Source: Haemophilus paraphrohaemolyticus
Lineage (GTDB): Bacteria > Pseudomonadota > Gammaproteobacteria > Enterobacterales > Pasteurellaceae
Direction: 5' to 3'
DNA length: 64,000 bases
Assembly: GCF_002015045.1 (NCBI RefSeq)
Contig: NZ_MUXX01000003.1
Span: forward strand, 1 to 64,000
Below are positions 1 to 64,000 of the stretch, piece by piece. Under the pieces are notes generated by a model that worked only from the letters and a program-made list of their open reading frames with translations, was not told where the DNA came from and ran no database searches. The position numbers and the translations under genes were made by a program. The stretch's first letter is position 1, and the number at the start of each line of letters is the position of its first letter.

Positions 1-2212
1 AAACGTGGCTCAGTTGAAATCAACAGAACGCCATATTACACCAACCACATACACTTATAATGACACAGATAAATCAGTTACACTGACTTATACCGATGGC
101 AATGGAAAAGTTGTAGCAAACACTGAAGCTAAAATTGATTTGAGCGGCTTAGCAAGCAAAATCAAAGATTATAGCTTTAAAACAAATGCAACAGGTTCAA
201 ACCTAGTGGAAACAGGAACAGAAACCACAGTTGCATCAGGCAAATCTGTCAACTTTGCTGCAAGCGATAACTTGACTTTAAAACAAGAAGTGAAAGACGG
301 TAACGTGACTTACACTTACGGCTTGAAAAACCAAGTTGTTGTGGGAGAAAAAGGCACTCCTGGGGCTGATGGCAAACCGGGTAAAGACGGCGTTGATGGA
401 TCTATTGGCGTAAACGGTAAAGACGGTTCTGCTGTTGCAATCAACGGTAAAGACGGCTCTATCGGCTTAAATGGTAAAGATGGTAAAAACGGCTTAACCA
501 TTAAAGGTCAAGATGGCAAAGTGGGCGTGGATGGCAAAGATGGTGAAACACGTCTAGTTTACGTTGAGAAAGCTGACCCAACTAAACCGGGAAGCTCTGA
601 TAAAACTCATGAATTGGCAACGCTTGATGATGGTCAAAAATATGCTGGCGATAATTATGTGGCAGCAAAAGACAATCAAGCGGAAAGTAACGTGATTGCT
701 AAAAAAGCAAATGAGCGTTTGGATATTGTAGGCGGTGCAAAAGGCAACTTAACTGAAGACAATATTGGCGTGAATGCAAAAGATGGCAAATTACACGTTC
801 AATTAGCTGAAAAAGTGAACTTAGGCAATAAAGGCTCGGTGACCATTGGTGATACTGTGGTGAATAATAATGGTATTACAATTAATTCATCTGCAGACCC
901 GAATGGTGTGACAAATAAAACTGTTTCCTTAACCAACCAAGGCTTAAACAACGGTGGTAACAAAATAACCAATGTTGCAGAAGGGGAAAATGACACTGAT
1001 GCTGTAAATGTGAAACAGTTGAAAGACTTCAAATCTGAGGTTGCTGAGGGCGGATTAACTTTCGCAGGTAATAGTGGTACAGCTCATAAAGCGAAGTTAA
1101 ACACAACTGTTAATATTAAAGGTGGTGAAGGTAATACTGATGCTGACCAATTTGACAATGGTAAAAATGTAATGACCAAAGTAAATGGCAATACTGTTAC
1201 TGTTTCCATTAAGAAAACACCTGAAGTTGAAGGCATCAACATCATTGATACAACCGGTAAGGTAAAAGTTAAATTAACTCAAACAGATGAAGGTTTAAAA
1301 ATATCTGATGGCAACAATAATGCAACACGTATTACCAATGTAAAAGCTGGTGAAAAAGATACTGATGCAGTAAACGTCAAACAATTAAACGCTGCGAAAA
1401 CTGAAGTTACCGCAGGGGATAATATTGATGTGAGATCAAGTACAGGTGCTAATGGTCAAACTATCTATAAAGTGAGTGCTAATGATACTTCTGCAGCAGT
1501 TGAAGCTGGTTCTGATCACGTTAAAGTGACAAAAGCTGCTAATACGCATAAAGATGGTTCAACAACTGTGACTGACTATACCGTTGATCTTTCAGATAAA
1601 ACGAAAGAAGATATCAAGAAAGGTGTAGATGCTCATACAGAAGTTACCACGAAAGGTTTAACCTTTAATGCAGATAAAGGTTCGACCGGTGTGAAAAAAC
1701 TAGGTAGCAATGTGGCTGTCAATGGTGATGGTAAAAACATTACCACGACTGCAGATGAAAACGGTGTGAAAGTATCGATGAAAGATGATATTAAAGTAAA
1801 CTCTGTCACTGCAAAAGAAGTGAAAGTGGGTGACGTTAATATCAACGAAAACGGTATCAACGCTGGCGGTAAACGTATTACCAATGTTGCACCAGGTAAA
1901 GATGGCACCGATGCTGTGAATGTAAACCAATTGAAATATGTTGCAGGTAATATCAGCAATCAAATCAATAATGTTGATAAAGGCTTACGTGCAGGTATTG
2001 CGGGTGCTTTAGCATCAGGTGGGTTATATCATGTTACGACAGCTGGTAAATCTATGGTGTCTGTCGGTGCAGGTACATATCGTGGACAAAATGCGTTGGC
2101 GGTGGGTTACTCTCGCTTATCAGATAATGGTAAAGTTGGGGTTAAATTCACAGTAAACAGCAATTCACAAGGCCACTCTGGTGCAAGTGCAAGTGTTGGC
2201 TACCAATGGTAA
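1..2212 (+). CDS. Trimeric autotransporter adhesin, C-terminal part (5' end outside window)
   Basis: Surface adhesin of the YadA / Hep-Hag type. The reading frame is open at the left edge, so the GTG at position 5 is not a credible start; signal peptide and head are missing. Numbered from that codon, residues about 113-179 form a collagen-like run of G-x-y triplets (GKDG, GADG, GVNG). Three neck motifs of the form TDAVNVxQL follow near residues 330, 452 and 633. The last 75 or so residues (from KGLRAGIAGALASGG to the terminal W) are a YadA membrane anchor, which forms the trimeric 12-strand pore in the outer membrane. The family identity is clear; the ligand cannot be read. A transposase remnant begins 35 bp after the stop. 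Confidence 0.95.
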   Translation, partial: NVAQLKSTERHITPTTYTYNDTDKSVTLTYTDGNGKVVANTEAKIDLSGLASKIKDYSFKTNATGSNLVETGTETTVASGKSVNFAASDNLTLKQEVKDGNVTYTYGLKNQVVVGEKGTPGADGKPGKDGVDGSIGVNGKDGSAVAINGKDGSIGLNGKDGKNGLTIKGQDGKVGVDGKDGETRLVYVEKADPTKPGSSDKTHELATLDDGQKYAGDNYVAAKDNQAESNVIAKKANERLDIVGGAKGNLTEDNIGVNAKDGKLHVQLAEKVNLGNKGSVTIGDTVVNNNGITINSSADPNGVTNKTVSLTNQGLNNGGNKITNVAEGENDTDAVNVKQLKDFKSEVAEGGLTFAGNSGTAHKAKLNTTVNIKGGEGNTDADQFDNGKNVMTKVNGNTVTVSIKKTPEVEGINIIDTTGKVKVKLTQTDEGLKISDGNNNATRITNVKAGEKDTDAVNVKQLNAAKTEVTAGDNIDVRSSTGANGQTIYKVSANDTSAAVEAGSDHVKVTKAANTHKDGSTTVTDYTVDLSDKTKEDIKKGVDAHTEVTTKGLTFNADKGSTGVKKLGSNVAVNGDGKNITTTADENGVKVSMKDDIKVNSVTAKEVKVGDVNINENGINAGGKRITNVAPGKDGTDAVNVNQLKYVAGNISNQINNVDKGLRAGIAGALASGGLYHVTTAGKSMVSVGAGTYRGQNALAVGYSRLSDNGKVGVKFTVNSNSQGHSGASASVGYQW

Positions 2213-2246
2213 TTAACTTGTAAGTAAAATAAAAACCCAGCAAAAG

Positions 2247-2270
2247 TGATCTGACCCTAAAAAGTTAGAC
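2247..2270. repeat. Putative terminal inverted repeat of an IS3-family element
   Basis: The string beginning tgatctgaccc and ending gttagac lies just beyond the 3' end of the transposase remnant and looks like an IS3-family terminus. No matching left end was found to the right, consistent with a truncated copy. Confidence 0.45.
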
Positions 2271-2274
2271 TCAT

Positions 2275-2505
2275 TTAGTTCAAGGACTGAGTTCTGTCAT
2301 TCACAGGGCTCAGTCCTTTTAGTTTCTCTTGAATTCGCTCATGAATTCGCTCATGGTTGTAATAATGAATGTACTCGTGGATCGTTTTTTCCAGTTGTTC
2401 GAACGTTTCAAATCGTTTGCCGTAATAACATTCCGTTTTTAATCATCTAAAGAAGCTTTCCATCGTACTATTATCTAAACCATTCCCCTTCCTTGACATA
2501 CTTTG
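2275..2505 (-). pseudogene. IS3-family transposase (OrfB), 3' fragment
   Basis: Read on the minus strand this gives QSMSRKGNGLDNSTMESFF, then an in-frame TGA, then LKTECYYGKRFETFEQLEKT and an HYYNHERI block ending in SLN. These are the C-terminal motifs of the rve integrase domain of IS3-family OrfB (IS150-like). The fragment carries a premature stop after ESFFR. It also has a 12-bp in-frame duplication (gaattcgctcat twice) that doubles the HERI motif. A TAA precedes the first recognisable residue. It is a dead remnant sitting immediately 3' of the adhesin gene. Confidence 0.85.
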
Positions 2506-2782
2506 TTAAATGCCATTCTCCCTGAGTATGTGCAGAAAGTATTCTAGCAAACAAATTACGTGAAGGAATTGGTGAGAACTTAAAGATATACACGTAAAAT
2601 GGGTTGCAACTTCTGGTTAGGGGCAACCTATAACTGGTAATCCTCAACAAGCGGTGAAATTTCTCAAAGCATTTGCAAATTTCTGCTAAAATTCCACCGC
2701 TTACATTCCCTCTCGTTTTATTTGCAAGTGGCAAAATGAAGCGAGAAGCTTTTCTTTTTAGGCAAAAACATAAGGAAAAATC
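2506..2782. other. Non-coding stretch between IS remnant and M16 peptidase gene
   Basis: No convincing gene. It holds an imperfect inverted pair of uptake-signal-like sequences at 2649-2702 (aagcggtgaaattt and aaattccaccgctt), which can fold into a stem-loop but has no T-run. A TAAGGAAAAATC ribosome-binding region lies directly before the ATG at 2783. Confidence 0.6.
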
Positions 2783-5521
2783 ATGCGTTTTGCTCTGACA
2801 ACACTTGCCCTGTTAGTGGCATCCAATTTTGCGGTGGCGGAAAAATCTGCCCCCATTCAAGGTCAATTAGACAACGGTTTGAAATACACCATTCTGCCCC
2901 TGCACGATGAAAAAGAGCATATCGAAATCAGAATGCGGGTGAATGCAGGATCAGTCGATGAAAATGACGATCAAGCGGGTGTGGCACATATGGTTGAACG
3001 CCTTGTTTTCCGTGGTACAAACGCTCACCCGAACGGCTTGATGCCCTATTTACACGAACAAAAATGGGTACGTGGTAAAAACTATAATGCGGTGACTACA
3101 TCCGATAGCACCACTTATATGATGACCCCACCGAACACGGCGGGGTTGTCGAAAAGTTTTGATGCTTTGTCTCAAATGCTGTTTGGGGCAAAATTAACCC
3201 AAGCAGATTTAGATGATGAACGCAAAATTATCTTAGAAGAGTGGCGTCAAGGTTTAAGCGTTGGGGCAACAATGAACGAACAACGTACCGCCTCCGTACG
3301 TGCGAATTCGCGTTATGCCCGCCATCGCGTGATTGGTACAGAGCAGAGCATCAATTCAATGCCTGCCACCCAGTTACAGCAGTTCTACCAAACGTGGTAC
3401 GCACCAAACAATATGAATTTGTTGGTGGTGGGTGATGTGGATCCTAGCAAAGCGAAGGAAGAAATCGACCGCTATTTTGGCAAAGTAGAGAAGAAAAACA
3501 CGCCTGTGCGGGATTATTTAAACCCAACCTTGACGGATCATTTACAGATCAACAAACTGCAAGACCCACGTAGTAGTGTAAGCCAAGTGGCTTATATTTT
3601 GCGTTTTAACGATGGTGCGAGCCGTGCTCAAACGGATGATGGACGTTATCAACGCTTGTTAGATCGTTTGGCACTTGCTAGCATTGTGCAACGTTTCCGC
3701 AACCAATCGGAAGTATTACCGAAAGGCGTTTCAGCGGTAATGCCAAGAAAATCTGACATCGGTACGCAAACTACAGCTCTCGGTTTATTTGCAACTGTTG
3801 AACCGACTGGGCATCCGCAAGGATTAAAACAGATTTTCGAAGAGATCGAACGCCTAAAACGCTTCCCTATTACAGAAGAGGAATTAGCAAAACAGAAAGC
3901 ACCGATTCAAGCTCAAATTGAGAATGCCAAAAAATACGATGGCGACCGCGAGTTTTCCCGCTGGGTACAAGCGATGGTAGACACTACATTGCTCGATAAA
4001 CCTTTTCTGACTCAGCCTGAAATTGCTAATTTATCTGAACCGATGCTGAAAAAAATCACCGCGGCGGAAGTAAACGCTCGTATTCAGCAATGGATTGAGG
4101 CAAAAGATCGCATTGTTCAATATCAGCCACCGCGTGATACCAAGCTAGAAATCAGCGAAACTCAAGTGGCTCAGTTGCAAGCAGAGGCACAAAAAGCGGA
4201 AATTTCTGCACCACAAAAAGAGAAAGAGATTGTGCCGATGTCACTTGAACACGTGCAAGCCAAAGGCTCAATCACGAATGTAGAAAAATTTGATGCACAA
4301 AATGTGCAACATTGGACGCTTTCAAACGGTGATAAAGTGGTTTGGTTAAAATCTCCGCTTGCGAAAGATAAAACTTACTTCCAAGCTCAAAGTTCAGCGG
4401 GCTTTAAAGCGAAGGGGCTGGGCGAATGGCAGAGCCAAGTGGCATTGCAATTAATTGCACAAAATGCACCGCTTGATTGGGAACCTGAACAGTTGAAACA
4501 TTGGAAAGAACTGAACAAAGTCAGTATTTCTCTCAAGCAGACAGCGACTAAATTGATCTTTGATGGGTCGGTCGAAAATGTGAAATTGGCGGATTTCTTG
4601 CGTCTGTTCTACGCTTATCAAGCGGAAACCAAAGTAAAAGACGGTTTGGATGAAACCAAAGAAACGCTTGGAAAAATGATAGCAACACAAAATGGTAAAA
4701 ACAGCGAAAATGAACGCTTAAAAGCAATTTCAATATTGCGTTACAACCAAGAGGAAGTGGATGATATTCTGCCAAACAAAGATTCTCTGGAACAATTAAC
4801 CGACAAATCTCTTAATGAAGAGTGGGCAAAAATGCTTCAAGCTCCAACCATTTATTATTTCATGAATGATATGAATGAAGACGAAATGAAAGGCTTGGTA
4901 ACGCAATTTTTAAGCGATTTCCCACGCAGCAAGCGGTTCGATTCTGCCCAAATTTTACCAACGGAAGGCAAGGCAATTGCTAGTTTTGCGATGAATCCTG
5001 AGCCGAAATCAGACGTAAAAATGTGGGCGTTTAGCTCGCATCAATGGCAAGGAAAAGACGCAGTTTTAGTCTCAATCTTACGCAATATTGCGACGAATAA
5101 GCTCAAAATGGCGTTAAGAGATAAGGAGTTGGGTATTTACAGCTTGCGCTTTGAAAGCTCGCTCAATTCTGAAACTGATCGTATCGAAAGTGAGCTCTCT
5201 TTTGTCGCGAATCCTGATAATGCGGATAAGCTCATTGGGCAAGCCCGTGCGGTATTTGATGCTTTGCCAGAGCAGATCACTGAAGAAGATGTAAAAATTG
5301 CGAAAACACAGTTTGTCACGGCAGAAAAAGATCGCTTGCAAGAGCCAAGAACATGGTTGGCACGTTTGATTTTAAGCGAAAACCACACAGGCAATCCGCA
5401 ATATCTCACAGATATGCAAAGCCTTGCTGATGGCATCACACTTGATAATGTGAAAGAGATGGCAAAAGAGATATATAACACCAATAATGAGAAGGTGTTT
5501 ATTACAACGCCGAAGAGATAA
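2783..5521 (+). CDS. M16 (insulinase/pitrilysin) family protein, PqqL-like, exported, with altered zinc motif
   Basis: Product of 912 residues with a clear signal peptide (residues 1-19, cut after NFAVA), so periplasmic. It has the duplicated M16 architecture of the PqqL group: an N-terminal catalytic-type half and a C-terminal half without a motif. The inverted zinc motif HxxEH appears as H69-M-V-E72-R73, so the second metal ligand is Arg (codon CGC, one base from CAC). The downstream acidic ligand region (KIILEEW, E152/E153) is kept. M16 enzymes normally need both His residues, so this copy may be inactive or work as a binding/chaperone-type protein. The rest of the frame is intact. RBS AAGGAA precedes the ATG. 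Confidence 0.88.
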   Translation: MRFALTTLALLVASNFAVAEKSAPIQGQLDNGLKYTILPLHDEKEHIEIRMRVNAGSVDENDDQAGVAHMVERLVFRGTNAHPNGLMPYLHEQKWVRGKNYNAVTTSDSTTYMMTPPNTAGLSKSFDALSQMLFGAKLTQADLDDERKIILEEWRQGLSVGATMNEQRTASVRANSRYARHRVIGTEQSINSMPATQLQQFYQTWYAPNNMNLLVVGDVDPSKAKEEIDRYFGKVEKKNTPVRDYLNPTLTDHLQINKLQDPRSSVSQVAYILRFNDGASRAQTDDGRYQRLLDRLALASIVQRFRNQSEVLPKGVSAVMPRKSDIGTQTTALGLFATVEPTGHPQGLKQIFEEIERLKRFPITEEELAKQKAPIQAQIENAKKYDGDREFSRWVQAMVDTTLLDKPFLTQPEIANLSEPMLKKITAAEVNARIQQWIEAKDRIVQYQPPRDTKLEISETQVAQLQAEAQKAEISAPQKEKEIVPMSLEHVQAKGSITNVEKFDAQNVQHWTLSNGDKVVWLKSPLAKDKTYFQAQSSAGFKAKGLGEWQSQVALQLIAQNAPLDWEPEQLKHWKELNKVSISLKQTATKLIFDGSVENVKLADFLRLFYAYQAETKVKDGLDETKETLGKMIATQNGKNSENERLKAISILRYNQEEVDDILPNKDSLEQLTDKSLNEEWAKMLQAPTIYYFMNDMNEDEMKGLVTQFLSDFPRSKRFDSAQILPTEGKAIASFAMNPEPKSDVKMWAFSSHQWQGKDAVLVSILRNIATNKLKMALRDKELGIYSLRFESSLNSETDRIESELSFVANPDNADKLIGQARAVFDALPEQITEEDVKIAKTQFVTAEKDRLQEPRTWLARLILSENHTGNPQYLTDMQSLADGITLDNVKEMAKEIYNTNNEKVFITTPKR

Positions 5522-5540
5522 CTCAGATTAGTGTAGAAAA

Positions 5541-5742
5541 AACTAATTTCTTCGTTAATTACTAGTGTCAAATCTCCCCTACCCCTCTTTGCTAAAGAGG
5601 GCGATTTTCTTTCTGTAAACACGAACATTGGATATTTTGATCTCAATGTGAAGTTAGATAATTAAAATTTGATTTTTAGCGCTCTCCTCTTTAGCAAAGA
5701 GGGGGAAGGGAGATTTGACAGAATAAAAAACGGAGGAATTAG
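5541..5742. repeat. MITE-like palindromic intergenic repeat, intact copy
   Basis: The left arm starts aactaatttcttcgtt and runs through caaatctcccctacccctc and ctttgctaaagaggg. The right arm is its imperfect reverse complement (cctctttagcaaagaggg, ggagatttgaca, aacggaggaattag). The arms are about 60 nt each around a roughly 75-nt centre and contain no ORF. A degraded second copy lies at 42030-42170. Confidence 0.75.
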
Positions 5743-5766
5743 GAATACAAACCCTAAAATTTTAAT

Positions 5767-7437
5767 ATGAAACAATTCCTCAAAAACTTTTATTCCCTTA
5801 GCAAACCCTATTGGGGCAGAAAATCCAACTGGTTGGCATGGCTGATCGCAGGTGTCGTGATCGGCATAGGCTCAGTGATTACTTACCTCAACGTACAAAT
5901 TTCCAACTGGTCGAAAGGCTTTTATGATGCCCTTTCTAACTTTGAAATCGAGAAATCCTACACGCTTTTGAACGAGTATTTTATTTACATCTCAATTTTT
6001 ATCGTGATTAACGTTTACCGCACTTGGTTACGGAAGTTGTTGATTATTCGCTGGCGCGAATTTATGACCAAGCAGTTCTTGGAAAAATGGTTTTCTAAGC
6101 AGATCTATTACCGCTTGGCGCATCGCAAGAAAATGGACAACCCCGACCAACGTATTGCGGAAGACATTAGCATTTTTATTGAGTACACCATTGAACTGAC
6201 ACTTTCGTTGATTTTCAATATTATCCAGCTTTGGGCGTTCTTTATGGTGTTGTGGAATTTAGCAAAATCGCCTGAATTTACCCTGTTTGGCAAGAGTTTT
6301 GTTGTAGAGGGTTACTTAGTTTGGGTAGCAATGATTTATGCTGTATTAGGCACGATTATTACCCATTTAATCGGGCGAAAATTACACAAGTTGAATTACC
6401 ATCAACAACAATTCGAGGCGAACTTCCGTGCTAGCCTTGTACGTAAGCAGGAAAATGCCGAGCAGATTGCGTTGTATAAAGGGGAAGCGGTCGAAAAAGC
6501 CTCTCTTTTTGCAGAATTTAAAGCAATTGTAACCAACTGGCGTGCGTTGATGGATAAAGAAAAACAGCTAGGTTTCTTTACCGTAGGCTACGACCGCTTT
6601 TCACTTTTGTTGCCCGTGATTTTTTCAATCCCGCTTTTAGCCACTAAGGCGATTACCTTTGGGGGCATTATGCAAATTCGCACCGCATTTAGCGTGGTGA
6701 TTGACGCTTTTAGCTGGTTTATTTTTGCCTATTCTAGCTTGCCAAAATGGTCGGCTTCGATTAGCCGTTTGAGCCAATTGCAACGTGAAATGAATGAGCT
6801 TGAACAGCTGATTAAATCAGAAGTAGAAAGCTCAGATAAATTGCTGGATATGCAAGAACTTGCAATTTATACCCCAGAAAATGACCGCTTGTTTAGCCAT
6901 TTATCGCTTGCCATTGATGGACAAAAATGGGTTCGCTTGAAAGGAAAAAGCGGTTTGGGTAAATCAACTTTCCTACGTTTACTCAGTGGTATTTGGGACT
7001 ATTTTGATGGCGGATATAAGGTGCCGAAAGGTAAGAGTTTACTTGTGCCACAACGTAGTTACTTAAATGAAGGCACGCTTGCAGATGTGTTGAGTTATCC
7101 AGAGCATCAAAGTCATTCTGATGACGAGATGAATCAGGTGTTAGCAGATGTAGGATTGAAGCAGTGGCAAAATCGTTTGCAAGAGCAGCAGGCTTGGCAT
7201 CACGTTTTCTCAGGCGGCGAGCAACAACGTATTGCTTTTGCTCGTATTTTACTCAATAAGCCTGAAGTGATTTATCTAGACGAAGCGACTTCTAGCCTTG
7301 ACAGCGAATCTGCTCAAGCGATGTTTGGCTTGATTAAGCAACATTTACCGCAATCGTCGGTGGTTTATATTAGTCACCAAGCCGAATTAGAAAAATTTGC
7401 AGATCAAGAGATAGATTTAACCGCTTACAAAGAGTAA
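5767..7437 (+). CDS. ABC transporter, fused permease and ATPase, SbmA/YddA family
   Basis: Inner-membrane half-transporter of 556 residues. The N-terminal ABC_membrane_2 region (about residues 1-340) has several hydrophobic spans and the family's characteristic RTWLRKLLIIRWREFMT segment. The C-terminal ATPase has Walker A GKSGLGKST (about 393-401), signature FSGGEQQRIAFARILL (about 480), Walker B VIYLDEATSSLD and the switch His in YISHQAE. Relatives include E. coli YddA and a conserved H. influenzae protein; SbmA/BacA relatives lacking the ATPase import peptides. Substrate and direction cannot be read here. grxA follows after about 40 bp and could be cotranscribed. Confidence 0.9.
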   Translation: MKQFLKNFYSLSKPYWGRKSNWLAWLIAGVVIGIGSVITYLNVQISNWSKGFYDALSNFEIEKSYTLLNEYFIYISIFIVINVYRTWLRKLLIIRWREFMTKQFLEKWFSKQIYYRLAHRKKMDNPDQRIAEDISIFIEYTIELTLSLIFNIIQLWAFFMVLWNLAKSPEFTLFGKSFVVEGYLVWVAMIYAVLGTIITHLIGRKLHKLNYHQQQFEANFRASLVRKQENAEQIALYKGEAVEKASLFAEFKAIVTNWRALMDKEKQLGFFTVGYDRFSLLLPVIFSIPLLATKAITFGGIMQIRTAFSVVIDAFSWFIFAYSSLPKWSASISRLSQLQREMNELEQLIKSEVESSDKLLDMQELAIYTPENDRLFSHLSLAIDGQKWVRLKGKSGLGKSTFLRLLSGIWDYFDGGYKVPKGKSLLVPQRSYLNEGTLADVLSYPEHQSHSDDEMNQVLADVGLKQWQNRLQEQQAWHHVFSGGEQQRIAFARILLNKPEVIYLDEATSSLDSESAQAMFGLIKQHLPQSSVVYISHQAELEKFADQEIDLTAYKE

Positions 7438-7477
7438 GATGCTGTTACTTACAACAAGGAAAAACAGAGAGGTAACG

Positions 7478-7741
7478 ATGTTTGTTGAAATTTATGGGCG
7501 TTTAACTTGCCCATATTGCATTCGTGCAAAAGCATTAGCAGAAAAAATGAAATCAGAATTAGCTGATTTCGATTTTAAATTTGTGAATATGCCTGAAGAA
7601 GGGATTACCAAAGAAGATTTAGTGCCACGTGTTGGCAAGCCAGTTGAAACCGTGCCACAAATTTTCTTAGATAACGTTCACGTTGGCGGTTGCACCGATT
7701 TCCAAGCGTTAGTGAAAGAGAAGTTTGGAATTGAGGTTTAG
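7478..7741 (+). CDS. grxA: Glutaredoxin 1
   Basis: Small dithiol glutaredoxin of 87 residues with the C11-P-Y-C14 active site and the TVPQIF cis-proline loop followed by GGCTDF, which binds glutathione. It reduces ribonucleotide reductase and protein mixed disulfides with GSH. The ATG at 7478 is preferred because GAGGTAACG lies just ahead of it and the protein then starts MFVEIYGR, as in E. coli GrxA. An upstream in-frame ATG at 7439 would add 13 unconserved residues. It follows the ABC transporter gene and ends at a strong terminator. Confidence 0.95.
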   Translation: MFVEIYGRLTCPYCIRAKALAEKMKSELADFDFKFVNMPEEGITKEDLVPRVGKPVETVPQIFLDNVHVGGCTDFQALVKEKFGIEV

Positions 7742-7753
7742 TTACACCAAAAG

Positions 7754-7785
7754 AAAAAGTCTAGCGTTTGCTAGACTTTTTTATT
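7754..7785 (+). terminator. Rho-independent terminator of grxA
   Basis: aaaagtctagc, loop gttt, gctagacttttttatt: an 8-bp-plus stem with a T-run, 13 bp after the grxA stop. Confidence 0.9.
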
Positions 7786-7816
7786 ATGCATCAACTTTTA
7801 ATATTATTAAAATTCT

Positions 7817-7832
7817 TCGCAATCGTTTGCGT
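7817..7832 (+). promoter_or_regulatory. PurR operator upstream of purC
   Basis: tcgcaatcgtttgcgt is a near-perfect match to the palindromic PurR box (acGCAAaCGTTTgCgt), 54 bp before the purC start. It lies where the -35 element of the promoter should be, so binding would block RNA polymerase when hypoxanthine or guanine is plentiful. Confidence 0.85.
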
Positions 7833-7839
7833 AAAGCGG

Positions 7840-7845
7840 TATAAT
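7840..7845 (+). promoter_or_regulatory. -10 box of purC promoter
   Basis: A perfect TATAAT lies about 40 bp before the ATG. A weak -35 (ttcgca, 7816-7821) is 18 bp upstream inside the PurR operator. Confidence 0.7.
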
Positions 7846-7885
7846 TTGACCAATTTTTTACATTCACTTCAAATAGGACCTCAAA

Positions 7886-8743
7886 ATGCAAATCAGCTTA
7901 AAAAAAATCTACTCTGGCAAAGTGCGTGATTTATACGAGATTGACGACAAACGTATGCTTATGGTGGCAACGGATCGCCTGTCTGCCTTTGATGTTATCT
8001 TAGATGAGCCGATTCCGCACAAAGGCGAAATCTTGACCCAAATTTCAAATTTCTGGTTTAACAAATTAGCCGATATCATGCCAAATCACTTCACGGGCGA
8101 TTCTGTATTTGATGTGTTACCAAAAGAAGAAGCTGAAGCAATCCAATATCGTGCGGTAGTGTGTAAACGCTTAACTCCTGTGAAAATTGAGTCTATCGTG
8201 CGTGGTTATTTAACCGGTTCTGGCTTAAAAGATTATAAAAAAACGGGCACGATTTGCGGTTTAGCCTTGCCCGAAGGCTTGGTGGAAGCAAGCAAATTAC
8301 CAGAACCGATTTTCACACCATCAAGCAAAGCGGAAGTGGGCGATCACGACATCAATATCAGCTATGAAGAGTGCGAACGTCAAATCGGGAAAGCATTAGC
8401 TAAACAAGTAAAAGAAGCGGCACTTGCACTTTACACTAAAGCGGCTGAATATGCGTTAACAAAAGGCATTATTATCTGCGACACCAAATTTGAATTTGGT
8501 TTAGATGAGAATGGTGTATTAACTTTGATGGATGAAGTACTCACGCCAGATTCTAGCCGTTTCTGGGCAGTAGAAAACTACAAAGAGGGCACAAACCCAC
8601 CATCTTTCGATAAGCAATTTGTGCGTGACTGGCTAGAAAACAGCGGTTGGAACAAACAAGCACCAGCACCGAAAATTCCACAAGAAGTGATTGAGAAAAC
8701 GGTTGCAAAATATCGAGAAGTGTTGGATTTATTAACTAAATAA
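7886..8743 (+). CDS. purC: Phosphoribosylaminoimidazole-succinocarboxamide synthase
   Basis: SAICAR synthetase of 285 residues, the ATP-dependent step joining aspartate to CAIR in purine synthesis; cytoplasmic. It begins LKKIYSGKVRDLYEI, with the nucleotide-binding KVRD segment and ATDRLSAFD. The IESIVRGYLTGSG substrate loop and the DEVLTPDSSRFW motif near residue 220 are present. Length is usual for the long proteobacterial form. A single-gene unit with its own PurR-controlled promoter and a bidirectional terminator after it. Confidence 0.97.
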   Translation: MQISLKKIYSGKVRDLYEIDDKRMLMVATDRLSAFDVILDEPIPHKGEILTQISNFWFNKLADIMPNHFTGDSVFDVLPKEEAEAIQYRAVVCKRLTPVKIESIVRGYLTGSGLKDYKKTGTICGLALPEGLVEASKLPEPIFTPSSKAEVGDHDINISYEECERQIGKALAKQVKEAALALYTKAAEYALTKGIIICDTKFEFGLDENGVLTLMDEVLTPDSSRFWAVENYKEGTNPPSFDKQFVRDWLENSGWNKQAPAPKIPQEVIEKTVAKYREVLDLLTK

Positions 8744-8756
8744 TAAAAATAAAACG

Positions 8757-8789
8757 AAGGACGTGAACTTAAATTCACGTCCTTATTTT
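8757..8789. terminator. Bidirectional terminator between purC and the SIMPL gene
   Basis: aaggacgtgaa / ttcacgtcctt, an 11-bp perfect stem with a 6-nt loop, followed by attttacc on the plus strand and preceded by a run of A that serves the minus strand. Confidence 0.9.
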
Positions 8790-8792
8790 ACC

Positions 8793-9500
8793 TTACTTAA
8801 ATTCCACACGTCCAGAAGCCGTTGCTGAAATGGTCTCTTTGCCTGCTTCCAATGGTATCTCTTCTGTCGCATAACTTGCTGATTTTGCCATTGCCATCAT
8901 TGGGCGAATATCATAGCGGTTATCCACCCCATTTGGCGTATTCAGTTGCACATCTACAAGCTGATAGCTTTTGGCATTCAAACCTTTTTGTACCACTTCC
9001 GCTTTGTGTTGAAATTGTTTAATGACCGCTAGTGTCATCTCATCTTCTAACGCTTTCATCGTTTCTGGTGAAACGCTAAAGCCGATATTGTTAATCGCCA
9101 CATCGTTTCCTAAGTTTTCCAACACTTTTTCGATAGAAGTAAAATTTTTGCTTTTAAGGTTGATGTAACCTTCCGCCACCCAGCCTTCCACTTTACCTTT
9201 ATCGTTGTAGTTCACTCGGTTTAAAATACCATCTGCTTGCACCTCAATGTCAGGATATTGTTTTGCAACGTCTAATACTTTGTTTAAATTCGCTGATACT
9301 TCATTTTTAAGGCTATTCAGCGATTTACCTAGCTTACGACTGTAAAGGCTGACTTCCATTAAATCTTTTTCCACCGTGCGGCTCACTTCCGCTGTGAATT
9401 GGAAAGTCGTTGTTTGCTTGGTTTCACTTAATCCTTCTGCTGAAGCGCTAAAGCTTGCACCTACAAGCGGTAAAATAATAAAGAATTTTTTCAAATTCAT
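8793..9500 (-). CDS. Exported SIMPL-domain (DUF541) protein
   Basis: Predicted periplasmic protein of 235 residues. A signal peptide (residues 1-22, ending ASFSASA) precedes a SIMPL/DUF541 domain with FQFTAEVSRTVEKDLMEVSLY early and a C-terminal SASYATEEIPLEAGKETISA block typical of the family. E. coli YggE, linked to oxidative-stress tolerance, is a relative; biochemical function is unknown. The ATG at 9500 is chosen because AGGAT lies 7 nt before it and the product then starts with the signal peptide; an in-frame ATG at 9530 would add 10 residues. Convergent with purC. Confidence 0.85.
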   Translation of the reverse strand: MNLKKFFIILPLVGASFSASAEGLSETKQTTTFQFTAEVSRTVEKDLMEVSLYSRKLGKSLNSLKNEVSANLNKVLDVAKQYPDIEVQADGILNRVNYNDKGKVEGWVAEGYINLKSKNFTSIEKVLENLGNDVAINNIGFSVSPETMKALEDEMTLAVIKQFQHKAEVVQKGLNAKSYQLVDVQLNTPNGVDNRYDIRPMMAMAKSASYATEEIPLEAGKETISATASGRVEFK

Positions 9501-9548
9501 TTTTAAATCCTGTTTATATTTAAAGCCCAAGTTAGAAAATCATCGTTC

Positions 9549-10289
9549 TCAAAAGTTCCTTTCATCCACGCCAATTACTACAGCTTTCGTGAAATCTTGC
9601 TCATCAATTTTCCATCGCACGTTATAGCCCGCCAAATTCATCCCATAAATCCGATCTGATTTTTTCCCTTGTTGATAAGCAGGGCGAGGGTCTTGCGCAA
9701 TTACCTCGTGAATAAACGCAAGCGGTTGATTTATGCCAAACTTTGCAAAATTTTTAGCTTTTTTGACCGCTTGTTCCGCTTCAAGCAGAAATGTAACGCT
9801 TAATTTTGCTTGCGGTTTTTCTTGGGCAAAGCCAGAAATGGCTTCAGGTTCACTGTCGGCGTAGTGAATATAGGGTTTGATGTCGAAGATAGGCGTGCCA
9901 TTCACCAAATCAACGCTACCCAGATGTAACAACACTTCGCCATCTTTGCATTCAACCCGTTCTAATTTTACTTTAGACAACCCAAGAGGATTAGGGCGGT
10001 GAGTAGCTCGTGAGGCAAACACCCCCACACGTTCATTACCGCCTAAACGCGGTGGGCGAACGGTGGCATGCCATTCCCGTTCAGGGATTTGGTGGAACTG
10101 GAAAATCAGCCATAAATGGCTAAATTGCTCAATACCACGTACGGCATCGGGCGTATTATAGGGCGGAAGTAGGCGTAAAATGCCCTTACCTTCTTGCACT
10201 AAATTAGGCTGGCGAGGCACGGAAAATTTCTCATCATACGGGCTTTCAACCACCGCCACAGGGCTTAAACTGATTGGATTACACATCAT
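9549..10289 (-). CDS. trmO: tRNA (adenine37-N6)-methyltransferase TrmO (YaeB/TsaA)
   Basis: Protein of 246 residues of the UPF0066/TsaA family. It methylates N6 of t6A37 in certain threonine tRNAs using S-adenosylmethionine, with a beta-barrel fold unlike classic methyltransferases. Family motifs: [13 protein letters not shown] near residue 20, the [15 protein letters not shown] strand, [18 protein letters not shown], and [15 protein letters not shown]. The C-terminal extension with DPRPAYQ is also typical. The start is ATGATG; either Met is possible. Divergent from menA with about 57 bp between them. Confidence 0.95.
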
Positions 10290-10346
10290 TTCTCTTTTTT
10301 GCTAAACTACGTTTTTCTTTTATCTATTCTAAACGAAACCACCAAA

Positions 10347-11255
10347 ATGAACAAAAATTCCACCTTTGCCATCTGGTTTAGCACGGCTCGCCCGAAAACG
10401 TTACCACTTGCGTTGGCTTCTATTATTATCGGCTCAGCGCTTGCCTATTGGGCAGGCAAATTTGATTTAATCACCACCCTACTTGCCTTTATCACGACCA
10501 TTTTATTGCAAGTGTTATCTAACTTTGCGAACGACTACGGCGACCACGTAAAAGGATCCGACACTGCTGAGCGAATTGGTCCACTGCGTGCGATTCAGCA
10601 CGGTGCGATTACGGGCGAACAGCTCAAAATGGCAGTGATTATATTAAGCGTGCTTTCTTTTATTTCGGGGGCAGCACTAAGTTTCTACGCTTATGAAGGA
10701 ATTGAAGATCTGTTGGTCTTCTTAGGATTAGGCGTGATTTCGATTGTTGCCGCAATTACCTACACGGTCGGCAAAAAAGCCTATGGCTACTTGGGCTTGG
10801 GTGATTTATTCGTGCTGATTTTCTTCGGTTTTGTTGCGGTTATCGGTGTGTTCTATCTGCAAGCTCACAGCTTGCCTGCGATGATTTTTATCCCTGCCTT
10901 TGGTTGTGGTTTGCTTTCGGTTGCCGTACTTAATATCAATAATCTCCGTGATATTAACCAAGACCGTAAAGCAGGGAAAAACACCCTTATCGTACGCATT
11001 GGCTCGAAAAACGGACGTATTTACCACGCGATTCTATTAGCACTAGCGGTCGTTTCTTACCTGATTTTTGCAATATGCAATTTTGAGCATTGGTACAATT
11101 ATCTGTTTTTACTTGCTGTGCCACTTTTGGTGAAACACGGTTTATTTGTATATCGCCATCAAGACCCTATCGAACTTCGCCCGATTTTAGGGCAGATGGC
11201 AGGCTTAGCGTTAATCACCAATTTGCTATTTAGTTTGGGGATTTTCTTAGGATAG
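10347..11255 (+). CDS. menA: 1,4-dihydroxy-2-naphthoate polyprenyltransferase
   Basis: UbiA-family membrane prenyltransferase of 302 residues that attaches the polyprenyl chain to DHNA to give demethylmenaquinone. It starts WFSTARPKTLPLALASIIIG as E. coli MenA does. The first Asp-rich motif NFANDYGDHVKGSD (near residue 60) and the second NNLRDINQDRKAGKNT (near 195) bind Mg-diphosphate; the remainder is made of eight or nine membrane spans. The ATG at 10347 matches family starts; an in-frame ATG at 10299 would add 16 residues overlapping the divergent promoter region. No strong RBS is visible at either. Confidence 0.95.
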   Translation: MNKNSTFAIWFSTARPKTLPLALASIIIGSALAYWAGKFDLITTLLAFITTILLQVLSNFANDYGDHVKGSDTAERIGPLRAIQHGAITGEQLKMAVIILSVLSFISGAALSFYAYEGIEDLLVFLGLGVISIVAAITYTVGKKAYGYLGLGDLFVLIFFGFVAVIGVFYLQAHSLPAMIFIPAFGCGLLSVAVLNINNLRDINQDRKAGKNTLIVRIGSKNGRIYHAILLALAVVSYLIFAICNFEHWYNYLFLLAVPLLVKHGLFVYRHQDPIELRPILGQMAGLALITNLLFSLGIFLG

Positions 11256-11292
11256 AAATTCGCCATACAATAAGCAAGATTCCTCTGAATAT

Positions 11293-11330
11293 AGGCTAAA
11301 ACCTCAACATATAAGGTTCTAGCCTTTTTT
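11293..11330. terminator. Terminator after menA
   Basis: ggctaaaacct / aggttctagcc stem with one mismatch, followed by tttttt on the plus strand. The T-run overlaps the stop region of the convergent esterase gene. Confidence 0.8.
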
Positions 11331-12189
11331 ATTTCTGGATGAGCTCTACACTATATTTTATTGCTTCAGGTATCGAGTTCCCATGATTTTTGTTTAAAAT
11401 CCAAAGAAAGTGAGCATTATTGCCCTGTGATTTTAATTTTTCGCTCAACTGCTCTGCATTAAATGGGCGTATTTGTTGGCGTTGCTGAATGCGTTGTTTC
11501 TGTTCAGATGTTATTTGCGGATCTTTTTCTGGAAACTCTTCATACTCACCAAGAGTAATTAAAATATACTCAGGTTTATGTGCAATCCAATCACTCTTTT
11601 TAGGTAAAAACTCACCCTTTCCCCACCAAAGCGATGGGCTGGCAAGAGTGTAATACTGAAATAAATTAGGTTGATGGAATAGAATATAAAGCCCAAAAAG
11701 TCCACCAAAAGAGTGCCCAAAGAAGTGCTGTTTTTTGTTATGAATACGATAATGTTGTTCAATATAAGGCTTTACTTCGGTTTGAATAAAACGTAGAAAA
11801 TCGGCAGCACCGCCACCATTTTTGAAGGTTTCGTCTTGAACGGCGAAAGTGTAATCTCGACGACGTTCATTAATCGAATAAGCATTATCGGAAACATAGC
11901 CGATGCCCACAATCAGCGGAAGCGGTAAATCAGGATTTACCGCATTTACCGCCAATGAAAAATGTGCATTGCCATCAAGCAGGTAAAGCACTGGTAAAGG
12001 CTTAGATTGCTGCTTCGGCTCGGCAATAAATAAGCGATAAGCCTTATTTTCAAAGTGCATATCTTGTTGGTGGATATGATAATAAGCGGTCATTTTAGAG
12101 CTAAGTTTTGCAATGGTGAAATCAGGCTCGGCATAGCTTTTTGCTATTAATAACAAGCCCAACCAAAAGTAAAGAAAATATCGCAACAT
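11329..12189 (-). CDS. Exported alpha/beta-hydrolase, siderophore-esterase (IroE/BesA) type
   Basis: Protein of 286 residues with a signal peptide (cut near AKSYA, residue 20), so periplasmic. It belongs to the esterase-D family: LPVLYLLDGNAHF oxyanion-side strand, nucleophile elbow G-H-S-F-G-G near residue 165, a catalytic Asp/Glu region around TLGEYEEFPEKD, and a late His in NKNHGNSIPEAI. IroE-like hydrolases cut cyclic triester catecholate siderophores. The TonB receptor gene lies 51 bp upstream on the same strand, supporting a siderophore role by context. The substrate is inference. Confidence 0.8.
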   Translation of the reverse strand: MLRYFLYFWLGLLLIAKSYAEPDFTIAKLSSKMTAYYHIHQQDMHFENKAYRLFIAEPKQQSKPLPVLYLLDGNAHFSLAVNAVNPDLPLPLIVGIGYVSDNAYSINERRRDYTFAVQDETFKNGGGAADFLRFIQTEVKPYIEQHYRIHNKKQHFFGHSFGGLFGLYILFHQPNLFQYYTLASPSLWWGKGEFLPKKSDWIAHKPEYILITLGEYEEFPEKDPQITSEQKQRIQQRQQIRPFNAEQLSEKLKSQGNNAHFLWILNKNHGNSIPEAIKYSVELIQK

Positions 12190-12240
12190 AAAATGCTTAG
12201 CAACATTTAGAAAGCCTAAATGTTGCTAATTCCCAACTGA

Positions 12241-14316
12241 TTAAAAGGTAACGTTAAGGTTAGTCCATAAACGGCGTCCATCTTCTACTGTCCAGCTGCC
12301 CCCATTGGTGTTCACACGCTCTCCAATGTGATTACCGATATTTAACACTGCCATAGTAAGAGCAACATTCGGGTTAAATTGGTAAGTTGCACCTAAATCA
12401 ACAGTAGTGTAGGCCTTGCGGGTACGGAATGGATTTTTGTTATCGCCATTACGTGGATTTGCCCAAATTTGTTTGCCTTTATATGCCACACGAGTATAGG
12501 CTGTGAACGCATCGCTCATGTCCCAATTTAGCTTCGCACTAGCAGAATGTTTTGGTGTGTTATCCAACGGTAAACCGCGCAAACTAACTTTAGAGGCAGA
12601 GACATCTTCATCAGATTGGCGTTTAGAGTGTTGGTAAGTATAGCTTAAATCCGCATTCCAATGTTCGTTGAAAGGAATATGAGCAGCAATTTCCGCCCCT
12701 TTCACATTCGCACGTCCTACATTGGCATATTCATACAATTTAGCCCCTGTTACAGGATCAGGCTTACCAGTGTAGTGGCTAGTTAATTTATTTCTGAAAT
12801 CAGTATTAAACAAGGTAATACTTGAACTATAGCCGTTATTATTGCTGTAAGCGAAAGCAACCTCTTGGTTTACACTCGTTTCAGGTTTGAGATTTTTATT
12901 CCCATAAATGACACCTGCACCGGCTTCGGTAGAGGTTACATAGCTTTCACTGATTTCACGAATGCTTGGTGCTTTAAAGGCTTTAGCTACCCCAGCTTTA
13001 AAGGTAAAGCTATCATTGAAGTGGTAGATCGCATAAGCTCTAGGCGTCCAATGTGTGCCATATTTTTCGTGGTTTTCAAAGCGAGAGCCGAGAGTAAGCA
13101 ACAGATGTTCACCAATATCAATGCGATCTTCTAAGAAGAATGCCGATTGATTGATGCTATTTTTGCTGTTTTCAAACATCGCTTTTGATGCCTTTTTGCC
13201 ATTTGGTAATGTTCTAGTTTGCACTTTTGTCACAGAATCATCTTGTAATTTTGCTTGTTGTGCTTGTCCACCAAAGACGAAGAAATGGTTAGAAAGTGGC
13301 AACATAAATTTCGCATCAAATACATTGTTTTTGATTTCTGGCTTACGGCTGTTCATCACATCATTCACCATCACCTCACGTTTAGCCACTTCTTGCGAGA
13401 AGCTAAGTTCTGAAGTCATAAAATCCCAATCTGCTTGGTGAGTGAAAGACCAATGGTTGCGGGTTGCACGGGTAGTGCTTGGGCTGTTTTTTGTTACTGA
13501 AGCCCCACGTGTTGTGGTTAAATCGATAGTTTTTCCTGGGGTTTCATCTTTAGATAGGCGATGACGGCCCGCTTCAAAGATAAAGGTTTGTTTATCCACG
13601 GGGGTAAAGGTTAATTTGGCGTTAAGGTTGCCATCTTTGTTTTTGTTTGATGCTCCAATCAGGCGATCTTCTTGACGATAGTTACCGCCACCATAAACTT
13701 GCAACCCTAATACATTGCTAATTAGCGGACCTGAAACAAAGAAATCGCCGTGATAGCCATCACCAAATTCAGATTTATCGTGAACGGTAAAACCGCTAGA
13801 AAATGAGCCAGTCCATTCTTTTGTCGCATTTTTAGTAATGATATTAACGACACCACCCATTGCATCAGAACCATAAAGCGAAGACATTGGTCCACGCACT
13901 ACCTCAATACGTTCAATTGCACTCACAGGCGGAATGAATGCTCCTTCAAATCCACCATTACCATTTGGACGAGATTCACGCGTATTTTGGCGGTGTCCAT
14001 CTACCATAATTAAAGTGTAATCGGCAGGTAGACCACGAATAGAAATATCTGATTTATTCGCATTACTGCCACTTACATTTACCCCTGGAATATCTTGGAG
14101 TGCATTTTCTAAACGATTGGCAGGGTGTTTTTTTAGCTGTGCTTGGCTGATTACACTAATGCTTGCGGGTGCATCACGCAATTCTTGTACAGCCCCTGAA
14201 GCGGTTACTACAATCGGAGAAAGTTCGAGTGATTGCTCTTCTGCCATTGCATTGCTTACTAATGCTGCAAGCATAGCAAGGCGTAAAGGTGAAAGTTTCA
14301 TTTTTATAGATTTCAT
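12241..14316 (-). CDS. TonB-dependent outer-membrane receptor, probably for a (catecholate) siderophore
   Basis: Protein of 691 residues. A signal peptide (ending SNAMA, residue 25) is followed by a TonB box region LSPIVVTAS. The plug domain has DIPGVNVSG, SIRGLPADYTLIMVDGHRQN and RIEVVRGPMSSLYGSDAMGGVVNI (residues about 45-170). A 22-strand barrel ends in the terminal Phe needed for outer-membrane assembly. The sequence style is that of the IrgA/Cir/FepA group. RBS AAGGAT lies before the chosen ATG. It is followed at 51 bp by a siderophore-type esterase, so the two likely form an uptake and release pair. The exact ligand is not readable. Confidence 0.9.
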   Translation of the reverse strand: MKSIKMKLSPLRLAMLAALVSNAMAEEQSLELSPIVVTASGAVQELRDAPASISVISQAQLKKHPANRLENALQDIPGVNVSGSNANKSDISIRGLPADYTLIMVDGHRQNTRESRPNGNGGFEGAFIPPVSAIERIEVVRGPMSSLYGSDAMGGVVNIITKNATKEWTGSFSSGFTVHDKSEFGDGYHGDFFVSGPLISNVLGLQVYGGGNYRQEDRLIGASNKNKDGNLNAKLTFTPVDKQTFIFEAGRHRLSKDETPGKTIDLTTTRGASVTKNSPSTTRATRNHWSFTHQADWDFMTSELSFSQEVAKREVMVNDVMNSRKPEIKNNVFDAKFMLPLSNHFFVFGGQAQQAKLQDDSVTKVQTRTLPNGKKASKAMFENSKNSINQSAFFLEDRIDIGEHLLLTLGSRFENHEKYGTHWTPRAYAIYHFNDSFTFKAGVAKAFKAPSIREISESYVTSTEAGAGVIYGNKNLKPETSVNQEVAFAYSNNNGYSSSITLFNTDFRNKLTSHYTGKPDPVTGAKLYEYANVGRANVKGAEIAAHIPFNEHWNADLSYTYQHSKRQSDEDVSASKVSLRGLPLDNTPKHSASAKLNWDMSDAFTAYTRVAYKGKQIWANPRNGDNKNPFRTRKAYTTVDLGATYQFNPNVALTMAVLNIGNHIGERVNTNGGSWTVEDGRRLWTNLNVTF

Positions 14317-14533
14317 ACATTATCCTTAACCAATTTGGTCAAAATTTGAGAAAAGCTGACCGCTTGCAAGCTATGATGCTAATTAAAACGCTCAGTTGAA
14401 TTTTATGATCACCGTACGAGGGCGAGTTTAGATGCTATGTGTTCCATGAGTGTGATTGTTTTCGCGTGAGGAAATGTTAGATTATAAAAAACTAAAATAT
14501 CCGAATAAGAAAGTAGGAGGTATAGGAAATGAT

Positions 14534-14552
14534 ATAAATGATAATAACTCTT
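14534..14552. promoter_or_regulatory. Candidate Fur box upstream of the TonB receptor
   Basis: ataaatgataataactctt matches 12 of 19 positions of the Fur consensus, including the core ATGATAAT. It lies about 220 bp upstream of the receptor start, further than usual, so regulation is tentative. Confidence 0.35.
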
Positions 14553-14585
14553 ATACTTAATGTAAAGAGTTGGTAAAAAAATTTT

Positions 14586-14612
14586 GGGGGCTGTACTAGA
14601 TAACCAGCCCCC
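14586..14612. repeat. Strong hairpin at the IS end
   Basis: gggggctg / cagccccc with an 11-nt loop (tactagataac) encloses the left terminal repeat of the IS remnant. It could also stop transcription reading out of the element. Confidence 0.55.
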
Positions 14613-15016
14613 TTAACTAATTGTTTTAAAATTGAAATTTGAGATTTTATTTCACTGTTGTTAAAACGTCATTCATATTCCTTTAAATACAGCTCAAAAT
14701 GCTCCTTAGGAATGCCATTAAGCTTACGTAAATGACGTTTTGCTTGATTCCAAAAATTCTCAATTCCGTTTATGTGGTTATGATTTTCAGCAAAATTTTC
14801 CAAAACGTGGGCTTGTTTGATAGATGAGTAAGCGTAATCGATAAAAGTAATAAGCGGCTGTATTTTTGTTTACATTAACCAATTCACTGGCTGTTCTTGC
14901 TGTGACACCTACGACAAACAGTTCAATGAGTTTATTTTGTTTATGCTGACTTAAGCGACTTTTTCTCATTGGTTTATTCTAACCTAAATGGGATTTTTAG
15001 TCGTTATCTAGTACAG
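14591..15016 (-). mobile_element. IS1016-type (IS1595 family) element, internally deleted
   Basis: The ends are inverted repeats: ctgtactagataac (14591-14604) and gttatctagtacag (15003-15016). Between them lie the N-terminal and C-terminal thirds of an IS1016 transposase with the middle, including the DDE-type core, missing. At about 426 bp it is well short of a complete copy (about 0.7 kb from memory). The right end is fused into the last codons of the neighbouring lipoprotein gene. Confidence 0.85.
14610..14969 (-). pseudogene. IS1016 transposase remnant
   Basis: On the minus strand the intact N-terminus reads MRKSRLSQHKQNKLIELF and continues through TARTASELVNVNKNTAAYYF. After TSPRFGKFC it stops. 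In another frame the C-terminal part resumes at about 14795 as ENFAENHNHINGIENFWNQ and continues through KRHLRKLNGIPKEHFELYLK, then an in-frame TGA (14669-14671), then QISILKQLVKG. The catalytic middle is deleted and the join is frameshifted, so no functional transposase can be made. Confidence 0.9.
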
Positions 15017-16184
15017 ATCCTTGTTTTTTAGCACCAAATGCTGCGCCAAAATGGTTATCGTGAGATTCAGCAATACCGCCTAACTCTTTAGCGTTTTCAC
15101 CAAAGAATTTACCTTGCACTTCAACTTTTGCATCAGCTTTAAAGTGGTTTGATGTTGCTGATCCAACGAATGCATTGTTGATAATATCAGCATTGATATT
15201 AATCACTTTTTGGTTCGGTGTTGTTAACGAGCCTGAGAGTTTTTTCTCTCCGAAATTGACAGTAAATTCTGATTTTCCTACTGGGTATCCAATTTTATTA
15301 TCATCCTTACCATCAAAATCGCCCATAAAGATCACATCCCCCGAATATATTGCTTTTCTTGTTGGCATTACTTGAGTTGGATTACCGTTATAGAACATAT
15401 AGGTTGGGATATCCTCCGAATCAACAGAACTAATAATACCAAAACGGACATCTGAGTTTTTTTCACAACAGACGTTTACTTCTCTATCTTTATCTTTTGT
15501 TTCCCCTTTTTTAGAAAAACTTGCCCAAGTATTGTTTAGGTATTCATCAGACGGAATTTCAATTTTTATGCCATCAATATCAATCGTATTCATATTGAAA
15601 CTGGTTAAAGAATAGATAGGAATGTCTTTTTCAAAACCTGAAACATTGCCTTCTATTTCTTTAATGAAACTATAAGCTCCTGTGCCACTTGTATTTACTT
15701 TGGGTTGCTCTGGTTTTTGTTCAATTTTAGGCTGAACTGGTTTTTGAGTTTCTGTAGATTGCTGAGATTTTACTGTTTGAGCAGGTTGATTTGATTGTTG
15801 CTGTTTAGCTGGCTGTTGTACTTGTGGTGCTAGATTTTCAGCAGATGCTGAACTATTATTTCCGCCACCACTACTTTGCTGAGGTTTTACTGTTTGAGCT
15901 GGTTGATTTGATTGTTGCTGTTTAGCTGGCTGTTGTACTTGTGGTGCTGGATTTTCAGCAGGTGCTAAACTATTATTTCCGCCACCACTACTTTGCTGAG
16001 GTTTTACTGTTTGAGCAGGTTGATTTGATTGTTGCGGTTTAGAAGGCTGTTGTACTTGTGGTGCTAGATTTTCAGCAGGTGCTGAACTATTATTTCCGCC
16101 ACCACTACTTCCACAAGCGGTTAAAATAAATGCCGATAATGCAGTTAAGCCAAACTTGGCGAGAGATTGTGTAGTCAATGCCAT
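14997..16184 (-). CDS. Surface lipoprotein with TbpB-like beta-barrel and repeat linker
   Basis: Lipoprotein of 395 residues: signal peptide with lipobox LTAC (Cys near residue 24). A low-complexity linker follows, made of three tandem 39-residue repeats (SSGGGNNSS, PAENLAPQVQQP, QQSNQPAQTVKPQQ). The C-terminal half resembles the transferrin-binding-protein-like barrel (GDFDGK, GKSEFTVNFGEKKLSGSLTTP, GSATSNHFKADAKVEVQGKFFG, ELGGIAE, HFGAAFGAKKQ). Such lipoproteins are usually exported to the cell surface by Slam and bind iron proteins, heme or complement factors; no Slam gene is in the window. The last residues (SVLDND) and stop lie in the IS1016 terminus. RBS AAGGAG precedes the ATG. Confidence 0.85.
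   Translation of the reverse strand: MALTTQSLAKFGLTALSAFILTACGSSGGGNNSSAPAENLAPQVQQPSKPQQSNQPAQTVKPQQSSGGGNNSLAPAENPAPQVQQPAKQQQSNQPAQTVKPQQSSGGGNNSSASAENLAPQVQQPAKQQQSNQPAQTVKSQQSTETQKPVQPKIEQKPEQPKVNTSGTGAYSFIKEIEGNVSGFEKDIPIYSLTSFNMNTIDIDGIKIEIPSDEYLNNTWASFSKKGETKDKDREVNVCCEKNSDVRFGIISSVDSEDIPTYMFYNGNPTQVMPTRKAIYSGDVIFMGDFDGKDDNKIGYPVGKSEFTVNFGEKKLSGSLTTPNQKVININADIINNAFVGSATSNHFKADAKVEVQGKFFGENAKELGGIAESHDNHFGAAFGAKKQGSVLDND
15761..16111. repeat. Three tandem 117-bp repeats in the lipoprotein gene
   Basis: The marker gctgag recurs at 15761, 15878 and 15995, exactly 117 bp (39 codons) apart, with only scattered differences between copies. The period is a multiple of three, so gain or loss of copies changes linker length without breaking the frame. 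Confidence 0.9.
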
Positions 16185-16294
16185 ATTTTTCTCCTTTTTA
16201 ATGGTTTATACCGATAAAAACATAACAAAAATTGCCCATAAAAGATAGAGGCCGATATACTGAAAACTTTAGAAAAATTAAGCGAAATCAAACA

Positions 16295-16705
16295 ATGAAG
16301 AAAAATACCGAAAATCAATCTGATAACGAAGTGCGCCTTGATAAATGGCTTTGGGCGGCACGTTTTTACAAAACGCGTTCGATTGCCAAAGCAATGATTG
16401 AGGGCGGAAAGGTGCACTACAACGGTCAACGAGCCAAAGTCAGCAAAGCGGTTGAAATCGGTGCGACAATCAAACTACGTCAAGGTAATGAAGAAAAAGA
16501 GATTATTGTTATCGCCTTAAGCACTCAACGCCGAGGTGCACCAGAAGCACAACTGCTTTATCAAGAAACTGAAAAAAGCGTGAAACAGCGTGAAGCGATT
16601 ACGTTTGCTCGCAAGGCAAATGCCCTCTCAATGCCGCATCCTGAGCGTCGCCCGAATAAGAAAGAGCGTCGAGAGTTAGTCAAATTTAAAGAGCACATCT
16701 TGTAA
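16295..16705 (+). CDS. hslR: Heat shock protein Hsp15, S4-domain RNA-binding protein
   Basis: Protein of 136 residues with an S4 domain: VRLDKWLWAARFYKTRSIAKAMI at residues about 14-36, then VHYNGQRAKVSKAVEIGATI. Hsp15 binds free 50S subunits that carry a stalled nascent chain and helps recycle them. The basic C-terminal tail (RRPNKKERRELVKFKEHI) is typical. The ATG at 16295 gives the family length; an upstream in-frame ATG at 16232 would add 21 unconserved residues. It precedes hslO, the same pairing as in E. coli, but a terminator lies between the two. Confidence 0.93.
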   Translation: MKKNTENQSDNEVRLDKWLWAARFYKTRSIAKAMIEGGKVHYNGQRAKVSKAVEIGATIKLRQGNEEKEIIVIALSTQRRGAPEAQLLYQETEKSVKQREAITFARKANALSMPHPERRPNKKERRELVKFKEHIL

Positions 16706-16742
16706 TTTGTAAAAGTATCTCCATATTGTGTGCAACATTCAT

Positions 16743-16772
16743 TCCCCCTTATTTAAGGGGCTTTTTTATTTT
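16743..16772 (+). terminator. Terminator between hslR and hslO
   Basis: cccctt / aagggg around a short A/T loop, followed by cttttttatttt. It ends only about 10 bp before the hslO start, so it also forms part of the hslO leader. Confidence 0.75.
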
Positions 16773-16782
16773 AAGGAACATT

Positions 16783-17670
16783 ATGTATAAACAAGACAAC
16801 GACAAACTCTATCGCTACTTATTCCAAAACCGTGCAGTGCGTGGCGAATGGGTACGCTTAAATGATACTTTTACCGAAACATTAAATACCCATCACTACC
16901 CAATCGCAGTACAAAATTTATTGGGCGAAATGTTGGTCGCAACCAGCCTTTTAACTGCAACAATGAAATTTGAAGGTACCATTACCGTGCAAATTCAAGG
17001 CGATGGTCCATTAAAATTAGCAGTAGTAAATGGCAATGAACAACAGCAATTACGTGCATTAGCGCGCGTAGAAGGTGAAGTGGCAGAAACCGCCACTTTA
17101 CACGAAATGATCGGCAATGGTGTGTTAGTGATTTCTATCATTCCAACCGATGGCGAACGCTATCAAGGCGTGATCGGCTTAGATAAACCGACAATTCGCG
17201 AATGTTTAGAAGATTATTTCGTGCGTTCCGAGCAGTTGCAAACGCATTTAGTGATTCGCACTGGCGAATATGAAGGCAAAGCGGTGGCTGGCGGAATGTT
17301 GCTCCAAATTATGCCAGACGGCACAGGAACGCCTGAAGATTTTGAGCATTTAGCCACTTTAACTGAAACCGTGAAAGATGAAGAGCTATTCGGCTTAACC
17401 GCAGAAGAGTTGCTTTATCGACTATACCACGAAGAGCACGTGCAAGTTTATGAACCGCAGAATACCGAGTTCAAATGTGGCTGCTCACGCGAACGTTCTG
17501 GCAATGCGATTTTATTATTGCCAACGGAAGAAATTGAAGAAATGTTAGCCGAAAAGAATGGCGTGATTGATATGCAATGCGAATGTTGTGGCACGCAATA
17601 TTTCTTCGATAAAAAAGCGATTGAAGAGTTTAAAGCGGAAGCGGATAAATTAAACCAATTAGGGCTATAA
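16783..17670 (+). CDS. hslO: Hsp33 redox-regulated holdase chaperone
   Basis: Protein of 295 residues. Near the C-terminus the zinc-binding redox switch is complete: C-G-C in EFKCGCSRER and C-E-C-C in MQCECCGTQYFF (CxC ... CxxC). On oxidation with unfolding, the zinc is lost and the protein becomes an ATP-independent chaperone, important under hypochlorite and peroxide stress. Start: AAGGA lies 8 nt before the ATG at 16783, giving MYKQDNDKLYRYLFQN as in family members; the ATG at 16726 would read through the terminator hairpin. Confidence 0.96.
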   Translation: MYKQDNDKLYRYLFQNRAVRGEWVRLNDTFTETLNTHHYPIAVQNLLGEMLVATSLLTATMKFEGTITVQIQGDGPLKLAVVNGNEQQQLRALARVEGEVAETATLHEMIGNGVLVISIIPTDGERYQGVIGLDKPTIRECLEDYFVRSEQLQTHLVIRTGEYEGKAVAGGMLLQIMPDGTGTPEDFEHLATLTETVKDEELFGLTAEELLYRLYHEEHVQVYEPQNTEFKCGCSRERSGNAILLLPTEEIEEMLAEKNGVIDMQCECCGTQYFFDKKAIEEFKAEADKLNQLGL

Positions 17671-17680
17671 AACAAAAATA

Positions 17681-17706
17681 GGGCGGATCATTTCCGCCCA
17701 TTTTTA
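17681..17706. terminator. Bidirectional terminator between hslO and sodC
   Basis: gggcgga / tccgccc with a 5-nt loop, preceded by a run of A and followed by atttttat; serves both converging genes. Confidence 0.9.
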
Positions 17707-17721
17707 TGCTTATCAGTAAGA

Positions 17722-18264
17722 TTATCTAATCACACCACACGCCATACGCGCACCGCCACCGCCAAGAGCTGCAGGGTGATCGGAATGGTTATCGCCGCCT
17801 GCGTGAATCATAATCGCGTGATTTTTCACTTCATCTAATTTTTTCAAGCGTGGGGCAAGCACAGGTTGTGTTGCTGTGCCATCGTGTAACACGGTTAAGG
17901 CTGGAAGGTCGCCTAAGTGAGCATCGTCAGACCACGGGAAGCCGTGACCTTTCGCGTTGGTTGGGTTCCAGTGACCGCCCGCCGCTAAACCAGCGGTAAG
18001 TTTGCCGTCTTTCTCTTTTGACTCACAGCTTGGGTTTTCGTGAATATGGAAGCCGTGTAAACCTTCTGCTAAACCAGTTAGATTTGGAGTAAACACTAAG
18101 CCGTAAGCAGACTCAGTAATTTCAACCGTACCTACATCTTTGTTACCGTGTTGTACATCCAATTGTTGCACTTTCACCACTAATTTCGCAGGCTCATTTG
18201 CGTTTGCCACAGAAGTTGCAAATAATCCGCCTAAAATGACCGCTAATGCTGTTTTGATTTTCAT
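17722..18264 (-). CDS. sodC: Periplasmic Cu,Zn superoxide dismutase
   Basis: Protein of 180 residues with a signal peptide (cut after SVANA, residue 22). Copper and zinc ligands are present in [33 protein letters not shown] and [11 protein letters not shown]. The disulfide partner Cys is in ARMACGVIR at the C-terminus. It removes superoxide in the periplasm, a defence against phagocyte oxidants. The N-terminal His-rich metal-binding tail seen in some Pasteurellaceae SodC proteins is not present. A short hairpin (gtggtta / taaccac, 18295-18313) lies just upstream of the RBS. Confidence 0.96.
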
Positions 18265-18448
18265 CCTAATTTCCTCTTAAAAAGCACCGTTATAGGTGGT
18301 TATATTCTAACCACTTTCATTTTGTTTTTTCTAGAATAAAGTAATCGGCAAAAACATTGCATTTTTGCATTGCATTTTCATCAAAAATCTTGTATTTATG
18401 CAAGCTATCACTCAAAACAACATTATTTAATTATTCAGGAGCAACACA

Positions 18449-19564
18449 ATGCAAAATGTCGGTTTTATCGGTTGGCGTGGAATGGTAGGGTCTGTATTAA
18501 TGGATCGTATGGTTCAGGAAAATGACTTCGCAAATATCAACCCTGTTTTCTTCACTACTTCACAAGCGGGTCAAAAAGCCCCTGTTTTTGCAGGTAAAGA
18601 CGCAGGCGAGTTAAAAAACGCTTTCGATATTGAAGACTTAGCCAAATTAGACATCATCGTTACCTGTCAAGGTGGAGACTACACCAATGAAGTCTATCCA
18701 AAATTACGTGCGGCAGGCTGGAACGGTTATTGGATTGATGCAGCTTCTGCACTGCGTATGGAAAAAGATGCGATCATCGTATTAGACCCAGTAAACCAAC
18801 ACGTGATTTCTGAAGGCTTGAAAAACGGCGTGAAAACGTTCGTAGGCGGTAATTGTACTGTGAGCTTAATGTTAATGGCAATCGGCGGTTTATTCGAGAA
18901 AGATTTAGTGGAGTGGATTTCTGTAGCAACTTATCAAGCGGCTTCTGGTGCGGGTGCGAAAAATATGCGTGAATTGCTTTCACAAATGGGCTTATTGCGT
19001 GATGCCGTGAAAGATGAATTAGCAAATCCAGCTTCTTCAATTTTAGACATTGAGCGTAAAGTGACGGCTGCAATGCGTTCAGACAGCTTCCCGACTGAAA
19101 ACTTTGGTGCAGCATTAGGCGGCAGCTTAATTCCTTGGATCGACAAATTATTACCAGAAAGCGGACAAACCAAAGAAGAGTGGAAAGGTTATGCAGAAAC
19201 CAACAAAATTTTAGGTTTAAGCGATAACCCAATTCCTGTGGATGGTTTATGCGTGCGTATCGGTGCATTACGTTGCCACAGCCAAGCATTCACCATCAAA
19301 CTCAAAAAAGATTTACCATTAGCGGAAATTGAGCAAATTATCGCTTCACACAACGAATGGGTAAAAGTAATTCCAAACGACAAAGAAACCACATTACGCG
19401 AATTAACTCCTGCGAAAGTAACAGGTACATTAAGTGTGCCAGTGGGACGACTTCGCAAATTGGCGATGGGTCCTGAATACTTGGCAGCCTTCACCGTGGG
19501 CGACCAATTATTATGGGGTGCCGCAGAGCCAGTACGTCGTATTTTGGTTCAATTAACCAAATAA
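18449..19564 (+). CDS. asd: Aspartate-semialdehyde dehydrogenase
   Basis: Enzyme of 371 residues converting aspartyl phosphate to aspartate semialdehyde with NADPH, feeding lysine/diaminopimelate, threonine and methionine synthesis. NADP-binding start [15 protein letters not shown], catalytic Cys136 in GGNCTVSL, and substrate-binding [15 protein letters not shown] with the base His. The sequence is the gamma-proteobacterial type. RBS AGGAGC sits 7 nt before the ATG. Divergent from sodC, and ended by the long uptake-signal stem-loop downstream. Confidence 0.97.
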
Positions 19565-19578
19565 TTTCTCTTCGCAAC

Positions 19579-19634
19579 AAGCGGTAGATTTTGATGAGCA
19601 ATTTGCAAATGCTCAACAAAATTCTACCGCTTTT
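19579..19634 (+). terminator. asd terminator built from inverted uptake-signal sequences
   Basis: aagcggtagattttgatgagc pairs with gctcaacaaaattctaccgctt (about 20 bp with one bulge and one mismatch) and is followed by tttt. The arms contain the AAGCGGT core in opposite orientations. Confidence 0.85.
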
Positions 19635-19651
19635 ATCATTCAACTAATCTT

Positions 19652-20461
19652 ATGAAAAAACCAATAGCCCCCATCAAAATTGTATTTTTCGACATCGACT
19701 ACACCCTTTACATCAAAGACGAAGCTCACATTCCAGTCTCCATTACGGAACAAGTGCTTCCACGCCTAAAAGCGAAGGGCATCATTCCCGCCATTGCCAC
19801 AGGGCGAAATTACGAAGGTTTCCCGAAAGCATTAAAACCACTAATGAACAAAGATGGCTTTGAGCTTTTTGTAACTATCAATGGGCAAGATAATCTTTAT
19901 CAAGGCGAGCAAATTTCTGCTTATCGCCTAAGCATTCCTCGTATTCAGCAAGTGATTAAGAAACTTGAAAAATTAGGGATTAAATACGCCTTTGTCAGCC
20001 GTGATGATGTAGCCGTTTCTGAAAATGATGAGATCGTTTGGAATGCCACTTCGCCGATTACGCCTGATTATAAAGTTGATCCGAATTTCTACCTCAAAGA
20101 CACTACCGTGCAAATACTTGCCTATTACCCTGAGAAACGAGGGCAAGAAGTGCTTGAAGCAGGCGTGTTAGGCGATGATTTAAAAGCGGTGCGTTGGCAC
20201 GAAAATGCGGTCGATATTTTGCTGAAAGACAACTCTAAAGCACGCGGTATTCAAGATGTGCTCAACCATTTTGGCTTTGGCATTGAAAATGCAATGGCAT
20301 TTGGCGACGGCTTAAATGATGTGGAAATGTTGGAAACGGTTGGTTTTGGCGTGGCAATGGGCAATGCCGAACCAGAGCTCAAACCTCTTGCGGATTTTGT
20401 GACTAAAGATATTCGTGAAGATGGGATTTTATATGCGTTAGAAACCCTAGAGGTGATTTAA
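19652..20461 (+). CDS. HAD-superfamily phosphatase, Cof/YidA type
   Basis: Protein of 269 residues. Motif I is FFDIDYTLY near residue 14, with Tyr where most family members have Gly (DxDGT). Motif II lies around IATGRN and motif IV is FGDGLNDVEML near residue 225, followed by the family's VGFGVAMGNAEPELKPLADFVT. The large cap between motifs II and III marks the IIB Cof group, which hydrolyses sugar phosphates and other phosphometabolites. The substrate cannot be predicted. Probably a monocistronic unit. Confidence 0.88.
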   Translation: MKKPIAPIKIVFFDIDYTLYIKDEAHIPVSITEQVLPRLKAKGIIPAIATGRNYEGFPKALKPLMNKDGFELFVTINGQDNLYQGEQISAYRLSIPRIQQVIKKLEKLGIKYAFVSRDDVAVSENDEIVWNATSPITPDYKVDPNFYLKDTTVQILAYYPEKRGQEVLEAGVLGDDLKAVRWHENAVDILLKDNSKARGIQDVLNHFGFGIENAMAFGDGLNDVEMLETVGFGVAMGNAEPELKPLADFVTKDIREDGILYALETLEVI

Positions 20462-20465
20462 AAAA

Positions 20466-20490
20466 TTGGCGGATGATATCCGCCAAATAT
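20466..20490 (+). terminator. Terminator after the HAD phosphatase gene
   Basis: ttggcggat / atccgccaa stem immediately after the stop codon; only a weak A/T tail follows. Confidence 0.6.
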
Positions 20491-20631
20491 AAATGAAAAT
20501 GTAAAGCTGATTACAAAACATCTTTGTTTTTCATATTATTTCGTTATAAAGACAATCAAATCATTCTTTACTCACCTTAAAATTACAGGTACTCTCTCCT
20601 CAATTTTTCACTCATTGAATTTAAGGTCTTT

Positions 20632-22266
20632 ATGAAATTTACCAAATTAACCGCCATTTCTACCGCTTTAGTTGCCGCCTTTGCACTTGCGGCTTGTGAT
20701 GATAAAAACGAAAATAAAACCACCGCGAAGCCTGCTGCAGAAAAAACATTTGTGAACTGCGTGAGCCGTTCGCCACAATATTTCAGTCCAGCATTAGCGA
20801 TGGATGGCATCTCTTACAATGCCAGCTCACAACAAGTTTACAACCGTTTAGTTGAATTTAAACGCGGTTCAACCGAGATTGAACCTGCCTTGGCAGAAAG
20901 TTGGGAGATTTCAGAAGATGGTTTAACCTACGTTTTCCATTTACGTAAAGGCGTGAAATTCCACTCAAACAAAGAATTTACGCCAAGTCGTGATTTTACT
21001 GCTGATGATGTGGTTTTCTCATTTAACCGTCAGTTAGATCCGAATCATCCATACCACAATGTGTCGAAAGCGACTTATCCATACTTCAAAGCGATGAAAT
21101 TCCCAATGCTTTTAAAAGCAGTTGAAAAAATAGACGACAACACGGTGAAATTTACGCTAAACAAGCCAGATGCAACCTTCCTTTCAAGCTTAGGAATGGA
21201 TTTTACCTCCATCTATTCAGCCGAATATGCCGATGCGATGTTGAAAGCGGGCAAACCTGAAACCGTAGATACCACGCCAATCGGCACAGGTCCATTTGCT
21301 TTTACAGGTTATGTATTAGATCAAGCGAGCCGCTATGTCGCATTTAAAGATTATTGGAATGGCAAGGCAGATTTCGACCGCTTGATCTTTGAAATCGTGC
21401 CAGATGCGACCACGCGTTATGCGAAATTACAGGCTGGGCAATGTGATTTAATGGATTTCCCGAATGCAACCGACATCGAAAAAATGAAAACCGATCCGAA
21501 AGTGAATCTGCTTTCTAACCCTGGTTTGAACATTGCTTACGTGGCATTTAACACAGAAAAAGCTCCGTTTGATAATGTAAAAGTTCGCCAAGCGTTGAAT
21601 TTAGCCGTAGATAAAAAAGCGATCATTGATGTCGTTTATCAAGGTGCGGGCGTGGCTGCGAAAAGTCCACTACCGCCAACAATTTGGGGTTATAACGCAA
21701 GTTTGCCAGAATCTAAGCAAAATATCGAAAAAGCGAAACAGCTTTTAGCTGAAGCGGGTTATCCGAATGGTTTTGAAACCGAACTTTGGGTACAACCTGT
21801 GGTGCGTGCGTCTAACCCAAATCCACGCCGTATGTCAGAAATTATTCAAGCGGACTGGGAAAAAATTGGCGTAAAAGCGAAATTAGTGACTTATGAATGG
21901 GGTGACTACATCAAACGCACCAAAGCAGGCGAAGTAACTGCGGGAACTTACGGCTGGTCTGGCGATAATGGCGATCCTGATAACTTCTTATCGCCGTTAT
22001 TTGGTTCATCAAATATCGGCAACAGCAACTACGCACGCTTTAATAGCCCAGAGTTAGATGCTTTATTAGATAAAGCGATTGGTTTATCGGACAAAGGCGA
22101 ACGTACCAAACTTTACGAACAAGCTCAGGTACTTTTAAATAAGCAAGCCCCGTGGATTAACGTGGCTCACTCGATTAACTTTGCCCCAACCAGCAAACGC
22201 GTGCAAGGTTACAAACAAAGCCCATTTGGTTACACTTACTTATATGGAACGAAGTTGGTGGATTAA
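20632..22266 (+). CDS. ABC-transporter substrate-binding lipoprotein (DppA/HbpA family)
   Basis: Protein of 544 residues with lipobox LAAC (Cys21 after a 20-residue signal), so anchored in the periplasm. It is a class SBP_bac_5 binding protein: the family signature region ESWEISEDGLTYVFHLRKGVKFHSN at about residue 90, TPIGTGPFAF near 220, VRQALNLAVDKKAII near 320 and a C-terminal NFAPTSKRVQGY. The closest remembered relatives are DppA (dipeptides, heme) and H. influenzae HbpA, which binds heme/glutathione. No permease or ATPase genes are adjacent, so it must share a transporter encoded elsewhere. Ligand undetermined. Confidence 0.88.
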   Translation: MKFTKLTAISTALVAAFALAACDDKNENKTTAKPAAEKTFVNCVSRSPQYFSPALAMDGISYNASSQQVYNRLVEFKRGSTEIEPALAESWEISEDGLTYVFHLRKGVKFHSNKEFTPSRDFTADDVVFSFNRQLDPNHPYHNVSKATYPYFKAMKFPMLLKAVEKIDDNTVKFTLNKPDATFLSSLGMDFTSIYSAEYADAMLKAGKPETVDTTPIGTGPFAFTGYVLDQASRYVAFKDYWNGKADFDRLIFEIVPDATTRYAKLQAGQCDLMDFPNATDIEKMKTDPKVNLLSNPGLNIAYVAFNTEKAPFDNVKVRQALNLAVDKKAIIDVVYQGAGVAAKSPLPPTIWGYNASLPESKQNIEKAKQLLAEAGYPNGFETELWVQPVVRASNPNPRRMSEIIQADWEKIGVKAKLVTYEWGDYIKRTKAGEVTAGTYGWSGDNGDPDNFLSPLFGSSNIGNSNYARFNSPELDALLDKAIGLSDKGERTKLYEQAQVLLNKQAPWINVAHSINFAPTSKRVQGYKQSPFGYTYLYGTKLVD

Positions 22267-22277
22267 TTAGCTTTAAT

Positions 22278-22334
22278 AAAAAACGGCATATTATAAAATT
22301 TGCTCTGCATCCCAAAATTTAATATGCCGTTGTT
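22278..22334 (+). terminator. Stem-loop after the binding-protein gene
   Basis: aacggcatatta pairs with taatatgccgtt across a roughly 30-nt loop and is followed by gttatat; likely a terminator shared with the convergent lipoprotein gene. Confidence 0.6.
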
Positions 22335-22349
22335 ATATATTCATTTCTA

Positions 22350-22892
22350 TTAAAGTATCTTTTTACAAATTCCAGTTCTTGTCACTTCAGGTAATTTTTG
22401 CGTAATTACAAAACTTTGATCAGTAAAATCACTCACTGCAAGTGAAACAGATTTTGCATTTGATTTATTCATTTGAGCAGAAAGTCCATCAAAAGTTGCA
22501 TTCTCTTCTGCATTCAGATTCTTATCTGTTTTAATTTTCTTCAACATCTCAAAAGTATGCGCTCGTGTGAAATTACTTTTGCTGAATTGATAAGTCAGAA
22601 TATCATTTGCAAAAGCCCAAGTGCCAATACGTTCTAATTGATACTGAAACAGAGGATCTTCTTTTGGAATAGCTAATGTTCCAACATAGTCTGCATAACC
22701 ATCTTTCGCTAGTTTTACCGTATTTGACGAACCAATATTGCCACCATTCATTTCACACGCCCATTTCCCGACAAAATACTGGCGTGAAACAGAAGAGTTT
22801 TCTGATGGTGCCGATTTACCTCCTGCGGTAAAAATATTGTTAGTACAAGCGGTTAAAAAAAGTGAAAAAATTACCGATAAACGTTTTAGCAT
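22350..22892 (-). CDS. Lipoprotein of unknown function
   Basis: Protein of 180 residues. A signal peptide with lipobox FLTAC (Cys16) is followed by a Ser/Gly-rich spacer, then VGKWACEMNGGNIGSSNTVKLAKDGYADYVGTL, which looks like one edge of a small beta-sandwich or lipocalin-like fold. Two further Cys (CEM and the C-terminal GICKKIL) could form a disulfide. RBS AAGGAA precedes the ATG. I do not recognise a named family. It lies convergent to the binding-protein gene and just downstream of prfA on the same strand. Confidence 0.75.
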   Translation of the reverse strand: MLKRLSVIFSLFLTACTNNIFTAGGKSAPSENSSVSRQYFVGKWACEMNGGNIGSSNTVKLAKDGYADYVGTLAIPKEDPLFQYQLERIGTWAFANDILTYQFSKSNFTRAHTFEMLKKIKTDKNLNAEENATFDGLSAQMNKSNAKSVSLAVSDFTDQSFVITQKLPEVTRTGICKKIL

Positions 22893-22939
22893 TTTGATTT
22901 CCTTAAAATTTTATGCCCTCGTAATGAGGGCAAATTTCA

Positions 22940-24022
22940 TTATGCATTTTCAGATAAAGCCGCCAATTGGTCAGCTTGATATTCGGTGATAATCGGTTGA
23001 ATCAACTCATCAATTTTGCCGTTCATTACTTCATCTAAGCGGTAAACGGTGAGGTTGATCCGATGATCCGTTACACGACCTTGCGGGTAGTTATAAGTAC
23101 GGATTTTATCTGAACGGTCGCCCGAACCAAGTAAGTTACGGCGGGTGTCCGCTTGCTCTGCCGCTTGGCGTTCTTGTTCTACTTGTACAATGCGTGAAGC
23201 CAATACCGCCAATGCTTTTGCTTTATTTTTGTGTTGTGAGCGTTCATCTTGGCATTCCACTACAATCCCTGTTGGAATGTGGGTAATACGCACTGCAGAA
23301 TCGGTGGTATTAACGTGCTGACCACCCGCACCTGATGAGCGGTAAGTATCAATACGCAAATCTGCTGGATTGATTTCTGGCATTTCCGATTCTGGCAACT
23401 CTGGCATTACTGCTACAGTACAAGCTGAGGTGTGAATACGCCCTTGTGATTCGGTTTTTGGTACACGTTGCACGCGGTGACCGCCAGATTCAAATTTAAG
23501 CTGACCATAAACGCCTTCGCCTGAAATTTTCACGATGATCTCTTTGTATCCGCCTTGTTCACTTTCATTAGCAGAAAGCTCCTCAATACGCCAGCGTTTA
23601 CTTTCGCAATAACGGCTATACATACGATATAAATCACCTGCGAAAATACCCGCCTCATCACCGCCCGTTCCTGCACGGATTTCTAAGAAGGCGTTGTATT
23701 CATCGTTCGGATCTTTCGGCAGTAAGAGAATTTGCAAGTGTTGCTCAAGCTGCTCAATTTCGGCTTTGTTTTCTGCGATCTCTTCTTCGGCAATTTCTTT
23801 CATATCAGGATCGTCTAATAGGATTTGTGCATCTTCCATATCGTTGTTAAGCTTTTTCCAGCGATTGAAGGTGCTAACCACCTCTTCTAATTGAGAATAT
23901 TCTTTAGAATAAGCACGGAATTTGTCTTGATCTGAGATCACAGAGGCATCACCTAACAATGCCTGCAACTCTTCGTGGCGTTCACTTAAACTTTCTAACT
24001 TGCTAATGATCGATTCTTTCAT
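22940..24022 (-). CDS. prfA: Peptide chain release factor 1
   Basis: RF1, 360 residues, which reads UAA and UAG and triggers peptide release. The catalytic GGQ is in [18 protein letters not shown] (near residue 235). The stop-codon-reading P-x-T tripeptide is PKT in [18 protein letters not shown], where E. coli has PAT. Length and domain order are standard. Divergent from dnaA; there is no hemK/prmC gene downstream in this window. Confidence 0.97.
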
Positions 24023-24049
24023 TGTTCTCTTTTAATGTAATGGATGTAA

Positions 24050-24180
24050 ATGGAGCGAATTATAGCGGAAATTTCCACAAATTGCTTGAAGAAAAACAAG
24101 CGGTGATTTTTTCTGAAAAATTTGCAAGATTTCCACAAGATTTTAAGGTATTATAGATAATCTTTTTCACAAGTTTTTGG
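24050..24180 (+). promoter_or_regulatory. dnaA leader with DnaA-box-like sites
   Basis: Two copies of atttccaca and one tttttcaca (matching TTWTNCACA) lie within 130 bp upstream of dnaA. Such sites usually mediate DnaA autoregulation. There are too few sites, and no AT-rich unwinding array, to call an origin. Confidence 0.4.
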
Positions 24181-24188
24181 AGTAAATC

Positions 24189-25520
24189 GTGTCTTCTCTT
24201 TGGGCTGATTGCCTTAATCATTTACAATCAAAAGTATCGTCTACGGACTATAGTACTTGGCTACGCCCGTTACAGGCAAGTTTTAGCGATGGAGAATTAA
24301 CACTTTATGCTCAAAATCAGTTTGTTGAGAAATGGGTAAAAGACAACTTCTTAAGCGAGATCATTGATCTTGCCCGTTTTTTGTCCAAAAATGAAACTTT
24401 GATCGTTACTACTCGCGTTGGGATCCGCCCAAATGAAAAACGTGCAGAAGCAACGCAAAATGCTCAGCAAGATTCGACAACTAGCACCTTTAAAACGGGA
24501 ATTAACCCTGGTCAGCACTTTGATAACTTTGTGCAAGGTCGTTCAAACCAGCTCGCTAAAGCGGTAGCACAGCAGGTGGTAAACGAGCTGGGGCAAAGCC
24601 ACTGCAACCCGCTTTCGCTTTATGCCAATACGGGTTTAGGCAAAACTCACTTATTACACGCGATCGGCAATGCATTGCTGAAAAAAATGCCAAATTTACG
24701 CATTCTTTATATTCATTCGGAACGTTTTTATCGCGATATTTTGAAAGCGATCAACACCAACAGCCAAGAGGCAGATAAACTCAAAAAATTCTACCGCTCA
24801 TTGGATGTGTTGATGATCGACGATATCCAGTTTTTAGCGGATAAGCCGAAGGTACAAGAGGAATTTTTACACTTGTTAAACGCCTTATTTGATCAAGGTA
24901 AGCAAGTGATCTTGACTTCTAACGTTTACCCGAAAAATATTGAAGGCATTGATCCGCTGATTAAATCGCGTTTAAGCTGTGGTATTAGCTCCACGATCGA
25001 ACCGCCAGAATTAGAAACTCGCGTGGCAATTTTGCGTAAAAAAGCAGAAGAACGTGGCGTGGAATTATTAGAAGATGTTGCCTATTTAATCGGACAGAAA
25101 TTGCGCACTCACGTACGTGAACTTGAGGGGGCACTAAACTCTGTCATTGCGTGGCAGACGGTGACTCATCGCCCGATTACGATTGATATGGCTCGTGAAG
25201 TATTACGCGACCGTTTTGCGGCTTATGAACAGCTGATTACTATCGAAAATATTCAACGTATTGTCGCAGATCATTACAACATTAAATTGGCGGATATTAA
25301 ATCGAAAAGTCGCACACGAACCATTGCACGTCCACGCCAAATCGCGATGGCATTGGCAAAAGAGCTGACCAATCATAGCTTGCCTGAAATTGGACGAGAG
25401 TTCGGAGGGCGCGATCACACTACCGTGATGCACGCTTGCAAAACCATTGCAGAATTACGTGATACTGATACCAGCATCCAAGAAGATTACACACTTTTAA
25501 CACGCAAATTATCATCATAA
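24189..25520 (+). CDS. dnaA: Chromosomal replication initiator DnaA
   Basis: AAA+ initiator of 443 residues. Domain I (residues 1-75, SLWADCLNHLQSKVSSTDYSTWL) binds partner proteins; domain II is a short linker. Domain III has Walker A TGLGKT (148-153) and Walker B LMIDDIQFLA. Domain IV carries the DNA-binding signature GREFGGRDHTTVMHACKTI. The start is GTG with GGAG 6 nt ahead. It heads dnaA-dnaN-recF with 21 bp to dnaN, the usual operon. Confidence 0.98.
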   Translation: MSSLWADCLNHLQSKVSSTDYSTWLRPLQASFSDGELTLYAQNQFVEKWVKDNFLSEIIDLARFLSKNETLIVTTRVGIRPNEKRAEATQNAQQDSTTSTFKTGINPGQHFDNFVQGRSNQLAKAVAQQVVNELGQSHCNPLSLYANTGLGKTHLLHAIGNALLKKMPNLRILYIHSERFYRDILKAINTNSQEADKLKKFYRSLDVLMIDDIQFLADKPKVQEEFLHLLNALFDQGKQVILTSNVYPKNIEGIDPLIKSRLSCGISSTIEPPELETRVAILRKKAEERGVELLEDVAYLIGQKLRTHVRELEGALNSVIAWQTVTHRPITIDMAREVLRDRFAAYEQLITIENIQRIVADHYNIKLADIKSKSRTRTIARPRQIAMALAKELTNHSLPEIGREFGGRDHTTVMHACKTIAELRDTDTSIQEDYTLLTRKLSS

Positions 25521-25541
25521 AAACGACGATTAGGAACGGTT

Positions 25542-26645
25542 ATGTTATTTTCGATTACCAGAGAACAGTTACTTAAACCCTTGCAACAAGTGTGCGGTGT
25601 ACTTGCAAGCCGTCCAACGTTGCCTATTATTAACAACATTTTACTTAAAGTAGAAGGCGATCGTCTTTCTCTTACGGGAACCGACTTAGAGGTGGAATTA
25701 AGCACCGAAGCTCAACTGGCTCAAGCGGTCGATTTTTCAGGAAAATTTACTATTCCAGCAAAAAAATTCTTAGATATTTCAAAAAGTTTACCTGAAGATA
25801 GTCTCATTTCGGTACAGTTCGAAGAAGATAAAGCTATAGTTAAAGCAGGTCGCAGTAAATTTAGCTTAGCGACTTTACCCGCAAACGACTACCCAAACTT
25901 AATGGATTGGACGCCAGAAGTGGATTTCAGCATTGAACAAGCGACTTTTGCTCGCTTAATTGATGCAACCCAATTCTCAATGGCGAACCAAGATGCTCGT
26001 TACTTCTTAAACGGGATGAAATTCGAAACTGAAGGCAATTTATTGCGCGCAGTAGCAACAGATGGTCATCGTCTTGCAGTCTGCACAATGCCACTCACGC
26101 AAGAACTGGTTTCGCACTCTGTGATCGTTCCTCGTAAAGCGGTGTTAGAACTCTCCCGCTTGTTAAGCGTAAGTAACGAAATCGTGCGTTTAGAGATTGG
26201 CTCAAGCAATATCCGCATGACAATGAATGGCGTGGTCTTTACCTCAAAATTGATTGATGGACGTTTCCCAGACTATCGCCGTGTATTGCCGCGCAATGCT
26301 GATCGTATTTTAGAAGCGGATACCGAAGTGCTTCGCCGTGCGTTAATGCGTGCCGCGATTTTATCGAACGAAAAATTCCGTGGTGTGCGTTTATCGCTCG
26401 ATAATGATGTACTCAAAATCAATGCAAACAACCCAGAGCAAGAAGAAGCGGAAGAGATCATTGATGTGAACTATCAAAGCCCTGCAATGGAAGTTGGCTT
26501 CAACGTAAGCTATGTCTTAGATGTATTAAATACACTCAAATGCGAACGCGTGCGTTTTAGCCTAGTGGATGCAAGCTCAAGTTGTTTAATCGAAGATTGC
26601 GATAATAACACGGCAGAATATGTGATTATGCCGATGAGGTTGTAG
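25542..26645 (+). CDS. dnaN: DNA polymerase III beta sliding clamp
   Basis: Clamp protein of 367 residues, begins MLFSITREQLLKPLQQVCGVL and ends in the conserved C-terminus YVIMPMRL that contributes to the partner-binding pocket. Three clamp domains of about 120 residues each are present in normal proportion. It encircles DNA and tethers polymerases and mismatch-repair proteins. It follows dnaA by 21 bp; a stem-loop separates it from recF. Confidence 0.98.
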   Translation: MLFSITREQLLKPLQQVCGVLASRPTLPIINNILLKVEGDRLSLTGTDLEVELSTEAQLAQAVDFSGKFTIPAKKFLDISKSLPEDSLISVQFEEDKAIVKAGRSKFSLATLPANDYPNLMDWTPEVDFSIEQATFARLIDATQFSMANQDARYFLNGMKFETEGNLLRAVATDGHRLAVCTMPLTQELVSHSVIVPRKAVLELSRLLSVSNEIVRLEIGSSNIRMTMNGVVFTSKLIDGRFPDYRRVLPRNADRILEADTEVLRRALMRAAILSNEKFRGVRLSLDNDVLKINANNPEQEEAEEIIDVNYQSPAMEVGFNVSYVLDVLNTLKCERVRFSLVDASSSCLIEDCDNNTAEYVIMPMRL

Positions 26646-26677
26646 TTGTTTATCCTAGTAGCAACATTGCTCTTTGC

Positions 26678-26715
26678 GTAAGGGCGGGGTTTATCCCCGC
26701 CCGATATTCTTTAAT
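26678..26715 (+). terminator. Stem-loop between dnaN and recF
   Basis: gggcgggg / ccccgccc with a short loop (tttat), followed by gatattctttaatt. The stem is very GC-rich but the T-tract is poor, so it may be only a partial terminator that lowers recF expression. Confidence 0.6.
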
Positions 26716-26782
26716 TGAGAGGAGATAACCCCCTCACCTACGAAAGTGATGTTAATCATCCTTTTAATCATCAGAACTTTCT

Positions 26783-27865
26783 ATGTCCCTATCTCGCCTT
26801 ATCATTCAAAATTTCCGCAACATTTCCTCAGCTGAGCTTGATCTCAGCCCGAATTTTAATTTTATCGTCGGACACAATGGAAGCGGCAAAACTAGCTTGC
26901 TTGAAGCGATTTTTTACCTCGGGCACGGTCGTTCGTTTAAAAGTCATATCAGCAACCGTGTAATCAATTACGAGGCAGAGGATTTTGTTTTACACGGTAA
27001 AATTGATGAGGAAAAACATAGCTGGACGGTCGGATTGCAAAAACAGCGTTCGGGCAATACTACGCTTAAAATTAACGGCGAAGATGGCAATAAAATTGCC
27101 GATCTTGCTCATCTGCTACCGATGCAAGTCATTACTCCTGAAGGCTTAACGTTGCTCAATGGCGGACCAAGTTACCGTCGTGCCTTTTTGGATTGGGGCT
27201 TATTCCACCAACAGAGTGATTTTTATCCACAATGGATAAATCTCAAACGCCTACTTAAACAGCGCAACGCCGCATTGCATCAAGTTCGAAGCTATAACGA
27301 GTTGAAACATTGGGATATTGAATTAGTAAAAACCACCCAAAATGTGACCGCTATGCGAGCCGAATATGCTGCCGCCATCACGCCTGAAATTGCTCGCCAT
27401 TGTGCCTTTTTCTTGCCTGAATTAGAGATTTCGGTCAGCTTTTATCAAGGTTGGGAAAAAGGGACAGATTATGCGGAGATCTTACAACAAGGCTTTGAGC
27501 GAGACTGCTCATTAGGCTACACAATGTTAGGTGCACAAAAAGCGGATTTCCGCTTCCGAGCCAACGGCTTACCTGTGGAAGATGTGCTTTCTCGTGGGCA
27601 GTTAAAACTCTTAATGTGCGCCTTACGATTAGCCCAAGGCGAATATTTAACCGACCAAAAAGAGAAACCTTGCATTTTCTTGATTGACGATTTTGCTTCA
27701 GAGCTCGATCCAATCAAGCGTGAGCTGCTTTCACAACGCTTGCGTGAAAGCCAGTCGCAAGTATTCGTTACCGCTATTACCCAAGAGCAATTAAACCAGA
27801 TGCAATGGCAGAAAAATTCGCAAGACCAACTATTTGAAATTCAACAAGGAGAGATTTGCAAATGA
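26783..27865 (+). CDS. recF: DNA replication and repair protein RecF
   Basis: SMC-like ATPase of 360 residues that loads RecA at gapped DNA with RecO and RecR. Walker A GHNGSGKTS (about 29-37), the ABC-type signature VLSRGQLKLLMCALRLAQ near 274, and Walker B CIFLIDDFASELD near 298. Normal length. Its stop codon overlaps the ATG of the next gene (ATGA), so the two are translationally coupled. Confidence 0.97.
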   Translation: MSLSRLIIQNFRNISSAELDLSPNFNFIVGHNGSGKTSLLEAIFYLGHGRSFKSHISNRVINYEAEDFVLHGKIDEEKHSWTVGLQKQRSGNTTLKINGEDGNKIADLAHLLPMQVITPEGLTLLNGGPSYRRAFLDWGLFHQQSDFYPQWINLKRLLKQRNAALHQVRSYNELKHWDIELVKTTQNVTAMRAEYAAAITPEIARHCAFFLPELEISVSFYQGWEKGTDYAEILQQGFERDCSLGYTMLGAQKADFRFRANGLPVEDVLSRGQLKLLMCALRLAQGEYLTDQKEKPCIFLIDDFASELDPIKRELLSQRLRESQSQVFVTAITQEQLNQMQWQKNSQDQLFEIQQGEICK

Positions 27866-28299
27866 AAACCAAAATTCCACCGCCTGTTATCTGCCTAATT
27901 TGCATGACAATAATGTATTGCTTGCCGACCATCCTTTCCTTTCCAAAGGCAACGTGGTTGGTTTTGATGTTGGTTGGATTAAGTGCCATCATTGGCATAG
28001 CAAGCGTTATCTCATTCCACCTTGCTAAAACGACTATCAGCCCACTTCATCCAAATCAAACTAGCCATATTGTTCAAACGGGCATCTATCGCTTTAGCCG
28101 TAATCCGATGTATCTCAGCATCGCCATTTTTCTTGTCGCATTTGCAATTTATCTTGAAAATGCCACCGCTTTATTGGTAATTCCGTTATTTATCTGGAGC
28201 ATCAATTATTTACAAATTCATCCAGAAGAACAGATGTTAGAACAAAAATTTGGCGAGGAATATTTAGCGTATAAAAAAGCGGTAAGACGTTGGGTGTAG
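27862..28299 (+). CDS. Small membrane methyltransferase of the ICMT/PEMT-like family
   Basis: Membrane protein of 145 residues with four likely hydrophobic spans and the family motif VQTGIYRFSRNPMYLSIAIFLVAFA followed by HPEEQMLEQKFGEEYLAYKKAVRRWV. That pattern (GxYRxxRNPMY then E-E-x-LxxxFGxxYxxY) is typical of isoprenylcysteine carboxyl methyltransferase-like and NnrU-like proteins that use S-adenosylmethionine. The bacterial substrate is unknown. The ATG at 27862 overlaps the recF stop and has AAGGAG 9 nt before it; a TTG 6 bp earlier is less likely. Confidence 0.85.
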   Translation: MKTKIPPPVICLICMTIMYCLPTILSFPKATWLVLMLVGLSAIIGIASVISFHLAKTTISPLHPNQTSHIVQTGIYRFSRNPMYLSIAIFLVAFAIYLENATALLVIPLFIWSINYLQIHPEEQMLEQKFGEEYLAYKKAVRRWV

Positions 28300-28366
28300 T
28301 AATCGAATTTTACATAGAAAAATGGCTGAAGATTTTTTCAGCCATTTCTTTGTTCAATTTTTGAAA

Positions 28367-29920
28367 TTAATACACATCTCTCATCAATCGTCCTTCAGCA
28401 ATGAGCGTGGCAATGATGTTATTGAAGTCGTCCACGAAAGGCTGCCCACCAATTTTATCTGCGATCTCCAATAGTACCTCATCTACTGCTTTACTCATTG
28501 ATTTGCTGCCGCAGATGTAGAAATATGCCCCTTGCTGAATCAATTTCCAAAGCAATTCGCCTTGCTCACACATTGCATCTTGCACATAAAATTTGACCGC
28601 TTGATCGCGTGAGAAGGCTGTGAAAAGTGTGGTGAGTACGCCTTGTGTTTGATAGGCGTTGAGCTGTTCTTCATAAAGAAAATCTTTGGCTTGATGGCGT
28701 TCACCAAAGAAGAGGTAGCTCTCTACTTTATTTGGTTGTTGTGCTAAATAATCCAAGAAACCAATATGCGGTGCAATGCCTGCACCCGCTCCAATCATTA
28801 CTACTGGTGCGTTGAGATTTTCAGGTAAGTGGAATGTTGCGTTCGATTTGATGAAAATCGGTAATCTTTGCCCTTCTTTAAGGTGTGCAAGCTGATCGCT
28901 TGTTGTGCCTTGGTAACTACGTTCATTGAGCTGGTAATGAACATGACGCACGCAGAGATCGACATATTCAGGGTGCGTTTTACCACAAGAGCTTATGGAA
29001 TAGGCACGAGCGGTTAAATTTGGTAAGCATTCTGCAAGATCTTGTAGCGAAATGCGTTTTTCTGCATCGAAATCACGCAATACATCGAGTAAATCACGCC
29101 CATATAAATAGGCTTCCAACGCTTTTTTATTGGAAATTTTGAGCAGGTTTTTCAGCTCAGCGTTATCTAAAATTTTATTTAAATCACGCAATACATTTTT
29201 ACTTAATAGGCGTAATTCCTTGTTGCGTAAGCCTTCTGCTGATTGCTCAAACCAGTTTTCATAAAGAGCTAATGCCTCATCAGGTTGGCTGACTTGCACA
29301 TAAACTAAATCGCCCGCTTGGTAGAAAATCCCGCTGTTTTGTAGTGAGAGGCGTAAGTGGTAAACGGCAGGTTCAGATTGTGCCAAGTGTTTGATTTCCA
29401 ACACTTCTGCTTCATACACGGTTTTTTCGTTATAAACTTTAACGGAAAGATCGTGGGATAACGTTTCGTTTGCCGGTGTTTGTAGAACTTGTTGCAAGAG
29501 CGGCAGCCATTGTTTGAAGATAGCTTGATAGTTGAGATCCGCATCTACACGAGCAATCAGGGCTTTCGCTTGTTTTTGATTTAGCAAGGCTTCGATTTGT
29601 TGGCTGAAACCGCAGAATTTATCATAGCTGGTATCGCCCAAACCGAATAGGGCATAACGGCACGGGAAAGCGGTCAAATTTTCCAAAGAATTGGCAAATT
29701 CATCGGCATTGGCTGGTGGTTCGCCATCACCGAACGAGCTGCTTAAAATCAGCAATAAATCGTCCGCTTGTAGGCAAGAAAAATCTAGTTCATTCAGGGT
29801 GCAAAGGCTAGGTTGGTGAGCTTGTAGCCAATCAAGCTGATGGAGTTGCTTGGCAAGTGCTTCGGTATTGCCCGATTCAGAACCGTAGGCGATATGAATA
29901 TGAGAAATGGGTTGAGACAT
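28367..29920 (-). CDS. CysJ-like diflavin reductase (flavodoxin-FAD-NADPH domains)
   Basis: Protein of 517 residues. The N-terminal flavodoxin domain has the FMN loops YGSESGNTEAL, SSSFGDGEPPANADEF and FGLGDTSYDKFCGF. A connecting and FAD-binding part contains RAYSISS. The NADP-binding part has MIGAGAGIAPHIGFLDYL and YICGSKSMSKAVDEVL, ending MRDVY as CysJ does. It would pass electrons from NADPH through FAD and FMN to an acceptor. It is shorter than E. coli CysJ (599) and no CysI hemoprotein gene is nearby, so sulfite reduction is not certain. The ATG at 29920 has AAGGA ahead; an ATG at 29935 is weaker. The gene upstream, 67 bp away, is an Aer-like PAS protein. Confidence 0.85.
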   Translation of the reverse strand: MSQPISHIHIAYGSESGNTEALAKQLHQLDWLQAHQPSLCTLNELDFSCLQADDLLLILSSSFGDGEPPANADEFANSLENLTAFPCRYALFGLGDTSYDKFCGFSQQIEALLNQKQAKALIARVDADLNYQAIFKQWLPLLQQVLQTPANETLSHDLSVKVYNEKTVYEAEVLEIKHLAQSEPAVYHLRLSLQNSGIFYQAGDLVYVQVSQPDEALALYENWFEQSAEGLRNKELRLLSKNVLRDLNKILDNAELKNLLKISNKKALEAYLYGRDLLDVLRDFDAEKRISLQDLAECLPNLTARAYSISSCGKTHPEYVDLCVRHVHYQLNERSYQGTTSDQLAHLKEGQRLPIFIKSNATFHLPENLNAPVVMIGAGAGIAPHIGFLDYLAQQPNKVESYLFFGERHQAKDFLYEEQLNAYQTQGVLTTLFTAFSRDQAVKFYVQDAMCEQGELLWKLIQQGAYFYICGSKSMSKAVDEVLLEIADKIGGQPFVDDFNNIIATLIAEGRLMRDVY

Positions 29921-29987
29921 AGCAGTTCCTTTCATATATCAAGAAAGAAAAGGCGTGCCAAAGCACGCCCGAAAAGAGAATCGTTGA

Positions 29988-30419
29988 TTATTTATCGTAG
30001 TAGTCGTCGAATACTTCTTTTGATAATTCTACGGCATCGAAGTTTTGCATTAAATCGTTGATTACACGACGCACGCTGATATAGCTGGTGATGTTGCCCG
30101 CTTCGTCAAAAATTGGCTGAACGGTGGTATCTACCACATAAACCACACCACCTTTACCTACGTTTGGCACGATACCTGTCCAAATTTTACCTGCTTGGAT
30201 AGTATCCCACATATCTTTGTACACTTCTTTTGGCACAGAAGGGTGACGCACAAGATTGTGTGGTTGACCGATTAATTCTTCACGAGAATAGCCTGTTAAT
30301 TTGCAGAAAAGATCGTTTGCGTAAGTGATCACACCTTGTAAATCAGTAGTTGAAATCACTAAAGTGTCTTGCACTGCTTTAAGAATAACATCATTAGAAG
30401 GGACGATTTGTTCAGCCAT
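29988..30419 (-). CDS. Stand-alone Aer-like PAS-domain protein
   Basis: Protein of 143 residues that is essentially one PAS domain: TDLQGVITYANDLFCKLTGYSREELIGQPHNLVRHPSVPKEVYKDMWDTIQAGKIWTGIVPNVGKGGVVYVVDTTVQPI, split here only by its natural order. This matches the FAD-binding PAS of the aerotaxis receptor Aer (RHP.MP..F..MW.TI..G..W.GIV.N). There is no transmembrane, HAMP, kinase, GGDEF or chemotaxis domain, and this family is non-motile. It probably senses redox or oxygen and acts through a partner protein. It is on the same strand as, and directly upstream of, the diflavin reductase gene. Confidence 0.85.
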   Translation of the reverse strand: MAEQIVPSNDVILKAVQDTLVISTTDLQGVITYANDLFCKLTGYSREELIGQPHNLVRHPSVPKEVYKDMWDTIQAGKIWTGIVPNVGKGGVVYVVDTTVQPIFDEAGNITSYISVRRVINDLMQNFDAVELSKEVFDDYYDK

Positions 30420-30432
30420 AGTTAAACTCCGT

Positions 30433-30451
30433 TGGTCTGATTATCATTGAA
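30433..30451. promoter_or_regulatory. Candidate Fur-like box upstream of the PAS gene
   Basis: On the minus strand this reads ttcAATGATAATCAgacca, 11 contiguous matches to the Fur consensus core, 14-32 bp before the PAS start codon. It is half-site-like on one side, so this is a tentative call. Confidence 0.3.
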
Positions 30452-30611
30452 TGGAATTAAAATCATACCTTCTCTGTGAGAAGGCTACAATAAAATACCT
30501 GATTATTTTAGTAAAGTAAATAACCGAGCAAGAAGTTAAACTATTATTTGCTTTTTACCAAATCTCACTCTTCAACTACGCTCGAAATACACAAATGTTC
30601 TCCCATTGTAA

Positions 30612-30635
30612 AAGCGGCTTAGAAATAAGCCGCTT
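30612..30635 (-). terminator. Terminator of the msrAB-ccdA-tlpA operon
   Basis: aagcggctta / taagccgctt, a 10-bp perfect stem with a 4-nt loop, 8 bp after the tlpA stop. Minus-strand transcripts end in ttttac. Confidence 0.85.
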
Positions 30636-30642
30636 ATCATTG

Positions 30643-31113
30643 TTATTTTTCAGCAAACGCTCGGATTTGTTCAGCTCCGAAATGCCCTGGTACGGTTTTT
30701 TTCAGGTTTAAATCACTATCTAAAAAGAGATTGAACGGATAGCCTCGCACTCTTGCTTTATCAATGATTTCGCCTTTTTCATCTAAAAGCACTGTGATAT
30801 TTTTATATTCCAATCCTTTGTACCACTCAATAAAATCAGCAGTGCCTTTTTCGCCTTTGTGATCCGGCGAAACAATGGTAATCACTTCAAAATTGCGATC
30901 TTTTTCCGCACTTAAATCATCAATTTCAGCTAATCCAGCCAAGCAAATCGGACACCAAGATGCCCACATTTTTACATACACAGGTTTGCCTTTATATTGG
31001 CTTAAAGTAACTGGCTGATTGTTTAAATCTTTGAGTTGCACATCCGCCAAATTGGTTTGTGCAAAAGTATTTAGGCTGAATGCCATTAGAAATATTGATA
31101 GTAGTTTTTTCAT
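30643..31113 (-). CDS. Exported TlpA-family thioredoxin-like protein
   Basis: Protein of 156 residues. A signal peptide (ending LNTFA, residue 18) is followed by an AhpC/TSA-thioredoxin fold with active site WASWC54-P-I-C57 and a cis-Pro in RVRGYPFNLFLD. It is the last gene after msrAB and ccdA, so it most likely carries electrons from the membrane protein CcdA to the periplasmic methionine sulfoxide reductase. In Neisseria the same domain is fused at the N-terminus of PilB/MsrAB; here it is a separate protein. RBS AAGGA is present upstream. Confidence 0.9.
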   Translation of the reverse strand: MKKLLSIFLMAFSLNTFAQTNLADVQLKDLNNQPVTLSQYKGKPVYVKMWASWCPICLAGLAEIDDLSAEKDRNFEVITIVSPDHKGEKGTADFIEWYKGLEYKNITVLLDEKGEIIDKARVRGYPFNLFLDSDLNLKKTVPGHFGAEQIRAFAEK

Positions 31114-31154
31114 TGCTTTTTCCTTTTATAGATTTCTTTTGTTGAAGTTATGCC

Positions 31155-31796
31155 TTACGAAAAATTATTCGTAATCAATAAAATACCCATCACGATAATT
31201 AAAATTCCGCCACCGATTTTAAATTTGTCTAAGTGTTTATTTAACCCTTTAGCACGTTTGAGCAAGCTATCAGAGAAGAACGAAAACAGTACAAACGGCG
31301 TTGCCAAGCCTAAAACATAAACGAACATCATTGATGCACCGTAAAGTGCAGAGCCTTCATCGCCTGATAACGCTAACACAGAAGCCAGAATCGGGCCAAT
31401 ACAAGGTGTCCAACCAAGACTAAAGGTTAAACCAAGCACAAATGCCTCAAGTGCGGTCGATTTTCCTGATGTTTTGATTTCAACCAATTTTGTGCGTTCC
31501 AACAAACCAATTTTGAAAATGCCAAGTTGGTGAATGCCCAAAATAATCACGATAACGCCAGCAATAATGCGGGTGGTGTTACTAAATAAAATATTCCCTA
31601 AAAAGCCAAAACTAAAGCCTAAACTGACAAATGTAAGGGAAAGCCCTAAAATAAATAAAAAAGTATTTAGGACTTTTTTGCCACCTTTACTCAAAATACC
31701 AAAATAAATTGGGATAATCGGGAAAATACAAGGCGAAAGAAAAGAAGCAAGTCCGGCTAAAAATACAGTTCCAATAAGGAGTTGTTGATCTAACAT
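31155..31796 (-). CDS. CcdA-type membrane thiol-electron transporter
   Basis: Membrane protein of 213 residues with six hydrophobic spans. The two redox Cys are in ASFLSPCIFPIIP (first span) and LGWTPCIGPILA (fourth span), as in CcdA and the central DsbD domain. It moves reducing equivalents from cytoplasmic thioredoxin across the inner membrane. It sits 11 bp after msrAB and 41 bp before the tlpA-like gene, so its partner is probably the adjacent thioredoxin for methionine sulfoxide repair rather than cytochrome c maturation. Confidence 0.9.
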   Translation of the reverse strand: MLDQQLLIGTVFLAGLASFLSPCIFPIIPIYFGILSKGGKKVLNTFLFILGLSLTFVSLGFSFGFLGNILFSNTTRIIAGVIVIILGIHQLGIFKIGLLERTKLVEIKTSGKSTALEAFVLGLTFSLGWTPCIGPILASVLALSGDEGSALYGASMMFVYVLGLATPFVLFSFFSDSLLKRAKGLNKHLDKFKIGGGILIIVMGILLITNNFS

Positions 31797-31807
31797 CCTG
31801 CCTCTCC

Positions 31808-32866
31808 TTATTTTTTAATCGATTGAATCAAATATCCGTATCCTGCCTTTTCCATTTCAGCGAACGGAATAAATTTAATTGATGCACTGTTAATGCAATA
31901 ACGTAAACCGCCTTTATCTTTCGGACCGTCATCAAATACGTGACCCAAATGGGCATTGCCCGCACGGCTTAACACTTCGGTACGTTGCATATTAAAACTA
32001 TTATCCGTTTGATAATGTACAACCTCTTTCGCTATTGGTTTCGTAAAACTCGGCCAGCCACAACCCGATTCAAATTTATCATTTGAAGAAAAAACAGGCT
32101 CGCCTGTGGTGACATCAACATAAATACCTGGTTGGAAATTATCCCAATATTCATTACTAAAAGAGCGTTCAGTATGTTTATTCTGAGTGACGGAATATTG
32201 CAACGGTGTCAATTTCGCTTTGAGTTCTGCATCACTCGGTTTCGGATAATCTTTCTCGTCAATCACGGGTTCATCAGCTTTGGTAATATCAATATGGCAA
32301 TAACCATTTGGGTTTTTCTTCAAATAATCTTGATGATATTCTTCTGCTACGATGTAATTTTTAAGTGGTTGCACCTCAATTTGCACTGGTTTTTTATATT
32401 TGGTTTGAAGCTGGGCGAGTGCTTGTTCGATCACCGCTTTATCTGCCTCATCTTGATAATAAATTCCTGTGCGATATTGTCTGCCACGATCATTACCTTG
32501 TTTGTTTACACTCGTTGGATCAATTACTTTAAAATAATATTTAAGCAATTTATCTAACGAAATTTGGTTTGCATCGTAAGTGACTTTTACCGTTTCTGCA
32601 TGATCGGTTACCCCAATCATCTGATAACTAGTTTTCTCCGTATTACCATTAGCATAGCCAGAAATCGCATCTTTCACACCGTGAATGTGCTCCATATATG
32701 CTTCCATACCCCAGAAACAGCCACCAGCAAGATAAATTTCACGAATATTTTGCGTATTTTCCATTGCCATTTTTTGTTCTCCAGATGATGTTGAATTTTG
32801 TATTGCTAAAGTTGGTGTAGCACAACAAAGTGCGGTAATAAATAGAAATGTTTTTGATAGTTTCAT
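31808..32866 (-). CDS. msrAB: Periplasmic bifunctional methionine sulfoxide reductase MsrA-MsrB
   Basis: Protein of 352 residues. A signal peptide ends near TPTLA (residue 21). The MsrA domain (about 43-200) has catalytic Cys50 in [11 protein letters not shown], reducing the S-isomer of Met sulfoxide. The MsrB domain (about 215-345) has the motif [11 protein letters not shown], the [14 protein letters not shown] loop and catalytic Cys324 in [10 protein letters not shown], reducing the R-isomer. Together they repair oxidised periplasmic proteins. It is first in an operon with ccdA and a tlpA-like gene, and is preceded by an ECF-type promoter motif also found at the Met-rich gene. Confidence 0.96.
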
Positions 32867-32905
32867 TGTTTTTCCTTATGATGTGAAAATTAACGTTACA
32901 TAAGG

Positions 32906-32934
32906 TTAGACGGCGGACAATCTGATTTCTTACA
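32906..32934 (-). promoter_or_regulatory. Putative ECF sigma promoter of msrAB
   Basis: On the minus strand: TGTAAGAAAT (32934-32925), 12 nt, CGTCTAA (32912-32906), 40 bp before the msrAB ATG. The same two elements with the same 12-nt spacing occur at 33983-34011 before the Met-rich gene, and resemble the conserved -35 and -10 of an ECF promoter. Confidence 0.7.
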
Positions 32935-32995
32935 GGTTTTTTTACTTAAGTTTGAATTGTGGTAGGAATAAGGGAGGAATCTTAAATAGAAAAGA

Positions 32996-33022
32996 CTAAG
33001 TCTAAATTAAATATAGACTTAG
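32996..33022 (-). terminator. Stem-loop downstream of the gene remnant
   Basis: ctaagtcta / tagacttag, a 9-bp perfect stem with a 9-nt A/T loop. On the minus strand a tcttttctattt tail follows, so it would end transcripts coming from the sigma/anti-sigma side before msrAB. Confidence 0.65.
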
Positions 33023-33059
33023 CCTTGTTTAAATAAAATGATGTTGTTAGAGCAGAATT

Positions 33060-33197
33060 CTAATGACTTACTGCCATATTTAGTTTAGAAATAGCCTTCT
33101 TACCTTCTTCTTCAGAAACTTGTTCTAAATTTGCACCGCCTACAAATGCACCAAATTTAATATATTGACGAATAAAATAGTTTGCAAATTCAACCGC
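33060..33197 (-). pseudogene. Possible 3' remnant of an unidentified gene
   Basis: An open minus-strand frame of 45 codons after a TAA reads AVEFANYFIRQYIKFGAFVG, then GANLEQVSEEEGKKAISKLN, ending MAVSH and a TAG. It looks like protein-coding composition with an amphipathic end, but has no usable ATG near its beginning and starts inside an uptake-signal sequence. A terminator-like stem follows it. I do not recognise the family; it could be the tail of a deleted gene. Confidence 0.35.
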
Positions 33198-33218
33198 TTA
33201 TTTTTTGCTACCTATCAG

Positions 33219-33407
33219 TTAATTCTCTAGATGGTTTTCGGCATCCCTAAATTGCTTCATCATTTCGCTTAAGGTTTCGCAATTTCTTTGAAAACGGCGG
33301 CAATGTGGACAGGTAACTAAATGAACTTTTAACCCAACTTTTTCTTGTATATCTAATGAACGTTCGTGCGATTCGGAAATCATTCGAGTGGCTTGGCGAC
33401 AACGCAT
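33219..33407 (-). CDS. Small zinc-type anti-sigma factor (ZAS/zf-HC2)
   Basis: Protein of 62 residues with C3 and the anti-sigma zinc motif H29-x3-C33-x2-C36 (HLVTCPHC), plus Cys43. There is no membrane segment, so it should be a soluble, cytoplasmic redox-responsive anti-sigma factor: oxidation or metal loss would free the sigma factor. It starts 9 bp after the sigma gene, and its RBS (AGGAG) overlaps the end of that gene. In H. influenzae and Neisseria, similar sigma/anti-sigma pairs control MsrAB (from memory). Confidence 0.85.
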   Translation of the reverse strand: MRCRQATRMISESHERSLDIQEKVGLKVHLVTCPHCRRFQRNCETLSEMMKQFRDAENHLEN

Positions 33408-33416
33408 AATTTTCTC

Positions 33417-33962
33417 CTAAAGTTTTTTTGATAAACAATTTTGCAACTGCAAACGGGCCCGATAAAGTGTGGTATGCAAGTTGGAGGTAGTAAGCTGAGT
33501 TTCTTGACAAATTTCATCCGATGACAATTCTAAAAACTCTCTCATCATAAAAATTTTGGCATGTTTAGCGGGTAAACAAGTCAGGCAAGTTTCGAAAATC
33601 AACCAAAACTCATCAGAATACACCATTTCCTCTTCGCCCTGTAATTCGCTCGGATAATATTCTATTTTCCAATGCCCTGTATCATCAAAAAATGTATTAG
33701 TTGACTGTTCATCTTCAATTTCACTTTCTAATACAAAGCGTCCTTTCTGGCGAAGATAATCAATAATTTTATTTTTCAGAATAGCAAAAACCCAAGTTTT
33801 AAAAGCAGCTTGATGTTTAAAATTCGCGAGATTATTAAATGCACTTAAAAATGCTTCTTGTACTAAATCCTCAGCAAGGTCAGCATGGTGCAACTGTAAC
33901 GTTGCAAATTTCAGCATTTGCGTACGAATTTGTTGGAGTTCCGTATCAGAAATAGCATTCAT
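33417..33962 (-). CDS. ECF RNA polymerase sigma factor (RpoE2-like)
   Basis: Sigma-70 family protein of 181 residues with region 2 (DLVQEAFLSAFNNLANFKHQAAFKTWVFAILKNKIIDYLRQKGR) and region 4 (CLTCLPAKHAKIFMMREFLELSSDEICQETQLTTSNLHTTLYRARLQL, an HTH). Regions 1 and 3 are absent, as in ECF sigmas. It is followed directly by its zinc-type anti-sigma gene. The neighbours msrAB-ccdA-tlpA and the divergent Met-rich gene share a promoter motif and are the likely regulon. The long insert between regions 2 and 4 with EDEQSTNTFFDDTG is acidic. Confidence 0.92.
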   Translation of the reverse strand: MNAISDTELQQIRTQMLKFATLQLHHADLAEDLVQEAFLSAFNNLANFKHQAAFKTWVFAILKNKIIDYLRQKGRFVLESEIEDEQSTNTFFDDTGHWKIEYYPSELQGEEEMVYSDEFWLIFETCLTCLPAKHAKIFMMREFLELSSDEICQETQLTTSNLHTTLYRARLQLQNCLSKKL

Positions 33963-33982
33963 TTTAATTCCTTTAAAATTTT

Positions 33983-34011
33983 TGTAAGAAATGAAAAAGT
34001 GTTTCGTCTAA
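33983..34011 (+). promoter_or_regulatory. Putative ECF sigma promoter of the Met-rich protein gene
   Basis: TGTAAGAAAT (33983-33992), 12 nt, CGTCTAA (34005-34011), 61 bp before the ATG. Both elements and their spacing are identical to the motif before msrAB. Confidence 0.7.
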
Positions 34012-34016
34012 TAACA

Positions 34017-34037
34017 TGAAAGAAACAATTTCTTTCA
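34017..34037. promoter_or_regulatory. Perfect 9-bp inverted repeat in the Met-rich gene leader
   Basis: TGAAAGAAA-CAA-TTTCTTTCA lies between the putative ECF promoter and the start codon. It could be an operator for a dimeric regulator or a small mRNA hairpin. Confidence 0.5.
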
Positions 34038-34072
34038 ATACTATTTTTACCACTCAAACAAGGAAATTTAAA

Positions 34073-34351
34073 ATGAAAAATATTACATTGAAAAGCGCAA
34101 TCTTAGGTATGACTATGTTATTTGGTGCGACAACCGTTTATGCAGAAGAAATGAAATCTGACGCCATGCCAATGAAATCAGAACCCATGATGGCAGGGTC
34201 AATGAAGTCAGAACCAATGATGAAATCTGATGCAATGAAAATGGATCAGATGAAAATGCCATCAAATAAGATGATGATGAAATCAGAGAAAAAAATGAAG
34301 GCGGATAAAAAAATGAAAAAAGCGAAAATGATGAAGAAAGAGAAAATGTAG
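34073..34351 (+). CDS. Secreted Met/Lys-rich small protein (putative oxidant sink)
   Basis: Protein of 92 residues: signal peptide (1-24, ending TTVYA) and a 68-residue mature part with 20 Met and 19 Lys and no Cys or aromatic residue. It has degenerate repeats of the type MKSEPMM and MKSDAM, then a Lys/Met tail. The ATG at 34073 has AAGGA ahead of it; an ATG at 34016 would spoil the signal peptide. Divergent from the ECF sigma gene and preceded by the same promoter motif as msrAB. By analogy with MrpX of Azospira, it may absorb hypochlorite-type oxidants and be recycled by MsrAB; that role is inference. Confidence 0.85.
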   Translation: MKNITLKSAILGMTMLFGATTVYAEEMKSDAMPMKSEPMMAGSMKSEPMMKSDAMKMDQMKMPSNKMMMKSEKKMKADKKMKKAKMMKKEKM

Positions 34352-34370
34352 TCGTTTTATTAGAAAATAA

Positions 34371-34405
34371 GGGGGATGAATGATCAGAATCCCCCGTCTA
34401 TTTTT
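34371..34405. terminator. Terminator between Met-rich gene and outer-membrane protein gene
   Basis: gggggat / atccccc stem with an 11-nt loop, followed by gtctattttt on the plus strand; placed between two convergent genes. Confidence 0.8.
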
Positions 34406-34420
34406 AGGTATTTCTAAGTA

Positions 34421-34939
34421 TTAGAAACGGTACCCAACATTAGCACTAAAATCATTACCTTTTAATTTTGTGCCACTGCGTTTTAAGTTGTTGCGAGTAT
34501 ATTCTGCACCGACTTCAATATTGCTTGAAACAGCGTATTTTGCCCCCGCTCCGTAGCCAAAACCACGATAGGTTTCATCGCCGATTTTGCTTGAGCTTGC
34601 ATCAACTTTTACGTATGGAAGCAAGTCAGAACCTACGCGGTAGCCTTGTTGATAACCGATAGTGTATTTGTTTTTTTGTTTCACATCACCGGTGACTTTT
34701 GTGCTGCCAATTTTAGCTTTTGCTTGAGCAACGCCTACTAGGTTGTTGCCATAGTCCATACCGTAATCAACAACCAGTACAGGACCTGTCGATTGTTTAC
34801 CAGTAACACCGTTTGCTTTATATTTTGCAGTGGTTAAATCTGTGCTTACGCCTATGCCTGTGAATGTTTCGCCAACAGGTGCTGGGAATGCTGATGCAGA
34901 AAATGCACCAGCGATAGCTAATACGAGTAATTTTTTCAT
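34421..34939 (-). CDS. Small outer-membrane beta-barrel protein (opacity/porin-like)
   Basis: Protein of 172 residues. A signal peptide (to about ASAFPA, residue 20) is followed by alternating amphipathic strands (GPVLVVDYGMDYGNNLVGVAQAK, KYTIGYQQGYRVGSDLLPYVKV, GFGYGAGAKYAVSSNIEVGAEYTR). The C-terminus is VGYRF, whose terminal Phe is the barrel-assembly signal. This is the size of an eight-strand barrel of the OmpA/opacity type. A similar opacity-like gene accompanies the msrAB/sigma cluster in H. influenzae, as I recall. Function unknown. Confidence 0.82.
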   Translation of the reverse strand: MKKLLVLAIAGAFSASAFPAPVGETFTGIGVSTDLTTAKYKANGVTGKQSTGPVLVVDYGMDYGNNLVGVAQAKAKIGSTKVTGDVKQKNKYTIGYQQGYRVGSDLLPYVKVDASSSKIGDETYRGFGYGAGAKYAVSSNIEVGAEYTRNNLKRSGTKLKGNDFSANVGYRF

Positions 34940-35025
34940 TTTTAATCCTTTGTTTGAGTGGAATTTTTTAAATTGTATTAACTCTCTTCCACAAGGGAAG
35001 AGGGTATTTTTTAGACTGAGTTTAT

Positions 35026-35763
35026 TTATTCAAGTTCACCACAAACAAGTTCACCACAAAAACGGTAGCCTTCGCCGTGAATGGTTACGATGATTTCAGG
35101 TGTGGTTGGGTGATCTTCAAAATGTTTGCGAATACGACGAATCGTTACATCCACGGTTCTATCGTGTGGCTTAAGTTTACGCCCAGTCATTTTGAGCAAT
35201 AAATCTTCACGGGTTTGGATTTTACCAGGATTTTCACAGAAATGGAGCAACGCTCTAAATTCGCTACGTGGTAGTTTATTCTCTTCGCCCTCTGGAGTAA
35301 TTAGGCTACGGCTATTGATATCAAGCGTCCAGCCATTAAAGCGATATTGCTCAATATTTTGTGGTGTTGAGATTGTCTCTTTCTCTTCCACCATCGTGCG
35401 GTTAAGTAAATTTCTTGCTCGGATAGTCAGTTCGCGCGGGTTAAATGGTTTGGTGATATAGTCATCCGCCCCGATTTCCAAGCCCAAAATTTTATCAATT
35501 TCGTTATCTCGCCCTGTTAAGAACATCAATGCGACTTCAGTGGTTTCACGCAATTCTCTGGCAAGCATTAACCCATTTTTACCAGGTAAATTGATGTCCA
35601 TAATAATAAGGTTAATTGTTTGCTGTTCAAGCACTTCGTGCATTTGCGAGCCATCCGTTGCTTCAAATACTTGATAGCCTTCTGCTTCGAAGATGTTTTT
35701 TAGCATATTGCGGGTTACCGCCTCATCTTCAACAATTAAAATTTGTGGATTATTTTGATGCAT
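35026..35763 (-). CDS. arcA: Aerobic respiration control response regulator ArcA
   Basis: OmpR-family regulator of 245 residues. The receiver domain has acidic pocket residues in VEDE (11-14), phosphoacceptor Asp56 in [10 protein letters not shown] and the conserved Lys in [10 protein letters not shown]. The C-terminal winged helix (about 135-240) includes [24 protein letters not shown]. It represses aerobic pathways when phosphorylated under low oxygen. The C-terminus is unusual: a 15-bp tandem duplication gives [10 protein letters not shown] in place of the ordinary single CGELE-like end. No arcB is in the window. Confidence 0.97.
35031..35060. repeat. 15-bp perfect tandem duplication at the 3' end of arcA
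   Basis: caagttcaccacaaa is present twice in direct succession (35031-35045 and 35046-35060). It adds five residues in frame. Confidence 0.95.
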
Positions 35764-35890
35764 ACTAGGTTTTCCTAATTTTTAAAATTATGTAACCGCT
35801 TGTTTATAATTTGTTGCGATTGTAACTGATCGCTTGTTACCTCAAAAGGATTGTTAGCACTTTCCTTATGCTGAATCAAATTCTTTAGGG

Positions 35891-37887
<1,997 letters not shown>

Positions 37888-38111
37888 TCAATGATGCTAT
37901 GATAAATCAAAATGTAGCATTTGAATAATATTTCTTTCGAAAAATTTAATTAAATGCACTATTTACTAGGCAAAAATACCAAATTTTATCCGTTTAATCT
38001 TTTCGATGTAAAAAATTTGGATAATCTGACCGCTTTTATTTCTTCTTTGCCCAGAAAAAGCTATAATCACAAGAATTTTCTATTTTAAATTTAGTGAAAA
38101 GTCCCAAAATA

Positions 38112-39077
38112 ATGCAATTAATTCGAGGTTTCTACAATTTAGCCAATCATTCTGTTTTAGCGAACGGTTGTGTCCTTTCTATCGGTAATTTCGATGGCGT
38201 ACATTTAGGACATCAACAAATTCTCGCTCGCTTGATTAACAAATCGACTGAATCGGGTTTACCTTCGGTCATTATGCTGTTTGAACCGCAACCCCGTGAG
38301 TTTTTTGCAAAAAAAACGGGCGATTTAACCGCTTGCAATGTGCCTGCTCGCTTAATGCGATTACGCGATAAATTAAAATATCTGGAAAAATCAGGTGTAG
38401 ATTTCGTACTTTGTGTCCGATTTTCTGAAAGGTTCGCCAAGCTTACTGCAGAAGAGTTTATCCAAGATTTATTAGTAAAACAGCTCAAGGTTCGCTATTT
38501 AAGCGTGGGGGATGATTTCCGTTTCGGCGCAAAACGTGCTGGCAATTACCACACACTGCAAGAAGCAGGAAAGGCCTTCAATTTCACGGTAGAAGAGAGC
38601 CACACGCATAGTTTTGAACAAGATCGTATTAGCAGCTCGCTTATTCGTGAACTACTACAAAAAGATGAATTAGCGCTGGTGAAAAAACTGCTTGGAAAAC
38701 CGTATTCCGTCGCAGGTCGCGTTGCCCACGGTAACAAACTCGGCAGAACGATAGGCTTTCCCACGGCAAACATTATGCTGAACCGTCTAGTTGTACCCAT
38801 TCATGGTGTGTATGCAGTTAAGGTTGAAACAAAAACGGGAACGTACCAAGGAATCGCCAATATCGGCAACCGCCCAACGATTAACGGCACAAAGCCGCTA
38901 CTAGAAGTGCATATTTTCGACTTTAACCGCTCAATCTACGGCGAAGCGATTGAAGTGAGTTTCATCAAAAAAATCAGAAATGAAGTTAAATTCGCCAATT
39001 TTGAAGCCTTAAAGCAACAAATTCAAAGAGATAAAACACAAGCGGTTGAATTTTTTGAGGAATTTGCAGATGCCTAG
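38112..39077 (+). CDS. ribF: Bifunctional riboflavin kinase / FAD synthetase
   Basis: Protein of 321 residues. The N-terminal FAD synthetase domain has SIGNFDGVHLGHQQIL (nucleotidyltransferase HxGH) and VGDDFRFGAKRAGN, with ISSSLIRELL. The C-terminal flavokinase has GRVAHGNKLGRTIGFPTANI and HIFDFNRSIYGE. It makes FMN and FAD from riboflavin. The ATG at 38112 gives MQLIRGFYNLA, matching family starts; an in-frame GTG 18 bp upstream is less likely. No good RBS is seen. ileS follows, as in E. coli, across about 95 bp. Confidence 0.96.
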   Translation: MQLIRGFYNLANHSVLANGCVLSIGNFDGVHLGHQQILARLINKSTESGLPSVIMLFEPQPREFFAKKTGDLTACNVPARLMRLRDKLKYLEKSGVDFVLCVRFSERFAKLTAEEFIQDLLVKQLKVRYLSVGDDFRFGAKRAGNYHTLQEAGKAFNFTVEESHTHSFEQDRISSSLIRELLQKDELALVKKLLGKPYSVAGRVAHGNKLGRTIGFPTANIMLNRLVVPIHGVYAVKVETKTGTYQGIANIGNRPTINGTKPLLEVHIFDFNRSIYGEAIEVSFIKKIRNEVKFANFEALKQQIQRDKTQAVEFFEEFADA

Positions 39078-39171
39078 GGCTTCACCCTAGGTTACACATA
39101 ATTCAGCCCCGTTGGAGCTGGAAGTTAGAAAACCAAATTCAAAAACAATTTTATTAACTGGAAACAAAAAA

Positions 39172-41988
39172 ATGACTGATTACAAAAACACCTTAAACCT
39201 GCCTGAAACAGGCTTTCCGATGCGTGGGGATTTAGCAAAACGTGAACCTGCGATGTTAGAAAACTGGTATAACAAAAACTTATACCAAAAAGTGCGTGAA
39301 GCCTCTAAAGGAAAAAAATCCTTTATTTTGCACGATGGTCCTCCGTATGCGAACGGTAATATTCACTTAGGTCATGCGGTTAATAAAATTTTAAAAGATA
39401 TAATTATGAAATCGAAAACCGCATTAGGTTTCGATACACCTTATGTACCAGGTTGGGACTGCCACGGTTTGCCGATTGAGCTAAAAGTAGAAGGTCTAGT
39501 GGGTAAACCAAACGAGAAAATCTCTGCCGCGGAATTCCGTCAAGCATGCCGTGAATATGCAAAAGAGCAGGTGGAAGGACAAAAAGCGGACTTCATTCGT
39601 ATGGGGATTTTGGGCGACTGGGATAATCCATATTTAACAATGAATTTCGACACAGAAGCGAACATTATCCGTACTTTGGGTAAAGTGATCGCGAACGGTC
39701 ATTTATACAAAGGTTCAAAACCTGTTCATTGGTGTTTGGATTGCGGTTCTTCTTTGGCAGAAGCGGAAGTAGAATATGAAGACAAAGTTTCCCCTTCTAT
39801 CTATGTACGTTTCCCAGCGGCCAATGCACAAGAAATCGAACAAAAATTCGGTGCAGAGGGCAAAGGAAGCGGTCAAATTTCTGCATTAATTTGGACAACT
39901 ACACCTTGGACATTGCCATCTAACCGTGCGATTTCATTAAACGAAAATTTTGATTATCAATTAGTCCAAATGGGCGAAGAACGTTTGATTTTAGCCAAAG
40001 AATTAGTTGAGGCTGTTGCTAAAGCGGGAGAGATTGAACAGGTTGAAGTATTAGGCGAAACCAAAGGCAGCGAGTTAAATTTACTTCGCTTCCAACACCC
40101 ATTCTATGATTTTAGCGTGCCATTTATTTTAGGCGACCACGTTACCACTGACGGCGGTACTGGTTTAGTTCACACCGCACCAGACCACGGTCAAGACGAC
40201 TATGTGGTTTCACGCAAAAACGGCATTGAAATGGCTGGCTTAATTGGCAATGATGGCAAATTCAAATCAGACGTGCCATTCTTTGCAGGTAAAGGCGTGT
40301 TTGAATCGAATGAATTAGTGTTAGACAAACTAAAAGAAGTAGGCGCATTGTTCAAATTAGAACGCATTAAACACAGCTACCCACACTGTTGGCGACACAA
40401 AACCCCGATTATTTTCCGTGCGACTCCACAATGGTTTATCGGCATGGAAACGCAAGGTTTACGCCGCCAAGCGTTAGACGAAATTAAATCTGTTCGTTGG
40501 ATTCCAAGTTGGGGTGAAGCACGCATCGACACTATGGTGGCAAATCGTCCGGATTGGTGTATCTCACGCCAACGTACTTGGGGCGTACCGATGACGATGT
40601 TCGTACATCACGAAACCGAAGAGCTACACCATCGCACTTTAGAAATTTTAGAAGAAGTGGCAAAACGTGTGGAAGAAAAAGGTATTCAAGCGTGGTGGGA
40701 TTTAGACCCTGTTGAAGTGTTAGGCGAAGAAGATGCGAAAATCTACCGTAAAGTGCCGGATACGTTAGACGTATGGTTCGATTCAGGATCAACCTACGCC
40801 TCAGTGGTGGAAGCGCGCCCAGAGTTCAACGGCAACAGCACAGATATGTACCTTGAAGGTTCAGACCAACACCGCGGTTGGTTTATGTCTTCATTGATGC
40901 TTTCTACTGCAACCAACGGCAAAGCACCTTACAAACAAGTATTAACGCATGGTTTCACCGTAGATGAGAAAGGTCGAAAAATGTCAAAATCGCTCGGTAA
41001 CGTGATCGTGCCAAGCGAAGTTTGGAATAAAAACGGTGCAGATATTTTACGTTTATGGGTAGCATCAACCGACTATACTGGCGAAATTACTGTTTCACAT
41101 AACATTTTAAACAGCGCAGGCGAAGCGTATCGTCGTATTCGTAACACAGCTCGCTTCTTATTAGCGAACTTAAACGGCTTCGATCCAAAACGTGATTTGG
41201 TGCAACCATCTGAAATGATCGCACTTGATCGCTGGGCGGTAAGCTGTGCATTAGAAGCACAAAACGACATTAAAGATGCCTACGATAACTACCAATTCCA
41301 CACCGTTGTGCAACGCTTAATGCGTTTCTGCTCAATCGAAATGGGATCGTTCTACTTAGACATCATTAAAGACCGTCAGTACACCACCAAAGCAGACAGC
41401 CTTGCACGCCGCAGTTGCCAAACAGCGTTATGGCATATTGCGGAAGCTTTAGTGCGTTGGATTGCACCAATTCTTTCATTCACCGCAGATGAAATTTGGG
41501 GCTACTTGCCACAAGTGGAAGGTCGTTCAGAATTCGTCTTTACCGAAGAATTCTACGAAGGCTTATTCGGCTTAGGCGAGAACGAAAAATTAGACGATGT
41601 CTACTGGCAAAAACTGCTTGCAGTCCGTGCTGAAGTGAACCGTGTATTAGAACAAGCACGTAAAGACAAAGCCATCGGCGCAGGCTTAGAAGCAAAAGTG
41701 ACGGTATATGCGAACGACGAAATTCGTCCATTGTTAGAACAACTTGGCAACGAATTACGCTTCGTTCTCATCACTTCACAAGCAGTCATCAAACCATTAA
41801 GCGAAGCGGATGTCGCTGAAGGCGAACTTGCTGGCTTAGCTGTGAAAGTAGAACGTGCCGAAGGCAAAAAATGCCCACGTTGCTGGCACTACGCAACCGA
41901 CATTGGCACACACGCAGAACACGCGAGTATTTGCGGACGTTGTGTTGAAAACGTGGCAGGTGAAGGTGAAGTGCGTCACTTTGCGTAA
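39172..41988 (+). CDS. ileS: Isoleucyl-tRNA synthetase
   Basis: Class I synthetase of 938 residues. HIGH motif [16 protein letters not shown] (about 58-73); KMSKS motif [13 protein letters not shown] (near 600-612); an editing CP1 domain with [17 protein letters not shown]; a C-terminal zinc finger with CPRCWH and CGRC. The ATG at 39172 starts [19 protein letters not shown] as in E. coli; an upstream ATG at 39112 would add 20 residues without conservation. Downstream, lspA (the usual partner) is absent and a repeat element follows instead. Confidence 0.97.
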
Positions 41989-41998
41989 AACAAATAAA

Positions 41999-42026
41999 AT
42001 GTGGGAATGCATTTCCCATATTTTAT
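41999..42026 (+). terminator. ileS terminator
   Basis: atgtgggaa / ttcccatat around a short tgca loop, followed by ttttatt, 11 bp after the stop. Confidence 0.75.
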
Positions 42027-42029
42027 TAG

Positions 42030-42170
42030 ACTAATTTCTTCGTTTTTTCTTTTGTCAAATCTCCCCTACCCCTCGAGGCTCAAAGGGGGGGGGTTTTAAT
42101 GAAGAATAAAGAACCCCATTTTGTAAAAGTAAATTCCTCTTTAGCAAAGAAAAAGAGGGAAAAATGGAGT
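42030..42170. repeat. MITE-like intergenic repeat, degraded copy
   Basis: It begins actaatttcttcgtt and gtcaaatctcccctacccctc, identical to the left arm of the copy at 5541-5742. The centre and right arm are decayed (cctctttagcaaagaaaaagaggg remains recognisable). It lies between the ileS terminator and an orphan lipoprotein gene. Confidence 0.7.
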
Positions 42171-42227
42171 ACTATTGATTAACAAAGAAAATAGCTATCT
42201 TTCCAATATTTTCTCTCAGGAGGACAT

Positions 42228-42881
42228 ATGAAATTCCGATGGTTAAAACATGGTTTTATTTTTCTAATAAGCATTTTGTTGTCAGCTTGCTTAACAACAA
42301 ATTTATGGAAAGAAGATAAAGCAGAAATAGTATATTCTCCAATTGATACAGATAGCCTCATTGCATTAGGAGAAAATTCAAAAACAGGACAATTAGTCAT
42401 TATAGGAGAAAAGTATTGGTTTGTATTAACACAAAAAAGCAGTGAAAAAATCAGACCAATTATTTCAGCAAAACTTTCCGCACCAGTAAAAACTAATGAA
42501 ACTATAAAAATAACATTATCAAATTACAAGAAGAATGAATTTGATGCTTTCGTTACCTTATACTATTCACCAGTCAATGAAGCTGAAAAAGAAAAGGTAA
42601 AAAACATTGGTTTTCAATGTTTACCAAATTATTGCCAAAAAATATTTGGAAGCATTTATGGTGAAATCTATAAAAATAATGAAGTTAAATTAACTCAAAA
42701 AGATCAATTAAAACAAAAATTACCAATAGAAATAAGAGCTGAAAGTAAAACTAGAACTTCTGTAGTAAAAGGGGCTAATGTTATCAGAAAAATATTGCAA
42801 ACCCCTGCAACTTTAATCGGAGATGTTCTGCTTTTGCCATTCCAGCTTTTATATGTTGCAGAAATATCATCAGATAAATAA
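42228..42881 (+). CDS. Lipoprotein of unknown function
   Basis: Protein of 217 residues. A signal peptide with lipobox LLSAC (Cys21) precedes a Lys-rich, beta-strand-like body. Two Cys (QCLPNYCQ, near 138-143) could pair, and a hydrophobic C-terminal stretch TLIGDVLLLPFQLLYVA could touch a membrane. A strong RBS (AGGAGG) lies 6 nt before the ATG. The gene is AT-rich compared with ileS and pssA on either side and lies next to a degraded repeat, so it may be an acquired accessory gene. No family recognised with confidence. Confidence 0.72.
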   Translation: MKFRWLKHGFIFLISILLSACLTTNLWKEDKAEIVYSPIDTDSLIALGENSKTGQLVIIGEKYWFVLTQKSSEKIRPIISAKLSAPVKTNETIKITLSNYKKNEFDAFVTLYYSPVNEAEKEKVKNIGFQCLPNYCQKIFGSIYGEIYKNNEVKLTQKDQLKQKLPIEIRAESKTRTSVVKGANVIRKILQTPATLIGDVLLLPFQLLYVAEISSDK

Positions 42882-42985
42882 ATCTTAAATATATAAGCGA
42901 TTAAATTTGCAAAACGACCACTTATTTTCTGATAAACTAAGTACCCTTTAAATTCATCACTATCCTCATTTATAGGATTCGTAAA

Positions 42986-44344
42986 ATGCTAATTTTAAAT
43001 AAACCTAATCACGCCAGAAAACAACTTGAAAAACTCACTTTTATTCCGCAAGCGGCAGAAAAAGTGGAATTTCTTGCGGATAGCCGTGCGTTCAAAACTC
43101 GCATTTTACAGCTTATCCATTCTGCAAAATCTCGTATTTATTTGACCGCTTTATATTTTGAAAAAGATGAAGCGGGGCAAGAAATCTTAGCTGCCCTCTA
43201 TCAAGCTAAACAAGCTAATCCAAATTTAGAAATCAAAATTTTGGTCGATTGGCACCGCGCTCAACGTGGACGTATCGGCGAAGAAGCCACGAGCTCAAAT
43301 GCAGATTGGTATACCCAACAAAAAGCCGAACATAACCTTGAAAAGGCGATTGAATTTTGGGGGGTACCAATTAACAAACGTGAAGTTTTCGGCGTGTTAC
43401 ATCTCAAAGGTTTTATCTTTGACAACACGCTAGTTTATAGCGGTGCAAGTATCAATAACGTTTATTTGCAACAGTTTGAGCGTTATCGCTACGATCGTTA
43501 CCACATGATTGAAAATACAACATTAACTGACAGCATGGTTGAATTGCTAGAAAAACATATTATTAGCCAACCTGCAGTTTGCCGATTGGATGATGTCAAT
43601 CGCCCGAAAACCTTTGGACTTCGCCCGCAAATTAAAGCGTTTCGCAAATATTTAAGCCAACAGCAATATCAGTTTGTCGGCAAAGCACAAGATGAAAATT
43701 TAAGTCTTTCACCGATTATCGGTTTACGGAAACGTAATCAATTGAACAAAGTGATTGAAGCACTCTTTTACCAAGTGCAAGAAAAACTGACGATTTGCAC
43801 ACCTTACTTTAACTTCCCGCGCTCGCTCCAACAGCGTATTAAATGGTTGTTGGAAGGCGGCAAATCAGTAGAAATTATCGTAGGCGACAAAACTGCCAAT
43901 GACTTCTATACTAAACCAGAAGAAAAATTCACAATGGCATCAGCGCTACCTTATCTCTATGAGAAAAATTTACGTGCTTTTGCTAGACGTTTTGACCATT
44001 TTATTCAAAACAAACAACTGACCATTCGCCTTTGGAAAGATAATGAAAATAGCTACCATCTAAAAGGCGTTTGGATCGATAACTGCTATATCTTACTCAC
44101 TGGTAACAATCTCAACCCACGAGCTTGGGCGCTAGATGCGGAAAATGCGGTATTGATTCATGATCCTAAAGCGGAATTAAGTGAAAAAGCACAAACTGAA
44201 CTAACCCATATTCGTCAACATACCAAAGTGTTAACCCACTATAGCGATTTAGAACAACTCAAAGACTACCCAGAAGCGGTACGCAAATTGCTAAAAAAAT
44301 TCGGCCGCGTGAAGCTCGATAAAGTGGTGAAAATGTTGTTGTAA
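42986..44344 (+). CDS. pssA: CDP-diacylglycerol-serine O-phosphatidyltransferase
   Basis: Phosphatidylserine synthase of 452 residues, first committed step to phosphatidylethanolamine. It belongs to the phospholipase D superfamily: HKD motif 1 in HLKGFIFDNTLVYSGASINN (about 136-155) and motif 2 in HLKGVWIDNCYILLTGNNLNPRAW (about 352-375). Length matches E. coli PssA (451). Peripheral on the inner membrane. It is followed by a GC hairpin and rlmB on the same strand. Confidence 0.96.
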   Translation: MLILNKPNHARKQLEKLTFIPQAAEKVEFLADSRAFKTRILQLIHSAKSRIYLTALYFEKDEAGQEILAALYQAKQANPNLEIKILVDWHRAQRGRIGEEATSSNADWYTQQKAEHNLEKAIEFWGVPINKREVFGVLHLKGFIFDNTLVYSGASINNVYLQQFERYRYDRYHMIENTTLTDSMVELLEKHIISQPAVCRLDDVNRPKTFGLRPQIKAFRKYLSQQQYQFVGKAQDENLSLSPIIGLRKRNQLNKVIEALFYQVQEKLTICTPYFNFPRSLQQRIKWLLEGGKSVEIIVGDKTANDFYTKPEEKFTMASALPYLYEKNLRAFARRFDHFIQNKQLTIRLWKDNENSYHLKGVWIDNCYILLTGNNLNPRAWALDAENAVLIHDPKAELSEKAQTELTHIRQHTKVLTHYSDLEQLKDYPEAVRKLLKKFGRVKLDKVVKMLL

Positions 44345-44365
44345 GAACAAATAAAAATACTAGAA

Positions 44366-44392
44366 AGCAGGGCGTGTATAACACGCCCTACG
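44366..44392 (+). terminator. Hairpin between pssA and rlmB
   Basis: agggcgtgt / acacgccct with a short loop (ata) is a strong stem without a clear T-run; probably a terminator or transcript-stabilising hairpin. Confidence 0.5.
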
Positions 44393-44431
44393 CCTTCTTA
44401 ACATACCTGAAATCCATATCAAGGAATCACT

Positions 44432-45172
44432 ATGAGTGAACAAATCTACGGCATTCACGCCGTCAAAGCTTTTTTAGATAATGCACCAGAACGCTTAATT
44501 GAAGTATTGATGCTAAAAGGGCGTGAAGACAAACGTCTTAATCCATTATTAGGCGAATTAAAACGCTTAGGCGTGGCAGTTCAACAAGTCAACCGCCAAA
44601 CTTTAGATAACAAAGCGCAAGGGGAAGTGCATCAAGGCATTATTGCACGTGTGGTGCCACAAAAAGAGCTCAATGAACACGATTTAGATGCGATTTTAGC
44701 CAACAAATCTGCACCATTTTTACTCATTTTAGATGGTGTGACCGACCCGCATAACCTCGGAGCTTGTTTACGAACGGCAGATGCGGCAGGCGTTGATGCC
44801 GTAATTGTGCCAAAAGACAAATCAGCCCAACTGACCTCAACCGCTAGAAAAGTGGCTTGTGGTGCTGCCGAAACTGTGCCGCTGATTCGTGTCACCAACC
44901 TTGCTCGCACCATGCGTGAACTGCAAGAAAACCACAACATCTGGATTGTCGGCACCGCAGGCGAAGCTACTTCGGGTATTTATGAAGCCAAACTCACAGG
45001 CGCAATTGCGCTTGTAATGGGGGCAGAGGGCGATGGAATGCGTCGCCTCACCCGTGAACATTGCGACCAACTCATCAGCATTCCAATGGCAGGATCGGTC
45101 TCCTCACTAAACGTTTCTGTTGCCACAGGCGTGTGCTTGTTTGAGATTGTACGACAAAAATCGGCCTTGTAA
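44432..45172 (+). CDS. rlmB: 23S rRNA (guanosine2251-2'-O)-methyltransferase
   Basis: SPOUT-class methyltransferase of 246 residues. The three SpoU motifs are intact: [21 protein letters not shown] (about 107-127), VMGAEGDGM (near 190) and [22 protein letters not shown] at the C-terminus, which form the knotted SAM site. The N-terminal part ([12 protein letters not shown]) is the L30e-like rRNA-binding domain. It methylates the P-loop guanosine of 23S rRNA. RBS AAGGAA precedes the ATG. Convergent with corA. Confidence 0.96.
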
Positions 45173-45198
45173 TCGACTGATAAGATTAAGAATATATA

Positions 45199-45238
45199 AA
45201 AAATGCTTAAAGCCTTAAACAAAAGCTTTAAGCATTTT
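45199..45238. terminator. Bidirectional terminator between rlmB and corA
   Basis: aaatgcttaaagc / gctttaagcattt stem of 13 bp with about a 12-nt loop, flanked by A- and T-rich sequence suitable for both convergent genes. Confidence 0.88.
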
Positions 45239-45243
45239 GATTC

Positions 45244-46197
45244 CTACAACCACCCTTTCCGTTTGAAATATAAATACGGCGAAGCAGCGGCAACAATCAT
45301 CAAACAAATCGCCATTGGGTAGCCATATTGGAAATGCAACTCTGGCATAAACTCAAAGTTCATTCCGTAGGTGGATGCCACGAGTGTTGCTGGGAGGAAC
45401 ATCACAGAAACTACCGAGAAGAATTTCATAATGCGGTTCTGTTCGATGTTGATGAAACCCATTGCCGCCTGCATTAAGAAGTTCACTTTTTGGAACAGCG
45501 ATTCATTGTGCGGCTGCAAAGATTCAATATCTCGCATAATATCGCGTGCTTGTTCGAGCTGGTTGTTTGGCAAACGTGTTTTGCGTAGTAAGAAACTCAA
45601 CGCACGTTGCGTATCCATCAAACATAAACGTACTTTTGAGCTCACATCTTCCAACTCCGTAAGATCTGAAAGGGCTTCATTGAGGCTATCGCCCTCTTGT
45701 TTGCCATCCAAAATCACGTGGCTCATATTTTCTAAATCAGCGTAAACTGTTTCGATAACATCCGCCAGCTGTTCGATTTTGGTTTCGAACAGGTCAAGCA
45801 GCAATTCATAAGCGTTACTATCAAGCAATTTCATTCGGCGCGAACGCATACGATATAAGCGGAATGCAGGCAAATCGCGTTCGCGAAGCGTGAACAAACG
45901 TCCATCGCGAATGGTAAATGCGACTGTTGAAATATCAGCGTAATCGTCGTCATCTAAGCAGTAAAAGAAGGAGTGAAGGTGTAAACCATCTTCATCTTCA
46001 AAAAAGCGAGCGGAAGCTTCTAAGTCTTCTAACTCGTGCTCTTCCGCAAGGGTTTGGTCTAAGCCGAGTTTTAATACGCTACGTTCATCATCGCTGGGGT
46101 CGATTAAATCGATCCAAATGGCGTCATTGAGTTGATCGCGGGAGGTTTCGTCAATGCTCACAAGGCGAGCATGGTCTAATGCAAAAGCACGAATCAT
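45244..46197 (-). CDS. corA: Magnesium/cobalt transporter CorA
   Basis: Protein of 317 residues. A large acidic N-terminal cytoplasmic domain and a long stalk helix are followed by two C-terminal membrane helices. The first ends in the ion-selecting Y-G-M-N motif ([13 protein letters not shown] near residue 280). The very C-terminus is KRKGWL, as in CorA. It works as a pentameric Mg channel, closed by intracellular Mg. RBS GGAG lies before the ATG. The leader upstream can fold into small hairpins, described separately. Confidence 0.96.
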
Positions 46198-46548
46198 TTT
46201 TCATTTCTCCGAGTTAGGAGGTGATGAACAAAATGAACAAGGGGAAAGATACTAGACAAAAGTTACCGACCATGTCGGCAACCTGAGGTTGGACAAAGTG
46301 GGTAATCAAGAAAAATCTGAAAAGTATCGACTATGACTGTCCAAAATGTAATCCTCAAGTAAAAATAGCGGTGCGAATACTACCGTTCTTGTCTGAAAGA
46401 GTCAAGTTTTGTGGCGTTTTATTCAGCAAAATTTGAGGAACGTCATACTTCACGTTTATTCATTTTGGGGGAGATTTCTTTTTTGTGATTTCAGCGTATA
46501 ATGAGCACTCACCATTTCAACACTTTATTTACAAAAGAGGATTTTAAT
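46198..46548. other. Divergent corA / tatA intergenic region
   Basis: 351 bp without a gene. On the corA side it has two adjacent small hairpins (ccgac-cat-gtcgg at 46266-46278, and aacct-g-aggtt just after), which could be part of a structured corA leader. On the tatA side it has a perfect TATAAT (46497-46502) about 47 bp before the tatA ATG, with no strong -35. I see no known Mg-riboswitch signature. Confidence 0.5.
46497..46502 (+). promoter_or_regulatory. -10 box of the tatABC promoter
   Basis: Perfect TATAAT 47 bp upstream of tatA; the -35 region (T-rich, atttctttttt) is poor. Confidence 0.5.
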
Positions 46549-46773
46549 ATGGGTGGAATTAGCATTTGGCAATTACTGATCGTGGTCGCAATTATCGTAT
46601 TACTTTTCGGTACAAAAAAATTACGTACACTCGGTCAAGATTTAGGTGAATCTGTTAAAGGCTTTAAAAAAGCAATGGCAGAGGAAAAACCGCAAGATGC
46701 TGCGTTCGATAAAGTCGAAGCAAAAACGCAAGAAAGCACAGAACAAAAAGCAAAAGATAAAGAGCAGGCATAA
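46549..46773 (+). CDS. tatA: Twin-arginine translocase subunit TatA
   Basis: Protein of 74 residues: one N-terminal membrane helix ([17 protein letters not shown]), the conserved F-G-T-K-K hinge, an amphipathic helix ([16 protein letters not shown]) and a charged tail. TatA rings form the pore for folded proteins. The ATG at 46549 (GAGGA ahead) gives the usual MGGISIWQ start; an ATG at 46501 would lie in the promoter. First gene of tatABC, 3 bp from tatB. Confidence 0.96.
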
Positions 46774-46776
46774 CCC

Positions 46777-47394
46777 GTGTTTGATATTGGTTTTTCAGAG
46801 TTAGTACTCGTTTTAATTGTGGGCTTAGTGGTGCTAGGCCCCCAACGTTTGCCCATTGCAATCCGCACCGTTATGGGGTGGGTTCGTACCATTCGTGGCT
46901 TAGCAGCAAACGTACAAAACGAACTGGCTCAAGAACTTAAGCTACAAGAACTCAAAGACAGCATTAAAAAAGCAGAGGAATTAAATTTAAGTTCGCTTTC
47001 ACCAGAATTAAGCAAAACCGTTGAAGAACTTAAACAATCTGCTCAACAAATGCAGCAAGACTTGAATACCACCAAAGGTGAAATCACTAAATTAACCGAT
47101 GAACAAGTGGCGGAAATTCAAGCCAAAATTGAAGCCGAGAGCAAGCCTAAAGAGGCAGAACAAGCGGTCGAAAATGATCAACAGAATGCAAAAGAGCAAA
47201 ACGCTGAAGAAAATTCACCGCTTACCACCGAAGAAAAAACGGTGACGACGGCGGAAGACGCAGAACAGGCAGAGTTAGACGAAGCCCTACTTGCTGAGAA
47301 GCTCTCGATTTATTATCCACCAGATGATGACGATGTTGCACCACAAGCGACTGAGCATGTAGCGAACAAGGAGAAGGGAAATGCAACAAGCTGA
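46777..47394 (+). CDS. tatB: Twin-arginine translocase subunit TatB
   Basis: Protein of 205 residues starting at GTG with [26 protein letters not shown], the TatB signature (Glu8 and the G-P hinge). A long amphipathic helix and a Glu/Gln-rich coiled tail follow. With TatC it binds twin-arginine signal peptides. Its last 14 bp overlap the start of tatC, so the pair is translationally coupled. Confidence 0.96.
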
Positions 47395-48133
47395 TCAATC
47401 TCAACCGCTTATCGCTCACCTTGTTGAACTTCGCAACCGTTTATTACGTAGCGTTATTTTCGTATTAGTTGTTTTCTGTGCGTTAGTGTATTGGGCAAAT
47501 GACATCTATACCCTGTTGGCAACACCGCTCACGAGCAATTTGCCAGCTGGGGCAACAATGATCGCAACCAACGTTGCAACGCCATTTTTTACCCCGATTA
47601 AGCTTACGATTGTTACCGCGATTTTTCTTTCTGTGCCTTATATTTTGTATCAGATTTGGGCATTCGTTGCCCCTGCACTTTATAAGCACGAAAAACGCTT
47701 AATCTATCCGCTGTTAGTCTCAAGCACCTTGCTGTTCTACTGTGGCGTAGCATTTGCTTACTATGTGGTGTTCCCAATCGTGTTCGGTTTCTTAACCAGC
47801 ACCACACCTGAAGGGGTGCAGATGGCAACCGACATCAGTAGCTACTTAGACTTCGTTCTCACGATTTTCTTAGCATTTGGTATCTGCTTTGAAGTCCCTG
47901 TGGCGATTATTTTGCTCTGCTGGGCAGGCATCACCACCCCAGAAGACTTGCGTGAAAAACGCCCATACATCATCGTGGCAGCCTTCATCATCGGGATGTT
48001 ACTTACACCACCCGATATTTTCTCGCAAACACTCTTGGCTGTGCCAATGTGCTTGTTGTTTGAAGTTGGCGTGATTTGTGCCAAGTTCTACAAACCAAGA
48101 GAAGAAGAAACCACGAGTGAAGAAAACGCTTAA
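47381..48133 (+). CDS. tatC: Twin-arginine translocase subunit TatC
   Basis: Membrane protein of 250 residues with six spans. Family motifs: [18 protein letters not shown] at the N-terminus, [10 protein letters not shown], the [17 protein letters not shown] loop (Glu and cytoplasmic residues that contact the RR motif), and [15 protein letters not shown]. It recognises the twin-arginine signal. The ATG lies within the 3' end of tatB. Confidence 0.97.
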
Positions 48134-48136
48134 TTT

Positions 48137-48160
48137 TAGCCCGCGAAAGCGGGTTAATTT
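48137..48160 (+). terminator. tatC terminator
   Basis: agcccgc-gaaa-gcgggtt stem followed by aatttttatg, directly after the stop codon. Confidence 0.85.
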
Positions 48161-48172
48161 TTATGTTGTATA

Positions 48173-48266
48173 TTCGTAGAGTGTGTGAATTGTTTTACAA
48201 TTCACGCATGAAAATTTACCGCTTGTTATACATGCGTGGATTTCGAAAATCCACATACCCTACGTA
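48173..48266. repeat. Palindromic intergenic element before hemB
   Basis: Two hairpins, gtgaattgttttacaattcac and gtggatttcgaaaatccac, lie inside an outer inverted pair (cgtagagtgtgtg and cacataccctacg). A USS (accgcttgt) sits between them. This resembles the small GTAGGGTGTG-type intergenic repeats common in bacterial genomes. Confidence 0.5.
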
Positions 48267-48280
48267 ACAATAATATTTAA

Positions 48281-49309
<1,029 letters not shown>

Positions 49310-49330
49310 CCTTAGTAAGAATCTTGGCAA

Positions 49331-49366
49331 AATGACCGCTTGAAGAGATCGCAAGCGGTCATTTTC
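49331..49366 (+). terminator. hemB terminator built from inverted uptake signals
   Basis: aatgaccgctt / aagcggtcatt, an 11-bp perfect stem with an 11-nt loop, followed by ttc. The arms contain the uptake core in opposite orientations. Confidence 0.8.
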
Positions 49367-49465
49367 TTCCGAAAATTTACTATATCCGCATTTTTTGCAA
49401 AACGCCCCATTTTCAAGGATAATATGCCCATTTTTTAACACAATTTGAACGAATAAGAGAAGATT

Positions 49466-51046
49466 ATGACTTATCCTCAAGAAGTAAATAAACGCAGAAC
49501 CTTTGCGATTATTTCTCACCCCGATGCGGGTAAAACCACCATTACCGAAAAAGTGCTTTTATACGGAAACGCAATTCAAACCGCAGGTTCGGTGAAGGGC
49601 AAAGGCTCAGCTGCTCACGCTAAATCCGACTGGATGGAAATGGAAAAACAACGTGGTATTTCGATCACCACCTCTGTGATGCAATTCCCTTATAACGACT
49701 GTTTAGTCAATCTTCTTGACACACCAGGGCACGAAGACTTCTCGGAAGATACTTACCGCACTTTAACCGCGGTGGATAGTTGCTTGATGGTAATCGACTC
49801 AGCAAAAGGGGTTGAGGAACGTACCATTAAATTGATGGAAGTCACCCGCTTGCGCAACACGCCAATCATCACCTTTATGAACAAACTCGACCGCGATATT
49901 CGTGATCCAATGGAGTTGTTGGACGAAGTGGAAAGAGTATTAAAAATCCGCTGCGCGCCAATTACTTGGCCAATCGGCTGCGGAAAATTGTTCAAGGGCG
50001 TGTATCACATCGAGAAGGATGAAACCTATTTGTACCAATCAGGGCAAGGATCAACTATTCAAGAAGTGCGTATCGTTAAAGGTTTGAATAACCCAGAATT
50101 AGACGCTGCAGTGGGCGATGATTTAGCTCAACAACTGCGCGATGAATTGGAACTGGTGCAAGGTGCAAGTAACGAATTCGACCACGAAGCCTTTATCAAT
50201 GGCGAATTGACCCCTGTATTCTTCGGAACCGCATTGGGTAACTTCGGTGTGGATCATTTCCTTGATGGCTTAACTGAATGGGCACCAAAACCACAACCGC
50301 GCCAAGCAGACACTCGCACGGTGGAAAGTTCGGAAGAAAAATTCAGCGGCTTTGTGTTTAAAATCCAAGCGAATATGGACCCGAAACACCGCGACCGTGT
50401 GGCATTTATGCGTGTGGTTTCAGGCAAATATGAGAAAGGCATGAAGCTCAAACACGTTCGTATCGGTAAAGATGTGGTGATTTCTGATGCCTTAACCTTT
50501 ATGGCGGGCGACCGCTCTCACGCTGAGGAAGCCTATGCGGGCGATATTATCGGCTTGCATAACCACGGTACGATCCAAATCGGCGATACCTTCACTCAAG
50601 GTGAAACCTTGAAATTTACGGGCATCCCAAACTTCGCGCCTGAATTGTTCCGTCGCATTCGTTTGAAAGATCCGCTCAAGCAAAAACAATTGTTAAAAGG
50701 CTTGGTTCAACTTTCGGAAGAAGGTGCGGTGCAAGTGTTCCGTCCGTTGATGAACAATGATTTAATCGTGGGTGCGGTGGGTGTACTTCAGTTTGACGTG
50801 GTGGTTTCGCGTTTAAAAACGGAATACAACGTAGAAGCGATCTACGAAAACGTGAACGTGGCAACCGCCCGCTGGGTGGAATGTTCGGATGCGAAAAAAT
50901 TTGAAGAGTTCAAACGTAAAAACGAGCAAAACTTAGCCTTGGATGGAGGCGATAACTTAACGTATATCGCACCAACGATGGTGAATTTGAACTTGGCGCA
51001 AGAGCGTTATCCTGATGTGGAGTTCTTCAAGACTCGAGAGCATTAA
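49466..51046 (+). CDS. prfC: Peptide chain release factor 3
   Basis: Translational GTPase of 526 residues that ejects RF1/RF2 from the ribosome. G1 [14 protein letters not shown]2 in [14 protein letters not shown]3 [15 protein letters not shown]4 MNKLDRD. EF-G-like domain II and a C-terminal domain follow in normal proportion. RBS GAGA upstream is modest. Monocistronic, ended by an uptake-signal terminator. Confidence 0.97.
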
Positions 51047-51050
51047 TACA

Positions 51051-51098
51051 AAAAAGACCGCTTGTGAGATTAGCTCATACAAGCGGTCAATTTTTACG
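51051..51098. terminator. Bidirectional terminator with paired uptake signals
   Basis: gaccgcttgtgag / ctcatacaagcggtc with complete 9-mers ACCGCTTGT (51057-51065) and ACAAGCGGT (51079-51087), followed by aattttt and preceded by aaaaa. Serves prfC and erpA. Confidence 0.88.
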
Positions 51099-51111
51099 AA
51101 TAAAATGCAAA

Positions 51112-51453
51112 TTAAATGCTGAAAGAAGAACCACAACCACAGGTTGAACTCGCATTTGGATTTTGCACCACAAAACGCGAGCCATCTAGCCCTTCGGTGT
51201 AATCCACCGTACCACCAATCAAATATTGCAAACTCATTGGATCCACCACTAAGCCGACATTTTGGTTTTCAATGGTCAAATCACCTTCATTAACTTGATC
51301 GTCAAAGGTAAAACCATATTGGAACCCGCTGCAGCCCCCACCTGTGATATACACACGTAAACGGAGATTTGGATTATCTTCCCCTTCAATTAAACTCTTC
51401 ACCTTTCTCGCCGCAGCGTCTGTAAAGATGAGAGGAATTTGGATATCGCTCAT
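51112..51453 (-). CDS. erpA: Iron-sulfur cluster insertion protein ErpA
   Basis: A-type carrier of 113 residues. The three cluster-binding Cys are in [11 protein letters not shown] and the C-terminal STCGCGSSF. It delivers 4Fe-4S clusters to apoproteins such as IspG/IspH. The ATG at 51453 gives [18 protein letters not shown]; an in-frame ATG at 51474 would add 7 residues. The gene borders the polysaccharide locus that starts 165 bp away on the other strand. In A. pleuropneumoniae the O-antigen locus also lies next to erpA, as I recall. Confidence 0.96.
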
Positions 51454-51618
51454 ATCAAACCTATAACAAAACAAATAGTAGTTTATTATCTACCAATCTG
51501 GCATTTTGGGCAAGATCATACTAGAGTGTAAGTTTTAGTAAAGTTTTTCAGAAATAGAACAGAATCTGGTATAATTTAAAAAATTATTGTTAGGTTATTT
51601 CTTCATTAAGGTTAATGT

Positions 51619-52746
51619 ATGACTAATGTTTCTTCTCAAAAACAAGATGAGATTGATTTAATTGAACTTTTCCGTGTATTGTGGGCGAAAAAGCTTTGGA
51701 TTGTCCTTTCTGCATTTGTATTCACAGCTATTGCTAGTATCTATGCATTCACTGCAAAAGAACAATGGACTTCTACTGCAATTATTGTGGCTCCACGTTC
51801 AACTGATTTAGATCATTTATTACCTATACGCGCAGAATATGCTCGCATTATTGGCGACAGTGAATTTTCTGCTGGAGCGTTATCAGATTCATTATATGGT
51901 CAATTTAAGCACTTCCTTCTTTCTAACGATTTAAAACGTAAGTTTTTAGAACAGTCTGAATGGCTAAAAAACTATACAAAGAATATGACAGAAGAGCAAA
52001 AACATGCTTATATTGAGAATGCTGTAGCTAAATATTTAATTGTTCATGAAGTTGATCCAAAGAAAAAAGACTTAACAGAGTTAGATAAAATTGGTTTAAA
52101 AGTTACTTTCTCCGCAGAAACGCCAAAAGATGCACAACTTGTATTAGGGCAATACGTTGAGTTTATAAACCAATATTTATTAAACCAAACTAACCAAGAA
52201 TTTAAACTCGGCTTCAACTTGCGTTTAGATGCTTTAAAATTTGCTAAAGAGCAAATGGAAGAAAGTTTAACCGAAACTAAAACGGTTCAAGTAGAAAACT
52301 TAACTAATGCATTAAATATTGCGAAAAAAGCAGGGATCACTGATTTCTCGAAAGGTAGTAACAACGCAATTTCAGTGCCGGAATATATGTTAGGTGAAGG
52401 GCGTTTAAATATCTCGGATTCTAAGCTGGCAGATGGCACATATCTCTTTATGCTGGGTGAAAAATATTTACAAGCTCAATTAGATATTGCCAAAAACAGT
52501 CCGGTTGTTTACCCAACAAACTATTACAGCACAGAAAGACAGCTTGCTAAATTAACAAAATTAGCACCGCAGTTAGAATCTGTTCAAGAGGTAAAAGCGT
52601 ATCATTATTTAAGTTCGCCGGATTATCCAGTTGCAAAAGATAAGCCTAAGAAAGCGTTGATTTTAGTGATTGGGTTTGTTGTTGGCGTATTGCTTTCATC
52701 TATAATTGTCATCTTTAAGTGGACAATTAGCGTTAGATATAAATAA
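51619..52746 (+). CDS. wzz: Wzz-type polysaccharide chain-length regulator
   Basis: Polysaccharide co-polymerase of 375 residues. The N-terminal motif DEIDLIELFRVLWAKKLWIVLSAFVFTAIASIYA (first membrane span about 28-48) and the periplasmic helical bundle are followed by a C-terminal span DKPKKALILVIGFVVGVLLSSIIVIF with the Pro-rich entry. It has no C-terminal tyrosine-kinase domain, so it is the Wzz class that controls O-antigen or ECA-like length. First gene of the locus; Wzx follows after 3 bp. Confidence 0.92.
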   Translation: MTNVSSQKQDEIDLIELFRVLWAKKLWIVLSAFVFTAIASIYAFTAKEQWTSTAIIVAPRSTDLDHLLPIRAEYARIIGDSEFSAGALSDSLYGQFKHFLLSNDLKRKFLEQSEWLKNYTKNMTEEQKHAYIENAVAKYLIVHEVDPKKKDLTELDKIGLKVTFSAETPKDAQLVLGQYVEFINQYLLNQTNQEFKLGFNLRLDALKFAKEQMEESLTETKTVQVENLTNALNIAKKAGITDFSKGSNNAISVPEYMLGEGRLNISDSKLADGTYLFMLGEKYLQAQLDIAKNSPVVYPTNYYSTERQLAKLTKLAPQLESVQEVKAYHYLSSPDYPVAKDKPKKALILVIGFVVGVLLSSIIVIFKWTISVRYK

Positions 52747-52749
52747 AGT

Positions 52750-54042
52750 ATGAGTGCATTTGATAAAAAAGTTATATCTAACTCCATTTGGATTGTTGCA
52801 GAGAAAGCTGTTTCTATATTTGGTTTAATTTTCGTTAATTCTATGGTTGCCAAATATATTGGATCAGAGAATTTTGGAAAGTTAAATTTAGGTGTCAGCT
52901 TATTCGCAATAGTTCAGATATTTGCTTATTTTGGATGTCGAGATATTATTTTTCAACGAGCAAGCAGCAAAGTTTTATCCGCCTGGTCATTAATTGATAA
53001 AACCAGATACATTAGAGATGGTGCGTTTTTTATTTCTGCAATTCCAATTATTATCTACTTATATTTTTTTTCGGATTTACTAACATTTTATTTTTCTCTT
53101 GCAAGTGCGATAGCAACTTATATCGCAGTCCACGATCTATATAGCATCTATTTTAATGCTAAACTTCAGTCTTATATTAATACTATTACTAATGTAATTG
53201 GATTAGTTGTTGGATTATCTGTTAGATTTTTGATTGCTATAGCTGAATTAAATATATTGTGGCTAACACTTCCTATTATTTTGCTAACGTTAATACCATT
53301 CTTAATTAGATGGTATATGTTTTATTTTATAGAGAAAAAATCAACTTTTACTAGATTTACATCTATTTATAATAGATATTTGTTTTTTAATGGTGCAAAG
53401 TTACTGCCTTATACATTGTCAGTTGCTATTTTTACAAGATTATCTCAGCTTTTTTTATCAGCCTTAGTGGGGATGTCTGCTTTAGGTATTTACTCGGTTA
53501 TTACTACAATAGGAAATGGGTTATCTGTAGTCGTATCAGCCATTGTAGCATCATTATCGGTTAGAGTTTTCTCTGAAAAAAATGATTATGAAGTAAATAT
53601 TATTTTAACTAAAGCTGCTGTTGTCGTAACGATCTTATTTCTTTTATTTCTAGGATTTTTATATTTCTTTAAGGATAGAATTATTGAGTTACTTTATGGC
53701 TCTGAATATAAACTTGTAGCTGACTATCTTCCTTTATACGCTGTAACTATTTTATTTGCGACTTATTCTGGGCTATCTGAAAAATACATTCTACGATTAA
53801 AAGGGTATGACTATTTATTTAAGAAAATGATAGTATTATTAATTATCGCGATTCCTATTAGTTATACATTCATTAGTATTTTAGGATTAAAAGGTGGTAT
53901 TTTATCTACTATATTGATTGAGTGTCTAACTACGACGATATTAAATTATTTCTTTAGAAAAGGGGAGATAATAAGACTACACATGTTTATAATTAAAAAC
54001 TTCTTTAATATTAACATCTGGAGAATAAATATCAAATGTTAA
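52750..54042 (+). CDS. wzx: Wzx-type lipid-linked oligosaccharide flippase
   Basis: Membrane protein of 430 residues with about 12 hydrophobic helices, of the polysaccharide biosynthesis (MOP/MATE-like) superfamily. It begins KKVISNSIWIVAEKAVSIFGLIFVNSMVAKYIGSENFGKLNLG, typical of Wzx N-termini (loop GSENFG). It would move the undecaprenyl-linked repeat unit across the inner membrane. AT-rich. The last 7 bp overlap the next glycosyltransferase gene. Confidence 0.88.
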   Translation: MSAFDKKVISNSIWIVAEKAVSIFGLIFVNSMVAKYIGSENFGKLNLGVSLFAIVQIFAYFGCRDIIFQRASSKVLSAWSLIDKTRYIRDGAFFISAIPIIIYLYFFSDLLTFYFSLASAIATYIAVHDLYSIYFNAKLQSYINTITNVIGLVVGLSVRFLIAIAELNILWLTLPIILLTLIPFLIRWYMFYFIEKKSTFTRFTSIYNRYLFFNGAKLLPYTLSVAIFTRLSQLFLSALVGMSALGIYSVITTIGNGLSVVVSAIVASLSVRVFSEKNDYEVNIILTKAAVVVTILFLLFLGFLYFFKDRIIELLYGSEYKLVADYLPLYAVTILFATYSGLSEKYILRLKGYDYLFKKMIVLLIIAIPISYTFISILGLKGGILSTILIECLTTTILNYFFRKGEIIRLHMFIIKNFFNINIWRINIKC

Positions 54043-54974
54043 AAATAATTATTAAACGATGCTTTAGGACTGTAAAACAAATTGTATTATTGTTAAATTT
54101 TGTATCGAAAAAAAATTGCATTGATGAAAAATGGATGCATATAAATAAAGGATTGGCAACAAAAAAAGTAGATGATATTCCTCGTATAATTTGGGTCTAT
54201 TGGGATTCAAATAAAGAAAATCACTTAGTTAATTTATGTATTGAGTCTATGAAAACTCATTTTGAAGGATATCAGATGAATATTCTCAATAAAAATAATA
54301 TTCAAGAGTATATTGATTTACCTGTATTTCATAAAGATTTAAAACCAGCAGGCATTTCTGACTTTATTAGATTTTCTTTATTAAAAAAATATGGCGGTAT
54401 TTGGATTGATGCAAGTGTATTTTTTACTCAAAATTTAGATTGGATTTTTAGTAAAATGAATGAAGAGGGGGCTGATATTTTTCTATGCTATTCAGATGAA
54501 TGCACAATAAGAAATGATTTTCCTGTTATTGATAGCTGGTTTATTATAGCACCAGCGGAACATCCATTCATTATTGATTGGTTAGAAGAATTTAAAAAAG
54601 CAATTTTTAGTGATTCTCCTACTACATATTATAATGATTATATAAATAATAAAGATATCATACAAAACATTCCAAATGTAAGCTATTTGATATGTTATGT
54701 ATCAGCAATGGTAGTATTATCAAGAAAAAAATATGATATTCTGTATCTTAACTCAGGATCTAATGGACATTACTTTAATTATAAATTAGATTGGAATCGA
54801 TATTTTATTTCTTTATGTGTTTTATTATATAGATTTAAAAACACTCCAACTCCAAAGTTAATTAAGTTTACTGGTTTAGTAAGATTCCCTACAGAAGCCT
54901 TATTAAAATATAAGTTTTATAATAAAAAATCTATCTTAGGTGAACTTTTTATTAAAAAAGAAAATAATAAATAA
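54036..54974 (+). CDS. Glycosyltransferase, capsular-synthesis / GT32-like
   Basis: Protein of 312 residues. IPRIIWVYWDSNKENHLVNLCIESMK near residue 50 and PAGISDFIRFSLLKKYGGIWIDASVFFTQNLDW near 110-140 are the signature of the capsular polysaccharide synthesis / OCH1-like (GT32-related) transferases. The D-F-I-R and W-I-D-A-S residues bind the nucleotide sugar and metal, with DAS in place of the classic DxD. Donor sugar unknown. It overlaps wzx by 7 bp and is very AT-rich. Confidence 0.85.
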   Translation: MLKIIIKRCFRTVKQIVLLLNFVSKKNCIDEKWMHINKGLATKKVDDIPRIIWVYWDSNKENHLVNLCIESMKTHFEGYQMNILNKNNIQEYIDLPVFHKDLKPAGISDFIRFSLLKKYGGIWIDASVFFTQNLDWIFSKMNEEGADIFLCYSDECTIRNDFPVIDSWFIIAPAEHPFIIDWLEEFKKAIFSDSPTTYYNDYINNKDIIQNIPNVSYLICYVSAMVVLSRKKYDILYLNSGSNGHYFNYKLDWNRYFISLCVLLYRFKNTPTPKLIKFTGLVRFPTEALLKYKFYNKKSILGELFIKKENNK

Positions 54975-55047
54975 CCTTATCAAAGTAAACTAAAGTTTAC
55001 ATTATTATAGTATATCTCATAATAAAATTATGAATTTAGGCGGTTTT

Positions 55048-56220
55048 ATGCAATCAGTGTATATTATAGGTTCTAAAGGGATTCCTGCAAATTATGGTGG
55101 GTTTGAAACCTTTGTGGATAAATTAGTTTCTAACCAAGTAAATCAAGATATTAAGTATTATATAGCTTGTACATCAGAAAACTCTGGAAAGTCTAATTTT
55201 AATGAAAGCACTTTTGAATATAATGGCGCAACTTGTTTTAATATTAATGTACCTAGCCTTGGTCCTGCTAAAGCAATTTATTATGATATCGTTGCATTAA
55301 AATATGCTATAAATTTATCTAAAAAAAAGAGAGATAAAAATCCTATTTTCTATGTATTAGCTTGTAGAATAGGACCTTTTATTCACTATTTTAAAAAACA
55401 AATTAGTAAACTTGGTGGTAAGTTATTAGTAAATCCAGATGGACATGAATGGTTAAGAGCTAAGTGGAGCTATCCCGTGAGAAAATATTGGAAATATTCT
55501 GAATCTTTAATGGTAAAACATGCAGATTTATTGGTTTGTGATAGCAAAAATATTGAATCTTATATTAAATCAGAGTATTCAAAATATAACCCTAAAACAA
55601 CATTTATAGCATACGGTACAGACCCAGAGCACTCAAAACTAACAAGCTTATCTGAAAATGTTAGAGAATGGTTTAAAAATAAAGATATTTCTGAAAATAA
55701 TTATTACCTTGTTGTGGGTAGATTTGTTCCTGAGAATAACTATGAATCAATGATTAGAGAATTCATGAAATCAGATACTCAGAAGGATTTCGTACTTATT
55801 ACTAACGTTGAACATAATAAGTTTTATGAACAACTAAAAAAAGAGACTTCTTTTGAGCAAGACTCCAGAGTGAAATTTGTTGGTACTGTTTACGATCAAG
55901 AATTATTAAAATATATTCGAGAAAATGCATTTGCCTATTTTCATGGGCATGAGGTTGGTGGTACAAACCCATCTTTACTTGAAGCATTATCTTCAACTAA
56001 GTTAAATTTATTATTAAATGTAGGTTTTAACCGAGAAGTAGCTGAAGATGGTGCTTTATATTGGGATAAGGATAACTTAAACCAACTTATTAACAGTTCT
56101 GAAAAGCTCGAAGATAATCAGCTATCTTTATTAGAAAAAAATGCTAAAGAAAGAGTGTTAGGGAATTATTCTTGGGAATTTATTGTATCTGAATATGAAA
56201 ATTTATTTACTAAAGGTTGA
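55048..56220 (+). CDS. DUF1972 / GT4 glycosyltransferase (rhamnosyltransferase-like)
   Basis: Protein of 390 residues starting MQSVYIIGSKGIPANYGGFETFV, the hallmark of the DUF1972 N-terminal domain found in WchF/Cps2T-type beta-1,4-rhamnosyltransferases. The C-terminal GT4 half has YYLVVGRFVPENNYESMI and FHGHEVGGTNPSLLEALSS (acidic E near the donor). Since rmlB is in the same locus, a rhamnose or other dTDP-6-deoxyhexose donor is plausible. The ATG at 55048 has AGGCGG just upstream, so it is preferred to the one at 55030. Confidence 0.87.
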   Translation: MQSVYIIGSKGIPANYGGFETFVDKLVSNQVNQDIKYYIACTSENSGKSNFNESTFEYNGATCFNINVPSLGPAKAIYYDIVALKYAINLSKKKRDKNPIFYVLACRIGPFIHYFKKQISKLGGKLLVNPDGHEWLRAKWSYPVRKYWKYSESLMVKHADLLVCDSKNIESYIKSEYSKYNPKTTFIAYGTDPEHSKLTSLSENVREWFKNKDISENNYYLVVGRFVPENNYESMIREFMKSDTQKDFVLITNVEHNKFYEQLKKETSFEQDSRVKFVGTVYDQELLKYIRENAFAYFHGHEVGGTNPSLLEALSSTKLNLLLNVGFNREVAEDGALYWDKDNLNQLINSSEKLEDNQLSLLEKNAKERVLGNYSWEFIVSEYENLFTKG

Positions 56221-56227
56221 TTGTTAA

Positions 56228-57343
56228 ATGATTAAAGTTTTAATTCAAAGTCGAGATAATTTCTTTACTATGCCAGGTGGAGATACAGTTCAAATTCTTA
56301 AGACCAAAGAAAATCTTGAGAAATTAGGTATTCATGTGGATATTAGTTTAGAACTTGAGCCAGATCTTACTGATTACGATTTGGTTCATCTAACAAATAT
56401 AACACGAATTCATGAAACTTTTATTCAAGCTAAAAATGCAATAAGACAAAATAAAAAAATTGCTTTATCTACTATTTTTTGGCCTATGACTGATTTTGAG
56501 AAAAGAGGTCAGAAAGGTCTTAGAAAGATAATTTCTAAACTTTTATCAATAGATAATATTGAACGCCTAAAAGTACTACTTAGATTACTAAAAGGCAATA
56601 CAAAATGGAATTCTGCAAGTAAAGCTTTGTTAACTACGGGCTATACAAAAATGCAGCGATTTGTCATTGATAATACAAATATTTTTCTACCGAATGCCTA
56701 TTTAGAAATGGCTAAGTTAAACGACACTTTTGGATTAAACAAAGATAATTTTATTGTTGTACCCAATGCGATTGATGATGAAGTAGCTAGAAAATATTTA
56801 TCTTTACCCAACAATCCTGATTTTGAAAAATTCAGAGATGCAGTCATATGTGTTGGGAGAATTGAAACAAGGAAGAATCAATTAGCTCTCATTAAAGCAC
56901 TTGAAGATACAGATTATAAAGTAGTTCTTGTTGGGCAAGTTTCAGACAACTTTAAATCTTATTTTGAAGAGATTCGTAAGTATTTAGACAAAAATGACCG
57001 CTATACTTACATTGAAAAATTAGATAATGAAAGATTATATGATTTATTTAAAGTTTGTCGTGTTAGTGCATTACCTAGCTGGTTAGATACACCAGGGCTA
57101 GTAAGTATTGAAGCTGCTGTCATGGGGTGTAATTTGGCTGTAAGCAGTATTGGTACTACAACAGAATATTTTGAAGATGAAGCTTTTTATTGTTTACCTG
57201 ATGATTTAAGTAGTATAAAAGAAGCCGTTGATAATGCTTTTAATAAAGAAAAAAATAATAAGTTACAGAATAAAATTTTTGCTGAATATACTTGGAAGAA
57301 AGCTGCAGAAAAAACATTAGAAGCATATCAACAAATTCTATAA
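56228..57343 (+). CDS. GT4-family glycosyltransferase
   Basis: Protein of 371 residues. The C-terminal GT-B half has VICVGRIETRKNQLALIKAL, a Gly-rich LVGQVSDNF strand, and SWLDTPGLVSIEAAVMGCNLAVSSIGTTTEYF with the E-x7-E-like donor site. The N-terminal half starts VLIQSRDNFFTMPGGDTVQI. Donor and acceptor are not predictable. It starts 7 bp after the previous gene and is followed by wecB after 16 bp; all on the plus strand as one unit. Confidence 0.87.
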   Translation: MIKVLIQSRDNFFTMPGGDTVQILKTKENLEKLGIHVDISLELEPDLTDYDLVHLTNITRIHETFIQAKNAIRQNKKIALSTIFWPMTDFEKRGQKGLRKIISKLLSIDNIERLKVLLRLLKGNTKWNSASKALLTTGYTKMQRFVIDNTNIFLPNAYLEMAKLNDTFGLNKDNFIVVPNAIDDEVARKYLSLPNNPDFEKFRDAVICVGRIETRKNQLALIKALEDTDYKVVLVGQVSDNFKSYFEEIRKYLDKNDRYTYIEKLDNERLYDLFKVCRVSALPSWLDTPGLVSIEAAVMGCNLAVSSIGTTTEYFEDEAFYCLPDDLSSIKEAVDNAFNKEKNNKLQNKIFAEYTWKKAAEKTLEAYQQIL

Positions 57344-57359
57344 AACTAGGAAAAATAAA

Positions 57360-58460
57360 ATGAAGAAAGTAATGCTAGTATTTGGAACTAGACCAGAAGC
57401 AATAAAGATGTGTCCTTTAGCTATTGAATTAAAGAAACACCCGAATATACAAACTAAAGTATGTGTCACAGGACAGCATAGAGAAATGTTAGAACAAGTG
57501 TTAGACGTTTTCGGTATTGTTCCTGATTACGATCTATCTATTATGAAAGATAACCAAACCTTGTTTAGCATTACTACTGGCATTTTAGATAAATTAAGAC
57601 CTATTTTAGAGCAAGAAAAACCTGATATTATTCTTGTTCATGGTGATACTACAACAACTTTTGCTGCATCTCTAGCAGCATTTTATCTTGGAATTAAGAT
57701 CGGTCATGTGGAAGCAGGGTTAAGAACTTATAATCTACAAAGCCCATTCCCCGAGGAATTTAATCGTCAAGCTGTATCTATTATTGCTAATTATAATTTT
57801 GCACCAACTGAAATTGCTAAAAATAATTTAATTTCAGAAGGAGTAAGCACCAATACAATTTTTGTTACTGGTAATACAGCAATAGATGCCTTAAAAACTA
57901 CAGTTAGAAAAGACTATCAACACCCGCTATTTGAATGGCTAGATAATTCTAAATTAATTTTGATTACTGCCCATAGGAGGGAAAACTTAGGTATTCCTAT
58001 GGAAAATATGTTTCGTGCAATAAAACGGGTACTTGATGAAAATCCTGATGTAAAAGCGATCTATCCTATTCATAAGAATCCTAGAGTACGAAATATAGCC
58101 AATGATATTTTTGGAGATAATCCTACTAATATCAAAATTATTGAACCTTTAGAGGTATTAGATTTTCATAACTTTATGAATAAAAGTTATCTTATTCTTA
58201 CCGATTCAGGTGGAATACAGGAAGAAGCTCCCTCTTTAGGAAAACCAGTGTTGGTTATGCGTGATACAACTGAACGCCCTGAAGGTATTTCTGCAGGAAC
58301 ATTAAAATTAGTTGGTACGGACGAAAGTTCAATTTATAAACATTTCACTTTGTTACTAACGAATTCAACTGAGTATGTAAAAATGAGCCAAGCAAGCAAT
58401 CCTTACGGAGATGGCACGGCAAGTCAGAAAATTGCAAAAATTATATCAGAGACAAATTAA
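57360..58460 (+). CDS. wecB: UDP-N-acetylglucosamine 2-epimerase (non-hydrolysing)
   Basis: Enzyme of 366 residues converting UDP-GlcNAc to UDP-ManNAc. Motifs: [75 protein letters not shown] and [22 protein letters not shown] with TERPEG. These are the full catalytic and allosteric UDP-GlcNAc sites. No UDP-ManNAc dehydrogenase (wecC) follows, so ManNAc itself or another derivative is likely the product used. The stop TAA shares its last A with the ATG of the Stealth gene. Confidence 0.95.
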
Positions 58461-59458
58461 TGAAAAACGATAAAATTGATTTTGTTGTAACTTGGGTTGA
58501 TGGTAACGATCCTAAATGGAAATCTGAAAAAGAAAAACACTTTTTTAATATAAATAAAACTCTAAACTCTGATGCTCGATTTCGAGATTGGGATATTTTT
58601 AAATATTGGTTCCGAGCGGTTGAGAAGTATGCTCCTTGGGTCAATAAGATTTTTCTAATCACAGAAGGACATATTCCAGATTGGTTGAATTTAGAACATC
58701 CTAAGTTAATTCATATTAAACATTCTGATTATATAGATTCTCAATATCTGCCTACGTTTAATTCTAATGTTATTGAATTAAATATACTAAATATTAAAGA
58801 TTTATCAGATAAATTTGTATTGTTTAATGATGATACATTTATTAATAGCAAAGTTACAGCAGAAGATTTCTTTACTAATAATGGACTTCCCAAAGATTTA
58901 GGGATATTTAGTCCTATAGTACCTAAATTTGGGGGAATCGCTTCAACGGTATTAAATAATCTAGAAATTATCAATAAATACTTTAATCAAAGGGAAATCT
59001 TAAAGAAAAACTTTAAGAAATTTTTTAATCTCTATTACGGGAAGCACTTAATTAAGAATTTATGTACATTGCCTTGGAAACCCGTATTAGGATATTATGA
59101 TGCCCATCTTCCTGTATCCTATGATAAAAATTATTTTAATAAAGTATTTGAATTAGAGAAAGAACAGTTTAATAAGACATTTGAAACTAAATTTAGAGAA
59201 AAAACGAATGTTAATCACTGGTTAATACGTTACTGGCAATTATCTGAAGGTTTCTTTTCACCTAGAAATATTAATTTTGGTAGATATTATGATATTTCAG
59301 ATGAACTATTTAATATTCTATTAGATATTAGGAACTCAAAGCATAAATTAATATGTTTGAACGATGGGAATGATCTTCCTAATTTCGATTCTGCTAAGGA
59401 AAACCTAATAAAAGAATTCGAAAAAAAATATAACATTAAATCTTTATTTGAGAAATAA
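58460..59458 (+). CDS. Stealth-family sugar-phosphate transferase
   Basis: Protein of 332 residues. Conserved region 1 is [15 protein letters not shown] (residues 5-20). Region 2 is [35 protein letters not shown] followed by [22 protein letters not shown] and [10 protein letters not shown] partly conserved region 3 includes NHWLIRYWQ. Stealth proteins, related to eukaryotic GlcNAc-1-phosphotransferase, transfer sugar-1-phosphate to form phosphodiester links in capsules. In a Wzx/Wzy locus this predicts a phosphodiester-linked sugar in the repeat unit. Coupled to wecB by a one-base overlap. Confidence 0.9.
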
Positions 59459-59459
59459 T

Positions 59460-60341
59460 ATGAATGATTTATCTATAATAATCCTTAATTATAATAGTTT
59501 TTTTGATACAAAAAAATGCGTTAAAAATCTCTTATCATTTAAATCAGATTTTAGAATAATTATTGTTGATAATTGTTCTACTGATAACTCATTTATAGAA
59601 CTTAAAACTTATTTCTCAGTAGAACTAGATAATAATCTAATTGATTTGATACAAACAGATAGAAACGGCGGTTATAGTTACGGGAACAACTATGGCATAA
59701 TTTATTCTAAAAATAAATATCAAAGTAAATATATCGCCATATTAAACCCTGATATCTTCTTACCTAATATTTCTAATCTAACAGAGTTAAAGAAAGTTCT
59801 TAAAGAGAATGACGATATAGCTTTAGTTGGAGGCTGTACTATCGAAAATAAAACATTTTCTCTAGAAAAATCAGCGTGGAATATACCAAATTGGAAGGAT
59901 GTTGTTTTAGATAGAGCATTGTTTTTACCTAAGAAGATAACACAATTAACTGTAATTAAGGATAACATTGGCCTAACGGAATGTATTGTAGGCTGTTTTT
60001 TTATGATAAAAGAAGATATCTTTAAGCAAGTAGGCTATTTTGACGAAAATGTTTTCTTATATAACGAAGAAAATATTTTGGGCATAAAGCTAAGAAAATA
60101 TGGTTATAAAGCAGCAGTTATTTTAGATCAATATTATTATCATAATCATAATTTCTCGAAAGATAAAAATAAAACATTATTAAATAAAATGAAAATGCTA
60201 GGAATTAGATTTACTTCTAGGAAGTATTTAATATCAACTTATTACTCTAGCATACTTATCCCTTTCTTATTTTTAGTTGAATTTATAAATGGTTCTAAGA
60301 TTGCTCTAGGACATATAAAATGGAAGATTTTAAGAAGATAA
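59460..60341 (+). CDS. GT2-family glycosyltransferase
   Basis: Protein of 293 residues. GT-A fold: LSIIILNYNSFFDTKKCVKNLL at the N-terminus, IIIVDNCSTDNS (about 37-48), NGGYSYGNNYGI, and AILNPDIFL in the D-x-D position (N-P-D), as in the WbbL/rhamnosyltransferase-like subgroup. A C-terminal hydrophobic helix (YSSILIPFLFLVEFI) could hold it at the membrane. The ATG at 59460 is directly after the previous stop; an in-frame TTG 12 bp earlier is less likely. Confidence 0.88.
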   Translation: MNDLSIIILNYNSFFDTKKCVKNLLSFKSDFRIIIVDNCSTDNSFIELKTYFSVELDNNLIDLIQTDRNGGYSYGNNYGIIYSKNKYQSKYIAILNPDIFLPNISNLTELKKVLKENDDIALVGGCTIENKTFSLEKSAWNIPNWKDVVLDRALFLPKKITQLTVIKDNIGLTECIVGCFFMIKEDIFKQVGYFDENVFLYNEENILGIKLRKYGYKAAVILDQYYYHNHNFSKDKNKTLLNKMKMLGIRFTSRKYLISTYYSSILIPFLFLVEFINGSKIALGHIKWKILRR

Positions 60342-60398
60342 ATACTATATAATCTTATAAAAATATTATTCATAAATAACTAGTATAAGACTGATAAA

Positions 60399-61688
60399 AT
60401 GAAAGCTCTAATAGTATTCCTATTTTTTATATTTATAATTCTTCTTTACTTATTCTTTTATAAGAAAAAGAATAACATATTACTTATAATCCCCATTATC
60501 TCCTGCTTTAATTTCTTAGTGCCATTTTCTGATTCAGAATACTATATGGCTGGGTTAGCATCAAAATTTAGTGTAGATAGTACAGCAATAGCATTACTCT
60601 CTATTCTAGTATATTTTCTCATGATAAAAAATATAAAAAAAGACTTTTTGTATTTTGTAATTTTTCTACTAGTGATCTATCCATTATACCAGTTATACAC
60701 ATTAGATCTAATAATCGATTTACCAAAATATGTTGGAAGTTATTCAATTTTATTATCTATTTTTTTATGTTATTTTATTGCATTTAATGTAGCTTATGAT
60801 ACTTATTTCGTAAACAAGTTTCTTTCATTTATCAATTATACTGCTATATATAATGGAATAATCTCTATTATGCAGATTATTACAAAAAAGAGTTTGTTAT
60901 TTAATTATTGGGATGGTTCTATCTTATATACAGTTGGCGGAACTAATAGTTATAGAGCTATAGGAATCATAGGCTCCAATAATGCTGCTGGTAATTTAGG
61001 AGCATTACTATTTACAATTTGTTGTTTTAATTTTATTAAATCAAAGGATAGAATATCTTTAGTTGCCTGTATACTTTCAGTAATTGCTATTGCATTATCT
61101 CAAACAAGGGTTGCAATGCTAGCTTTGGTAATAGTTTTTATATTATTTTCTATTTATAAAGCTTTCAAGTTTGATTTTAAAATTAAGAAGAGAAACATAT
61201 ATATTGGAATTATGCTAATAACTATTATTAGTATAGCGACTTACCTTTTTGGATATAGTGTTTATGAGGAATTATTTATAAATAGAGGAAATACTGAATC
61301 ATCTAGAATAGTCCAATTTGCAGAGGTTTTTGATAATGCTGTTTTAAAACATCCTATATGGGGAATAGGTTTAGGTCAGTGGAGAGCTTATATGTATTAT
61401 ACATATGATGTAATTGATCTGTATATACATTCTCAATATCTAAACGTATTAGCCGAACAAGGTGTAATATCTTTTTTGGTATTTGTTTTTATTAACCTAT
61501 ATCCATTATATAAAATATTAATCAGTAACTATTTAAGTTTAAATTATAGGGTATTAGCACTTTTTCTCTTTATAGTTAATATCATCGTATCAAATGCTAA
61601 TCCTAATCAGTTTTATTTGCTAAATAATATATTTTACTATATGGTTATATTTATGGTATATGGTATGTCTAAACAGACTAGTAAATAG
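60399..61688 (+). CDS. wzy: Wzy-type O-antigen/polysaccharide polymerase
   Basis: Membrane protein of 429 residues with about 11 hydrophobic spans and a periplasmic loop containing GNTESSRIVQFAEVFDNAVLKHPIWGIGLGQWRAYM followed by HSQYLNVLAEQGVISFLVF. This is the O-antigen ligase/polymerase (Wzy_C) pattern with its key Arg and His. In a locus with Wzx and Wzz it should be the polymerase. WaaL-type ligase function cannot be excluded from sequence alone. Strongly AT-rich. Confidence 0.86.
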   Translation: MKALIVFLFFIFIILLYLFFYKKKNNILLIIPIISCFNFLVPFSDSEYYMAGLASKFSVDSTAIALLSILVYFLMIKNIKKDFLYFVIFLLVIYPLYQLYTLDLIIDLPKYVGSYSILLSIFLCYFIAFNVAYDTYFVNKFLSFINYTAIYNGIISIMQIITKKSLLFNYWDGSILYTVGGTNSYRAIGIIGSNNAAGNLGALLFTICCFNFIKSKDRISLVACILSVIAIALSQTRVAMLALVIVFILFSIYKAFKFDFKIKKRNIYIGIMLITIISIATYLFGYSVYEELFINRGNTESSRIVQFAEVFDNAVLKHPIWGIGLGQWRAYMYYTYDVIDLYIHSQYLNVLAEQGVISFLVFVFINLYPLYKILISNYLSLNYRVLALFLFIVNIIVSNANPNQFYLLNNIFYYMVIFMVYGMSKQTSK

Positions 61689-61753
61689 GTCATTTTTAAT
61701 TGTTAAAATAGATACATTAGTTCCAACCTATTGCTTGAGATGAGAATTATATA

Positions 61754-63064
61754 ATGAGAAGAAATTTACATATTATTTTATTGCTTTTATCTGATATATT
61801 TTTTATTTTTATATCTATACTATTAGCTATATCAATCAGGAAGCTTCTAAATGTTTTTTTTGATCTTCCCAATGTTAATTATTCTTATATAACATTCTTG
61901 AATATATATATTATTTTGATAGCTATTCTTGCTTTTGAAGGTGTTTATACAAAACGTTTTGACTTCTGGCACGAGACCAAAATAATAATCAGATCCTCAA
62001 TTCTTTCTTTTATTATTATTTTTGCTAATCTAGCACTGGAACAAAATACTAATTTTTATTCTAGAACTGGTTTGTTATTTATCTTCATTATATCAGCTTT
62101 AATCTTACCTATTTCAAAGTTTTATATTAAAAGACTTCTTTTTAGATTTGATGTATGGAAAAAAATAGCAACAGTTATCAGTGAAAATGTAGATTTTAAG
62201 AGCCAATTATTTGACGATCCATATTTAGGATATGTTCGAGCAACTGGATTACAACGAGGAATAATATTCATAGATGGTCAAACAATAGGGAAAGAGAAAT
62301 TAGATAAAATTATAGAAAGCAATCTAAGAAATAGTAGAGAAATTGTTTTTACTCCTGTTTTAAATGGGTATGACTTTTCCAATTCCTATATTTATAACAT
62401 GTTCAACTCTAGAACTAATATTTTTACTTTAGAAAATGAACTGTTAGTTAAACGTAATCAGGTTTGTAAAATGTTTTTAGATTACACACTTGTTATAATG
62501 TCAATGCCAATTTGGCTACCTGTATTACTTATTATTGCAGGAATTATAAAGAAAGAAGACCCAAATGGAGGTGTTTTATTTAAGCAGGAAAGATTAGGTA
62601 AAAACGGAAAAGTCTTTACTTGTTATAAATTCCGTTCCATGTATACTGATCACTCATTTATGGAAGCATGGCTTAAAGAACACCCAGAAGAAAAAGAATA
62701 TTATGATAAATATCATAAATACATCAATGATCCTCGGGTTACAAGAATCGGAAATATTCTCAGAAAAACCTCTTTAGATGAATTGCCACAGCTCATTAAT
62801 GTGTTAAAAGGCGAAATGAGCTTAGTTGGACCTCGTCCTTATATGGTAACTGAAAAAGAAGATATTGGTCAGAAATCTCATCTTGTGCTTGCAGTAAAAC
62901 CAGGTATTACTGGAATATGGCAAGTCAGCGGTCGAAGTGATGTTGATTTTGATAACCGTGTTGAAATGGATATTTGGTATATGAAGAATTGGTCTTTATG
63001 GAATGACATTGTTATTCTATTAAAAACAATTGGTACTGTTTTAGGGCGTGGTGGAGCACGTTAA
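61754..63064 (+). CDS. Undecaprenyl-phosphate sugar phosphotransferase, WbaP type
   Basis: Initiating transferase of 436 residues. Four or five N-terminal membrane spans (about 5-125), a central soluble domain with another span near 245, and the C-terminal catalytic domain: [61 protein letters not shown] and [19 protein letters not shown]. This is the bacterial sugar transferase (PF02397) with a WbaP-like N-terminus, probably moving Gal-1-P (less likely Glc-1-P) to the lipid carrier. It is the last of the AT-rich block. Confidence 0.92.
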
Positions 63065-63086
63065 TAATATAAGGATAAATTATTTT

Positions 63087-64000
63087 ATGAAAATTTTAGT
63101 CACAGGCGGGGCAGGCTTTATCGGCTCTGCAGTTGTTCGCCATATTATTGCAAACACACAGGATAGCGTAGTTAACGTAGATAAATTAACCTATGCAGGG
63201 AATTTAGAATCTCTCGAATCTGTAGAAAATAATCCACGCTACGCTTTTGAACAAGTGGATATTTGTGATGCAAAAGCACTTGCTCGTGTCTTTGAACAAC
63301 ACCAACCTGATGCAGTTATGCACTTAGCGGCAGAAAGCCACGTTGACCGTTCTATTGATGGGCCTGCGGCGTTTATTGAGACCAATATCGTTGGCACTTA
63401 TACTTTATTAGAAGCGGCTCGTGCTTATTGGAATACCTTAAGCGATGAGAAAAAACCTGCATTCCGTTTCCACCACATTTCAACCGATGAAGTGTATGGT
63501 GATTTAGAAGGGACAGATGATCTCTTTACTGAAACCACCTCTTACGCACCAAGCAGCCCTTATTCAGCTTCAAAAGCCTCAAGCGATCATTTAGTTCGTG
63601 CGTGGTTGCGTACTTATGGCTTGCCAACGATTGTGACCAACTGTTCAAACAACTATGGTCCATTCCACTTCCCAGAAAAATTGATCCCACTAATGATCTT
63701 AAATGCGTTAGATGGTAAACCGCTTCCTGTATATGGTAACGGTCAACAAATTCGCGATTGGCTATTCGTTGAAGATCACGCACGTGCGTTATATAAAGTG
63801 GTTACAGAAGGTGAAGTAGGTGAAACCTATAACATCGGTGGGCACAATGAAAAAGCTAACATTGATGTCGTTCGCACTATCTGTGCCTTATTAGAAGAGC
63901 TAGTGCCAAATAAACCAGCAGATGTAACGAAATATGAAGATTTAATCACTTATGTGAAAGATCGCCCAGGTCACGATGTGCGCTATGCGATTGATGCCGC
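63087..64000 (+). CDS. rmlB: dTDP-glucose 4,6-dehydratase, 5' part (runs off the window)
   Basis: Open to the right edge; 304 codons visible of about 350. SDR fold with NAD site [15 protein letters not shown] at the N-terminus, [13 protein letters not shown], catalytic T-D-E in [13 protein letters not shown], and [15 protein letters not shown] with Tyr and Lys. It makes dTDP-4-keto-6-deoxyglucose, precursor of dTDP-rhamnose or other 6-deoxy sugars. RBS AAGGAT is 11 nt before the ATG. Its base composition returns to that of the core genes, unlike the AT-rich genes before it, so it may belong to the conserved right flank. Confidence 0.95.

Follow-up and report, generated by a model that had tools for sequence, protein, structure and literature searches.

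Why does a gene for a small, methionine-rich, predicted secreted protein lie back to back with an ECF sigma factor gene, a short distance from the operon for a periplasmic methionine sulfoxide reductase? Within the 64-kb window (the entire stretch of DNA analysed), the cluster summarized in Table 1 raises the question of whether this protein belongs to the same regulon as the reductase MsrAB, and whether it might serve as a substrate of that enzyme.

Table 1. Genes and promoter motifs of the rpoE2 cluster in the window.
Feature	Position	Strand	Evidence
tlpA-like gene, periplasmic thioredoxin (WCPIC)	30643..31113	-	Redoxin and AhpC-TSA Pfam matches over cut-off
ccdA/DsbD-type gene, membrane electron conduit	31155..31796	-	PF02683, 1e-20
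msrAB, MsrA-MsrB fusion with predicted signal peptide	31808..32866	-	PF01625, 3.1e-59; PF01641, 9.3e-49
RpoE2-type promoter of msrAB, TGTAAGAAAT-N12-CGTCTAA	32906..32934	-	40 bp upstream of the start codon; likewise in relatives
hrsE, 62-aa soluble ZAS anti-sigma factor	33219..33407	-	zf-HC2, 26.4 bits (cut-off 22.2); NF052368, 67.7 bits (cut-off 50)
rpoE2, ECF sigma factor	33417..33962	-	TIGR02943 / NF009182
RpoE2-type promoter of the Met-rich gene	33983..34011	+	Elements and spacing as in the msrAB promoter
Met-rich gene, 92-aa predicted secreted protein	34073..34351	+	

The rpoE2 locus and its promoter motifs

The gene positions given in the preceding sequence-only reading proved correct, and its family assignments were confirmed with Pfam and NCBIfam except for the Met-rich protein, which matches no family in either collection. 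The sigma factor (215 bits against TIGR02943; cut-off 162) is 99% and 97% identical to that of H. seminalis and H. quentini, respectively, so that the window is likely from a Haemophilus. Directly downstream of rpoE2 lies hrsE, whose product displays the ZAS motif C3-X25-H29-X3-C33-X2-C36 as read from the sequence. MsrAB scores 535 bits against NF010625 (cut-off 522), and the tlpA product is likely its electron donor.

Both msrAB and the Met-rich gene stand behind an RpoE2-type promoter sequence of the neisserial sigma-E kind, with a consensus reported as GTMAGBWTT-N12/13-CGTCTAAH (PMC2893595), and the two motifs are, as had been claimed, exactly alike in both elements and in their 12-nt spacing. 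They are the sole matches in the window at zero mismatches, with none found in 100 shuffles, and they remain the only two when up to three mismatches are allowed (shuffled mean 0.28; at least two sites in 2 of 100 shuffles). For the Met-rich gene, the neisserial spacing of six bases between -10 motif and start site would predict transcription from about 34018-34019. Random occurrence of the motif elsewhere had been named as an outcome that would speak against the proposal. The exact form TGTAAGAAA-N13-CGTCTAA is non-random in a set of 140 related genomes, with 61 sites in 40 of them versus 2 for the reversed control: 34 precede msrAB by 36-53 bp, 21 face away from rpoE2 at a distance of 21-91 bp, and 6 are elsewhere. 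Relaxed to as many as three mismatches, however, the pattern does not outnumber the reversed control in either of the two nearest genomes (26 vs 26 in G001; 18 vs 23 in G002). These two genomes have one 2-mismatch site in common.

The open reading frame of the Met-rich protein ends where it had been placed, but its start is revised from the long form at 34016 to the MKN start listed in Table 1, which is preceded by the ribosome-binding-site-like AAGGAAA and is shared by all 10 relatives retrieved. With a signal peptide of about residues 1-24 (cleavage after residue 24 being a reading from the sequence), the mature protein of 68 residues contains the 20 Met counted previously along with 19 Lys, and neither His nor Cys. 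Even in its long form the frame, at 0.216, has the highest Met content of all 227 window ORFs that reach 45 aa (runner-up 0.087). At aligned positions of the mature part, Met is kept in 93% of cases versus 72% for all other residues. The protein is not matched by TIGR02953 (pentapeptide MXKDX repeat protein; cut-off 41 bits), against which 5 of 10 proteins scanned score 13.9-21.9 bits, below the curated cut-off; relatives P0008 and P0105 carry that family name as their UniRef label. Matches of the repeat proteins to NCBIfam wall-binding, adhesin and LpxD models were discarded, being far under the cut-offs and apparently due to low complexity. A longer version in G069 comprises 191 aa with 52 Met, and some relatives encode versions containing His or Cys, for example 15 His at L099.

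The Met-rich gene and its reductase partners in relatives

Of 111 rpoE2 loci compared, 45 have an intact Met-rich gene next to rpoE2, and the general RpoE2-type motif is present at 44 of the 45. The divergent slot beside rpoE2 holds a Met-rich ORF at 39 loci (intact at 37), while at 8 further loci such an ORF lies in tandem, directly upstream of rpoE2, with a motif 84-92 bp before it that could serve rpoE2 too. Elsewhere, 1.38 Mb with 5,580 ORFs yielded a single Met-rich ORF, and this is one piece of a slot gene that has been split. Promoter and gene also decay together: in the sigma clade of the window (35 loci), the promoter is perfect at 21 of 22 loci with an intact gene and at none of the 13 without one, where it is altered throughout, at 4 of them in spacing only. 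At L068, a 72-aa gene is retained behind a degraded promoter. Since 66 of the 111 loci are devoid of an intact copy beside rpoE2, the Met-rich gene is an optional member of the locus. It is also dispensable in H. influenzae-like genomes, because RpoE2 and MsrAB persist there without an intact copy; in 5 of 6 such genomes the slot holds a stub of the gene, with an altered promoter.

In relatives, the Met-rich gene is followed by msrAB-ccdA-tlpA at 8 loci and by msrPQ, the genes of an unrelated reductase, at 5. We consider this alternation the best evidence that the peptide may be a dedicated reductase substrate. The partner in the window is MsrAB rather than MsrPQ, and G001, the nearest genome searched, has no PF00174 match. 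Gene and promoter are intact in G069 and G080, although these genomes lack both a full-length match to MsrAB and any match to MsrP; in G014 msrAB is interrupted. At the level of whole genomes the association is weak: 118 of 140 genomes match MsrAB (E <= 1e-120) or MsrP, against 41 of the 44 genomes with the peptide.

Comparative genomics strongly supports RpoE2-type control as common to msrAB and the Met-rich gene, and an anchor is given by the RpoE2-dependence that was reported in H. influenzae for msrAB as well as for the DoxX operon (PMC7907618); for the Met-rich gene of the window, dependence on RpoE2 is what we infer. In relatives, the DoxX operon likewise has an RpoE2-type promoter. Given the same promoter sequence and the place beside rpoE2-hrsE, the peptide is likely made together with MsrAB. 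Taken together, the features shown by sequence comparison, that is, clustering, identity and conservation of the promoters, their decay along with the gene, pairing with MsrAB or MsrPQ, and conservation of Met, lead us to suggest, with a probability of roughly 0.7, that the peptide is co-produced with MsrAB for the periplasm when oxidants release RpoE2, is oxidised on its methionines and is reduced by MsrAB. Free RpoE2 would switch on the Met-rich gene and msrAB-ccdA-tlpA together; the peptide, once exported, would capture hypochlorous acid and chloramines, and MsrAB would restore it with electrons passed via CcdA and TlpA. Support for this chemistry is indirect: such peptides are paired with two reductases that are unrelated to each other, and no residue is better kept than Met. 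Since some relatives pair such a peptide with an unrelated repair enzyme, its likely task is to absorb bleach-like oxidants, after which it would undergo repair and be used anew. MsrAB of H. influenzae does reduce methionine sulfoxide in proteins.

Alternative roles of the peptide

Met-rich motifs bind Cu(I), and the peptide could instead act as a sponge for copper or other soft metals in the periplasm, with RpoE2 governing a combined oxidant and copper programme and Met oxidation being incidental. A metal role is conceivable because genes of copper peptides also stand behind RpoE2-type promoters: such motifs were found at 21 of 30 DUF692 loci examined (PF05114 matched 37 of the 140 genomes), and, at four loci with a doxX-hvfA pair, some 80 bp ahead of doxX; HvfA is reportedly turned into a peptide that binds copper (PMC13419390). 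Furthermore, in G054 the slot divergent from rpoE2 is occupied by a DUF2282 bufferin-type gene and a DUF692 gene with an exact motif, one tandem version of the peptide is weakly HvfA-like (19.6 bits; cut-off 95), and the His- or Cys-bearing versions fit such a role. The mature part of the window protein is, however, rich in Lys and free of His and Cys, and at 13 loci the partners of the gene are methionine sulfoxide reductases, so that we regard a copper sponge as unlikely. The DoxX operon of H. influenzae had initially been read as encoding a bufferin, an assignment since abandoned; PF10048 (DUF2282) matched only 1 of 140 genomes.

It is quite improbable, in our view, that the peptide is purely sacrificial, i.e., oxidised once and then discarded or degraded while co-induced MsrAB repairs other envelope proteins. 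The retention of the gene in G069 and G080 would agree with this, as would the 29 likely MsrAB substrates reported in H. influenzae (PMC9404787), but the gene is directly paired, at 13 loci, with one or the other of two unrelated reductases, which argues against it. Finally, the promoter might be there for autoregulation of rpoE2 or for some other transcript, leaving the Met-rich ORF as a low-complexity passenger: the motif lies just 21 bp from the rpoE2 start codon, and a weak RpoE2 effect was reported for an 865-bp fragment upstream of rpoE2 in H. influenzae (PMC7907618). Yet the motif is directed towards the Met-rich gene, is altered where that gene is lost though rpoE2 remains, and recurs upstream of the Met-rich gene at the 8 tandem loci, whose layout is quite different; with the Met positions conserved as well, a mere passenger is very hard to credit.

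Relation to known systems and significance

The analogies drawn in the sequence-only reading were right in kind, although anti-sigma type and reductase differ in Azospira and Brucella, and RpoE2-HrsE-MsrAB had already been characterised. Work on H. influenzae showed that the msrAB promoter is activated by RpoE2 and that HrsE prevents this (Nasreen 2021, PMC7907618). That HOCl-linked regulon, as reported, shares with the window a closely related sigma factor, a soluble ZAS anti-sigma factor and a nearby msrAB operon, while H. influenzae-like genomes differ in having a DMT gene or other DNA between hrsE and msrAB. The term 'methionine-rich' is absent from the main text of the study. An extracellular thioredoxin, C645_RS08405, was assayed with MsrAB (PMC9404787). 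In N. meningitidis, the Sigma-E/MseR regulon is comparable in its ZAS anti-sigma factor, its msrA/msrB target and its promoter type, but the portions of PMC2893595 drawn upon here mention no Met-rich peptide; no induction by H2O2, diamide or singlet oxygen is reported there.

As in Azospira and Brucella, the gene of a Met-rich, predicted periplasmic peptide adjoins an ECF sigma gene, and in five relatives of the window such a peptide is also paired with the same reductase type. Azospira suillum is described as using the anti-sigma factor NrsF with SigF, and YedYZ (MsrPQ) with MrpX (PMC4623255, PMC8315932), whereas the window has a soluble 62-aa zf-HC2 protein instead of an NrsF-type membrane protein, and the thiol-dependent MsrAB-CcdA-TlpA. 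Two perchlorate islands with the mrpX group also encode predicted exported MsrA and MsrB homologs, but these are controlled by SigF/NrsF and additional to YedYZ, no RpoE2-type sigma being named in the relevant part of PMC4623255. The Brucella melitensis system BcrS-AbcS/BcrXQP is an ECF system induced by HOCl that comprises a Met-rich peptide of the MXKDX kind (the window protein being without a TIGR02953 match) and MsrPQ (here the partner at 5 loci of relatives); it differs in its ECF16 sigma factor, its anti-sigma factor with six predicted TM helices and its listed promoters, TGTAACC...CGAA as opposed to TGTAAG...CGTCTAA here (PMC8315932).

A parallel is offered by the 'Histone' WP_046067826.1 of strain Hi2019, for which Table 4 of PMC9404787 gives Met oxidation of 93, 100, 61, 50 and 21% in five peptides without MsrAB and 0 in the wild type, and whose accession follows that of RpoE2 (PMC7907618). 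We rejected it as the H. influenzae ortholog of the Met-rich protein: its peptides match a repeat lipoprotein instead, the gene of which lies 2.7-2.8 kb away from rpoE2 and on the same strand (L071 and L073; fragmented in L070). It is tempting, albeit only tentatively, to view RpoE2 as running a modular envelope sponge programme in which slot peptides (Met-rich sink, oxazolin precursor HvfA, bufferin) and reductases (MsrAB or MsrPQ) are interchangeable. The Met-rich peptide would then be a substrate devoted to redox cycling, buffering oxidants and perhaps copper, and would have been lost in H. influenzae, where the Lys/Glu/Met-repeat lipoprotein near rpoE2 may have taken over part of its role.

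RpoE2/HrsE/MsrAB, the neisserial sigma-E promoter type and the MrpX-like peptides of Azospira and Brucella are already in print; a Met-rich peptide as member of an RpoE2 regulon, and the exchange of MsrAB for MsrPQ, were not found in the open literature searched. The stub in 5 of 6 H. influenzae-like genomes suggests why regulon work in H. influenzae would miss the peptide. The promoter rule links methionine repair, Met-rich peptides and copper-peptide operons. Moreover, the relatives provide a natural swap experiment, in which the same kind of sigma switch and of Met-rich peptide occurs with two unrelated methionine sulfoxide reductases, and the renewable sink proposed for MrpX and BcrX therefore becomes directly testable with a thiol-dependent enzyme.

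Gene content and promoters of the rpoE2-msrAB cluster

Re-reading of the window confirmed all genes and coordinates that the sequence-only reading had assigned to the rpoE2-msrAB cluster (Table). The Met-rich gene encodes a predicted-secreted protein, the proposed oxidant sink, with 20 Met and 19 Lys in the 68 residues of its predicted mature part, and it matched no family in Pfam or NCBIfam. The ECF sigma factor RpoE2 is 99% identical to that of Haemophilus seminalis and 97% to that of H. quentini, the nearest named relatives found. The stretch between msrAB and hrsE (32937-33183) resembles a gene remnant and shares 95-96% identity with a stretch of loci L070-L072, where extra DNA intervenes before hrsE; the DMT gene of H. 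quentini has no match in the window around it.

Table. Features of the cluster in the window
Feature	Position	Strand	Basis
rpoE2 (sigma factor)	33417-33962	minus	Pfam + NCBIfam
hrsE (anti-sigma factor)	33219-33407	minus	Pfam + NCBIfam
msrAB	31808-32866	minus	Pfam + NCBIfam
ccdA, tlpA	after msrAB	minus	Pfam + NCBIfam
Met-rich gene, 92 codons	34073-34351	plus, divergent from rpoE2	ORF reading

The motif TGTAAGAAAT-N12-CGTCTAA occurs exactly twice in the 64-kb window, and allowing up to 3 mismatches adds no third site there; the -10 element and the spacing fit, and the -35 element largely fits, the neisserial sigma-E consensus (GTMAGBWTT, spacer 12-13, CGTCTAAH; PMC2893595, excerpts). We scanned 140 genomes from a family search around H. 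seminalis, with the reversed pattern as control, and found 61 sites of TGTAAGAAA-N13-CGTCTAA in 40 of them (reversed pattern 2). Of these, 34 are upstream of msrAB at a distance of 36-53 bp, and 21, directed away from rpoE2, are 21-91 bp from that gene; the other six are elsewhere, one each in genomes G016, G017, G019, G035, G106 and G111. The G035 site precedes a DoxX and EGKCG-repeat pair, and the G106 site stands before an MsrP-domain match at a distance of ~340 bp. At the motif loci of G016 and G019 (L144, L146), the minus strand next to the locus middle has ORFs for small predicted-secreted and membrane proteins; the small secreted one, near the motif, contains Met and His. The looser TGTMAGNAW-N13-CGACTAA yielded 43 sites in 38/140 genomes (reversed control 10), and of the 30 DUF692 loci retrieved, 21 had one form or the other; the motif lies ~80 bp before doxX at the four loci where this distance was determined (L076, L078, L080, L082). 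The RpoE2-type motif is anchored by experiment, since the DoxX operon and msrAB of H. influenzae are RpoE2-dependent (PMC7907618, excerpts). As a control against over-reading, the motif at up to 3 mismatches showed no excess over the reversed pattern in the two nearest genomes. Genomes G075, G077 and G081 each carry two msrAB copies, one 97-99% identical to that of the window and the other 76%, every copy with the motif upstream; the sequences suggest a likely horizontal gain.

The Met-rich gene and its promoter among related genomes

RpoE2-type matches were found at 112 places in 104/140 genomes; 113 genomes have any RpoE2 match, the remaining nine having weak matches only, near 1e-11. Our survey comprises 111 loci, namely the window and 110 of the 112 places, second rpoE2 copies in G001 and G063 being omitted and the other copy of each included. 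These paired copies (L001 6001-10556 and G063:C1:1752911-1757465) are 98-99% identical to the query; L001 has three ORFs on the opposite strand between its two copies, the DMT gene coming next.

A Met-rich ORF (at least 45 aa, 8 Met and 12% Met) occupies the slot divergent from rpoE2 at 39/111 loci and stands in tandem directly upstream of rpoE2 at 8 more, and the single such ORF outside these positions (1.38 Mb, 5,580 ORFs) is one piece of a slot gene that has been split. When only intact genes are counted (for slot genes, at least 69 aa and at least 10 Met), 45 loci possess one (24 alone, 8 followed by msrAB, 5 by msrP, 8 tandem) and 66 do not (33 classed as 'none', 27 msrPQ-only, 6 msrAB-only). 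A general motif (slot form TGT[AC]A-N17-CG[AT]CTAA within 200 bp; tandem form one base longer, -10 beginning C or T, within 1,000 bp) precedes the intact gene at 44 of the 45 loci, and is found at 1/33, 3/27 and 4/6 of the three classes lacking an intact gene, respectively. Over 2.76 Mb of strands, sites of the slot form number 44 in slots and 44 elsewhere, and many of those elsewhere precede msrAB or doxX. At L262 (G054:C11:135858-137141), the divergent slot of an RpoE2-type sigma gene is taken up by a DUF2282 bufferin-type gene and DUF692, with an exact RpoE2 motif in front.

Slot proteins measure 69-191 aa, varying largely by repeat number, and Met accounts for 18-34% of the residues beyond position 24. 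When 36 distinct slot proteins were aligned and only pairs with 60% identity or more across 30 or more mature positions were counted, Met was kept at 93% of aligned mature positions, Lys at 84% and all residues but Met at 72%, the pairs not being independent. From their signal sequences, the peptides of L098 and L099 look like lipoproteins.

Gene and promoter also decay together. Within the sigma clade of the window (35 rows, support 99/98), a perfect promoter is present at 21/22 loci with an intact gene vs 0/13 without (Fisher p 9.5e-9, which ignores kinship). Rows that lack an intact gene are spread over four places of the tree: L095; L076, L078, L080 and L082; L091, L093 and L094; and L069-L073, with L068 among them. 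L068, the exception, retains a 72-aa gene with a degraded promoter, and in L069-L073 the gene is reduced to its first codons and the -10 element reads CCTTTAA or CTTTTAA. In L076, L078, L080 and L082 (4 of the 13) both elements are perfect and the spacer alone is 1 base short; to call these promoters broken is a judgement, because tandem loci work with 1 base more. The gene is split in L076, L080 and L082, where doxX-hvfA separates its two parts and the 3' part is ~3.7 kb away from rpoE2. We label L068-L073 'H. influenzae-like' on the strength of matches to the lipoprotein peptides in some and of the gene order in PMC7907618 (excerpts). L071 and L073 encode, on the rpoE2 strand and 2.7-2.8 kb from rpoE2, a Lys/Glu/Ala/Met-repeat lipoprotein matching peptides of the 'Histone' WP_046067826.1, which is among the proteins strongly oxidised without MsrAB (PMC9404787, Table 4); its closeness to rpoE2 goes unremarked in the excerpts of that paper.

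Two reductases and a proposed oxidant sink

At eight loci, matches to msrAB, ccdA and tlpA come after the peptide gene on its strand (L113 incomplete), and at five the genes that come after it are msrP and msrQ, which encode an unrelated methionine sulfoxide reductase. In both layouts these genes diverge from a sigma gene of one kind, each layout requiring at least two changes on the starred branches of the sigma tree, and the peptide gene and its paired reductase genes would form one transcript. An intact peptide gene is present in 44 genomes, of which 36 show an MsrAB match (E <=1e-120) and five have MsrP and no such match; msrAB is interrupted in G014, and neither MsrAB at this threshold nor MsrP was found in G069 and G080. 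It is the side-by-side pairing, not presence alone, that carries the argument, because 118/140 genomes possess MsrAB or MsrP anyway (68 MsrAB, 55 MsrP, 5 both).

These loci mark the Met-rich gene as real and conserved, and probably as a functional member of the RpoE2 regulon. In the published model HrsE holds RpoE2, which oxidative stress likely frees (PMC7907618, Figure 7, excerpts). Freed RpoE2 would then likely transcribe msrAB-ccdA-tlpA together with the peptide gene, and the peptide, if exported, could meet HOCl in the periplasm, be oxidised at its many methionines and be reduced again by MsrAB with electrons via TlpA and CcdA. A Met-rich substrate is plausible, since oxidised calmodulin is a substrate of H. 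influenzae MsrAB, which also repairs purified eP4 (PMC9404787, excerpts). The main rival explanation is that the peptide binds copper.

RpoE2-HrsE-MsrAB is already characterised in H. influenzae (PMC7907618, excerpts), earlier work places the peptides BcrX and MrpX with systems of the SigF/NrsF type and with YedYZ or MsrPQ (PMC8315932, PMC4623255, excerpts), and MsrA/MsrB homologs predicted to be exported occur in two perchlorate islands (PMC4623255, excerpts). Among the papers listed from the open literature we recognised none on a Met-rich peptide in the RpoE2 regulon, and one may exist beyond these. Taken together, one kind of switch and peptide joined to two reductases constitutes a natural experiment amenable to clear bench tests.
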